A stretch of DNA of 64,000 nt from Chrysoperla carnea (taxonomy: Eukaryota; Arthropoda; Insecta; Neuroptera; Chrysopidae), in contig NC_058339.1 in NCBI RefSeq assembly GCF_905475395.1, forward strand, positions 80,690,520 through 80,754,519. Reading direction: 5' to 3'. Positions 1-64,000 of the stretch are shown piece after piece. The first letter of the stretch is position 1. Every line of letters starts with the position of its first letter. Under the pieces are notes generated by a model. It made no database searches. It worked only from the letters and a program-made list of their open reading frames with translations, and was not told where the DNA came from. The position numbers and the translations under genes are program-made.

Positions 1-1022
1 TAAGCTCGAGGACTTACCTGTTTATATGGTATGATAAAATCTACACCGATCTGTTATCCAATCGAAATTGATATCAGAAGTAATAAAAATAAGATAATTT
101 AATTATGAAAATAATGATATTGGCTCGCCTAAAAAACCGCTCATGAAAAAAATTGACTAAAATTAATTTGATTAAAAATAGCCATGAACACTTTTAGATA
201 GAAAACTATGATAGGAGTGTTTTAAAATCAATAAAATTTCATAAAAGATATGTCTCTGATTATCAGATAGGTGAAGACCGACCTTATACCGTCTCTTAGA
301 CCATTTTATTTTATTTTCCTATAGAGAATTGATTGTACTCCGTAAAATTTGAATGAGAAAAATTTAAAAATTCGAAGAGAGAAACTAAAATTTCGGGGAC
401 ATCCTCTGCCTGAGTATGAGTATAAAATTAACTGGACTGTAGTAAGCTGCCTTTATCAAGCTAGTGCAACATTCGATGAACAGTTAAAATTAACTTCCTA
501 TATGTAGTATATATTTTCTTAATACTAGCGCCGTTAACATTAGCAACCATGGATATCATGTTCACAAGACAACAGCGCACGCGTTGTTGGTAGCCATATT
601 TAGTGAAAAGCACGTCGTTCGTTGACGTCTATTTTTTCGATTTTTCGTTTACCCATACTATTAACAAAACTGTGTTGTGTGAAAAGTTGAACAAAAGAAT
701 ATCATTAACCAAATAAATAAAAAATCATTTAAACTTTTGTGGTGAAAAATGTAAAACATCAACGGAGAAAATTTATCCAGAAAATATTACGAAAAAAATT
801 TTTTTTTGTTTTTCCGTAAAATTATATACACGCAAGTAAAAACGCCACCACCGAAAAAAAACACACTACTTGGAAAATTATGTAGCATTTACATTTGGAT
901 TAATCATCTAAATGGGCTTATATGTGTGACAGAGTGTCTATATGGTTTTTCACCATATAACACTTTTCCACAAAAAATTTCATAACAAAATCCAGAAGAA
1001 ACATTTATATATTTTTTAAGAA
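1..1022. other. Upstream region of SCAI
   Basis: No coding region is visible. The stretch ends directly at the SCAI start codon and must contain its promoter and 5' UTR. A slightly GC-richer patch around 560-640 (CGCACGCG, and TGACGTC at about 624) may mark the core promoter. This is inference only; no TATA box or initiator could be assigned with confidence. Confidence 0.4.
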
Positions 1023-4000
1023 ATGGTAGCCATGGCGAGTATGGACGAGCATGAACGAAAAATTGTTATTGAATTTTGTCATTTATTAGAAAAATCTAAA
1101 CAATTATTTAATGGATTACGGTAAGTTTTTCCTACAAAAATTAATTTTTTTTCATTCAATAAAAAATTTTAACATATTGCAGAGATATAGGGATTTTTAT
1201 GTTTTTCCTAAATTTTCTTTCAAGTGTTTTTTTCGTTTAATATATTGGTATCACTTGTTTGTCACAGATAATATTGAATTTTATTATTATATTTTAAATA
1301 AATAATCCAAATTTTCAAAATTATTCAAGCAATTCTTTTATATTTTTTTTTTAAATTTATCAACTCCTAGAAAAATTGACAATTCCATATTTTTCAATTT
1401 TATAAATAAAAATGTAAAAAAATCTTATGACATCATATTCTAAAAATTTATGAAATGTTCTCTGTAAATTATGTTTTGTAAAAAATTTTTAACCGCCCCC
1501 ACAAAATAGAATATTTACCCTATATTAATAATGATGACTCATATTTGTATATGGGGTAAATGAAACCAAACCCTTCTGTCGTTTATAAATATTTTATAAG
1601 CGTCATCATATAGAGAGTCATTAAAAGTGATACTTAATTTATTCCCCCCTTTAAAATTTCCTACCAAAATAATAATTTATTGCTTAAGTCTAGTTTACAC
1701 TAATCTCAAGTGTGTATTATAGCTTAGAAAACGCATCAAAAATTTATGACATACGCTTTATAAATATTAAATAATAAATACTTGCTGTACAATTTTATCT
1801 GTAATTTTGAACAATCTAAAAATTTATATATTTTTTAAAACTATAAAACTCGATATGTTGAATAATATTTATTCAACATATACTTATGTGTTTACATTGT
1901 TTATACATTGACATGTAATAAATATTTGTTTACCTTAACAGATTCATAATGTAAACCAGTTATTTTAATCGAATAACAGTTTTAACTTATTATATGTTTA
2001 CATCGTTTACATTGACATAATTTTTAAGCGCTCGTTTACATTGACATAGTCTTAAAAGCACATTCTTTTGTTTACATTGACATTACTTTTAAATGTTTAC
2101 ATGTTTTGAAAAAAATAATTATCTGTATACATAATGTAAACTTTAATACATATGTTTACATTGTCTATGTTGACATCTTTTTATGTTAGGCTTATAAACA
2201 TACTTTCTATATTATAGTTTTAATTATACAATATCAACATTGTTTACTTTGATAATGCAGACGATTAATCCACAATATAAAATTTATTTTTGTCTACATT
2301 TGTTGAATATATTTTAGAAAACAGTAATTTTTTATAGCTTAGTTAACCATTATATGACTGATGTATGTACTAATCAAAAATAGTATAAATTTTGCTATAT
2401 TTTATATGTCTACATTCAACAATTCATCCTTTATCTTTAGTCTACGTTCAACATTTATCAAATTTTGTAATTAGTTAAATGTTACCTTTCAATTTAATAG
2501 AATTTTATTTTCTTGAACCAAAGTATAACTAAATATTATGTCTACATTTGTTTACTTTCATTCTTTTAATTAAAAGTTTTAATTTTTCTTCCATATAAGT
2601 ATATTTTAAATTCTATAATGCGGAATAAATATTTTTTTACATTTTACCATGTTTACAATCAAGATTTACATTGTAATACTTAAATGTATACAAATTTTCA
2701 GGATTCATTCAATAATATAAAATCGAAATCACTGTCAGTAGTTTCTTTGGAATTATTTGAATGTAAACAAATGTAGACATATTTTTATAAAATGAAGATT
2801 AAAATATTTTTTCTTTTTTTTTTTGATGTAACAGAGATTTACCACAATATGGTCACAAACAATGGCAAGCATATTTTGGGCGTACATTTGATATTTATAC
2901 AAAATTATGGAAATTTCAACAGCAACATAGGCAAACTTTAGATACAAAATATGGTTTGAAGCGATGGCAAATTGGTGAAATTGCATCGAAAATAGGACAA
3001 TTATACTATCATTATTAGTAAGTTATTTATTTTATATTTAAATATTTTTTTTGGACAACCCGAACCCCAATTTGGACGCGATTCAAGAATCCAACTTCAG
3101 CGTTGATTTTTCTGTTAGTGTCATTTACTATTAATATGACTTGACGAAATGTTTCCTCTATCCGATACGCCTGGCTAATCGAACTATAAATGGAAGACTT
3201 TACTTAAAAATATAGAATTAAAAAGCACTTTTTCTCAAATAAAAAACTTCTAAATTATTCGAAAAAACATATTTTATTTTTTTATCATTATTTTTGAAGC
3301 TTCTTTTAATAGTAAAGCCACAAAATAACTGAAAATTCATGTTAATCTAAGGTGCAAGTTTGTATTTAATTGAGGCTCAGCACACACTAAAACAGCAAAA
3401 CGTTGATAATCAAATATGGTTTTGTTAAACTAGAAAAACCTTTTAAAGTCTTAAGATATTTCGATCACGTAAAAATGAAAATTATACCATTTTATTTTAT
3501 CAATCAATCACCCGATATCAAAGCGCAATAAACTTGTTAATATACTGGTCAAATATTTTGTCTTTTTACAAAACAATTTGTTTAATCAATGCATAAGTAT
3601 AGGTTCCTATTACACTTATAGAGAAACAGTTTTAAGCTTTGGTTTACTCTAGGCCACATAAGGCTTGCTATATTTATTATAATTTACTATAATTGAAGAA
3701 AAATATTTAAAAATAAAACAAGTGTTCAAAAAAAATCTTAATAATCGAGGCTCGAATGTTTCATAAGATACGATTTTACTGTTACAAATAATTTCATAAA
3801 ATATAAATCATAATAATATTGTGATTTATATTTATAAAGAAGTTTAACTGTATATAAATGATGGTTGCGTTCGTTGGTTGTATAGCACATGATGTAGGCG
3901 TCATTTTGGCTACCTGCCACGTGTTATGAATGTTGCACTAATTTCTTGTGCCAAATATGATACTTACTTGCATACAATATGATATAATATACATATAATA

Positions 4001-7000
4001 TACCAAACCATATAATATTATGTTTCTGTTATATACAAGATGACCTAAGAAAAGTTGATGTAAGATTGAATTTACAAATTATTTACCTCACAATTTAGCA
4101 AATATTTAATATTAAACTAAAGAGACCCGGTTCGACTCCTGATATATGTGTGTAACAATTTTTTACACCAAAAATTTTGTAACTGAATTTTATAAAACAC
4201 TTGCTGTGAACCACTCGCTTTGTTAGGCACTGTTAAAGAATGTTTTTGAAAAATTTGAAGTAGATACTCCCTTTTTTCACCTCTTTAAGGGAAAAATTTC
4301 GAAAAATGCTTTTTTATCGAATGCCTACGTCATATAAGGAACACATCTCACAAGTTTCAGGTCTCTACAATCAGTGGGTTAGACTGTGCGTTGATCCGTC
4401 AGTCAATCATTCAGGGCAAATAATTTTACATATATATATATAGAATATAGATTACAATAATTGTTTTCATTTTAATTTGGGTCACTATGTCGTTTAAGTA
4501 TCGTTTTACAAACAAAGTTCACAGCAAATTTTATATAAAAACTAGGAAAACTATCGCAATTACAAAAGAGTACGGGAGCAAATATGGCCCAAAGCATTAA
4601 AATGAAAAATAAAGTAGGTATCTTTTGTCTTTTTATTCAATGAAAAAATCAGCTGATTTTAATAGCTATGGCTTACATTTTTTGTACTCATGGCACTTAT
4701 ATATTACCGTTAAGATTCCATAGTTTACGTCATTGTAGCATATTAAATGTATCGTCAATTATAATTGAAAGAGATTGACGTTTAAAATGCACAATTTGTG
4801 TACAAAATTTAATAAACAAACATAAATTTATAAATAAACAAGCTCTTTATGTGAGTACGACCATTATGGTCCACACATTCTACTTCCTAAATGATAAAAA
4901 TACTTTCTACTATTGCCAAAAACAATTATCGTAAATATTTCTCAAAATATTAGTTTTACAAGGAAAAAATTAAATTTTAGTTTAAGTGATTTTCTACAAT
5001 TTTAATAACTTCAAATTTCCAGTTTTATAATATTAATAGAAAAGTTTCATTTTTATCCTTCTTCCCAACGCCATTCCTATTTCAAATTTTCTTGATGATA
5101 TTTTGCAAATCTGAAATCGCGATCACTTTTCATTTATAATAAATTATGAAGGAAAAAATTCCCCAGAATTACACACACATAAATGCGTGCACACAGAAAT
5201 CAATCTAAAAGTGGTGTTAATACATTGTCTTGACCATGAACAGTAAAGATATATGTTGAAATTTTCGACTTCGATTTCCGCATTGATTACAAAAACTTTC
5301 TTATACTTTGAAATTACTAATCAATTTTTTAGCTTTATTAAATATTAAATTTCTTAAATTAGATATTTTTGATTTTTCATTTTTTTTAAATTTTATGAAA
5401 AATTTTACTTCTAGGTTTCTAGGTTTTCTTTAACTTATAATTCCCAGGGTAAATTTAGAAAAAATTTGTCAGATTGCACACATCCTTTGCCGAACTTATG
5501 CCACCGTTTATAAGACACTCTGTATACATTGGGAACATTCAAAAAGATTTTATTATTTTAACAGTAATTCTTTTAATTTATTAAAAAAGTTTTATTAATA
5601 TAATTCCTGATATGAAATTAATATGACCACTTCAAAACCTCTCTTAAACTTAATATGTTCCACTAATGAGTTTTTATTTTTGATTTATTAATATGTGAAT
5701 TTACAGTTAGTTATAATACGATTTTTATATTCATAATATTCCAGTTGCATATAGAATTAAAAAAGAAATAACAGGATAAAATACAATTCCTTGAAGTTCT
5801 TAATTTTTTTTTTTTTGTAAAATTAATAGTTCTGGAACATCTTGAAAAATATATACGTATTACCCGTAAAATACAGTTCTGCTTCCCTTAATCTACAGTA
5901 CCCTGTACAAATAATTAAATAAACAATTAATATTTATAACAAATAGAAAAATTCAATTTTTTTTACAAGTAAATAATACTAAATAATTTTGGAATAATTC
6001 CAGTAAACAATTTTTTTTCATACGCATTATGCTAAAGAAATCTAATTGTAAGCCAAAATTCTTTTTAGTATGTTAAACATATTCCCACCAAAAAAATGCC
6101 GTATACGAATTTTGGCTACAGTAATATTGAGGAAAAAAATTTATTTCTTAAGGAAACTATGTTACATATTTTCTTAATTTATCATAAAATAAAACATTGT
6201 ATAATATCAAATATTCATAAACTCATGTTTTACAGATGAAAAATCATTGCCAATAAATAAATTATTTTCAATTTTGTTTATTACAAAAAACTCTTATTTA
6301 ATATTTCTATAAATTTTAAAAATTTTGTATCTTAAAGAAAAAAAAAGCGTAGCAATTCCCTGCTTGAATAAACTATTTAAAAAACCAAATAGCCCAATTT
6401 CGTAGGAAAAGTATAAAGACTAAAGTTTAATTTTCCAGGTATTTCAATTCACCAAAAATATTAAAGAGGAATAATTTCAATTCCGAAAATAGAAAATATT
6501 TAAAAGCTATTATATTACAGTAACTTTATACATTACAGTCTGCATCAAATCCGGTAGTTCTGATTTTTTGGAGACTTGTTTATGATGTTATTCCAATGAA
6601 TAATCTATGTTTGTGACCTCGAGCGCAGAACGCAACTTTGCCAAAATAGAAAAATCCGTGAAAATTTCGGAATTTGGCTATTATAACCCTAAAGGACTAA
6701 TTTTTTGATAAAACCTTTTCGGAACGTTTTTAAAGTAGACTAAATTTGATACAATAATTGCCAAAATCAGAAAAAAAAAACAGAAATTTTCACATGTTTT
6801 TCGATTTTTGACAAAGTTGCGTTCTGATGTATAAACTTACTTCGATAAATTTTGAAAAGCTTTATCTCGGAAAGTATTGGGTCTACAGAGTCCATTCTTA
6901 GCGCATATTGTGGCAAATTTAGTCTACATTAAAAACGTTCTGAAAAGATTTAATCAAAAAACTAGTCCTTTAAGGCTATAATCGCCATATTTCGAAATTT

Positions 7001-10000
7001 TCACGGTTTTTTCGATTTTTGGAAAGGTTGCGTTAGGCGCTCGAGGTGACAAACTTGGATTATTCATCATAAAAAAGTCTGCAAAAAATCAAAACTACCG
7101 GGTTTTATGCAGACTACCCAAAACTTTCGGCAAGGTTACTTTATTATTAGAGGTTAAAAAAACTGTGTATTTTTTCTTATTCCAACAGCAACAAAGATAA
7201 TTTATATAAAGCCTCCAAGAAAATTGTTTTTAAATATATTCCCAATGACAAATCAATCAATATACAAGACTCACTAAAGTTGACTGAGCTCATTATGTAT
7301 GACTTTCTGTATTCGTGCTAACACTTAAACAATATTTTTTTGTCTAATTAAGTTTCAAAGTTTCAAGTTTTCAACTTTTATATTAAAATTTATAATTGAC
7401 ATTGTTTTGATTAATCCTTTTTCAAAAGCTTAAGTTGTCATCTTTAGTTGATTTAAAGTATTTTCTGTCCTAAAATAATTTTTATTCTATAAGCGTGTGG
7501 TAACATCCATCACTCAAGGCTCGATAGTATAGTAAAAGTCCATTATACAGCATTTCTCTCTATTTTTTTAACATATTTTTTAATTTTAGAGAATACTTCT
7601 TTTTAACCGACTTCTAACAAAAAAGGAGGAGGTTATCAATCGACTGTTTTTTTTTTACTTGTGTTACCTCAGAACTTTGGACTGGGTGAACCGATTTTGA
7701 TGCTTCTTTATCTATTCTAAAGCTGGTGCTCCCCGTGTAGTCATTTCCTTTTGGCCCAGTTCTATAAACGGCATCCATGAGAAAACCTTAAAAGTATTAA
7801 ATTTGCATTAAGTATGCACGGCAAGAGAATAACTCAATATAACGCCAACCAATTTCGATTATCCTTTTTTGACAAATTAGTCAGTGTGCTTCAGATTCAC
7901 TAAAAATCACAAAATAAGAAAAACTTAAAACATAAATCCTACTTCAAAAGAAAAACTTTTCCAAAACAAATTGATATGCACTAAAAAATAACGACAATAT
8001 AATATGGTTAAAATTATTGTTATTTTTCGAATCGGTGTTAGCCAAGCTAATGTAGAAAACTGTTCTGTCAGAGTTGTTTCCTTGGCTGACACCGACTCCA
8101 AAAGTAATAATAATTTTAACTACATTATATTATTAATCGTTATTTTTTTACTTTTTAGTGCATATTAATTTGTTTTGGAAAAGTTTTTCTTTTGAAGTCG
8201 GTTTTATGTTTTAAGTTTTTTTTATTAAAAGTTCAGAACATAGTTTTTTTCCCATTCCATGTAGATATAATTTAGATTTCCAACAAATGGAATTCATTAA
8301 AATTCATCGATGTTTGAATCTGGATAGTACTAAGTTGATTAAGCTTGAAAAAATAATTTAATATGTAAAAATTTTTTAAAAAAAAGCTTCTAATATGCTT
8401 TTTCTTTTTTTCAGTTTAAGAACTAGCGAAACAAATTATTTAAATGAAGCTTATTCATTTTATGCGGCAATCAGAGGACGAGCTTACTATTCTAGAGCTT
8501 CAAAAGAAGACAGGTAAAAATAAAAATTCAATAAATGAAGCGGATAGAACCATAATGAACCAAGTTACATTTTTATAATTGTGAGAAAAAAAATTTTTGA
8601 TTTATCTTATTAAAATTTCTAAAAATAAATTCTTCATGAAGTAAAAGTTTGAGATTTCTGAAAGAAAATGATGACAAATGGCTTTAGTATGGAAGAATTA
8701 CGCTTTTTTCGTGCGCACATGCCAAAATGTTCATTTTAAGAAAAATGATACTTGGATCATTATAGTTCTACTATTGTCAAATATAGTCAACCTCGAAATA
8801 AATCCTTAACAAAATCAGTATTAATAGTAATTTTTTTAAAATTTTAGATCCGATTTAATGGTAAAAAAATTACGTTATTATGCACGATTTATCGTTGTAT
8901 GTTTACTATTGAAAAAAATGAAATTAGTACGTGAACTTGTTATTGAATTGGATAAACAAATCGCCGATTATACAAGCACATATGAACCAGACGATCAAAT
9001 TGAATGGAGTTTAGTATTAGAGGAAATTAAAAGTTTTATTAAAGCTGATGCTATGATTTCAGTGTTACACGCGGATAGTAATCCAATTGTATTATCACAT
9101 AGGTAAGTTATTCTGAATTTATATTCCATCAAAATCGAAAAAATCAAAAATGGGAAACTAAAAAATATGAGAATTCATATTCTTTTTAGAATCTGATAAA
9201 TATTTCCCTATGTAACAGAGATCCGTAAGGTATAAATATGTTAAAAGCTCGGAATCCAGGGATAGTCAATGAATCTTTATAAAAACTGTTCGATTGCATT
9301 TTTTAAAGCTTACTTAAAGAAGTTAAAAACTTCTCTTGGGGGTGGAAAAGTTTATGTTAAAAAAGATAACGGGAATCGATAGAAGGATAAATTCTAAGCA
9401 AAAAAAGTTATTTAAGTATATTTCGAAAAGTCAAAAACTTCCGAGTTTTTGGCGATTGAAATTCGGAGTATTTAACGTCAAATAACTGATAAATTTGAAG
9501 TTTTTTGAAGAAAAAATATGGTACACTTTTTAAAATACTATAAAATACCATGAAAATGGGAAAAGTTATAAGTCATTTGTATGAAAATTGACGGAGTTAT
9601 AATGAAAGTAAGGTTTTTCGTACTTTTCTTTTTATGTTATATTCAGCACAAAAACTGATGAATTAACCACGGGAACAAAAATTCACTTTATTTAGGTACT
9701 GACAACATGTTCAAAAAGTTCTAGCAGTTTCGGATACATATTTTTTTAAATATTGCAGTTTAAATGCAAAAAAAAAAATTCGAAAATTACAAAAAAATGT
9801 CTTTATCGTTAAATTACTCGAAACAAAAATTACAGAAAATACACTTCTAATCGTCAAATGATTCGTCAATTTTCGTAGTCAAAAAGAGAGGGTCGAAAAT
9901 ATCAAAAGGGTCTAGTTTTTGTATTTTTTGGATCAAACATGGTTTTTATTCAAATTTGCAATTATCCCTTTTTCAATGTTCTTCAAAAAATCGAAAATAT

Positions 10001-13000
10001 CATTTAAAAGAAATTGGTTTTGGAATTTGATGAAACTTGGTACATTTAATTTCAAAAAAGAAACGATCGGATTATTTTAACAACTTATTTGGTATCTTCT
10101 TTGTATACAAATATGCTGGTATTTACCTCGAAAAGGGGCTTAGAATGCCACTCGCATCAATAGCTAAAATTACTCTATAAAACATTTATAGGTCCACTCC
10201 AATAGTTCTTATTCACATTTATTTCGCAAAAAAACGATTTCTTTTTATTACATAAGATGAATGTTGACGTCCTTTTCATTATCGATGCAATTACATATTA
10301 TAGTACAAGTTTATATCAAATTCTCGGCGATTTTTCGAGTCAATTATAAATTTTAGCTAAATAACTAACCCATTTAAGATTTGCCAAGCATTTTCCGTTT
10401 TTTATTGACATAAATGACGATCAGAGTAGGAATATTATCGGAGTAGGCTAGAAACGTTTCTCGGAGGGTTTCTAACACTTGATGCGACTATCGTCTAGAT
10501 GAGAGTATCGATTCATTTTTCGGTATATTATAAAATAGGTGCTTGTCTATAAGTATGCTAATTTATTTTAAAAATTCAATTTCAGGTTAAGTCCATTAAC
10601 AACTCCTCCAGTAGAAAAATCACAATTTATGAATTTAACACTACAAGAAATCTTAATAATAGGCAATTGCACAGATCAAGTAAAATTTTCTGAATTAACA
10701 ATGGACATGTTTCGTATGTTACAAACATTAGAGCGTGAGCCACAAGATGATTTTAATCACATATACGATGCATCACCAGCACCTGGGCGTATGCCATACG
10801 CAATGCCTGGATCAAAATGTTATCCAATGGAGAATGGTGATCGTCCAAATAAACGGGATAATCCACATAAGTATTTATTATATAAACCGAGTTTAAGTCA
10901 AGTTCTGGTATTTTTAGCAAGTGGTTTTAAAGAGTTGCCAGCGAACGGTGCACTATTGTTGTATATATCAGCAGATGGATGTTTCTCGACAACTAAACAT
11001 CCAGAGGATAGTAAGTATTTTCAATTTGTTACTTTCAGGTTTCATACCGTAATCCACGTCGTATGACTTTTGAAAACAGAAACACACAAGTTGAACAATA
11101 TCAAGATTGTAATCGAATTTATTAAAAACTTCATCATATTTCATCCTTGTATGACATCCTGTATTGCACTACAACTTTAAGAAAATATCGGCTTAGCGAT
11201 CCAATACTTGCGAAAGTATTGGATCTAGGGTGAATCAATGACCCACACATTATTGTAAACCTATCCAGGCTTTTTTGCAAATCACTACAAAATAAATTAT
11301 TCGCCCGAGAATATAATTTATTTACAAGTATATATATTTATTTTGTTTTTTTAAGCTGTATTTTCCAAGAATAACACCGAAGACAATACCCCATTGGTCT
11401 CCCAATTTTCTTTCATTCTACTTCGCAATTCAAATTTATTAAACTACTTCTATTTTAATAGTGCTTGCGCTTCTAGTGACTTATCGAAATTTTAATCCTT
11501 TAATTGAAGTTTTCGATTCCTAGATGTGAATTTAAGTTACTTTTGTGGTTTTTTTCTACTAGATTTTACCTATCGAAAAGGTTGTTTTTTTTTTCATTTG
11601 ATTGGCACTAATAGTAATATATCAATGGTATCTTGCCTTAATTTTTCAATGCTAGACAAAGAAATAAACAACATGGAGCGTCCTGTAATCATCCAAAATA
11701 TTATGATCCGAGACTATCAATGAACCAGAAACTTTACTCTCATTATTCCATATACTATTCATATATTTATTCTAGCGGATAAACAAAATCTTATTTCTTG
11801 ATATTCCGTCATTTGATGCTGATTTCTCAAAATTCAAACTTCCCCTTGACCGATAACAAGTTTTTCCGGAAACCAAAATTATCAGTTGATGCATTCCAGT
11901 TCTATTAGGCTATTACCTTTGCTGAAAACAATATTTTGACACTTATATGGCGCACGACTGAAAATTTAATATTCTAAGAACGATAATCCAGGTTTCAAAT
12001 TCATGTAGTGATAGTCTATATAATTTATATACAAAATCCTCTCTATACCGGTACAAAAAAGGAATTCTGGATTAATATTCTCGCTCCATTAAAAAATAAA
12101 GTTTTTCAAAAAAAATCACAGACTTAGCTTCTTTCGGAGGCAAGTTTCCGTGCATCAATGATTAATAATCAATTGTTTACCTGTTTGTTTTAATTAGATA
12201 TAACCTGTACATGTTATTATTTGTAATAATTGCAATATTTCAGTGGGTTACGACTTGGGCGGTGTCCTTACATGCAGCAAACGTGATGGTATGGTTGTGG
12301 AACAGCATACAAATAAAAAAGGACTACAAATCAAAGAAATGCATTGTCTATATCCGGGTGATTTATATCCATTCACACGACGACCGCTATTTGTGATTGT
12401 CGACAGTGATAATAGTTTTGTATTCCAACATATACCCAGATACTTTGGGCAGCCGTTAGTTACATTAATGTCACCTCAGGATACACCACCAGCCTTTCAA
12501 GGTAAGAACTTTACAATCACAATTTAGAATTTTTTTTTATAAAAACTATCCTAATAAGGATAAAAAAGATATTTTAAAACAACTTCATTCTTTCGAGAAT
12601 AAATTAAAAATTTCTTAAAATTTGAGATTTTAGCTGTCTATTTTCGACCTCGATATAATTCTATTCAAACTGTAGACTTCAATGGAAAACGCATATTACG
12701 TATTTTCATTTGAACAAATAAAAGGAAACGAAAAAATTACACAGAAGGCATGATTCGAACTCGGGTCCTCTAGATATCCGGTCTAGGACCTAACCGAGCC
12801 CGTCACTCTCGTTCTATATGAGTGACACAAATTATATGTAACGTGTTTGTGTCTTCATTCTATTTGTGTATATAGAACACACAAACGTTTCGCATAAACA
12901 AATATATTTAAAGCGAGAAATAGAGGCAACCTAATTGTCACTATCTAAAATTTAAATATTAATTTATTTTATTCCTATTTTTTAGATCAGCAGCATAACG

Positions 13001-16000
13001 GATCATTATTTACGTTATTCCTTCATTCACCGTTAACAGCATTCTGTTTTTGTTGTAATCTTGTCAATATTCCAATTCATCATTGGGAACGGTGCCAAAG
13101 TTATATCGATCGTTTTGTTACCGAAGCATCGCGGTTATTTACAAGATCGCGAATGGGTAAGTTCAATCATTTTAATAATAATACAAGCCGCTAATCCAGA
13201 AAATTTTAAGAGTGAGTAATATAAAGTTTTTATGAGCGTGATTTGAATATTTTAATATTTTCATGCACTTACCTTTCCGTTTATTTTGTTGTCGTTGCCT
13301 ACCCTTGTGGAAATAAATCTGTTTTGGAAGTCATAATATTTTATTTGAAATTCAGAAAAGGGATATGTGAAGCAAAACTATCTCTGAAAGAGTCTGAAAT
13401 TAATTATTGTAGGAGTTACTATTATCATATTGAATACTTATAATAAACGGTCCGAAACATCGGACAAGACTTTATTATATTATAAAATTGATTATTCTTG
13501 TAATATTGAAAGCAGCCAATTGTAAGAATTATTTAAAAAGAAGTAATGAGGAACAGGCTTAGGTATTTATTGGATTTAATATAATATTTAGAAGGATGTA
13601 GTTTGGTAAGGGTGAGGTTAAGCAAAGATTACCAAGTTACAAAAGTTACATTTTAAATAATATTTGATCAATTTTGGGTAGGGTTGATTTGACCACTTTT
13701 GACGATTTCACCCCCTCCGGCTACACGGCTACAGGGGGAGGCGCCCAGAGGGGAGCTATATCAAACCTAGGACCTTGTTGATATAAACAATGATACGAAG
13801 TTTCACTACTATCCCCCCTCAGCCTCTCCTTAGAAAATCCCATTTTCCTGTATTTGGAAAGGTTTTCTCTAAGGTGTCTTATAGCAATCCTAGGAACACC
13901 TTAAGGTCTAGCCCTGAGCCTAGTTTAGCCTCGTTAAAGCCGTTTTTGAGAAAACCCCAAAAATCCTGTTTTGGCCTAGAGGGAAGTACTGTTGAAAAAA
14001 GTTCTAGGGAGAAATGAAAAAATCGTCTGGAATTATGACCAAACTGAACCTATGTACCGAGTTTGTGAAAAATCGGTTGAAAAATTGAAGGCCTTAAAAA
14101 CGTGTATTTCCGTTAAAAACCCGATATCGATTTTTTTTCGCACAATTCTTTTTATAATAAAATATTAAATCAGTTTGTCTGACATATTTATTACCTCTGG
14201 AGAAAAACCGTTTACAGGATATATACATAAGTATTTTGTAAACGATTTTGATCTGGAGAAAAACCGTTTACAGGATATATACATAAGTATTTTGTAAACG
14301 ATTTTTATCCAGAGGTAATAAATATGCCAGTAGATTTACAAAATTGTATATACCAATATATATACATGATGTCGACATTTCTCTTGTGCGAATGACCTTA
14401 TATTTATTATAAAAATGAATTATTAAGTAAATTAAGGGTTATAATTTCGAAAATGTACCCAAGCTAAACTATGCTCAAAGTTTAGCAAAACAGTTTAGCT
14501 TGCGTACATTTTCGAAATTATGGGCCTTAATGTACTTAATAATTCATTTTTATATTAAAAAGGTCATTCGCGCAAGAGAAATGTCGACATCATGTATATA
14601 TATATTGGTATATACACATTTATTACTGACATATATATAAATATATGTTGGAATTTACCACATCAGAGGTAATAAGTCAGAATGCCTCAGTAATCTAATC
14701 TCCTGACAATTTTTTTTTTTATAGGTATATTTGAATTCAATATAATTGAAGTGTAACACCTACAGTAATTAATTTTTGAAAAATGCGAAATGTTTTAAAT
14801 TTTATTGATCTTTGAAAATCTCAGAAAAAGTTTTACTTTATTATGCTAATTTTAATTTAACTCAAAGAGCATAGGATAGAGGAGAAGCAGCCCATATGAG
14901 CTAATGTAAAATCGTAGTATACGAGTTTCAGCGCCTCTACCGAGTCAGGCTTTCAAACTTAATAGTTAATAGTCACCCCCGCAAAGTAGTTAAACTTAAT
15001 AGCCATACCCGCAAAGGCCGACAAACTTAATAGTTGATCGCCTCAGACTCCAGATGTCACTTATAATTATACTTCTGCTTCTTGTCTATCCTATAGTCTT
15101 TGATTTAACTAATTTTTCATAAAATCTTTCTAGGAGAATATTTCTTCCGAAAGAATCTCAATCCATTACCATTTTCTGTCATAAAATGATGGATTAATAA
15201 TTTATTTGATATTTTCAGACTGTTTATGACTTTTTCATAGATAGTTTTACTTTTCATATTCTTTTTCTGAATTTCAAATTAAATATGACTTCCAGAACAG
15301 ATTTATTTCCACAAGGGTTATAGTTGTTGGACTATTTGTGATTTTCTGAAAAATTTGGTTTCTTTTGCGATTTAAACACAAATTTCTGTAACATCAAGTG
15401 AAGTTCCTTCGGGATGCCATCCTTCGTATTGGATTTTAGGCAATATTTCAGAAAATACACATTCAATCGTTAAATGCACTCGATTTTTGGATTTAAGGGA
15501 TCAAAATTACTCCCGTTCGAAAAATGTTTAGTTCAATAGCAAAAATTTTGAAAATTGAGTAAATCTCAAAAAAACATTGTTTCGGAATTTAATGCTAATT
15601 CTTACATACAAATTTTGTCTAAAACCTTGTACAAAAAGCTTTTATTTCTAACAAAGTCATGATATATTTTTAAAAAATATTCATCTTACCGTCAAATTAC
15701 CCGGTTGTTTATATTTTGTGGATCCTAATTACCATAAATAATCTAAAAACATGAAAATGTGGTTGATTTTGCAATTAAACAAGATGTTTCTAAACCTCTA
15801 TATAATAAGAAATTGCGTCGGCATATTATCCCCTATGTAGTATGTCGCATTTAAAATGCAGAATCCCTCATATTTTCGTTATTTATAGAAATATCGATAT
15901 GAAATTTTGCACAGTCATACAGGGTGATGGGCCACATTTTTTAAGGTATCTAACCGAAACTTTAAACTCAGCCTACTACAAATTGACAAATATAGAGCCG

Positions 16001-17038
16001 ATATTCATTATTTTGCCTAGCGTCAGAGAGGGCTAGAGATATCGAAAAAAATTATTAGAAAAAGTTGCTTAGAATATTTTCTTATACGAATATTCCGATT
16101 TTAATGATAAAATTGGCATTTTAAATATTTTTATAATTCTGGTCTTTACTAAAAATTGTTACAAGTTTATTGAATATATAACCCTATTAAATTATCAAGT
16201 TGTGCAGTTTTTACATTCTATAGCATACTACTTATAAAACTAAAAAATAAACTTTTATAACTAGTGTGTTATGGAATGTAAAAACTGGACAAATTGATAA
16301 TTTAATAGTGTTATGTATTCAAATATTTCAATAATGTATACGATCAGTATCTTATTCGTCCAACCGTCAGGGTTATTTCTCGATTTCTGTAATTTTGAGT
16401 AAAACTTACTCTAGAAAATAATATTTATCCAAATCAGAAACAACAAAATTTTTCCGATATTCACAATTTTCTTGAAGTATAGTCTTTAAAAAATGTCATT
16501 GATTCCATTCTAACTAAGAACTATCCGGGTATATTATGGGTTAGGGCTAAGGACTTCGAACTATTTGCTCATTACTTAAAAAAGTTAACTTGCAATTAGT
16601 TTGACTACCATTCTCTGGATCCGCGAATGAAAAAGGTTATAAGTATGATTCCCCCACAGGTTTATATTTTACTGTCTCAAACATTAATTTCACTGAAGTT
16701 AACAAAATTGTCTCTAAATGATATTTCAGTTTCTGCAAATTCAATTTTCAATAAATTTCACTATGTTACATACGTAATTGTAATTTTTTCTAGAACCATC
16801 ATATCTACAATTCTTTGGTGATGATTTTCTACGTTTACTACTATTACGATATATATTCTGTGATGTAGTCTTACACTTACATAGAGGTTTTAAAGGTCGT
16901 CAATATCGTCCCCGTTGTCAACCACCACTACCTGAAGCTGAACTACTCGAACATCCTGCCTTACAACATTTAGTATTGGATTTAGCAGCACATTTAGAAG
17001 TACGCGGTCATTTTCTAGAGAATCATGAGCTAGACTGA
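1023..17038 (+). CDS. SCAI: SCAI (suppressor of cancer cell invasion) orthologue, 8 coding exons
   Basis: Exons by GT/AG junctions and phase: 1023-1120, 2835-3017, 8415-8513, 8848-9102, 10586-11010, 12244-12501, 12986-13156, 16794-17038 (stop TGA). They total 1,734 nt, or 577 residues, close to the roughly 600 of vertebrate SCAI. Recognisable family stretches include YYSRASKEDRSDLMVKKLRY, HKYLLYKPSLSQVLVFLASG, HIPRYFGQPLVTLMSP and the terminal LAAHLEVRGHFLENHELD. The ATG at 1023 is the first possible one because an in-frame TAA lies at 1017; Met codons at positions 4 and 7 are alternative starts. SCAI is known as a nuclear cofactor that restrains MRTF/SRF-driven transcription, and it has also been linked to 53BP1-associated DNA break repair. 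No membrane segment or signal peptide is seen. Introns 1 to 4 and 7 are long and repeat-laden. No frameshift is needed. Identity rests on remembered family sequence. Confidence 0.93.
1870..2665. repeat. Degenerate GTTTACATTGACAT array in SCAI intron 1
   Basis: The sequence repeats variants of TGTTTACATTGACAT at irregular spacing. TGTTTAC occurs at least nine times between about 1889 and 2656, with further CGTTTAC, TGTCTAC and reverse GTAAACA variants. The strand bias and shared downstream TTGACAT suggest a decayed tandem array. TGTTTAC is also the forkhead-factor core; whether that has meaning here is unknown. Confidence 0.6.
4335..4430. repeat. Fragment of dispersed insect-type repeat
   Basis: A stretch in SCAI intron 2 reading CACAAGTTTCAGGTCTCTAC followed by GTGCGTTGATCCGTCAGTCA resembles 3' regions of transposon-derived repeats common in insect genomes. 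The family is not identified. It is followed by a short TATATA run. Confidence 0.3.
6537..7115. mobile_element. Foldback MITE in SCAI intron 2
   Basis: The two halves are inverted copies of each other. The left end AGTCTGCATCAAATCCGGTA and the right end (7093-7115, ending TTTTATGCAGACT) pair, and the terminal arm is itself bounded by AGTCTGC and GCAGACT. Internal paired motifs include GACCTCGAGCGC (left) versus GCGCTCGAGGTGAC (right), and AAGGACTAATTTTTTGAT versus ATCAAAAAACTAGTCCTT. It has no ORF, so it is a non-autonomous element. No target-site duplication was found. It lies between SCAI coding exons 2 and 3. Confidence 0.75.
7605..8217. mobile_element. Composite palindromic MITE with AACCGACTTC ends
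   Basis: The left terminus AACCGACTTC (7605-7614) is followed by AAAAAAGGAGGAGGTTATCAA, a text familiar from widespread insect repeats. The right terminus GAAGTCGGTT (8194-8203) is its reverse complement. Inside, 7921-8217 is an almost complete palindrome: arms from about 7921 (TTAAAACATAAATCC) and ending about 8217 fold on a centre near 8065, with TTAGCCAAGC opposite CTTGGCTGAC. It is probably one palindromic copy beside or inside a truncated copy of the same family. It has no coding capacity. Confidence 0.7.
12741..12830 (-). repeat. tRNA-like SINE fragment in SCAI intron 6
   Basis: On the minus strand this reads as a tRNA-like body. An A-box-like CTCGGTTAGGTCC is followed by an anticodon-arm-like palindrome (TCCTAGA...TCTAGAGGA) and a B-box GAGTTCGAATC (12752-12762). 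The cloverleaf is incomplete, so it is a tRNA-derived SINE head or tRNA pseudogene rather than a functional tRNA. Confidence 0.5.
14188..14676. mobile_element. Nested palindromic MITE with a 56-bp tandem duplication
   Basis: Outer ends TTATTACCTCTGG (14189-14201) and CAGAGGTAATAA (14664-14675) are inverted. Within, a 56-bp unit starting CTGGAGAAAAACCG is repeated in tandem at 14197 and 14253 and is closed by CCAGAGGTAATAAA (about 14310), an inner inverted end. To the right, 14335-14630 is another hairpin centred near 14477 with arms of about 140 bp; ATGTCGACAT occurs in both arms and AAGCTAAACT faces AGTTTAGCTT. It lies in SCAI intron 7. Confidence 0.75.
16165..16330. repeat. Small palindromic element in SCAI intron 7
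   Basis: The arms TTGAATATATAACCCTATTA... and ...TAATAGTGTTATGTATTCAA pair around a centre near 16245, including GTTTTTACATTCTATA facing a matching TGGAATGTAAAAAC. It is about 165 bp long and has no ORF, so a decayed MITE is likely. Confidence 0.6.
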
Positions 17039-20000
17039 TCGAGGACGTCGTCTCCGAGAGGACGTTATTATTATGAGTTCACATGGTGGTATATTGGTTA
17101 TGAAATCTTGATACCATTTGTATTATTTATATGTGTACTCATTGCCTTTTGGAGCGATATATTTACGTCAACGTTTTTTATAATTTGGACACCTACGAAG
17201 GTTTTTCGGATACAACATAGTACAGACATTATTCTTTATAATACTATGATACTTTATGATTCTCATTCTTATTCTTGTAGTAAAACAAAAAAAGGGCAAC
17301 CGAGACAGCAGCAACTGAAATGTATTCATTATAATAATAATTATAATAATATTCATAATAATATAATAAATAATAAATTAATAATGCCGATTAATAATAC
17401 AATAAACATTCATAATAACAAACAAATTAATAAAAACATAACAAAAACAAATAATATGACGTCTTCACTGGTGTATTTTTACAATATTCTGATCATCAAT
17501 ATTAGCCCATTATTATTATTGCATTATAACAAACATTTTTATTCTATAATTATTAAAAATGATTATATTTCGCTTCATAATTCTCAAAACTTTTATTTTA
17601 TTATATCAATAACAACACGTTGGTGTCCCTAGAATAATATAAATATAAATATAAAGAAGAAAAAAAAACATTTTGAATTTTTCTGTTTTATCTGTTTTTT
17701 TTAAATAGATTTTTTTAATTTTTCTTCAGTTCACTGAAAAAAAAACTTTTACTTTTTACTAATACATAAAAAAAAATTAAAATTAATTAAATACTAAAAA
17801 ATATGTTATATGTTACACTGACCGGTAGCAAAAGTAGGTAAACATTTTTTTTTTAAATAACAATTTTGTTTCGATAACTAGCATACTTTTTTGTATTAAA
17901 TTTGTATTTGAAATTTGAGTTTATATAAAAAATAACAGAAATAAAATGTGGAAAAATTGAAATATCAAAATTTAATTAAAAAGCAAAATGCAATTTTTAA
18001 AAATATTAAATACTCATCTATTAAAGTCCCCGCTTGGATGACCTATCGTTTTTTATAAGGAAATAGGTAAAATATTTGTTTCCAAGATATGTTTTTGGTT
18101 AAAATCTCAAAGAACAAAGAACTGACTGTGTCCAGAAAAGCAGATAAAAAAAGTTCCGTTTGATAAAGATTGGTAATACCAAATTCATTTATAGGGGAGA
18201 AAAAACACTCGGTAACGGTAAAACGGTAAAAAATGGGTATATAATTTGTATATTAATGTGCTGTCGACAAAGCGTCTAATGTTTGAAACTGACAATAACC
18301 TGACGAGGAGTAAACTCTAGTCGTTCGTTGGAAGTGACACACAAAATTTTTCATATTTTCTTCTATTTTAAGCCACTACACAATCAGAATAGTTCAATCA
18401 AGCCAAAAACAGAGTAGAAGATGAAACACGAGTTTCATAAAAAAAATATTTTGATAAATGATTATCGAAATCCAATATTTCCGTTGATAGATGGGGTAAA
18501 TTAAATCAACTTAATTTTAAATAAAATATGCATTTACCTACTTAAAGCTTTTTTTTTCAATATAGACGCGTAAAGAATATTTTTTCAAATAATCGTCAAA
18601 AAAAATCATCCAATTCCACACAACTCTTTTTCCAAAAGCTTTGTTCGGAGATCATTGTCAATTTTTTAGTTTTTAGGTACAAACAACAATACTTTCATCC
18701 AGATAAATTTATTGTTTCGTTGCGTTTTAGAAAAAAACAATCTTCGATTTCTGTTCTATTTTCTATACCGGTTAGTGTATATTAGTTATTATAATAACAA
18801 GACTTTTTACCGCTCAAATTTCAAAAAAAAAATATGTTGAGATTTATTATATTTCTCGCATGATTTTATGTAAAAAAATATGTAATCGATATACTTATAA
18901 AATATAGATTTTTCGATTTAAAAGATGTTCTGTAACAGAAGAAGAAAATTGAAAATATTAATAATATTTTTAAACAAAAAATTATTGAAAAACTAACAAG
19001 TATTCTAAATATTTTATTTTATTCTTAATATATTAACTTACTGCCCGAATGGCTGGAACCCAAATTACATCATCCTGGTTCATTAAAAAAAAAAAACAAT
19101 TTAAATCGGAAAAAATCTATATTTGGAAAAAACAAATAATTCGCCATTAATGTGTTCAGACACATAAAATTTATCTTCAAAACAATACTCATATTAATTA
19201 TGAAAAAAAAAATTGAAAATATTAATTATAATTACAATATTTATCAATTAATTATCAAATTCGATAAATTTATTAATTAAATAATATGTTTTGAATGGGA
19301 AAATGTTTGTAATTTCATTTTTGAATAAAGTAATACATTTTATGAAATTTTGAAACTCAAAAAAAAAGTTATTCACATAAATAATCGGATATTATCCGAA
19401 TTCGTCAAACATTTTATCTACATTAATTCGTGCATTCGTGTCGATTGATTTTTCACATATTTACGAATTAATTTTACATTTTAATAATTTTAAATTAATA
19501 TTAATTTCTAATCTCTGCCCGTTTGCAAGTTCATGTAGCCACAAAAACCAACCATTATCGAGCGATAACTAGAGCAATTTAATTATTTATTTTAAGTCAA
19601 TTTTTCATAAAATGATTTATAGTAAAAAAAATGTTATTTCATGCATTTCAAAACAAAAAATCAAACAAAAAAATTTAAAAAAATATCAATAGAAATTCTT
19701 AATAAAAATTTAAGAAAATTATATAAAATACAATTAAAATATGTAATTAAAAATAAAAAAAAACTCAAGTTTGTGATATATCTATAGTTGCGAATTTCGC
19801 ACGTTTACAAAAAATAAAATAAAATAAAAACAATTAAACATAAAAAAATTTTTAAAAAAACCAAAAAAAAAAAATTTTTAACGCCTGATTGTGCCGTGAA
19901 TGTTCAATTTATTTAATTAACTAAAACAAACCACATCCAAGCACTTAGATTCTGTTTCTTTGTTTTAATTCGACATGAACTCATCCACAAAAGTTTGTAA

Positions 20001-20470
20001 TCTAAAAAGTGTACATATTTCTTAGAAATAAATTCAACGTGCATCTTATTAGTATTAATATTGGTAAGAAAATAATTTTTTTATTATTTTCAAAGAAATT
20101 TTTCAAATAGGTAATTTTTTGTCAATTTTATGGAAGAGTTCATTTATTTGTAACTTAACTTAATTAATCCATGGTCCACTCGAAACACAAAAAAATTTTC
20201 ACACAAAAATCTCACAATATTGCTCAAAGAAAAATATATAAATTAATTTTTATTTAAATAAGGAAAAATTTCGGGCAAAGTTTAAGAAAAAAAATTGTAT
20301 ATTAAGTCAAAACTATATATATATAAATATGTATAATAAAATTTTTTAATTTTGTAAATATTTTCGAGATAATCGAAGAAAAAATGTAGAAAATTTGTTT
20401 TTGGCAACGTTACATTAATTGCACGGAAAGTTTGGTATTATTATGTGCTTGTTGGGTTGTATTAATGTTT
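17039..20470. other. SCAI 3' flank and gene-free AT-rich stretch
   Basis: The sequence after the SCAI stop is presumably the 3' UTR, at least in its first part. Several AATAAA-like hexamers occur (for example near 17343-17405, at about 17941 and at about 20028), so the cleavage site cannot be chosen. The 174-codon frame at 17108-17632 is low-complexity AT-rich sequence (Asn/Ile-rich) with no homology I recognise, and is not called a gene. Confidence 0.4.
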
Positions 20471-20479
20471 GCAATACAA

Positions 20480-20752
20480 CGTTAGTAGCCCAGTTAGTTA
20501 ATGCGTAACCAATTTCGTTCAGGGTATGCCTAAGGTAACGGGATCGATTCTCACCATCTCAACAATAATTGGGGCTGGTGTAGTGCATGGTATATGCATG
20601 AAGGAGGTGCACTCAGCCACTGTAAATAATTGAGGAGCTGATAATTGAAATTATCAGCGGAAAAGGTGATAAAACGCATGTATGGTGTCACAATGGGCTC
20701 TATAGCCTAAGTGTGTCCTTAGTGGACAGCCAATATAACCTAACCTAACCTA
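20480..20752 (+). mobile_element. Full-length tRNA-derived SINE with 9-bp target duplication
   Basis: The direct repeat GCAATACAA flanks the element on both sides (20471-20479 and 20753-20761). The head shows an A-box-like TAGCCCAGTTAGTTAATGCG (about 20486) and a B-box GGGATCGATTC (about 20540). The body runs to a 3' tail of AACCT units (ATAACCTAACCTAACCT). Structure and duplication together indicate a comparatively recent retroposition on the plus strand. Confidence 0.85.
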
Positions 20753-21058
20753 GCAATACAAAATAATTTTACCACGTTGAAAGTTTTTTACATTACAACC
20801 GCAAAATTGTTTAATAGACATTCCAAGTTTGGTTCCATAAAACGATAAAAATATAAATTTAAAACAATGTGACGCTGAAGCTAATTCAACTAAACGACTT
20901 TCCTTTTAAGCAAAATTAAAAACAAAATTGTCCAAAATATTGAGAAATTGTAAAAATTTATTAAAACACAGAAAAACTATTTGCAAACAATTCCTTTTTA
21001 ATATGGGGGTTAGCATTCTTTGGGATCGAACACAAAATCATGGAATCGAACGAATTTA

Positions 21059-21339
21059 TACAGCGTGTCTACTTAAGTTGGCTCCATATGAAAAGTTATT
21101 CTTTATAAAAATTTCAGTTTTTTTAAAAATATTAAAACTCAGCTATTCACTTCTGACATCGCATGTACAGAGTGTCCACAAATTGAAAAAGTTCGATAGG
21201 AATGTTAATGGGCATTTAGAAATGTAGATCATTTATAACAGATAATAAGGGAAATGGTACATAAGATAAGGGAAATGGTACATAGAGAAATACATAAGAA
21301 CTTATTCCATATGGAGCCAACTTAAGTAGACACGCTGTA
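21059..21339. mobile_element. Tc1/mariner-type MITE, TA duplication
   Basis: Terminal inverted repeats of about 34 bp, beginning TACAGCGTGTCTACTTAAGT and ending ACTTAAGTAGACACGCTGTA, are nearly perfect. They are flanked by TA on each side (21057-21058 and 21340-21341). The length is 281 bp with no transposase. The small frame at 20928-21227 overlaps its left end and is not a gene. Confidence 0.85.
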
Positions 21340-22134
21340 TAAATAAACCTAACAAGCGCATGATTAGAAATTACTAGTAATTATTTTCAATTGAATAGCT
21401 TTATAAAAAAAAAGACAAGAAAATTAGGTTAATTCTTGCATAATTATAAAATTCACACTTATACAACGATAATGACAAAAAAAAAGAAATCACTTTTGTA
21501 ATCAAAAAATTTAATTAAGTTCTTCCAAATTACAATTAATTAACATAATTATGTAAAAAAAAGATTATTAAATAAAATTTAATTTACGAATCTGAGTGCT
21601 TGATATATCATCAAATTCGTTTTAAATTTAGTTTAGTGCAATTATGGGTAATAACAAAAATTATTAATTTTGGAGCACAGCAAAAAAATGATTGAATTAA
21701 AAATTATTTTTCAGAGAAATAATTATTTTCGTATTCACAGTTTTCGCAGTCAATGACATTCAACAAAGAACAAATTTTTTTACTTAGACTTTATCACCAA
21801 ATTAGGCGTCTTAAAGCAACGCATGTAAGCCAATTAAATTAATGTAGTTTGAAGAAAAGAATAAACTAAAAAAATGAGCGCAAATAGACATATTTATCCA
21901 TCCGATCTTCAAAAACGAGTTTAACTCATTGGAACTTAATTAAATCATATAAAAGTTTTGCACCTTTCGTTATAATACTGTAAGATATTTAATTCCGCTT
22001 TTGAAATTAAATTTAGAAAGCAATTGAAGAAAATATTTCATGTCTAACTTTAAAAAAATACAATCCAAAAGTTTACAAAATATAATCAAAAATGCGTGAA
22101 ATAATTTAATTTGAAATGTAAAAATCCAAGACCG

Positions 22135-22185
22135 GTGGTGGCTTAGAGGTAGCTGGTTCGATTACCGCCTGCTTAAGTATAATTT
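22135..22185 (+). repeat. Short tRNA-like remnant
   Basis: GGTGGCTTAGAGGTAGC followed at once by GGTTCGATTACC looks like A- and B-box motifs brought together by an internal deletion. It is probably a decayed SINE head. Confidence 0.3.
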
Positions 22186-22584
22186 TATCAGATGAAAAAC
22201 TTTTATAGCTGAGTCTCCGAAATAAAACCTTAATTGCATTTCACTAATTGAACGAAAAATTTTGCATGCCATGAAAAGTTTAGATGACTCTTAAATATAT
22301 TTATATATATATATATCACTGAATCAAAATTTTTGTTAATAAAACACGGAATTATAAGTAAATAAAAAATTTCACTTCACAACAAAAATTGGCACATACA
22401 AATTTTACAAAATGTTTACAAGAAAAATTCTAAATTAATTTTCTGCATGTTTTTTTTAAATGAAAATGAAAATTAATCCAAAATTAAGTTAAAAATACAT
22501 GGACACATGACAAACCTTTTTTAACCGATATTCTTAAAAGTAACAAATTTAGGAAATACGATTTTTTTTCTTACTATTATTTTA

Positions 22585-23525
22585 GGACAAAACAAGTGAA
22601 AACAAATAATTGACTGAGTTAATTATTGAAATACCATGTAAAGACAGTGTTAATTAGGCTACAACATTTTTTTTACGTCAAGTAAGTAAATAAAGATAGC
22701 CACTATTACACACAAAGTATCAACAGTATCTTTCTTCTCACTTCCTCAGTGGACATAGTATATGCTATGAACAAACAAACACATACACATTATATGTAAT
22801 GTATCAATTTAAAATATATACAATACCTGTATTCATACTATACAATTTTTCTAACCTATTTTTCGCCCATACGGGTAAACAAAGAGGTTACGAAATATAT
22901 TTAATTTTTGTTCTATCTCTCTTTACAAAATGGGCCCTGCATATCCAAGACCCAATTAACTTATGTTGCCCATTTACGAACTCGACCTCAATCTTTTCGT
23001 CCTAAGCACGCCGTAAAAACTTCAGCTTTATATCTATTTTCGTTTTTAAGTTATCATGTTGATACACGGACAGACAGACAACCGGAGATGATTTTATGAA
23101 CACCTATACCAAAATTTTGTTCGTAGCATCCATATTTTTAAGCGTTACCAACTTGGGACTAAACTTAGTACACCTTGATATATTTCATATTTACATCAGG
23201 CATGGGCGAGTTATTCTAAGTTAAAGTCACCATTGTTATAGCTTTATTATGTGTCATAAACTTTGTTGTGTGTCTCTTTCCAAGTCCGCATTGCTCATAG
23301 AGGAGGAAGCAAAACGGATATACGACACTTCTACCTATCTCAGTTTCTCTAATAGTAATGAGATAGGTTAAAAAAAATGTTGTCTATCTGTCTTACTCGT
23401 ATTTTAGGTTGTCATTTGTTAGGTTGCCACTACCTTACTCGTATGTTATGTTAGGAGTCCGAGAGACTTCTGTAAATCACGTCTGCCCATGACTGATTTA
23501 CATTACATGGTATAATTACAGAGCA
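22585..23525 (-). mobile_element. Dispersed repeat family 'A', copy 1 (interrupted by a hAT MITE)
   Basis: It shares text with copies at 35605-35960, 44345-44905 and 62464-62860. Common landmarks are a TTGACTGAGTTAATT motif (22611), the reverse of CAAAATTTTGGTATAGGTGT (23101-23120), and the reverse of TATGAAATATATCAAGGT (23173-23190). No ORF is kept. The copy is split near its end by the element at 23197-23495 and resumes as TACATGGTATAA. The class is not known to me. Confidence 0.6.
23197..23495. mobile_element. hAT-type MITE with perfect 8-bp target duplication
   Basis: Termini CAGGCATGGGC and GCCCATGACTG are inverted with one mismatch, and the 8-bp sequence ATTTACAT immediately flanks both ends (23189-23196 and 23496-23503). 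Duplication length and CAG ends fit the hAT superfamily. It is 299 bp with no transposase, nested in repeat family A. Confidence 0.85.
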
Positions 23526-24270
23526 ATCTCGTTCAGTGTTTGACTACTAACACGATCTTAGAGCAATCAATTCGAGAAATTCCGAGTCAATTCGATTAAA
23601 GTCGATGCAAAAACGGTATTTAACTCGGTTTTACATTACGCAATTATATTTCTAAAGTCCTGAAAATAATAATTTTGTTTTAATTTTTGGATTAATTTCC
23701 ACTAATTTAAAATTAACAATAAATTTTAATTTCTACAAAACAAAAACAAAAACTGTTGTTTGAAGATGAATATTTAAATGCCCAATGCGCGTGCGTATTT
23801 GGAATGAATCATTCCACAAACAAACAAACAAACAAACAAAAACAAATTTAAAAAATACATATTATATTTATCAATTCTTCAGGGATAAGTCATCATTCCA
23901 GGATATAATTTCATTTAATTAATTGTTCCTACCCCCACCTCTCCCCAACAAAAAATAAACAAAATAATGTCTCTTTCAATATTAATTTTTATAAATAAAA
24001 TCTTGTACATATAAACAAAACACTCTCACACAAAATATATATAAATACAACATTTCTGCTCACTCTTATTCTATCTCTCTCATCATCTTTCTATTACACA
24101 CTTTCTCTATTTAATTACTTAGCTAGATTGTTAATTAAAGATAAAAATGATTAAGACGGAAAAAAAAGACGAGAAAAATTTCAAAATTACAAAATAGCTT
24201 ATAAAATTATTATTATACATATTATTCCTAAAAACAAAGAAAAATCAATTATTATCATCATTACAATTAG

Positions 24271-25186
24271 TGGAGGCTCTGGATGGAGTTGAGTGTGCAA
24301 AATATGAGTATACCGCATTTTTCAATTGATTCTTGATCAGAAAAGGTTATATATTAATATTCTGGATACCCCCCCCCCTCCACAGAAACAGTTTTTTGAA
24401 TCAAGTAAAAGTTACTCTAGGTTCCATTTTTAACGTCAAAAAGGCTTTTTGTGATTTTTTCGTAAACTTCTTCGTTTTCGAGATAGTAACAGTTTAATGT
24501 TTGGAAAAACTCCAAAAAAGCCATTTTAAAAGATGAAAAACGTGGCTAACAATTACATTTTTGAGCTTATCAAAATTCTAAAATAATGTTTGAACAGCCT
24601 TTAATAAAGATAATACAGGTTACTTCATTCTAGTGGCTCAATTTTCAATTCTTAAGAAGATGTTTAATTCCCATTATTAAGAATGAGTAAGACAGAGATA
24701 CTAAATATTTCAGTCTTACACACTGTTATTAATAAGAATTATAACATCTTTAAAGAATTGAAAGTTGAGGCTTTAGAATTACAGAATCTGTAATTACTTT
24801 TCAAAACTTCATAAAGGATGTTCAAACATCATTTTAGAATTTTGATAAGCTCAAAAATGTAATTGCGAGTCCCGTTTTTCAGCTTTTAAAATGGCTTTTA
24901 TGGAGTTTTTCCAAACATTAAACTGTTACTATCTAGGAAACGAAGAAGTTTACGAAAAAATCACAAAAAGCCTTTTTGACGTTAAATGACCCATAGAACC
25001 TTTACTTGATTCAAAAAAATGTCATTTAACTGTTTCTGTGGAGGGGGAGAGTATGCAAAAATTGGACCAATAAGGTTTCTGGCAAGATCCAGAATTATTA
25101 ATCTATAAGCTTTTATGATCAAGAATCGATTGAAAAAATGCGGTACTCATATTTTGCACACTCAACCCCATCCAGCGCCCGCTCTA
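24271..25186. mobile_element. 916-bp foldback element (near-complete palindrome)
   Basis: The arms of about 450 bp are inverted copies meeting near 24690. The outer left GAGTTGAGTGTGCAAAATAT faces the outer right ATATTTTGCACACTCAACCC. Inner pairs include AAAGGCTTTTTGTGATTTTT versus AAAAATCACAAAAAGCCTTT and GTAAACTTCTTCGTTT versus AAACGAAGAAGTTTAC. A C-run (24370-24377) and GGAGGGGGAGAG (25041-25052) occupy corresponding arm positions. It has no ORF and no clear target duplication. The long arms make it a foldback rather than a short-TIR MITE. Confidence 0.85.
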
Positions 25187-27876
25187 AATACAAATTACTA
25201 ACATTTTAACATATTTTTTTGTCAAAAATTGTTCATCCGTTCATCCGTTCATTAAAGTTTTTTTGTTCACAAGAAAAGTAAACGCCGAAAATCAATGATT
25301 TTGTCTTATTATTTTTTATTTATTATCCTGCGCCAACACCAATAAAAATTCTTTCTGCAATATTTACAACTTGTTCAATACTTGTAAACGACGAGGGAAA
25401 TTGTTTTAAAATTTCAATTGAAAATTTGATCATTTAGATTTATTTAAAAAAAAAAAAAGAAAAAAAAAATATATTACAAAAAAAATTTTTAAAAATATAC
25501 TTTCTCTCAGTTGAAATCATTTATTTTTAATATGAAAAATTTTTACACCATTTCCTTGGGTTAAAATTTTTCAAATAAATTTTAATGGAAATTGTATTTT
25601 CTTATAGTTAAATTTTATATTTTATTAAGGAAAAATGTTAGTTTCAAAGGCACATGCCTTGTACAAGAATTAAATTCGACCTTAATTTTCAGGTTCGATT
25701 AAAACCTTATTATGATTCATAACCAGACCTTTAGACGAACACTTTAATTTCGAAAATTATTCTTTATGCAAATCATTTTTTGAAAATCGAAAAGTTTAGA
25801 CAGTAAATAATAGCAAAAATTTTGCTTTTTGCACGTTTCTCCATTCAATTTTAACAAAAAAAAAGGTTTTTTAGAAAAAGAAATCACTTTAATTGAATAA
25901 TTTGTTTCGAAGAGTGCCTAGAATCAGCAAAAACAATTACATGAAATAACAATTTTTGACAAAACTTTTCAATACGTTTTTCCCTAACTTGTACGATTTG
26001 CGGGAAAAATATTTCGGCCAAAAATGCAACTTTTTTAATCAAATTGACAACTTTTTAATTTAAAGTGTTCATCTATTTATAACCAGTTATGGAGTAGACA
26101 GAGCTTATCATTAAGGCTAAAAACCTACGTCGGATTCAATGTCTGCGTAAGATGTACGCCTTTGCATCCAACATTTTTTGCTTGAAGCATTTTAGTTTTT
26201 GAGTTTCAAGCATTTGTCAACTTAAAAAAACACCCTATATAGGTACATTTCCTTTTTTTTTTAAAACTTATGAAATTTTTAGAAGATTTAACTATTTTGA
26301 CTATCAAAAAAATTTAAAAATAACATTTAACAAAATTTAATCTAATAGGATGTCAGAGAAATGAACCCAGTCGCCATATAACTCCTAAGCAGTCTTAGAA
26401 GCAATTCCAAAGAGATAGATATAAAAAAAAAAATATGTTAAAATGTACAGAAAAAATTATTGAAAAATGTTACTAAAAAAAAGATGAGATTCGTTGCCTA
26501 TAATATATATTAATTACATTAAGATTTTTAAACAAACAAAAAAATCATTTTTTTTATTATGTTCCAAAAAACATTTGAATGTCACTAATTATAAATACAA
26601 ATTCATATTTATTAGGATATTTAATTCAAAATGCTTCAACATATTACAAACGATATAAATAGTTAACAAATTTTTTGTATTTTATAATTTCCAAATAATT
26701 CTTTTATACATAATTTTTTTCGAAAAATTGTATTGAAATTGGTAATAATTTAAACAAACTAAAACTGATTGAGGGTAGTTTAAAAGAGTAAATTACCAAA
26801 TAAATTATTTAGTAATCCAAGACTTAAAGATTGAGATTCTGAAATTTCGAATATATCTTTTAATGTTAGTGAAATATCCAAAAACATGATTAAAAGACCC
26901 AACTAGTAGTAACTAGCTATTGAAAAAATCATTTTGCCATTAAACCACGGTAATTTACATCGAATGAACTGTTATAAAAAATAGCTCACTTTTAAATGGT
27001 CTAGTTATTCCATAGACCAATGTTGTAACCAATGTTGAAATTACCAATTTTAATACAATGGATTTTTATGGTTGTAATTAGTTTTAAATGAATGTGATTG
27101 GCCACGATCAAATTGAATATGTGTTTAATTTCCAAAAAAAACACACACCCAAACAATTGTATAATCCTCCCAAAAACAAAAATATGTAATTTTTATATAC
27201 AAAAAAGTAAAAAATTAAAACACAATATTTATTATGTAGATAAGTCTCAGCCATATTTAAGGATAACAAAAAAAAAACAATTATCATTGCCTTTATTTAA
27301 AAAAATATAATTCACTTTGTTAACAACAAGTTTAGATGTTTAAACCTTAACCTACAAAATAAAAAAAAATAAAAATTTAAAAAAAAAAAACACGTATAGG
27401 TATATGGAATCGGGCGTAATATTTGACAGTCATTTCAGAACTACTGTTCGCTCTACGAAAATTTTTTCGCCGGAGAATGAGTAGATAAGCTATTCGCACC
27501 GTACGTGAGTTTTAATGGAGGCGTTTCCATGGTAACGATACACTACTTTAATTATAGAATTGTATGGATGCATATATAATTGTATGGATTGCATTTATGC
27601 TTACATTGAAAATTTAATATTATTGTCTCACAAATTTAAATAAATAATTATGATAATTTACATTTGAAAAATAATATTTGTGCAATTTAATTTTTAATGC
27701 ATTAAGTTTAATTAATTAATGTTTTTCAATAATTTTAATTTGACATTTTCTATAACATTAACATGTAAAGAATTGCAAATTAGTCATTACAGTCTCCTTT
27801 ATCGCCAAAATTTTTCACTAGAAGCGCTGGCATTGTTTTTATTCTCTCTACCATGACTACGCACACAACGCGAATA

Positions 27877-28161
27877 CCGTTTCTAGACCACTTTGGGTCG
27901 TTTTTACATGTAATTTACAATAAGAAATTCTAAGATTCATTTAGCTACGTTGAATATAAATGAATAGTAAGTAACCATTAAAGAATTAGCCAACAAGTGT
28001 ACTCAACTAGGTTGTACTTGAATACAATATAAATTAGTAGTAGATAAGCGTTAAAGTTAGGCAATTAACAATACAAAAAGAGAACTAAAAGTGCAAAATG
28101 AACCTTTGAATTCCTTATGGTAAATTATATGTAAGAATGATCCAAAGTGGTCTAGAAACGG
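27877..28161. mobile_element. TA-flanked MITE nested in the 1.3-kb element
   Basis: The ends CCGTTTCTAGACCACTTTGG and CCAAAGTGGTCTAGAAACGG are perfect inverted repeats of 20 bp, with TA immediately outside on both sides (27875-27876 and 28162-28163). The length of 285 bp fits a Tc1/mariner-type MITE. Confidence 0.85.
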
Positions 28162-28282
28162 TATAACTTATCTAGTAGTCTGCTATTTAGATTACCCCAG
28201 AATTTTTTCATTGCACGGTAAGTATAGCTTACTTCGATAAAATTACTTTTAATAGTTTTACATTAAACTATTTCTATTTTAA

Positions 28283-28547
28283 GGAGGGTGACTCGCCAGT
28301 AATAGAAAAAAATAAATTAGTAGATAATGATCCGAATTTTTAATATGTTATAGTTAACGAAAAATATTATTGTATAAAACAAAAATTTGGGTATCTTACC
28401 GTTCAATTAAGAGAGTTTTTATTAATTGAACGATAAGATACCCAAATTTTTGTTTTATACAATAATATATTTCGTGAACTATAACATACTAAAAATTCGG
28501 ATCCTTATCTACTAATTTATTTTTCTATTATTGCCGAGGGACCTTCC
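28283..28547. mobile_element. TTAA-flanked palindromic MITE
   Basis: TTAA lies immediately outside both ends (28279-28282 and 28548-28551), the target preference of piggyBac-type elements. The 265-bp body is an almost perfect palindrome centred near 28415 (AAAAATTTGGGTATCTTA facing AAGATACCCAAATTTTT). The ends GGAGGGTGACTCG and CGAGGGACCTTCC are imperfect inverted repeats. Confidence 0.75.
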
Positions 28548-28734
28548 TTAATTAATAAAAATAATTCTTCCGAATGTCCATTGTGCAATACCTCGAAAAT
28601 TACAATTTTTAAGGATAAAATGAGTATAAAGGAAAAATGATACATATTTTTATATGTTATCCTCAATGAATATTCATTCTTTTTAAACTTGCCATGAACG
28701 ACGCTCGGAAATGACTGTCAAAAATAACACCCGA

Positions 28735-31700
28735 CCTTAGACCTATAGTTAATTATTATCAATTTATAAAAAGAAAATAAAGATATTGTGCTTTTTTCAT
28801 AAGTTTATAAAAAAATATTTCATTTTGAAGCTTTTCTAGAATATTGTAGAATCGAATAATTGTTAAAGAATTATTCATCAAAAAAGAAGAATATAGACCT
28901 TTCAAAAAAAAAATAAATAAATAAATAAATAACAAATTCTTAGATGATAAAGACCATTTTGTAGATAATTAATTATCACGTCACACACATATACACACAC
29001 ACTCAAAAATTCATTAATTGTTATAAAAATTTTTGTGAAAAGTATTCTGGGGGTACACTCTGTATTTGAACGCTGAAAATAAAGAAAAAAAAATACCCTT
29101 TTACGATACGGTTTTTATTGTTACCCTGATGGAGATTCAATAGGAATTTGATAAAATTTACCAAAATTATAATAAAATTAGTCATATTTTTGACATTTTA
29201 AGCCTTTTTTCTCGTTTTATGAAGTTAAATTGTTTCGTTTTTAAAGAAATATTGTGGATTTTGAGAAATAAATGTTTGAAAAAGAAAAAAACCGATCTCA
29301 AATCAGGAAAATATTAAATCAAATAAAATTAATTGAACGAGTAATAGAAACTTTATAAAGCTGCCAAGAATCTAAAATCTATAACTTTCGAAATCACAAC
29401 GAGCAATTTATCTTTTTTTTTATTTAAATTTCATCAGTTTCTTAATTAATAAATTTACAAAATATTTAAAAGAAATTTTACATTTTTTATCAAAAAGTAT
29501 TTTTGAATTTTGACCTAATTTTAAAATACACTTAGAAAACAAAATAAATCGATCTAAATTACAAATAACATCGTGCGAAAAAGAAAATGGTTTAGTCATA
29601 CATCGAAAACAAATCATATCAGAGAGTCCCTTAAGATTTTTCACAAAGCATTCAATTATTTTCTAAATATATTTATAAGTTTAGACTGAAACTATAATTC
29701 TTGATATTATTTATTTTAGTTATAAACTTTAATTTTAAAAAAAATTTTTCAAATCATTCAGACGACAATAAAAGTTGAAAAATTCTAACTTAATTAATTT
29801 ATAATTTTTTTTTTTTTTGTGCTTTGTAAATACTAAAATAGATAATATTAAATAATTAAATACTTAAATTTTTATTTAAACAAACTTATAATTATATTTA
29901 TAAGGCCCGGTTTAGACTAGAAAAAAAAATTTAATTAAAAATTCTTTAAAAAATATCTTTTATAAAGAATTGTAAAAGAATTAACCTAAACTTTATAAGA
30001 GTAATAAAATTTTTTTTTACCTAAACCTGACCTTAAAGCGGTCGTAGTCAAAAAAATTTTCGTAGTACGTTTCATTGTGACAAAACCGCGTCTTTCACAT
30101 CCCTCAAAAAAAATAAATAAATAAATATAAATAAATTTTTTATCATCGTTCAAAAATAAATGTTAAATAATTTTATTAATTCTTTTTCGATTTTTTTTTA
30201 TTAAGAATTTTGTACACAATTTTCAAGTACAAAATTCTGAAAACCCCTCTTTAATGGAAATCCTATAAATGCCAAAAAATTAGTTCAAATGTTCCAAAAA
30301 AAAAACACAGGTTTTGTAGCTTTAAATACTAAACAAATAAATTTCTTACATTTTGAAAAAAAAATAAAATAAAATAAACAATTCTTGAAAAAAAAATCAC
30401 ACGTATCAAACTGAACAGAACGTTTTCAAAAATATTTCGAAAAAAAAAATTTTTGAATGTAATTTTTTTTGAATGTTAATTAACCTCTTTCATATTTTCG
30501 TGAGAGAAAAATCTAGGAAAGTATCAGGAAATATGAATAGAATTTCAGCTCGGAGGCAATTTTAAAGTAAAACTTTTCTTATCTCTTATAAGTGCGATAT
30601 CGGGCTTTAATTCCAAACACGAATTTCAAAAATCGTAAAATATTTCGATTGAAAGCAACTCTGATTTCTAGTAAAAGACCTTGAACAATGGCAATATAAA
30701 ATAAGTCCTGATAATGCTTTGTAACTAAGTTTATTGGATTCTGAGTAAAACTTTCTTTTTGCTACAATTTTCTCCACAATAATTGTACAATTATGTAACG
30801 TGTAGTCCTACATCGATTAATAATTTTTCTTTTAATGGAATAAATCAATGTATCCATTTCTTTAATATTTAGTTAAGATACTAGTGGGATAACAGCATTA
30901 TTAACGTACACATGAGAAATTTGGACAACGAGTGCGTAGCACGATTTGTTGTAATCTGAGAAAGACGTTAGTAATGCATTATCACACGTATATCAGGGAA
31001 AACTTTATCTACGCTTCTAAAATGTGAAAATAAACGATACTGTAACTTGTTATTAGTTTACATTTTGACAGTAATTTGATATGTGGTAATGAACTATTTT
31101 CCTCCTCATACTGAGTGAGAAAAGTAGTTTTTATCTCACGGGTGTAGATAAATTTTAATTAATATAAGCAATGCGCATTACTGAAATTTGAAGTGAAATT
31201 TTTGTAAAGAAAATCGTATTGGTAAAGTAATATATCGCAAAATGAGACTCAAAATTTACAGAATTTCTTTGTCTTCAATCAGAAAAAAGTATTTTGTCCT
31301 TTTTCGCGTACCGGTAAATCTTATAATTTACGTACCATATTTTAATTGCCTTCGGAATTTTGTTGGTTCTAAGGTCTCGTATCCATTCATTTAGGTACTT
31401 CGGGTGTAAATATTTATTAAAGGAACCTGATGTTATTTCCCAACAAATTTTACACCTCACTAAAAATATGAACAACGTTAATTACATATTCGTTTTTTTT
31501 TAATTAATTGTTTAATATTATTTAAAACTATTTAAAATATAAATTATTTATAAAATAAAAATATTGAAAAATTTAAATGTATAAAATTATTGAAAACAAA
31601 ACTTTACCAGGAGAAATTTGAAAAAAAAAAAAACAAAATTTTGTCATTTACAATACACTGTGAAAATTTTTTATAAATTGTCTGTCATATTGATTGATCA

Positions 31701-34120
31701 ATTGGTGTTCATTTCATTCAACAATTTTATGTTTGTATTTAAAAAAAGAAATCAAAAAAACATTTTATGTTTTTTGGTCAGTTGCATAAACCATATGAAA
31801 AATTATTATGAATACTTATTGAGAAGTTTAATAAATTTTTTGAAACTATCCATTATAGTATAAATTTTTTGAACCGACCAACAAATATACTCCAACAACA
31901 AATCAATAGGCAAACGTGAATAAATTTACGTAAATCGTAACTCAAATTTTACGAGATACATTTTGATTCTAAAATTATTTCGCTCCGTAGAGACAAGATT
32001 ACAAAATTACGGTAGGTATATTTTAACTTTTTTTTTTTTTATAATTATATAATTGATAACTGAGCGAAAAAATTAAGTGTTGTGTTTTTAATGAAAATAT
32101 CCTTTTTCCATTAATTGTGTATCTCCTCTACTTTCCATTAATTGTGCATTGTCCATTGCAACATAAAAAATTCCCGAAATGCCGCATGACTCAAAAACCA
32201 TCAGCCGTAATATTTTGAAATTTAAATTTCAATATTAAAGGTATATCCCCGTGTGACGGCTTATTTTTTAAACACTTTTTGGGAATTGTTAAGAAGGAAT
32301 TGGAAGATTATAATATCTAGATAACCGAGCTTTGCTTTCGGTTATAAATACACAAATTTTATCTCTAATATAAGAATCGTTTAAAATGTCGCTACACAAA
32401 TACCCATTTTGAATGTCCCGGTAACGTATTTTATTTCGTTAACTACGATATACACCCATAGATGTCAGGAACAGTCACATTTTGCAGTTTTTGTTTCAGT
32501 TTTTCCTGAAAACACTGATAAGACGACGTTTTTAACCGGTCGAGATCGTTGATATATATATACAACGTGTTCTGTTATTAACTGCAGAAAACTAACTTCC
32601 CAAAATAAGCTCATCAAGAACAACAAAAACTTGTTTAGAACAGAAGTTGTAGGTACCACTCTAAAGACACCAGCCTCGAAAAAAGAACGGTAACTCCACA
32701 ATTTCGACGGATTGGCTCATTTGAAATAAGGCGCAACCTTACCATACATTTTCATCCAAACTAAATGTGCATGCAAAATTTCAGCTCAATCGGTTAAAGA
32801 TAGCTACTTGAAAATTGAGTTCAAAGAATCCACCGCAACATACATACATACATTGCAAGTTAAATAAGAGCTTTTAAAAAGCAATAAATTTAATTTATTT
32901 TAAAATACAAAAATCGATTAAAATAAGGTATTGTTCTCAAATAAAAAAAAAATTGTCTCTTATGTTTTATATGTACAGATATTTCTGAAATAGAAAAAAA
33001 AAATAAAAAACAAAGTTCGGTAATCCTTCTAAACTACCAATCACACAACAATTACGTCACAAATTCAAATAAAAATAAAAGAAAACAAAAAAACAAATAC
33101 ATAATAACATTTCGAACTTGGTCCTTGAATATAGAAAACCTTTTCTATATTGATTTAGTCTTTACCAATAAACACCACCGACATCCTAAACATTTATACG
33201 AGATATAGTCGAAATGAGACAGTTTATTATTCCGAAAATGAGGTTAATATTCTCATCGAAAGAAAAATGGATTTTATAAACAATTTATTTTTATTTATTA
33301 AAAAATTAAATTATAATTTTATTTAAATAAAGAAAGTTATTTATTTTTTAACAGAATGTGATATAGAAAATAATTTTAAAAAAAATACCGTAAGTTGTTT
33401 TATTCAATAAAATACCTGTAGAATGAGTTTTATAAGGGTTGAATGAATGGATAATTGAAGGGTTTAAAACACCCCCATCTTAGAAAATTATGAATACTTA
33501 ATTCTCTTAAAATATAGACCTAGTGACCTATATATATTTAATTTCATATTATTTTATTTTAATCTATATTTTTGTTTAAATTTTAAAATGAACTTTTTAT
33601 AGTAAATTTTTCAAAATAATAGGGAAATTTTCAAGTATGGTCTCGATTTTATTTTTGATAAAAATCACATCAATAATCAAAACCATAAATCAACAGAATT
33701 TACGTTTTTTTTTTATCTAAATTACCCAATTTCCAAATTTCAAAAATAATTCGATCTGAAAATATACGAAAATCAATTCATTTGATTAGTTTTCAGTAAA
33801 TAGTCTTTTAGCATAATGTTTCAGTTGATACATCGGAAAATCAAAAAAACCGTTTTTGGGCTCAATTCATAATTGTATATTTTCAACAATTGTTCAGAAT
33901 AATTTTGTATTCACATACCTAGAACTCAAAAAATTTAAAATTTTCGTCCATTTCATAATCGAGCTTCCGAAATACAATTTCTTCGTTTCTGATTTCCTCC
34001 ACCCCAAAAAGTACTTGTTAGAATTTAACTTTTAATGTTCTTAAACAGGCTGACTTTTTAAGTTGACGTATGGGCGAAACTCGAAAAATAAGTTTATGTA
34101 TTAAACTAGGAATATGTATT
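28735..34120. other. Gene-free AT-rich intergenic stretch
   Basis: I see no supported gene here. Short frames are AT-rich and lack recognisable motifs. 32710-32860 (for example GCAAAATTTCAGCTCAATCG, then ACATACATACATTGCAAG) resembles the 3' part of dispersed insect transposons. A non-coding 5' exon of the zinc-finger gene could lie in this interval but cannot be located. Confidence 0.4.
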
Positions 34121-34134
34121 AAAAATAGGAATTA

Positions 34135-34257
34135 TATGTCTAAAGTATTAGGAGAGCATTTGTAAAAACTAACATGTTTGCCTAATAATGTTTTGAGTAT
34201 TATATATCTAGGATATTAAAAGAGCATCTGTAAAAACTAACATGTTTTCCTTATAAA
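34135..34257 (+). repeat. Two-copy direct repeat, about 62 bp
   Basis: Two adjacent copies read TATATGTCTAAAGTATTAGG and TATATATCTAGGATATTAAA, each continuing into AGAGCAT(T/C)TGTAAAAACTAACATG. It is a local tandem duplication upstream of the zinc-finger gene. Confidence 0.6.
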
Positions 34258-34579
34258 TTTATTATTTAAAATTATGTTATTTTTTCGTTCAAATTATTTG
34301 CCTAGCGTTTTTTTTTCCTAAGCGGTACATTTTTAGACCGCGAGTATGTTTTTCGTCAAACCTAGACATAATAAGCTTGAAAATGAGGAATGAATTATGG
34401 AATTGGATAAAGTAATAAAGAAGATAAGGGCAGGACAGAAAAAAATTTACTAGAGTAATAATAATTAAGATTATTAAGGAGTATAATTTCATTGAAGTTT
34501 TATTCTTAGAAAGTAGAAATATATTAGAATAGAAATATTTTAACTGAATTTTATTTATGCCATACTTAATTCTTTTTAG

Positions 34580-37500
34580 ATGGAATATGGTATATGGAAT
34601 TTTCATGGTGGTCTATGGCCAACCAATAATTTAACAACATTTAATGGTACAACATTAACGCCAATTACCGCAGCAACATTACCAACAAATACGGCGAGCT
34701 TTGCAATAACTGCTGGATTATTAAATCCAATAATTAGTGCAGCAGCTGCATGTAATTTAAATGTATTTGATACAACTGCAACTGATAATATAATCAATAG
34801 TAGTATTGATGAGCAAAATTCAAACGATACAAATAGTTCAAAATTTTCTGAGCAAAATAATAATAATAACGATAATGAGAATGAATATGATAATGAGGAT
34901 GATGATGATGATGATGAGGCAACTGATAATGAAGCAACTGATGAAAATGATGCAACTGGTGCAACTGATAATGTGAATTTAGTGAATTCAACAAATTCAT
35001 CGGAGCTTATTGCTAGTGATTTATCATCAAATTCATATGATGATAATGCTACCGATAATACGATTAAAATTAATAATAATAATCAAATACATGGGTTTTT
35101 TGCACAACAATACGCACCGGTTTATAATTTAGTTTTGGGACATTTTAATAATAATCCAACAACAATTAGTGTATCAGAAACGACGGATGAATCAAGTGAA
35201 GATGAAAATACTAATGCGGTTAGTATTAAACACCTTGTATTTCCCGATCTCATTGGGGAGCTGGCCAAAATTTTCTACACGTTAAAATTAAATTTTAATG
35301 GAATTGTTTTTTTAAGGTCATTGATTTTTAAACCATGTATATATGAATTAGGTATATAATATATATTTGATTTTTAACCCCCGAACTAAAAAAAAGGGGT
35401 TTGACCGCTATGTGTGTCTGTCTGTCTGTGTGTCTATCTGTGGCATCCTAGCGCCTCAACGGATAAACCGATTTTGATTTTTTTTTTCGTTTGAAAGGTA
35501 ACTCAATGGAGAGAGTTTTTAGATATGTTTCAAATGCGAGTTTACGGTTCCGTATCCGAAAAATTTGTCGGGGTTTTTTTAAATTTTGTAAATTTCACTT
35601 GTTACACCGTGTATATATGAAATATATTAAGGTATACTAAGTTTAGACCCAAGTTTGTAAAGCTTAAAAATATTGATGCTACGAACCAAATTTTGATTGT
35701 CCGTCTTAATGTCTGTCCTGATTATCCGTGAGAACGCAAAAAATTCTAAAGAATACTTTCAAAAATTTTCGAAGTTATTGAATGCCAAAACAAATGGTCG
35801 AAAGGCCATCATAATTTTGTTGGTTTTTTAAACTTATCTAATTTATCAAAAATAATGCAAGCAATAACATTTACACTTTTAATATACAAGATATTTCAAC
35901 AGTTAATTCAGTCAATTGTTTGTTTTCTCTTGTTTTGTCTGAGATATCGAAAATTGCTTATAGTTTATTTTTATAGAACTACCCATGCACAAAAATAAGG
36001 GACTAAGGCTCAAAAAATTTAATCTTAATAAAATAAATTTTACGAACAGCCTCTCATATAGAATTTATATTATTTGTAGATAAGTACCAATGAAAATTTT
36101 ACGTCCACTGATAATGATAATTATACAAAGCAAATATTAAATGATCAACAACCGTCCACAATTACAACATCAACAAATACAACAATTATCTCTGCTGCAA
36201 CGGTAGATAATCAACAATTATTAGCCATCAACAATAAAGACGAGATACACAAGTGTCCTGTTGCTGGATGTGAATATAAAACTGTACATATTGAAATATT
36301 AGAGCAACATGTTGCAACGCATAGTGAAAAAATGAGTAAAAGTAAAAAAATTACAAATATGCAACGAATTAGGTAAAATTATTAAAGTTGTTTTTTTTGT
36401 ACTTATTCTTCTTACGGTGCGTTAAGGACGTTACCAAATTCACGTTTTCTTAAGATCACCTTAAAATCGTTTATACATTTTTATGAATGCCCTTTCTAAT
36501 GCCCTTTCTCTATTATATTATAAATGCGAAAGTAAGGATGTTTATTTGTTTGTTTGTTTGTTACGCTTTCACGCTAAAACTAGCGAATGGTTTCTAATGA
36601 AATTGTACAGCAATATAGCTCATACTTCAGAATAACACATGAGCTATAATTTATAAAGATATACTAAAAAAAATAATGAAATAAAATTTGATCTGCCATT
36701 TTCTATCTTAAATTTTTACAGAAATCTGTAATTTATGGTTGAAAATGATGATTATAGACGGAGATCGAAAAACTATACATTTAATTTTCATCTAATTTTC
36801 CCAAGTTCTAACAGAATCCACCCTCAAAATTTGAAATGAAGTATAACTGCGTACATAAGTAAACACACCTTTTTTTCTAATTGATAATTTCTAAAGGTGC
36901 CCTTACACGGTCTACAATAATATCAAAAATACTGTAAATATTTCAAAATATAGACAATATTGTTGAGCATGTTAAGGTGGCGCAAAAACGTTAGAAATTG
37001 TATCATATTCTTTAATATTAGCTCATGTTTTCAAATTTTTTAACACCCAAACCAAAAAAAGGGGTGTTAAACTCCAAAAATTTGTCGGGGTTTTTTTTAA
37101 TATTGTAATATTTGCTTGTTTTAGATATGAGCGTGAAGAATACCATTGTTCAATGTGTACGTATACCTGTACGACCGAAAAAGCATATTTACGTCATTTA
37201 CGGATGCATTCTTTAGGCGAAACACCACAAGGTCGTCTATCATGTGCTGTATGTGGACGTGATCGAATTGGTGAAACAGCCTTGGCCAAACATATGAGAA
37301 AACATCGTGATGATCGATTTTTTTGTTGTGATATTTGTGTTTTTCGTACGGTACAATTGAAAAAGGTAAGTTTACAAGAAGATCGGAGCGTCGCGGCCAA
37401 TGGGCCAAATGGGGACAAACAAAGTGAAACGTGATACAAAGTAGGAATTATGAGTAAAAATAATTTAAAGGGCTCTGGTTGCTAAAAAAGTAAAAAAAAA

Positions 37501-38728
37501 TTTTTGCGATTTCTTAGGCATGTGGCTTCGTTTGGCAGAGATGATACATTTTGCTTAATTCATTTTTGATGAATTTTTTAGCATTTGGATAAAAAAGGAA
37601 GGGGCAGTTTCGCCTACCTGCCCACCCTCTTGGCGTCGCCCGTACAAGAAAATATTTATTAATAATATAGGAAAAGGGTAGAAGTACCTAGTACCAAAAT
37701 TTACATTTATATTTTTTTAAACCCATGCGCATTAATATGTCACAATGTGTAATTGTCTCTGTTTATGGCACTGTTATTCCTCATCAGTATGTATTTTATT
37801 GATAGTTTAAATATTCAACAAATATCTATAAAAATGTGTGAACCAAGGTACATGATATGTGATCCAAAGTACAATATCCCGCTAGTCAACATTTACCACT
37901 TATACATCATTTTTCTATATCCAGCATCGCCCTTTAAATGGGCTAGCTCTTGGTATTCGAGTTCTTGGGGTGATTTCTAACTCCTTTTACATTTAAAACT
38001 TATGCCCGCAAATGGTGCCGGAGCCGAGTTATGGAGGAAAGAATAAAAATTTTTTCTTTATTAAAACGAACAAAACAGCGATTTAATGAAAGTTTATATC
38101 CGATTTACTCAAAAAAATTATTTTGCCAGCTGAAATGGTCTGACGGATTTCGAACAAGGAATTTTTGAAAACTTGACTGATTTTTTTCGTCTTTCAACCG
38201 CATGAAAATTTAAGAGATTATTAATTGTTATTTTTTATTGCGAAAAAAATTGCCATTGGTTTTTATTCGGCCATTCTTAAGAAATAAATGCTGAGAAACT
38301 ACAGAATGATTCAAGGTACATTGGATTCTAATTTCTACCATGGATCAAACATAGATAAATTATCCAAAAAAGGTTTTGAACCTAGTGATGCCTGGATAAT
38401 AACTGGGTCTATTTACAAATTTTAATTCTTTCAAAAAGACACAAATTTTTAAGTTTATCAATAATTAATTATACATTTTTTTATTCAGTTAATTCAACAT
38501 CGAAGAATGCACACAGGAGAAAAACCTCATCTATGTCCACATTGCGCATATCGATCAGCTAGACGTGATAATTTACGCTCACATGTACGACGGGTTCATA
38601 AACGTGATAATTTATGGTGTGATACATTTAGTCCTAGAGGAATGCTATTGACTCCATCAACTTCAAAAACAATTCAGAAGGATTCAGAATTATCGTCTGA
38701 AACTACACCTAAAAATATGGAAAAATAA
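34580..38728 (+). CDS. C2H2 zinc-finger protein, five fingers, acidic N-terminal half
   Basis: Exons: 34580-35218, 36080-36372, 37125-37365, 38489-38728 (TAA), 1,413 nt or 470 residues with consistent phases. The ATG directly follows a splice acceptor (TCTTTTTAG), so a 5' UTR exon probably lies upstream. Residues 1-213 are Ala/Thr/Asn-rich, then strongly acidic (an Asp run near residue 110 and ATDN/ATDE repeats). Finger 1 is CPVAGCEYKTVHIEILEQHV plus ATH. Fingers 2 to 5 begin CSMCTYTC, CAVCGRDR, CDICVFRT and CPHCAYRS, each ending in a His pair. Finger 4 is cut by the last intron and only forms when 37365 is joined to 38489, which supports the model. A HTGEKP linker joins fingers 4 and 5. It is likely a nuclear DNA-binding regulator; I could not assign an orthologue. 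The exon 1 donor (GCG|GTTAGT) is the least certain junction. Confidence 0.8.
35370..35600. repeat. Dispersed repeat with CCCCGAAC end in zinc-finger intron 1
   Basis: The text AACCCCCGAACTAAAAAAAA, then GACCGCTATGTGTGTCTGTC, then GCATCCTAGCGCCTCAACGG and AACCGATTTTGATTT, is typical of a repeat seen in many insect genomes. A short related piece recurs at about 37045-37105 (AACACCCAAACC..., then GTCGGGGTTTTTTTTAA). No ORF is present. Confidence 0.5.
35605..35960 (+). repeat. Dispersed repeat family 'A', copy 2
   Basis: ATATATGAAATATATTAAGG, then TTTAGACCCAAGTTTGTAA, then ATTGATGCTACGAACCAAAT, matches in order the text of the copy at 62464. The segment 35893-35935 carries the reverse of the TTGACTGAGTTAATT landmark found in copies 1 and 3. 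Orientation is opposite to copies 1 and 3. Confidence 0.6.
36508..36690 (+). repeat. Possible Helitron 5' fragment in zinc-finger intron 2
   Basis: TCTCTATTATATTATAAATG, then CGAAAGTAAGGATGTTTATT, a TTTG tandem and TTACGCTTTCACGCTAAAAC, follow the pattern of a widespread arthropod repeat often classed as a Helitron. Only a short 5' part is visible, and the class rests on memory. Confidence 0.4.
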
Positions 38729-40540
38729 AATTCATTAAAACAATTTTTATTTTTTTTTTGGAAGCCTCAAAATGGGCTAATTAAGTTTACATTATACCAA
38801 AAAGTCGCCTAATCTTTCAGAAATTTTTTTAAAGTTTCAATACTTTTCCACCCCTAGTCAATTTTACACAGCAAGTACTTGAAACAAAACTGCTTGTGGG
38901 TTGTGGCTAGTTTCAACTACCAAAGCCATCTTAAGAATGTTAAGAAAATACAAAAACTATTTTTAAATATGCAACAGATTTTAATAGAAATTTTTATAAT
39001 AATATATTTCATTTTTAGAAACAATGATCTTTTAATCCAGAGTTTCATAGCCCATACAAAATTGCAAAAATTTAGAAAATTTGTTTGTTTCTGATTTAGT
39101 TACCTAGTCCAAAAAAATCAAAAATATGATCCATTTGACGATTGCATGAGTAGGTTCTCAGATGCCGTCTAAAATCCTATGCGAAGGGCAATATTGCGGA
39201 GCAATTACAGTTAATATTTCAGAAAATTGTCTTTTAAAATTAAATGTCCAGGATTTTGTACTTTTTAATTTTTATTATTCTAGATCTGTGCTTGCCATTG
39301 TACCTATAGGAAGTTGACATAGGAAATTAAAGGACTGTTAAACCTGACATAAACCTTAATAATAAATGACTCAGTACGTCTCGTCCCATTTATCGTTTTG
39401 TTATACTGATCTCCTACTTTTAGTATCTATTATTGTTTTGATATTGAGGCTTGTGAAACTCTGGCCTTAAATGCAAAAAAAATAAGATAAGACTGTTTTT
39501 TTTTTCATAATTTATTCATTCAAAAAATAGCCCCAAAAATGAGCTCTCATTCTCAGTGTTTTTTTTCTTTTTTTGTACCAAAGTACACAAAATGCTGTTT
39601 ATTAAAAATGGCAAAATTCGTAGCAAATTTGTAAAACAAGTGGAAATAGCTAAAAAGATAAAAAATTATTCCATTTAATATAATTCTGAGTACTCATTCA
39701 TCAAAATTACGAACAAATTTTTTGAAAAATTATACTCATCATTCACATGTCAATCTTCTAAATTTAATACAAAATTATCGAAAAATTTTATTTAAAAAAA
39801 AATATTTGTAGCTTTAGATTTTATTATTATGTAAACCAAAACAAATATGGTCAGAAAGTCGAATGTATGCAATGCGAATAATCATTGAACACATCAAAGG
39901 CAAAGAAAGGGTCTTGACAAAATTATTCGTGTTGATATGACGCAGAAAAAAAGTAACTCTTGGAACTTGAAAAATCTACAAGACAAGAAAAATTCAAAAC
40001 GTCCAAAAATCAATTCGGGGGACTGTAGGAAGGTACCTGAGGGTACGGCTCTCTGACCATAATAACGCATTTTCACAATGATTAGTAAAAGGTGAGTGTA
40101 AGTGTTTAGTTAGTTTTTGTAACAATAACGCAATGCAATCGTTCGGAACCGTACGATAATAGACTTTTGTCCACTAAGAATAAATCGGATGAATAAGAGT
40201 TTCTGTTGATTAATCATGATAAGTAGATAACAAAATACAAAATTTTTTATGAAAAATAAGGATCATTATTATTTTTAGAAAATAAATTCAGTAAAATTAC
40301 TTAAATTAGGCATTCAATCACGTGACAGCAAACACAAATCAGAAAATGTTACGTCACGCCATGCCAAACATTCATTATTGTCATACTCAAAAAAGATTCT
40401 TTAATTACAACTGCTTACAACTTTCATACACAAAAATGATTGTTTGGCAAGTCGTGATGTCATTCAAAACGCCATGAGACTCTGTTTTTGAACTGTTTTC
40501 GAAGTTAATTTGAATTGGTTTTTGAAAATTCAAAATACAT
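38729..40540. other. Intergenic region after the zinc-finger gene
   Basis: No gene is seen. An inverted pair (TACGTCACGCCATGCCAAAC at about 40350, and GTTTGGCAAGTCGTGATGTC at about 40441) suggests a small decayed MITE. The 3' UTR of the zinc-finger gene starts here, but no strong poly(A) signal was chosen. Confidence 0.35.
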
Positions 40541-41146
40541 AATGCAATGTTTTTTTTTAAATATCTGGGCTAAATTATATCTTTTCATGCCCAAAACAGC
40601 ATTGAAATTCAAAAGAGAATAATGAATGCGTGGAGAAAATTTTGGTCTCTGAAAGAAATCTTTAAAAGTAAACTGCACATTTCTTTAAAAACAAAGGCCT
40701 GGCATGCGTGTATTCTACCGATTTTAACGTACGGTACCCAAACCTCAGCGCTAACCATCTTAAATTATAAAAAACTCAGGACATGCCAAAGGAGTATGGA
40801 AAGGTCTATGCTAAATTACAGACTTGCTAATAGGGTTAGATCTAATACTTTTAGATCAATAACAAATGTCAAGGACGTAACTGTCTGTATAAAAAAATTG
40901 AAGTGGAAATGGGCTGAGCATGTTTCAAGGCTAAACGATGATCGATGGATGACTAGATGTACATCATGGGTACCATTAAATCTAGCATGTAAAAGAGGTC
41001 AGGCACCAACTAGGTGGAGAGATGAAATTGCAAGGTATGCAGGAGGTTTGTGGAGCAGAACGGCTAAAAATAGAAAAGCGTGGAATGTACTAGGGGAGGC
41101 CTTTGCCCAAGGGAGCTAAATCAGGCTATTTATTATTATTATAATG
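40541..41146 (+). pseudogene. 5'-truncated RTE-like non-LTR retrotransposon (reverse-transcriptase C-terminal end)
   Basis: The frame contains the late RT/C-terminal text of RTE-like elements: FKYLG, then a TAA stop at 40571-40573 where the family usually has a sense codon, then IISF and LPILTYGTQTSAL (about 40710). The end of the coding region has the TRWRDEIARYAGGLWSRTAK segment and stops at 41117-41119. A short ATT-repeat tail (TATTATTATTATAATG) follows, as expected for RTE 3' ends. The endonuclease and most of the RT are missing. It is a dead 5'-truncated copy on the plus strand, in intergenic DNA. Confidence 0.8.
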
Positions 41147-43084
41147 TTTTTTTTAAGGTAGTTCCTCCGCGACCGTCCAGTCAAAAAGTTTTGGACTAAT
41201 ACTATCATTCATTGCATTAACTGTACTATGACTATTATACATATACCATATATTATTTTCAAAAGACTGTAGTTCCTCACTACTGATTCTAGTATACATA
41301 TAAGCACACACACTATGACATATGCCTTTAACATTAGTCTTCATATCTTTTCCACAAAAATCATCGCTAAAACGAGTTATTTATTTAAGTTTTTTATCGA
41401 AACTATATGGTAAATAATTTTTATTTTTATTTATATATTTTCTAAATATAGTATTCTACATTATATTAGTTTTTCATAGAGATGGTGGACGTCATTCATT
41501 GGTAAATAAATATAATATTTGTAAATTTGTGTATTTTTATACACTTCTCCCATGTACACGTACAAATTGCGTCACTTTTAATTGCTAATATCTCATGTAT
41601 GGCATGGTAAATCATCTTCTAATTTTAACAGCAAGTGTATTATGAATTAAATATTTTATATTCTGAGTTTTGAGAAATTCTTGGAATATCACTTTCGTGT
41701 AGGTACTACCTTAATAAAACTTTTTGGTGTAAATCAGATATTAATAACGTATAAACCAATTTTTCAAATTTAGGGCAAAAGCCAATTAACGTACATATAC
41801 GTAAAATGCAGATTTAAACTGGCTTGACAATACTTTAGTACTTGGACATATATACAACTCTGCTCTATCTTTGGTCCAAACAAAACACTTGCACTAATTC
41901 ACTTACCAAAGTGAAAATGCGCCAAAATAGCTAAATAATAGATATATTGATAAATGTTGTAAATAAGACTGACAATGATATTTGCCAAATAATTTGGACT
42001 GAATAAAAAATTTTTATTAAACAAAAGATACCAGCCTAGTTATAAATAAATTTTCTGTTTTAATGGTGCTAGGTCTTATTCATTTAAGGTGCTTATATTA
42101 GTAAATTTGTAATATACATTTATATATAGGGTACTTTTCCTAGAGAGAAACACAACCACCAAAGAAACACATTGTACTTTTAAGTTGTTGGAATATCTCT
42201 CTCTTGATAAGATACCCCACTAGAGATTACAAAAAAAAATAGAATATTCATGTGTGTTTCACTGTAAAAATGATTTTTTTTGTTCTTTGAACTATCCTAG
42301 AAACAAATTAAAATTTATTATTCTAAATAAGTTTAATATTTTAGGTCTTTGATATTCAAGTGAAATCGATATTATTATTTTCGATTTTCATTATTCTGCT
42401 CCAAAAATTTTCACGTTCAAATGAAAACTAATTTCCATAAAAATTAAACGATTATTTTTAAACATTTATAAATTTTTTTACGTCCAATGGGGAAGATGTT
42501 TGATAAATCATATGCGGCTTCAGAAGGAAGCGATCGAGTTCCACTCCAAAAGCTTGGAAAGTTATTTTTTTAAATAATAAACACATGTTTTGTAAGCCAT
42601 AGACTCCCGTATTAAACTTTCGTACGTCTTCCCTATTTATTTATTTGATAAATAAATTTTTGTATACAATATAGGCAATTACTAATACAAGTTTGTAAAT
42701 GTAATAGCATATAAAATAATATTTATTGATGTTATCAAAAAAAGACCAAAACTGGGATCGTTCGTCATTTGTGAGAAGAATATTTGAACTTTATTTACAA
42801 CTATTAATTAATTTTTTGAACGACTCCAATTGAGTTTGTTGATCTCATGTAATATTTGAATTTGCAGCTATTTACGTTCTCTGGTCAGAATGCCATAATT
42901 TCAATTTGAAATATTAATGTTTTATATTTTATGATTGTTGAAAGTTTATTTGTTATAAAAATTTGTTTAATTTGTAATTAAGTTATCTGTTATTGTTATA
43001 TGTTACGTTAAATTTACACTATTTTAATTCCCATTACTATTTAATACTATACATTTAAGGTTATTCAATCTCTACTTGAAAGGA
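41147..43084. other. Gene-free intergenic stretch
   Basis: No coding or RNA gene is supported. The sequence is AT-rich with short random frames only. Confidence 0.4.
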
Positions 43085-43299
43085 ATTACTATAGAGATAA
43101 TACTGTAGAGCTGTATAGACATAGGAAACACAATCAGTGAATTCTTAATCGTAGTAAGTGAAGTAGAAAGTGACAGAAATTGTAGGCGTATAAGAAAAAC
43201 GAAGACGGTTATACGCGTCTACTTTATCTGTCTCCCTCTACTGCGATCAACCGTTCGGGAGACGACTTTGGAGCTCTATGGTACTATCTCTATGGGAAT
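43085..43299. mobile_element. Short MITE with about 28-bp inverted ends
   Basis: ATTACTATAGAGATAATACT...GAGCT at the left pairs with AGCTCTATGGTACTATCTCT...GGGAAT at the right with a few mismatches. The 215-bp body has no ORF. The target duplication is unclear. Confidence 0.65.
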
Positions 43300-43666
43300 A
43301 ACAAACTTTAGGGAGTAAAATAAATATTAGAAAATTGAAGAAAAAAACGTATAGGGTTACATACCGTACAATAAATTTGTTCATTTTTCATAGTCATTTT
43401 TTGTATATTGTTTGCTTATCGAATAACCTTAAGTGGTGGAACAGAGAAGTGTGCGATTTTAAAACAGCTGTTAAACAAAACCCAAAATCAATATAAATTG
43501 AATTTTTTAATATATTTTATTATTAACAAAATAAAATAAATTGTGTTTTTAACAATTTCCATTGTAGAATTGTATAAAAATGTATTTTAAGACGATAAGA
43601 ATTAATTTTGAAAAATTGATGGACTTTTGTTTCATAGGGCTTATAAAATTGCAGATATCCGCCGCA

Positions 43667-43890
43667 CAGTGGATTCGCGGTAATCCGACAAACGTTTTGC
43701 GAGGTGGTGTCGAATTATCGAATTTGTCGGACAATAGAGTAGTGCCACAAACCCTCTGTAGCCCTAAACTTTTTGAAAAAGAATACCTTGTATTATTTGT
43801 AATAAATCTGCATTGTAATTAACGTTATAGAATCGTCGAATTACAAGGGGTGCCGAATTAAACAGAGGCCGGATTGTCGCGGATCTACTG
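43667..43890. mobile_element. pogo/Tigger-like MITE, copy 1
   Basis: The left end CAGTGGATTCGCGGTAATCC and the right end GGATTGTCGCGGATCTACTG are imperfect inverted repeats of the CAGT(G/A)GA...CGCGG type. TA follows the right end; the left flank has lost it. A second, more decayed copy of the same text sits at 53117-53392. The frames at 43549-43822 lie inside or across it and are not genes. Confidence 0.7.
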
Positions 43891-44344
43891 TATTATATTT
43901 CCAAAAAGTATAATTTGTTGAGAAGGAAAATGTTATTATGAATTATATTATGTTACTCATTGTTACATTGAAAATTTAAACTCAATTATTTGAAAAATAA
44001 TGATCGCCATATTTATCTATTTACTATATGTGTTATGTAATCAGAAATGATAAGAATAATAAAAAGAACAATTTTCCATTTCAGGAAAAATATTAAATAA
44101 ATGATGAAATTATTTTACCATTTACTTTATTAAACAACTTGTCGAAACTTTTCGGGGTCGCAAAGACTGTCCCAAAGAGTTCATGAAACGGATTTATATC
44201 ACACGCCACCTTTTTCCGTTGACCACCGGTTCAGTGCGTAAGTATATATTTTCGGAGAAAATATTACTAAGAAATTTGTTTTCAGTAATTTGTAACCATT
44301 TTTTAAGAAAACGCAAGAATGATTATTTTAAAACTGAAAAATTG

Positions 44345-44905
44345 TGATAAAACAACGAAAACAAACAATTGACTGAGGTAATTGTTGAAATGCCCTGTAT
44401 AGAAAGTGGTGAATGTTAGTGCTTGCATTATTTTTTATAAACTAGAAGCGTTTAAAAAACCAATACAATTGGCGACTTCTCGGCTGCCATTTATTTGGCA
44501 GCTATATTTTATAGTTTTGAAGAAAATGGACATCAAAGTTATACTTTTTGCACCCTCACGAGTAAACAATGATGTTTACAAAAAAATGTTTCAAACAAAA
44601 GTTGTTTTTGATGAACATTTTTTACATTTAAACTTTTATTCTATCTCTAACGGTTTACAAGATGGACCCAAGACCAATTGACCTATTTTGCTCATTTACG
44701 ATCTCAAACATACTTCTAACGTCCTAAGCTCGCTTTTAAAGTTTCAGCTTGTTATTATTTCTCTATTTTCTCTAATCAACTATTCAGGAGATTTTATGAG
44801 CAGTAAACGTCTATACCAAAACTTTGTTCGTATTATCAATATTTCTAAGCATTACAAATTTGTGACTAAAATTAGTATATCTTTTCTCTATAATATTTCA
44901 TATAT
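44345..44905 (-). repeat. Dispersed repeat family 'A', copy 3
   Basis: Same orientation and order as copy 1: CAATTGACTGAGGTAATTGT at 44368, CTATACCAAAACTTTGTTCG at about 44811, and ATAATATTTCATATATTCAG at about 44890. Two frames of about 90 codons overlap it (44406-44951) but contain no recognisable domain. Confidence 0.6.
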
Positions 44906-45065
44906 TCAGGTTATAAAAAATTGTTTTATAGGTTTCAGTCAAAATGCTTAATCTTTGAAATTCTTTTAACAAAACCCTGAAAAGTAATTACAAATAAGTT
45001 CTTTCTAATGCCCTAATATTAACGAAATTTGAAAGAAAACTTAGTGGTTTGCTTTGAAAATATCT

Positions 45066-45071
45066 TTTATT
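45066..45071 (-). other. Poly(A) signal of RPF1
   Basis: AATAAA on the minus strand, 24 nt beyond the RPF1 stop codon. Confidence 0.7.
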
Positions 45072-45094
45072 ATGACTTAAATAACAAAAATACA

Positions 45095-46060
45095 TTACAA
45101 GAAAAATTTTCTTCTACTAGTTTCAAGTGAATGTCGTTTACCAGAAATAATCCATTCATAATCACCATACTTCGAATCAAACGTTCCTTTTTGTATTGAA
45201 CGTAATTTCAATGTAAATCGTGGTCCTAATTCCATTAAATTCGTACGTTTGCCATTCTTATCGAACTGATAGCGATGATGTCTGAAGAAAATATAATCAC
45301 GTTGATTATGGAACGTCACAACTCTACGTCCTTTGAATTCAGGACGATAATGAAACAATGCACCCAACATTCGCCCAACTGTTAAACCCAACCGTGTCGT
45401 AAAATGAGTTAATATTACTTCCGGCTTATGTGTGGAAATTTCTCTATAATTTTTCCTTAATTCTGGTGTAATTTTAACATTACTTAATTTGAAATGTGCT
45501 GTGGGTCCATTTGGTAAATGTATCACCAATAACCCGTCAGGTTCTTTACGATTTTCATTGATGATTAAAACATCGGTATAATTCTTTTTAATCGCACTTT
45601 GAACGATTTTTTTCACACCACTCCGATTACGATAGAACGATCTTGAATTTGGTATAACTCGAGTTAGTTCCCGTCCAAAAATACGTGTTTTTGTCAATGG
45701 GTTATCGGAATATGTAATTAAAACTTTTGGTTCGTATTCATTTTGATAATAATCAGCGAATTCATCTTGCTCCAAATCTTTTTGAACTTCTAAATTTTCT
45801 TCATCATCTAAACTACCGGCAATAACTGTTTCATCTTTAACACGTAAACTTTCGATTGTATGTGGAACTGCTTTTGGGCCACCGTCTTTTTGTCGTTTTT
45901 TACGTTCTTCTTTCTTCTTTTTGTTTTTTTCTCGCCGTAATTTTTGAACACGTTGTAAACGAACTTGTTTGTTTTTGATGTGATTATAATTATCTTCACT
46001 TGGCAGAAGTGGTAATGGTTTTTTCTCTTCTAAATCAATCACATCTTTTTCATTTTCCAT
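45095..46060 (-). CDS. RPF1: Ribosome production factor 1 (RPF1), Brix-domain protein
   Basis: A single-exon gene of 321 residues. RPF1 is a nucleolar Brix protein needed for pre-rRNA processing and 60S subunit assembly. The first 110 residues are charged, with a Lys/Arg-rich segment (about residues 34-60) typical of nucleolar proteins. The Brix domain follows: PKVLITYSDNPLTKTRIFGR near residue 110, VLIINENRKEPDGLLVIHLP, FTTRLGLTVGRMLGALF, FHNQRDYIFFRHHRY, and the signature ELGPRFTLKLRSIQKGTFDS near residue 277. The tail SRRKFFL matches the family. Brix paralogues (RPF2, IMP4, BRIX1, PPAN) fit less well because of the INENRKEP and GTFDSKYGDYEW texts. It is divergent from SAMTOR, 860 bp away. 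Confidence 0.95.
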   Translation of the reverse strand: MENEKDVIDLEEKKPLPLLPSEDNYNHIKNKQVRLQRVQKLRREKNKKKKEERKKRQKDGGPKAVPHTIESLRVKDETVIAGSLDDEENLEVQKDLEQDEFADYYQNEYEPKVLITYSDNPLTKTRIFGRELTRVIPNSRSFYRNRSGVKKIVQSAIKKNYTDVLIINENRKEPDGLLVIHLPNGPTAHFKLSNVKITPELRKNYREISTHKPEVILTHFTTRLGLTVGRMLGALFHYRPEFKGRRVVTFHNQRDYIFFRHHRYQFDKNGKRTNLMELGPRFTLKLRSIQKGTFDSKYGDYEWIISGKRHSLETSRRKFFL

Positions 46061-46920
46061 TTTTATAAAATATTTGCGACAAGATTTTCAATGTGTTTGT
46101 TTTTTTGACAATTTAAATAGGTTAGAATTCACCACGTGGTCAAACTGTTTGAATGACATTTAAAGGGTGTGTTCATCCATTTACTTTTACTCAACTCGTT
46201 GAATGGAGAAATTACCGACTCGTTAAACTGAAAATTCCTAGCTATTTTATTATTAATTAAATTCGATTTCAATAAATAGGTTCTGAAAAACGAACTATCA
46301 GTTTTCTAGGTAATTTCTGTGTCGCTCAGAATAAATTAAAGTTCAACATCCCCATTCAGAAGATAAATACTAATAATTTTGACGATTCAACGAATATTTC
46401 TTAAGGTATTTCTTCCTGACTTCCACCATGTGATTTCAGCCAATACTAATTGTAGGCAGGCCAGGAAGCTATTCGTGCATCGGAATTTTTTATAAGGAAA
46501 CTCCGATGTATAAAAATAAAGGATATTCGTACACTAGCATGAACCTAGCGTGAAGGATCTGAGGATTTTTTGACCCCTTCCATTAGCCCTATGCTAAAAT
46601 TCATAAGCGTTCTACGGGTTGGTCATGCTTCTAATGGGATTGATTTAGCACTGGTGTGCGAATATCTTGTCTCTTGAATTAACCCTGCGATGAAATTCTG
46701 ATGAGATGGGTACACGCTAGATTCACGCTAGTCACACGTTTGGGTACGAACAAAAATCAAGTTAGTTTAACGTTTCAATGAATAATTTTCTAGCTACGTC
46801 CTCTTCGTATACAACTTCTATTGGATGTAAGTTGTAATTAATGCTGTTGAAATTCTGAACGCACCCGTATTCTTATGGTAATTTTTTCTTTCCATTTTCA
46901 TATCAGAAAATTTAAAAACT
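46061..46920. promoter_or_regulatory. Divergent promoter interval between RPF1 and SAMTOR
   Basis: The two start codons face away from each other across 860 bp. No TATA box is obvious. A small inverted pair (GGATATTCGTACACTAG at about 46521, and ACTGGTGTGCGAATATCTT near 46650) indicates a roughly 150-bp decayed hairpin element inside the interval. Shared regulation is inference from arrangement only. Confidence 0.45.
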
Positions 46921-47889
46921 ATGGCATCAGAAGAGCAGAAAGAATTAGCAAATTTTATAAAATCCTTACATACAAATCTGCGTACCAACGCAAAAATACA
47001 TGGCGCTGACACAGCATGGGAATCTCATAAGCAACAGAAACAAGTCCTTGAAAAATATGCAAAATATATGGAAACATTGGCAATCAAATACTGGGAACCA
47101 AATTCCGATAATCAAGACAAAACTGCATTTTCCCGGATTAAATGGTGTGTACAAGAATGTGAAGAATATTTTCCGGTTGGACTCCAATATCACAGGCAGC
47201 GTGAAATTGAGATAATAAAAAAAATTGGGAAATTTGATTCTCAAAATGTAGTTTCAAATAACATGTTAGATAAATTAAGATTATTAGATGTAGGAAGTTG
47301 TTATAATCCTTTCAAGGCTCATGATAACTTGTTTAAAGTCACCGCAATCGATTTATGCCCTGCTAATGTTAATGTAAAAAAATGTGATTTTTTAAAAGTT
47401 GATTGTGTGAATTCGAATATTAACTTAGAAGACGATGTCCACGAAATAAAACAATTACCAGCCGAGACATTTGACATAATTGTATTTAGTTTACTCTTAG
47501 AATATTTACCATCTAGTGATCAACGCGTTTTATGCTGCACAAAAGCGTATAAATTATTAAAATCTGAAGGTATTTTAATTATAATAACACCTGATTCGAA
47601 GCATGTAGGAGCCAATGCAAAATTAATGAAATCATGGCGATATACATTGAGTAATTTAGGCTTTATGCGCATTAAATATGAGAAATTAGCACACGTACAT
47701 TGTTTAATATTTCGAAAATGTTTGTACCCTGAAGTTGGACACCGATGGGTTGAAATGCATCAAAATGATGGCTTTACGTTAAATGTTTTAAATATTCCTC
47801 AGGATTTTGTTAAGTTCGACGAAAATGTTACAGATGAAATTAAGGAAAACTGCGATTCGAGCCTTTTTACTGAATTACCACTAATTTAA
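46921..47889 (+). CDS. SAMTOR: SAMTOR (S-adenosylmethionine sensor upstream of mTORC1)
   Basis: An intronless gene of 322 residues, of the Bmt2/C7orf60 family. SAMTOR binds SAM and, when SAM is low, engages GATOR1-KICSTOR to inhibit mTORC1; the yeast relative Bmt2 is a 25S rRNA adenine methyltransferase. A helical N-terminal part (residues 1-110) contains WCVQECEEYFPVGLQYH. It is followed by a class I methyltransferase fold: motif I LLDVGSCYNPF at residues 121-131, the acidic strand end TAIDLCP, then KKCDFLKVD, FDIIVFSLLLEYLPSS near residue 184, LIIITPDS, and the family text MKSWRYTLSNLGFMRIKYEK. The start has a favourable context (AAACTATGG). The sensor function is inferred from family membership. 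Confidence 0.93.
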   Translation: MASEEQKELANFIKSLHTNLRTNAKIHGADTAWESHKQQKQVLEKYAKYMETLAIKYWEPNSDNQDKTAFSRIKWCVQECEEYFPVGLQYHRQREIEIIKKIGKFDSQNVVSNNMLDKLRLLDVGSCYNPFKAHDNLFKVTAIDLCPANVNVKKCDFLKVDCVNSNINLEDDVHEIKQLPAETFDIIVFSLLLEYLPSSDQRVLCCTKAYKLLKSEGILIIITPDSKHVGANAKLMKSWRYTLSNLGFMRIKYEKLAHVHCLIFRKCLYPEVGHRWVEMHQNDGFTLNVLNIPQDFVKFDENVTDEIKENCDSSLFTELPLI

Positions 47890-48858
47890 AGGCATTAACT
47901 TAATATGGGCGCATACTTTTCCAAAAATTTCATAATATACCAAAGAGGACTAATGTGCTTTTAAAGCTCGATGTAATATAATTATAAAGCGCGAAGGGGG
48001 ATAATCATTGGAAATAACCTGTAGCCCTTAGCCATACTACATAATCCAGTGGGATATATGAGAGCTATACTCCAGAACAATTTCTTCAGTCGAGATCTTA
48101 AAAGATTATCGCTCAATCGTCAGCCAGATTTCAGTGTTTTAACGACTACATAGGGATGATCAAGATGTAGAAAGCATAAAAATTCATTTGGCGATTAGAT
48201 GAATAGTTTCGATATATTTCTCCAGAATCACATCAAAATAAGATATTTTCGTATCAGATTTTAGACCATATTTCAAGAACGACGGTCTAAATCGATTAAT
48301 GAATCCGATTTTTGTATTTTTTTTAAATAAAAACTTATTTTTGCAATTTTATCGATATTTTTTTACAATTGAGTACTCCTTAAAGTGTTTTTTCAGTTTT
48401 TTATACAAAAAAAAAAATTGGATAAATTATTAATTGTTCGACTAAAAACCCAAGAGGTTATATAAAAAAAAACCTCAAACACGTTGACAATGATAGTTCG
48501 AAAAAAGGGGTGCGAATCGATTCCTACTCTGGTATCGCTTTCAGGAGACTTGGCTTCTGGAGGCTTTTATAAAAATGTAAATAAAAAAATGTTAATTTTT
48601 TGGACAATTCAAGACTGGTTTTTAGCTATTTCCAAAATAAGTTGCACAACGATTTCAGTTTTTTCAGAATCGTGGAAAACATTTTGTAAAATTATACATT
48701 TTTAAATCCTTAGTTAGCGATTCTTGGATTATATAATAAGCCAAATAATTCCTCGTAAGATTCTTCCTGTTCCCAAAGTTACTGTTTTTTAGTTTGTATA
48801 ATTTATTATTTTTATGCTCGTTAAGAAACACGCTAAAAAATGGAATTTCTTGTTTGGT
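47890..48858. other. Intergenic region after SAMTOR
   Basis: Presumed SAMTOR 3' UTR followed by AT-rich DNA. The two frames at 48484-48945 are short, lack motifs, and the second runs into the inverted-repeat element at 48859. Confidence 0.35.
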
Positions 48859-49193
48859 ACTTATAAACTTATACAATGTGTGTTTGTACCATCTAGGCAT
48901 ACCAATATCATTAGTATGACAGAATACATGCCTTAAGCCATGCATCTAAGTGAGAGGTATCATATATATATATATATGTGTTAAGCATTTAGTTGCCTCT
49001 ACCGATACGATACGACAGATCTTCTATTGTGTGCATGAACAGAGTGGAAGTTTTGTTGCATACAAATATTATTAATTGATATACACATATATATAAAATC
49101 TCTCACTTAGATGCATGGCTTAAGGCATGCATTCTGTCTTACTAATATTGGTTTACCTAGATGGTACAAGCACACATTGTATTATTTATAACT
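48859..49193. mobile_element. Foldback MITE, about 335 bp
   Basis: Arms of about 100 bp are inverted: ACAATGTGTG, TACCATCTAGG and GCCTTAAGCCATGCATCTAA on the left face TTAGATGCATGGCTTAAGGC, CCTAGATGGTA and CACACATTGT on the right. A central AT-rich loop holds (TA)n runs. No ORF is present. Confidence 0.75.
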
Positions 49194-49704
49194 TAAAAAT
49201 GACACGAATTTTGCTTTATAATTCGCAGTGTATTCTAAACACTTGCAATTATACAAAAAATTGATTTTCTGTTTTCATCATTTTTTTAAACTACATACGA
49301 CTAGAATTGCCATTTTCGCGAATGAAACGCAAGAAATATAAACAAACTCATGGACTCACAACTGCATGATTTAATAAATTAACCCATTAAAAATTGTGTT
49401 TTTTACAACATCGACTGTACCCGAGGCACCTAACTAAAAGTCTTTGTGACCCTAAGAAGTATGGCTGATGGAACGAATCCATTAGCTTATGGTTCTAAGT
49501 AAACCTTAAACATAGAAGTAAATCATTGAGCATCATGCTGCTATTAGAATGGCGGACTCAACATATGTGACGATCCCTCATGAGGTGTTGAATCCTGATT
49601 GCCCTTCAGATCAGTGACCCACGGTATTCAGATTAGCCTATGTTAAAAACTGAAAAATTGAAAATAGTGAAAAATAAAAACAAAGTAATTTTTATATAAT
49701 TATT

Positions 49705-49710
49705 TTTATT
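49705..49710 (-). other. Poly(A) signal of RpL28
   Basis: AATAAA on the minus strand, 25 nt after the RpL28 stop codon. Confidence 0.7.
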
Positions 49711-49734
49711 TCATTAATTTATACATAAAAAAAA

Positions 49735-51221
49735 TTATTCTGTTTTAGCAGGACGTTGTTTCTTAGGTTTAGCGGGTTTTTGTGACCGAAGAACTGCACT
49801 AGCTCTACGTAAAGCAAGCTGAAAAAAAAAATACAATTAACAAAAAATATTTCTTAATTATTCAATAAAATTATTATTTTTTTTAATCAGATAAAATGGT
49901 GGGTGATGAGTTAATGTCTTCATTTAAAACATCTAGACATAAAAAATACATCATTTTTTACTTTTTCCTAGTTGTATTTAATTTTTTAAACGCGAAATGG
50001 TCGCCTTACATTTAAGGCCAGATCAAAAATTTCTGGGGACACAATATTTCAAATGCAAACGTTTCTGAAATCGTTGTTTTCGTGTGGAGAAATTTAATTC
50101 TATGATTCTGACGAATGAAAATTGCATAATATTTACACGTTCAGGGTTTCGAATACCCATAAATTTACACGTTTACAACCCGAACTTGGTCCTAGCTAAT
50201 TCTAAACACAACTAAATTTTTAATTTTACGAATAATACTTACTTTAGCCAAGTCTCGTCGGTAACTGTTCTTCTTTAATAAACGTTTAAGTTTATATAAT
50301 GATCGTCGTGGACCTGCGTTCATTGTTCTTCGTACTAAAGATCTACCTGGCTTGTGCTGCAATAAAACAAAACAAAAAACATATTTTTAGGGCAAAATTT
50401 CCTTTTTAAAAATAATGAAATATTTTTAACACATTTAAGATCAGAAAAAAGTGGGTGATGAGTTAATGTCTTCATTTGAAAACATCCAGAAGCAAAAGAA
50501 CATCATTTGTGCAGTATTTGAATGAAAGTTTTCCAAAATTCACAAATTTCATTTACGTTTAGCAAAATAATTATTTTATTACATTTAAAAATAAACATCG
50601 AAATATTACAAAACAGTTAAAATAAAATTTGGAAAACATTCATCCTTCAGTACATGAATAATTTGATAAATTCACGCGAATTCAAATTTTTTACTCGATT
50701 TGGGTCCACGTGATTTTAAAGAAATTAAAACTATGAACTTACAATTTTCTTTGCACGTTTATATACAACAGTGAAACCTTTTTTGTCTGGAGCTGGTACA
50801 ACTCCAACAGTTTTTCTGTGGATTAAACCATTATAACGGAATGAACTTAAATTACAGAGGTTGTTGGGTTCCTGAAACAAATATAACAACACTTTTTAAA
50901 TTTGAATTTTAAACACATTCGATTTTGAGGGGTTTATTTTTAGCATCAGAATTTGCAGATTGTCTTCACAACCATTCGGAGATCTTGGTAGTAATTTAAC
51001 AACATCATTTAAATAAATTAAATAGGGTGAATATTCGTCGTTAGATATAAAAATTCGACTTCTGCGAATTTTACTCAATCCAGAATAAATTGAATTATTC
51101 ACCCTAATTGGTATAAAATATTTGAAACACTCACCGTACTGAATGGCTTGCTAATGTTCCTTTTTTTCAATAAAAAGGCATTATTGTTACGAATTATCAT
51201 CCAACTTAAATGGGCCGACAT
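49735..51221 (-). CDS. RpL28: 60S ribosomal protein L28 (eL28), 4 coding exons
   Basis: Coding exons on the minus strand: 51221-51135, 50871-50743, 50356-50243, 49818-49735 (TAA), all phase 0. They give 414 nt or 137 residues, the usual eL28 length. The start is [20 protein letters not shown] and the middle reads [20 protein letters not shown]; the third coding exon encodes [20 protein letters not shown], and the basic tail ends [11 protein letters not shown]. eL28 is a structural protein of the large ribosomal subunit. A leader exon (51547-51510) splices to 51227, just before the ATG. Each of the three introns within the coding region carries one sense-strand C/D snoRNA-like unit, a host-gene arrangement common for ribosomal protein genes. 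No damage is seen. Confidence 0.97.
49884..49958 (-). ncRNA. C/D-box snoRNA candidate 'a' in RpL28 intron 3
   Basis: On the sense strand of the host gene: C box ATGATGT (49954-49948), C'-like ATGAAGA, and D box CTGA (49890-49887), about 75 nt in all. A block of about 34 nt (roughly 49937-49903), from GATGTTTT through ATGAAGACATTAACTCATCA to CCCAC, is shared with the unit in intron 2, while the rest of the two introns differs. This preserved block argues for function. Terminal stem pairing is poor, and the guide target was not recognised. Confidence 0.68.
50437..50511 (-). ncRNA. C/D-box snoRNA candidate 'b' in RpL28 intron 2
   Basis: Paralogue of the unit in intron 3: C box ATGATGT (50506-50500), a D'-like CTGG, C'-like ATGAAGA, and D box CTGA (50444-50441). 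The shared block differs from the other copy by about two positions (one inserted base, one substitution). A short CACA/TGTG pairing outside the boxes could form the terminal stem. Confidence 0.7.
50942..51012 (-). ncRNA. C/D-box snoRNA candidate 'c' in RpL28 intron 1, probable 28S rRNA guide
   Basis: C box ATGATGT (51008-51002), D'-like CCGA (50979-50976), C'-like GTGAAGA, and D box CTGA (50949-50946). Upstream of D' the guide TTACTACCAAGATCTC is complementary to the conserved eukaryotic large-subunit rRNA text GAGATCTTGGTGGTAGTAG: 11 consecutive Watson-Crick pairs, then a G-U, three more pairs and another G-U. The rRNA text is from memory. Counting five from D' points to the C of AGATC as the predicted 2'-O-methylation site. 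Confidence 0.75.
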
Positions 51222-51509
51222 TTTGTCCTGAAATAAATAAATTTAATTAATATTTCAAATAATAATCTTAAAATCCACGAGGGATTATTTCTAAAATCAC
51301 CACGTGTTTATTTGAAAAATTGAATATGGTTTTAAAAAAAATGTATATAAAATAAAAAATTCAAGTTACCGATTTCTATGTAATATTAAATTTAAATAAT
51401 TGATATTTAAAAGTAATATTTTTTGAAATAAAACTGTTCGTACGACGATATTTATTAAAGTAATTATACTTGAGCTGTGTCATTTTGAGAATGAATGAAA
51501 AATTCTTAC

Positions 51510-51547
51510 CTTCTTCCTTTCGTAAAGAGAAATGGACGATAAAGGAA
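51510..51547 (-). promoter_or_regulatory. RpL28 leader exon with TOP-like start
   Basis: On the minus strand, AACTTCCTTTATCG (51550 downward) offers a C followed by pyrimidines, as in 5' TOP / TCT initiators of ribosomal protein genes. A second candidate is TTTCTCTTTACG about 20 nt on. The exon ends GAAGAAG|GTAAGAAT at 51510, joins the acceptor TTATTTATTTCAG before 51227, and contains no ATG. The exact transcription start is inferred. Confidence 0.6.
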
Positions 51548-52341
51548 GTTTTATTTAACAGGATATATTTAATATTAAACACATGCGCTCTATCAATAAG
51601 CTGGCGGGTTATTTAAAAAAAATGTATTTACAGTTTTTAGTATTTCTAGAACACAGTCAAATAACTAACTGATAACTATTTCTTTTTCGATTTTTCTAAA
51701 ATTTTAAATGAGCTTAATCTACGTCTGTTATATTTAATGACTATATTAAGTTTACATTGTTTATAAAAAACATTAGACAAATTCAAATAAGTGCGAAAAA
51801 GAGGAAGTAAAGTATTAATTTTTTTCCAGATAATTTAATGGATGATTAACAAAATTCATTTTGAAGAGTTCTTTAATTAATTTTTTTATGAAAATTTTTT
51901 TTTTTGACAAAATTTGTCAATTTCTATTTGAAGAAAAGTTTTCTTTCTTTTTTGCTTATTCTGTGACCGTTATTGCAGGCGCTGGCAGAGGTTCTGGAGA
52001 CACTGAAAGGGCTACTCGACGAGTTATAAATCATTTACTATGTTTTTTGATGGTGTCTTTCCACTTTGTATTTTGTCAATTGAATGCAGTTCAATGTTAC
52101 CTAAGCAGTTTCGTACAATTCTTAGATTTTAGGATCAGTCTGACAAAAAGGGGATTTGCAAATTGCTCCGTCAAAAAATTGAGCAGACTGATCTGAGACC
52201 ATCAAAAATTGATTCTACGGATTTTTACATCTGGAGTAAAATAATATACCTTTTAGTGATAATAAAATAATATACTCCCGCCAGCTCCTGGATTAATTTG
52301 ACATGTACGAGTACCTTACTAAAACCCTAAAATACTCACCT

Positions 52342-52355
52342 GTTACCTTGGCGAC
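52342..52355 (+). promoter_or_regulatory. RFX X-box upstream of IFT122
   Basis: GTTACCTTGGCGAC fits the X-box consensus RYYNYY-N(1-3)-RRNRAC at every defined position, with a 2-nt spacer. It lies 77 bp before the IFT122 start codon, in the range typical for RFX-controlled ciliary genes. Confidence 0.8.
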
Positions 52356-52432
52356 ACAAATGTAAACACAAAATATGTAAATGGAATTTTAAATATATAA
52401 AAAAAATAAAAAATATTTTAATTCTAATAAAT

Positions 52433-55400
52433 ATGAGAACAATACCAAAATGGGCAGATAAAATACAAGATGCCGATAAAAATGTTCAATGGTAAAATAT
52501 TAAAATTTAATGATCATTGTCGACAAATGATCCATAATTTCAAAGGTTCACAATTTGGTATTTTTTTACTTTTAGTGTTTATGATTTATGTTTCCATCCA
52601 AAAGGAAATTTAATTGTAGCTGCTGGGCTACAAGTTTTAATATATTCCACCGAGGATGGGTCATTATTGCATGCTTTAAAAGGCCATAAAGATATTGTCT
52701 ATTGTGTATGCTGTACCAAAGATGGGAAAAAATTGGCATCTGGGAGTGCTGATAAAACTGTGATTATATGGAATTCAAAATATGAAGGAATTTTGAAATA
52801 CTCGTAGGTTTTAATTGATAACTGTCGGCGTTTCACACAGGAAAAATAACGTAAATTATTCCATTTTTCAGTCATAATGACGCTGTCCAATGTTTAGCAT
52901 ACAATCCAACATCTAGCTTATTAGCTTCATGTGCCATCTCCGATTTTGCACTATGGTCCCAGGAGCAAAAATCTGTACAAAAATTTAAAATTAATGCCCG
53001 AATTAATGCATGTTCTTGGACAAATGATGGTCAATATTTAGCTCTAGGATTAGGCAACGGATCTGTATCAATAAGAAACACAGTAAGAATATATTTTAGA
53101 TAATAAATCTTCTTTATAGAATGAACTCGCGGTAATCCGACAAATGTTTTGTACTAGGTGATGTCGAATTATCGAATTTGTCGAACTATAGGGTACTGCC
53201 ACAAAACCCCTGTAGTCCGGAACTTTTTGAAACAGAATACCTTGTAATCCGATAAATTGCATATCAAACTGATAAGATTTCCAACATTTTCTAATTTCAG
53301 CTACAAATAATTCATGTATTTATAATAAATCTGCATTATTAATTACCGTTACAGTTATGTCGGATTACAAGGGGTGCCGGTTTACCGTGAGACTAGTGAT
53401 GATGATTTTTGAGATGCACATGCACAAAAATACGCAAATTTTGGGTAAAAATGCTTTTTGGCGGGTGACTTTTATCGTTTTATGAAGTACTAACATTCCC
53501 CCAAAATCCTATGAGAAAAATTTTAAATTTGTATTAGACAGTTTCAACAAAATGATGGATTAATAATAGAAATATTTATATGAAAGTTAGGTGAAGAAAA
53601 AGGACGTATTGATCGACCAGGTGGATTGGAGGCTTCCATATGGTCGTTACAATGGAGTCCAAATAAAGATGATGGCGATATACTTTGTGTAACTGATTGG
53701 AATAAAAATATAGCATTCTATTCACTGAGTGGAAAATTAGTTGGTAGAGAAAGAGCATTAGATTTTGATCCATTATGTGTATCATACTTTTCTGGCGGCG
53801 AATATATTTTGGTTGCTGGTACAAATAAAGCTTGCACATTAATGACAAAAGATGGCATTAAATTAGGTAATGTTGGTGATGTACAAAATCATTGGATCTG
53901 GTGTTGTGCAGCTCATCCATCGTCGAATTATGTGGTAAATTTCCCTTTATTTTAAATATAAATCCCCATAAGCATATATTAATGGGAGTAACAGATAGTT
54001 TTGCATTGCAGTAAAGCTTTTCTAGCTTCAGATATCCTCGATTCCTCGTATTATTTTAGTAAGGTAGCTACCTTTCCAGATTTAAAAAACTGGGTATACA
54101 AAACATGAATAATATAAATGACCGAAGAGCCAAATTTTTTGATCTAAGAACTCGTATCAAAATAAACATCCTTTCTAAAACTTATTTCCAATACTTTAAT
54201 AAATATTTTGACCCCATTTTGCCGCTCTATTCAGTTCGTCTATATGGTAGAACTAGCCCTTCTGGGTGCCATATTTTTTCATCTCACTTTTTTAATTGTT
54301 TGATAAAATTAAGTTTTATTTTAGGTAATTGGTTGTCAAGATGGTACTTTAGCATACTATCAACTGGTATTCAGTACCGTTCATGGATTGTATCAAGAAC
54401 GATATGCATTTCGTGAAAATATGACAGATGTTATTATTCAACATTTAATTACAGATCAAAAAGTACGAATTAAATGTCGAGATTTAATTAAGAAAATTGC
54501 TATTTATAAGGATCGTTTAGCGGTATGTAGTAAACAAATATTTTCTAAAATACTAAAAATACACTTAAAAAAATAATAATAACTCGATCCTTTTAAGCTT
54601 TATCAGGGCTCATTTTAAGGATAAAGAAATAAACTTGAAAATGCACTAATTCAAAGTACTCTGAAACTCGCAGTGTTGTCATGAAAATCGGAAATTTAAG
54701 ACCATTTAAACGGGAAATCAACAATAAAAAGTTTAAATACACAATTGTACTAGCTTTTTAAATTTATAAAATTACCCTTTCTTTCAATTGTTCAAACGAT
54801 GAGAGCTTGCTTTAAACTTCGAACGAACAAAAACCATTGAATATCTTGAAGGCATAATTTATAAATCTTAATAATTATGAAATATTATTTTGTAGGTTCA
54901 ATTACCCGAACGTATTGTTATTTACGAATTAAACGCTACAGAACCAGACAGTATGCATTACAGAGTTCGAGAGAAGATAAGTCAAAGTCTAGATTGTAGT
55001 TTACTGGTTGTATGCTCTGAACATTTAGTTGTATGTCAAGAACGACGTCTTCTTGGTTTAATGTTTTCTGGTGAACGTTATAGAGAATGGATGATGGATA
55101 GTCCAATACGATACATAAAAGTAGCTGGTGGTCCACCAGGAAAAGAAGGTTTAATTTTAGGTTTAAAAAATGGTCAGGTACTAATTATTTTCCAGGAAAT
55201 TTATTTAAATATTTGAAAAAACAAGTGTCTTAAATCTCTAAACTAGCCCTTATAGCTTTTATTATTGCCTTTTGGGGAATTCGAACAAAACAATACATAT
55301 TTAGATGAAATCTTGCCAACCTTTCGCGAAAACGTTAAATGTATCTTGTGTTTTCAAATGTCAAATTTGAAGAATAGTTTTTGTAATTGTAAATAAGTGT

Positions 55401-58400
55401 GATTAAATTTTAGATTTGGAAAATTTATTTAAATGATCCAATGCCCATTTTAATTTTAACAATATCAGCGCCCGTACGATGCTTGGATTTAAATTGTATG
55501 AGAAATAAAATTGCTGTTGTTGATGACAATTGGTTGTGCCAAGTCTTTATTATGGAAACTGCTGAGCTACTATTTGCGGTAAGTGATGTCTAAGTATTAA
55601 TATTATGTCAAGTCATTTAGATATTACCTCTTACTACTGGATAGCGTAGTGTCAAGTGTGCTGCTTAGCAATGGAGCGACTTCCGAAATTTCGGTGAGAT
55701 TCTTGGAAAGTTAGGGAATTTTCGTATCGGTCAAGATAAATGATTAAAAAAAATACTTTGAGTCTCTAGAATTGAATTCTGAAGAATAAATTTCGCTGCA
55801 GCTTCTTTCATGCCAATAAACTCAGAACATAACCCTGGTGGAAAAAATATTTGAAGAAAGAATAAGTTTTAATAATCTTAGAAACTCTAAAAAAGTCTTA
55901 GGAATTTTGAAAAAGTTTTAAGAACTTTGAATAACTCTGATTTTCTCAACTTTTTGGACCGTCTAATTCAGAGTTATCCAGGCTTATCAAGTCTGAATAA
56001 GAAAGTCCAAAAACGTTGATAAATGCAGAGTTACTTAGAGTTTCTAAGACTTATTAAGACTCTTTCTTACTTCAAATATTTTTTCCACCAGCGAAGCTCT
56101 AGATTTTATCCAGCCATGCTCAAAATAACCTAATGACGATAAAATGAAAGAAGGTGCAGGTGGCTATTAAATGGTCTATCGATAAAAGGTTATTGCTCTT
56201 GATTCCTAAAATAGTGCTAGGCAATTCTGAAACGCCTTGTATATTCCGTTCACTGTCAATTTTAATAATGAATCCCCGTATTTTTGTTTGATTTATCTGG
56301 CTGTATATTTGTTATCAGAATAAAAGCAAATAGAGGTTTCTGTATTTTTCGATCAAGAATTTAAAATGATATTTCAAAAACTGTCATTTTTGCTATAAGC
56401 ACGGAGAATTTCATAAGAATAACTCGAACAACATCCTTCATTTGTAATTAATTTTATTGAAAATTTTGAGAATTCTTCATGAATCCATTGTTTATTTAAT
56501 TCATTTTGTTTTACAGGAACATGACACAAATAGTGTTGCTTGGAATACCAAACATGAAGATTTACTAAGTTTTTCCGGCGATAAATCATTAGGGTTACGC
56601 TTAATCAATTTCCCAGCACATCGACGTTGTCAACAAGGTTTAGTAGTTGGATTTGTTGGCAACAAAGCTTTTTGCCTACAAGGTAATATTATAACAAGTG
56701 TTCAATTGCCTGTATCGGCGGCGATGTATCAATGTATTGATAAAAAAATGTTTGTGTAAGTATTTATAAACAGGGAATCTTACACAAAAATACTGTTATC
56801 TCTATTCTTTAAATATTCATGGAAAGGCAACCGCTGAACAATTATATAAGCTGGAGAAAAATAAAAGAAATTGGCAGTAAGATTCCCTGCAATAAGAATA
56901 TTGGAATAAAGAAATTTCTTTTATAAAACTTTTTTATATATAGGGAGGCGTATAAAATTGCTCATTTAGGAGTTACTCAAACTGATTGGGAAGAATTAGG
57001 TTCGGTGGCTTTAGAACAATTACAGTTAGATATTGCACAAAAATCTTACATGTATTTACAAGATATTCATCATTTGAATTTGATTAACGATTTACAAGTA
57101 AGTATACTGGATTTATTGGGACTTTTAAAAGAACCCTTGTATATTAAAATTGATATTCATTCCATTCAGTATCATTGCAGATTTCTCATGGAATAAATTT
57201 TCCTTATATCAATGCGGATCAAATGTTTTATCAAATCTGGAGCATATTTAAGAAAGTCAACGCCTGACTTACGCATTTTTTGCTCAGTTCACTTGATATT
57301 TCAAATCGTAATGTTTATTTTATGCTCTCTGCGTTTTCTCAGGTAGTCAGGCCGCGCTTCGGGCCCGTGAGGAGTCAAGATTCTAATCGAGGATAGTCTA
57401 TGAATGCTTCCAGAAACTGAATCGCCTTTCACAAATAACACAGCCAGGCTGATTTGGGTACCGGACCACTCTAGCGTTAAAGAGAATGAAGCAGCAGACT
57501 CGTTGGCATTTCCATAGTAAGATGCTCCGTAATTTATCGAAACAAGGAAACGGCAAGCCTATCTTGATTAATGGGACTTTGCGCAAGACATGCGACAGCC
57601 CAAACTGTGCATATCCATAGCTAAGGCATTCCACTGTGCTCGCCTGAAACACATTAGAGCACAGTTGAGAAAGGTGTATTCTTCTGTCGACTTTCATTAC
57701 ATGAAAATTTTTGATGATCCCACTTCTAGGGCCTTTATGGAGAACGATAAAACCTCCATACATATTATTTGCATTTGCATCGCGTCAGGTTTAAAATTTT
57801 TTGGGTTTGAAACTTTGAATCCACCAATCCTTGGAGAAATCCAGCAGAGAATCTGGCCCACAGTGGCGTCTAGCCTCTGTAGAATCATACAGCTTCATTT
57901 GCTTAAAAAGCTTCTCTTACCCGGAGTCTCTTTGGTAGAGGTTTTAGGCACCTATTTGCGATACCTCTCTTATACACATAGATGTAACAAAGTTCATTAT
58001 AAATTCAAATATTTTCTTTTTCGAAAATTTTCTAGGAACAACAACGTAAAGGTGAAAATAACCAAGAACTTTTAAAAGCACAAGTTTTAGCATTTCGTGG
58101 TCGGTTTAAAGAATCAGCTAGATTGTATCAACGTTCTGGCCATGCACATAGAGCTGTTACAATGTATACGAATCTACGAATGTTTGATTTAGCTCAGGTA
58201 ATTAAAAAATAGTACTTATAGATAATTTGCCATAATTGATACATTTTAATTTTTTTTAATTTTAGGATTATATAAGTGTAGATAGTAATACTGATAATAA
58301 AAGTTTAATACGACAAAAAGCTGAATGGGCAAAGAATATTAATGAACCAAAGGCAGCAGCTGAAATGTACCTATCAATTGGTGATACACGAAAAGCCATT

Positions 58401-61400
58401 GAAATTATGGCTGAACATAATTGGATTGAAATGTAAGTATTTAATTTTGTATTTACACTTTTTTTTTTAATTTTAAATTAATTAAATTACACTTTTGATA
58501 TTGTAAAGGTTGGAAGATATAGGTCGACGACTTGATAAAGCTGATCGAACTAATTTAATATTAGTTGCTGAACATTTACGACGTTTAGGTGAAACCACTG
58601 CCGCTGGAGAATTATATCGACGTTTAGGTGATGATAGTGCTTTATTAACATTATACGTTGAAGCACACCAATGGCCACAAGCTTTTGCATTAGCCGAACG
58701 ACAACCAGAACATAAACATTTAGTTTACGTGCCATATGCTCAATGGTTGGTTGAAAATGATAAGTTTCATGAAGCACAAATAGGTAATTATAATATTTTA
58801 CATAAAAATTCTAGCATATTAATATTTAACGCTTGCGTAATGAGATAATAATGACACAAAAACAAATTAAAATGTGTAGAGAAGTGACTCACATACGACC
58901 CTTATATATCACGTAAGGATACTGATACTTAAACGCAAGACCGTCCACAGGAATTATCCATGCGTTGGGCCTCTTGAGCGCCATAAAGGAGCAAACATAT
59001 ATAAGCTGAAAATGAAAGTTGACGAACTAAGTGAAGTGGGGTATTATTGAATAGGTGTTTGAAGTCCTAACTAAAAAGTGTAAAATAAAAAAATAAATTT
59101 TTAAATCAAAAAACCCAAATGCGTTAAAGAAAAATAGAAAAGAAAAAAACAAGTCCAGTTGTTTACATAGCGACTTTAACAGTTGGGACCCATTAAAATC
59201 TATACCGGCTTAAATCTCACCAATAATGAATCCAGACCGTTCAAGTCGCTAGATTATTTCGAGCACGATACGTTAATTACCCGAAGTATAGATGCAAGGA
59301 GTCCGAACGTAATGTTGAACGAATGGTCTCAATTTAGGGGATAGATAATAATAGCATCGTTACGTCCTGAATTATTGCGCAGTCAGTGGCAGAAAAGAGA
59401 ACTATGATCTGGGTTTATTATTGTGTACATTAATAATACCATGGAAAAGCCTATACCGTTCGAATATCTTGTACTATACTTCGTGATCAATTAGGTCATA
59501 TGATGGGTCCTTTTTATACGTGTAGGTACTACACGCTCTTTGGTCCATTGTATAATTTTATAATTTATATCTAATATACAATAATTTTTAGCATTTCATA
59601 AAGCGGGCCAACCGGATGAAGCATTTAAAGTATTAAATCGTTTAATTGAGAACGCATTAAATGAGAAACGTTACAACGATGCTGGATACTTACATTGGAT
59701 ATTAGCACGACAATGTCTAGAATTGGCTGAAATGAATGAGAACAATAAACATAATCATATTAATAAATTTTATGAAAATCAACGAATGGCTGCCATTTAT
59801 TATGCATACAATACATTACATCAGTATATTGAACAACCATTTACCTCATATATACCGGAAGCACTTTTTAATATTGCACGATTTGTTATGAATGAAATTA
59901 AAAATTTTAAACCAAAAGGAATATCAGAATTGTATCCTTTTTAAATCATTTTTATTCAATTTTTATTCCTTTGTGTTCTCCTTGGTGAAAATTTTTCCAG
60001 AAAATTAGTACAGTCGACAGGTACGCCAGTCTATTTAGTTCAAAAGAAGGGTTGACTTGGGAAAAAATAATAACAGCAATTTTTGTTAGGAAATCGTTGG
60101 GGGGCCTCACTGGCGGATTCATTTATGTAATTCGCTACGAATACTTTGCAGAGTTAGTATCCAGCAACGCCGTACATATTTACTGGTTCAGGGGTGTGAC
60201 ATTCATATTCTCACCTGTTAAACTTACTTACCTCTACCGCGCAAAACTGACGCCATGGCGCTAAAGCTTACTTTTACTTATAGGTGCATCTTTATCAACA
60301 TGATTCGTACTGGGCCTTTCCCCCGAAATTTTTAACTTGTGCTAGTAGTCTATTAACGTTTAGTTGTCGGTGACTCATACGATTACCTCGTTTTCTAGTT
60401 TTAATTTCGCAAGTATTTTCCGTTTTTGCAGTGTCATATATTACCTTAACATTCAATTCAGTACAATTTTATATTCTTTATCAAAACAAGCCAGAATATT
60501 GGGTGCACATAAATTATGTCGACAATTATTAGATAAATTACGATTACTACGTATACCAAATCGATTCCAAGAACAAGTAGAAATTGCAACATTAACAGCA
60601 TATACAAAACCGCATAATGATCCTGAAGATCTTTTACCAATGTGCTATCGTTGTTCCACTTATAATCCATTAATTGGGGAAGCGAATAACATATGCTCAC
60701 ATTGCCATCAACCATTTGTACATTCATTTGTTTCATTCGAAGTGTTACCATTGGTTGAATTTTATTTGGAATCGGATATTAGTGATGATGAAGCTATACG
60801 ATTAATACAAGCACCGATTGAGGATAATAATAGTCCGTTAATGGAACGAGATATTGATGAAACACAGAATACTTTAGAAATTGATAATGGTATTGTAACA
60901 CAAGATTTGTTTACAGCGAAATTAACTAAATTAGAAGTAAGTTTTTTTCGTGCAAACTAAGAAACATAGCTCTTCTTTACTGCGGTAGTCTAGTCGAAAA
61001 AAGAGAACTTGATATAAATTGTCATAGTGCGCAGATTTTTTCTGCATCTAGACATCTGATAAACTACACTTATCAAATTTTATCTTAGTGAAATTTTCAA
61101 ACGTTTAAATATAACCAAAAAAATTACTTATCTCTCTTGCAGGATGAAAATGATGGATTTGTTCCTATTAAAGTGAATCGACCTACATTACAATCAATGG
61201 ATCCAGCAACAGTTATTATATGTAAATGGCCGAGTCCTCTTCGTTATCAATTTTATCGTAATTTACTTCCTGATTTACAAATCAGTTTTTGTCATTCCTG
61301 TTTTAAGGTACGTAAGCAGCATCTTCTTCACATTCTAATTATGATTGAAAATTTATATTTTTATAAATCCAAAGTTAGTTAATATGTACAAGTAGTGTGC

Positions 61401-61824
61401 CATTAAATGGGAGCGCAATAATTTGGTTTACGGGTGCCCGGGTCACGGAAGTCATAGCTACACCTATTTCTAGATGTAGCCATTTTATACCTTAGTAAGA
61501 ATGTGAAAAATTACAGTTTGTGCTTAAATATATTTCACGATGCTGCTCAGCATGGGCTGACAGTTCATTTCTATGTATTAATAATTTTAATTTACATTGA
61601 AATGAAGTTAAAATCTTCTTGGGCAGCATGCTGGCTTGTATTTAAGAACAGAAGCACAATATTTAATAGTATTTATTTAAATTTTTTTACAGACTTTTCA
61701 CGTAGATGATTATGAGTTACAAGTGCTACAAAAAGCACACTGTCCATTTTGTAGGGCATCAGCCGAAGTGTCTTATGGAGAAATTGCACGTGAATTGGAA
61801 GATACAATTGAATTCAATATTTAA
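52433..61824 (+). CDS. IFT122: Intraflagellar transport protein 122 (IFT-A subunit), 16 coding exons
   Basis: Exons: 52433-52491, 52576-52803, 52872-53082, 53587-53934, 54325-54522, 54896-55177, 55414-55578, 56517-56755, 56944-57097, 58036-58197, 58266-58432, 58509-58783, 59592-59931, 60462-60936, 61143-61307, 61693-61824. They total 3,600 nt or 1,199 residues, in range for IFT122. The N-terminal half (to about residue 580) forms WD40 propellers, for example [29 protein letters not shown] and [17 protein letters not shown]. The second half is TPR-like ([45 protein letters not shown]). The C-terminus holds paired zinc-binding motifs (CYRCS...CSHC near residue 1003, then CHSC...CPFC). IFT122 is a core IFT-A subunit for retrograde transport in cilia. 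Two junctions are weak: the exon 4 acceptor (ATATGAAAG) and the exon 13 donor (TT|GTATCC). Confidence 0.95.
53117..53392. mobile_element. pogo/Tigger-like MITE, copy 2, in IFT122 intron 3
   Basis: CTCGCGGTAATCCGACAAAT, GATGTCGAATTATCGAATTT and ATTACAAGGGGTGCC match in order the copy at 43667-43890. Both termini are degraded. Confidence 0.65.
55835..56091. mobile_element. Palindromic MITE in IFT122 intron 7
   Basis: CTGGTGGAAAAAATATTTGA at the left pairs with TCAAATATTTTTTCCACCAG at the right without a mismatch, and the arms continue (TCTTAGAAACTCTAA versus TTAGAGTTTCTAAGA; AACTCTGA versus TCAGAGTT). The length is 257 bp with no ORF. Confidence 0.8.
57330..57990 (+). pseudogene. Degenerate non-LTR retrotransposon piece (RNase H domain) in IFT122 intron 9
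   Basis: A GC-richer island inside AT-rich intron sequence. From 57434 one frame reads [20 protein letters not shown] then ADSLA, the RNase H motif (usually WVPGHSG...GNE.AD) of jockey/I-like elements; a stop follows at about 57515. The frame at 57590-58075 continues with text such as [15 protein letters not shown], reminiscent of the C-terminal Cys/His segment of such elements, but with key Cys lost. Internal stops and mismatched motifs show it is dead. Confidence 0.6.
58784..59591 (+). other. IFT122 intron 12 with unclassified insert
   Basis: Less AT-rich than its surroundings from about 58870 to 59480. No ORF, inverted ends or tRNA boxes were found. It may be an old repeat, but there is no positive identification. 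Confidence 0.3.
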
Positions 61825-61884
61825 CATTTTAAAATCGTGACGCCAGGATAAAAAATAACATGTTCTGTTATTGTAATCAAATGA

Positions 61885-61890
61885 AATAAA
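61885..61890 (+). other. Poly(A) signal of IFT122
   Basis: AATAAA in ATGAAATAAAGATT, about 60 nt after the IFT122 stop codon. Confidence 0.7.
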
Positions 61891-62463
61891 GATTAATCCG
61901 AAAGAAGATTTTGAGGCTGATATACGGTTTCATCTATAATACTCAATAATAGATACATATTTAATAGAATACTCAACTTGTATGTGATTAAATACCGTCC
62001 ACTAGGTTAAATTTTAATTTATAGTATAAGTTTTATCCATTTTATTTAAAATAAAATATTATTTCATACAAATTATTTTTTAATTATATCATTAAAATTC
62101 TCAGCTAGATAGTCTTAATATAGGGCTGCACTTCTCTGATTTTGAGTTGGGGTTTATTGTTTTCGAGGTTTCTACGGGCCCCGGACAAAGGTATGATTTC
62201 TCCGGATTTAAGCGAAAAATATAATTGTGATTCTTTCCAAAAAACAGTTCATAACTTTTATTATTATATCAAAATAAACTATAAATTAAATTAGTTTAAT
62301 ATTGTTGAAAAAACAATATTTTGCAAGGCCGAAATATAATTTTTCAAGTCTAGCCTCAGTGCGAGAATGACTCGCACACGAAGGGTTCCATCGTACAAGA
62401 TATAACACTATGTACTTTTTATTTATTAATTTTCTAAAAGGGAAAAAAAGTACGGGACCTTTT

Positions 62464-62860
62464 TATACCATGTATATATGAAATATATCAAGGTATACTC
62501 AGTTTAGACTAAGCCTGTAACGCTTAATAATATTGATGCTAAGAACAAAATTTTGGTATAAGTGTTCCTAAAATTCATTTCCTGTTGCCCGCCTGCCTGG
62601 CAACACGATAGTTCAAAAACGAAAAGTGATATGTTTAATATTTATATTTCTTGTTATAGCGGCAATAGTAAACAATCCTCACAAATACCAGCTTTAGGAA
62701 CATTTTGATCCTGAAAAATGATGTATATACGCTGAAAAATTTGTGTATAGCAATAAATTGGTACGTCTAACATCATTTTGAGACAGACGGGCGGTCAGCC
62801 GAACGGACATATTAAATTCCGTTGGCTCCTGTTTGGTACCCTGAAATCTTAAATATTAGG
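62464..62860 (+). repeat. Dispersed repeat family 'A', copy 4
   Basis: TATACCATGTATATATGAAA, ATATATCAAGGTATACTCAG and CAAAATTTTGGTATAAGTGT match copies 1 and 3 in reverse and copy 2 directly. It continues with a Cys-codon-free GC-richer segment (CTGTTGCCCGCCTGCCTGGC) corresponding to the CCGGTTGTCTGTCTGTCC segment of copy 1 read in reverse. Confidence 0.6.
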
Positions 62861-63236
62861 GATAATAATTTTGTAACTATATAACAACCATCGTACAAAC
62901 TAACTACATAAACTATATAACCATACGTTATTATGTATTATGCAAGTATGGGTTGTATAGTATTTTATGATTAAAGTTACTGGTCCCTAATATCAACTAT
63001 TATATATAATAATTAATATCAGATATTCCTTCCAAAAATTATATAATGAAATCTTCATTAGATAAACTAGAATAGTTATTGTTAAACAATCAAAAATCGT
63101 ATAGAAAATTTACCTGCAGTTATATACTTTACACTTCAACATACCATTGCGAGAGGACTAAAAAGTACAGCTATAACACGTGACTGTTAAGGGATTTTTA
63201 TAAAAAATAAGTGAAGGTAAGAGAGGATAGCCCATT

Positions 63237-63560
63237 GCGTGCCGGGGTTTAAATTTTATAATTATAAATCATAAATAGAAAATTATCAAATTTTCAGACT
63301 AAATTTTGTTTTAAACCGGGGACTCCAATTTAACTTAAAAATCATTTTTTGGACATCAGATTTATGACTTCGTTAGATATTCATTTTTTTACTTCATAAT
63401 TAAGAACTCTTTTATGAAATCAAAGTTAAAACTACAGATTTATGACATCGTAAGATATTCATTTTTTTTTCCTTCGTAATGAATTCATAATTAAGAACGT
63501 TTAAACCCTCTCACCTCTCTGCGTGGGTAAGATTTAAACTTTATAATTACACCATATTCA
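63237..63560 (+). repeat. Local direct duplication
   Basis: AGATTTATGACTTCGTTAGA at 63359 and AGATTTATGACATCGTAAGA at 63436 begin two copies of about 75 bp, each running to CATAATTAAGAAC. A flanking piece (TTTAAA(T/C)TTTATAATTA) also occurs twice (about 63249 and 63534). No gene is present; the rest of 61891-64000 is intergenic. Confidence 0.6.
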
Positions 63561-64000
63561 TTATTCCATGGGTTTAGTTGTAGACTAAGAAAACTATGGT
63601 TATATTAATTTAGAATTGATTAGATTTGTAATTTTTTTAAATATAGATTTCAAACCGTTCTATTAATAGCTCAGCGGGATAAAAACAGAAATGCAATATA
63701 CTTTCGTAATAAATAATAGGGTACATGTCCCAAAATGTAATGTATTTTTTTTTTTGTCCAAAATGAAGCTAAATGCAAAACTAGACAGATTTATAATGTC
63801 AACTCTTTCTTCTATAATAAATTGTGTTTTGTACGATAAATTAACTTTTTTTATCGTAATCACACTCCCCTAATCTCATTTTTCATCCGTAACAAAGTGG
63901 TGGTATATTTATCAAACCATACTATTTGTGTATATAAATTATTTATAAAATCTGCAACTTTAAATAAAGCGGTTTCTAAAAGGAAGTATGTGCTACATAT

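Follow-up and report, generated by a model that had tools for sequence, protein, structure and literature searches.

The three coding-region introns of the RpL28 gene in the window, the whole 64-kb stretch of Chrysoperla carnea DNA analyzed here, very probably each carry a box C/D snoRNA gene. Judging from the sequences, the unit in intron 1 (unit 1) would guide methylation of the 28S rRNA nucleotide equivalent to human C2338, and the units in introns 2 and 3 (units 2 and 3) are paralogues that a duplication between the neighboring introns would have produced. This host-gene snoRNA reading, which the initial annotation had put forward, is supported by the box anatomy of the units, their strand, their position within introns, the preserved paralogy between unit 2 and unit 3, and the 16-nt guide of unit 1 to 28S. 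We expect that, once RpL28 is spliced, exonucleases trim the excised introns down to the units, which would then bind the standard C/D proteins. Introns of ribosomal-protein genes are the usual homes of snoRNAs, and in this respect the RpL28 units are mostly ordinary. The kind is already known, and what is new is these members and a possible hand-over of a guide from one snoRNA to another. In Drosophila, 27 ribosomal-protein genes are reported as snoRNA hosts (PMC2246290). Among the papers listed in searches of the open-licence literature, none points by title or the start of its abstract to a snoRNA in insect RpL28, and searching full-text literature for the guide words as letters returned no snoRNA paper by title.

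RpL28 is encoded on the minus strand, and the predicted product is recognized by Pfam Ribosomal_L28e (E 2e-32). The coding region (49735..51221) is made up of exons at 51221-51135, 50871-50743, 50356-50243, and 49818-49735, separated by intron 1 (51134-50872), intron 2 (50742-50357), and intron 3 (50242-49819). A fourth intron is located in the 5' UTR (51509-51228) and contains no C/D unit by our box test. All four introns have GT..AG ends.

A single box C/D unit is present in each of the three coding introns, in sense orientation (minus strand), as the initial annotation had described, with a C box (RUGAUGA-like) and a CUGA D box located 55-90 nt apart on the transcribed strand. The boxes were found as claimed: the C box reads ATGATGT and the D box is an exact CTGA in all three units, and the C' box, given earlier as RTGAAGA, is GTGAAGA in unit 1 and ATGAAGA in units 2 and 3 (at most one mismatch in 3/3). 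Unit 1 extends from C to D over 50946..51008, with C at 51008-51002, D' (CCGA) at 50979-50976, C' at 50969-50963, and D at 50949-50946. Unit 2 occupies 50441..50506, with C at 50506-50500, a D'-like CTGG at 50489-50486, C' at 50475-50469, and D at 50444-50441, and unit 3 occupies 49887..49954, with C at 49954-49948, a D'-like CTAG at 49936-49933, C' at 49923-49917, and D at 49890-49887. All of these are minus-strand features; the positions of D' and C' were counted by hand, and the D' boxes, assigned by eye, are degenerate. Measured from C to D, the units are 63, 66, and 68 nt long (units 1 to 3), and the lengths near 70-75 nt that had been proposed are reached only if short ends are added. 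In single-sequence folds, a closing stem of 5 pairs formed in one of the three units, unit 2. Mammalian intronic C/D snoRNAs lie about 70-80 nt from the 3' splice site, and the corresponding distances from the D box in RpL28 are close to this (74 nt in unit 1, 84 nt in unit 2, and 68 nt in unit 3).

We compared the guide regions with rRNA sequences from three loci: L017 supplied 18S and 5.8S, L008 the 5' part of 28S, and L013 its 3' part. The 28S in L008 belongs to an interrupted rDNA copy that is cut off by an insertion, and 28S position numbers follow this copy. In L008 (2739-6156), the 28S-like sequence ends right after TGTCCCTATCTACT, with what appears by eye to be a zinc-knuckle-like coding stretch behind it; we take this end point to be the R1 insertion site. 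In L013, unrelated sequence stands ahead of the same 28S point.

The D' guide of unit 1, ATTACTACCAAGATCT (50980..50995, minus strand), forms 16 pairs, two of them G-U, with 28S 1932-1947, and the fifth nucleotide upstream of the D' box CCGA faces C1936. Guides were sought in rRNA only, as at least 10 nt of pairing before D or D' with the modified nucleotide at position 5, and under this rule none of 300 shuffled guides did as well. Without the position-5 rule, 0 of 120 shuffles were as good. The D guide of unit 1 gave no convincing rRNA target, since 113 of 300 shuffles equaled it. Human SNORD24 (U24), whose C box is AUGAUGU (PMC3372990), guides 28S C2338 and C2352, which are 14 nt apart (PMC8162545, PMC3372990). 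The same 14 nt separate C1936 from C1950, the nucleotide facing the D' guide of a probable U24 in RpL7A described below. We therefore infer that C1936 corresponds to human C2338, and the computed pairing predicts that unit 1 directs 2'-O-methylation at this nucleotide. The initial annotation could not match these units to any named locus; for unit 1 a named function is now available, at the SNORD24 site C2338, whereas units 2 and 3 are still orphans.

Unit 1 shares with SNORD24 (RF00069) the C box AUGAUGU, the guide CCAAGATC with its fifth nucleotide facing the C2338 equivalent, and a host intron in a ribosomal-protein gene. It differs in that the guide precedes D' and not D, in having no C2352 guide, and in being hosted by RpL28 and not RpL7A. 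We considered unit 1 as a member of the SNORD24 family and rejected this, as it has the C2338 guide only and the SNORD24 model did not match it in a permissive Rfam search of the gene with E up to 10. Unit 1 is present once in the genome. An exact-match search of the accessible stretches of the genome located ACCAAGATC with a CTGA no more than 2 nt behind it at 6 places, and none of the six lies in a C/D unit. The U24-type guide pattern is not enriched in the genome, with these 6 matches against 21 for the backward control.

The probable U24 is located in an intron of RpL7A (L020, about 1501-1572, minus strand), where a SNORD24 match, host exons, and a kept guide coincide. Beside the RpL7A exons the match reaches 29.4 bits, where the cut-off is 41; its E is 0.0058 when 451 bases are searched and 1.68 genome-wide, where it is the second of five matches. 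The top genome match (L019, 33.3 bits) lacks both guide words throughout its 3 kb. With E up to 10, the SNORD24 search also gives matches in 11 of 14 prokaryotic control genomes. Human U24 resides in the second intron of RPL7A (PMC3412847). The D' guide of the RpL7A copy faces 28S C1950, a pairing that on its own was equaled by 27 of 300 shuffles. We regard this element as a probable U24 because its host gene and its kept guide agree, the score alone being weak.

When the RpL7A copy is aligned with the SNORD24 model, ACCACCAAAAUUGCUU stands at the D-guide position where ACCACCAAGAUCgCUGA is expected, and the D box is aligned to a stretch that is not CTGA. Both the second guide and the D box are thus altered, and they look decayed; the copy also has no C' box at one mismatch. 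Given these alterations and the presence of a guide to this site in unit 1, unit 1 appears to cover the lost site. Whether the role of the second U24 guide passed to unit 1, with the RpL7A copy keeping only the C2352 guide, is in our judgment evenly balanced. It is rather unlikely, although a serious alternative, that the units are real snoRNAs and no hand-over took place, with unit 1 being one of several guides or the RpL7A U24 still working at C2338. D boxes and guides can be degenerate and redundant guides are common, which would suit the absence of a hand-over, as would the retention in the RpL7A copy of CTACCACCAA, 10 nt complementary to 28S TTGGTGGTAG, beside the old D-box position. However, the next CTGA begins 10 nt past CTACCACCAA, and the best position-5 duplex of the second guide lies elsewhere (11 pairs, score 10.8). 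The lack of a C/D unit around all six exact alternative guides in the genome also argues against further guides.

Should the hand-over to unit 1 be true, it would show that selection maintains the methylation site itself, whichever snoRNA serves it. Unit 1 and U24 offer a testable case of this, with two snoRNAs and one 28S nucleotide. Sponges are reported to show both the copying of a snoRNA into a neighboring intron and the absence of one U24 guide (PMC3412847). Sponge SNORD24 in RPL5 resembles our case in that a U24 function is found in another host and just one of the two guides is conserved in all four sponges (PMC3412847). The sponge case differs in that U24 itself lies in another gene, whereas here RpL7A still hosts the probable U24 and the second guide would be carried by a different snoRNA. 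The main text of a preprint on Drosophila methylation (PMC13228274) contains neither of the words U24 and RpL7A.

Alignment of units 2 and 3 revealed 86% identity over 72 nt (E 3e-18), running from the C box to the D box. Outside the units, introns 2 and 3 share short AT-rich matches only (E 0.019 or worse). An identical 27-nt stretch, AAATGAAGACATTAACTCATCACCCAC, comprises the C' box and the element CATTAACTCATCACCCAC, which lies at 50451..50468 in unit 2 and at 49899..49916 in unit 3 (minus strand; located by genome search and alignment). The stretches preceding the D'-like boxes have diverged between the two units, and unit 1 has little in common with either beyond the C box. On this sequence evidence, units 2 and 3 are paralogues in neighboring introns, and they would have arisen by duplication between these introns. 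The earlier description of three independent occurrences does not hold: unit 2 and unit 3 are copies of the same sequence, and the three units therefore represent two independent families with two origins. In the genome search, units 2 and 3 matched each other and 12 further places with 3 mismatches to their shared 20-mer, compared with 8 such places for the backward control; 8 of the 12 were inspected and contain no C/D unit. The shared 20-mer has no exact match among the viral contigs searched.

The candidate pairing stretch of units 2 and 3 is TCATCACCCAC. Under the position-5 rule, unit 2 could face 28S A316 with 11 pairs, although 13 of 300 shuffles were as good, and its D' guide has no convincing rRNA target (77 of 300 shuffles as good). 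The best rRNA pairing of the unit 3 D guide is 9 pairs, equaled by 158 of 300 shuffles. The 28S sequence AAGTGGGTGGT was rejected as a common target, as it fits unit 2 (the same 13 of 300 shuffles) and not unit 3. With no match for unit 3 where unit 2 fits, the two units have no common methylation target in rRNA by this rule.

One explanation would be that units 2 and 3 have no target at all, being snoRNA copies that are decaying or selfish. The lack of a D-guide target common to both by the standard rule is consistent with this, as is the divergence of the sequence ahead of the D'-like boxes. However, the 27 nt of AAATGAAGACATTAACTCATCACCCAC are identical while the remainder of the introns cannot be aligned beyond short AT-rich matches, which points to selection on the C' box and the element that follows it, with conservation here judged from one paralogous pair only. 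We consider this explanation unlikely. As functional snoRNAs, units 2 and 3 would be an orphan pair that extends the list of snoRNAs lacking a known target.

A distant relationship to the orphan SNORD83 is more doubtful still. SNORD83, reported from sponges and human, is an orphan for which no target is known; two introns of one ribosomal-protein gene contain it in human and some sponges, the human ones being introns five and seven of RPL3 (PMC3412847). Units 2 and 3 resemble SNORD83A/B (RF00137) in being an orphan pair in the introns of one ribosomal-protein gene with AUCACCC before box D, and the SNORD83 model aligns over unit 3 with this word in common. They differ in their host gene and in scoring far below the gathering score of 35 bits (unit 3 reaches 18.8 bits and unit 2 only 12.1), so that membership in the family fails. 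Several other C/D families outscore SNORD83 on unit 2. A genome search with E up to 10, in which 60 first-pass candidates were scored, gave no SNORD83 match, at units 2 and 3 or elsewhere, and matches in 8 of 14 prokaryotic control genomes indicate that this level is noise.

The shared element is complementary to 18S 1426-1437, GGTGGGTGGTGG, over 12 nt, with two G-U pairs in unit 3 and three in unit 2. This match was equaled by 7 of 120 shuffles of the shared 20-mer and by none of 120 for the 25-mer of unit 3. We take 18S 1426-1437 to lie in helix 34, beside the acetylated C that is served by snR4 in yeast. The duplex ends 5 nt (unit 2, counting the last G-U) or 7 nt (unit 3) before box D, and for methylation a gap to box D of at most 2 is tolerated (PMC5464676). 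The methylation rule therefore does not apply to this duplex, and we rejected 18S 1426-1437 as a methylation target of units 2 and 3. An acetylation guide of the snR4 type, with two arms flanking the acetylated C, was rejected as well. Units 2 and 3 have one arm only; against the 25 nt that lie across the acetylated C, no run is longer than 7, a length that 416 and 407 of 500 shuffles reach. They are like yeast snR4 in having an element for 18S helix 34, by our presumed placement, that is not adjacent to box D, and unlike it in having no second arm past the acetylated C and in being much shorter RNAs. It is highly improbable that units 2 and 3 act on 18S helix 34 by the acetylated C through an element 5-7 nt off box D, in a role other than methylation. 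If they did, they would be an animal counterpart of the snR4 guide or an accessory to it.

We tested how often dinucleotide-shuffled introns carry the same boxes. When C, C', and D all had to be present, 3, 0, and 0 of 4,000 shuffles of introns 1, 2, and 3 passed, upholding the claim that the units are hard to explain by chance; this box test was devised after the units had been seen, and the counts are therefore flattering to them. Chance C/D-like matches in AT-rich introns are accordingly a very remote explanation, for although C and D alone pass in 40, 50, and 14 of 4,000 shuffles, adding C' nearly abolishes this, unit 1 carries a 16-nt guide to 28S, and units 2 and 3 are conserved copies.

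Across the window, the full test returned no minus-strand unit besides the three in RpL28. The plus strand gave 5 overlapping matches, all from one GATGAT repeat (34899-34968) that mimics C boxes, and dropping the C' requirement added 2 further plus-strand matches at 16860. A covariance or box search had been proposed in the initial annotation. The box test recovers the three units, and the Rfam search of the whole 64-kb window yields no family at gathering score. A SNORD36 match to unit 3 in the permissive Rfam search (19.6 bits) was deemed to be at chance level, as was the SNORD83 match to this unit.

Two inverted repeats were observed near the units. Just upstream of unit 1 is a 90-nt element (51020-51109) with 14-nt inverted ends, AGGGTGAATA and TATTCACCCT. 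An 85-nt query from this element matched nothing in the genome but itself, and because it is single-copy we dropped the idea that a mobile element carries the unit 1 snoRNA. Downstream of RpL28, a long interrupted inverted repeat spans 48866-49187. Its arms at 48910-48984 and 49072-49146 are 75 nt long and 87% complementary, and a second pair of arms (48866-48913 and 49140-49187) reaches 85%. This repeat resembles a foldback element or a short inverted-repeat element.
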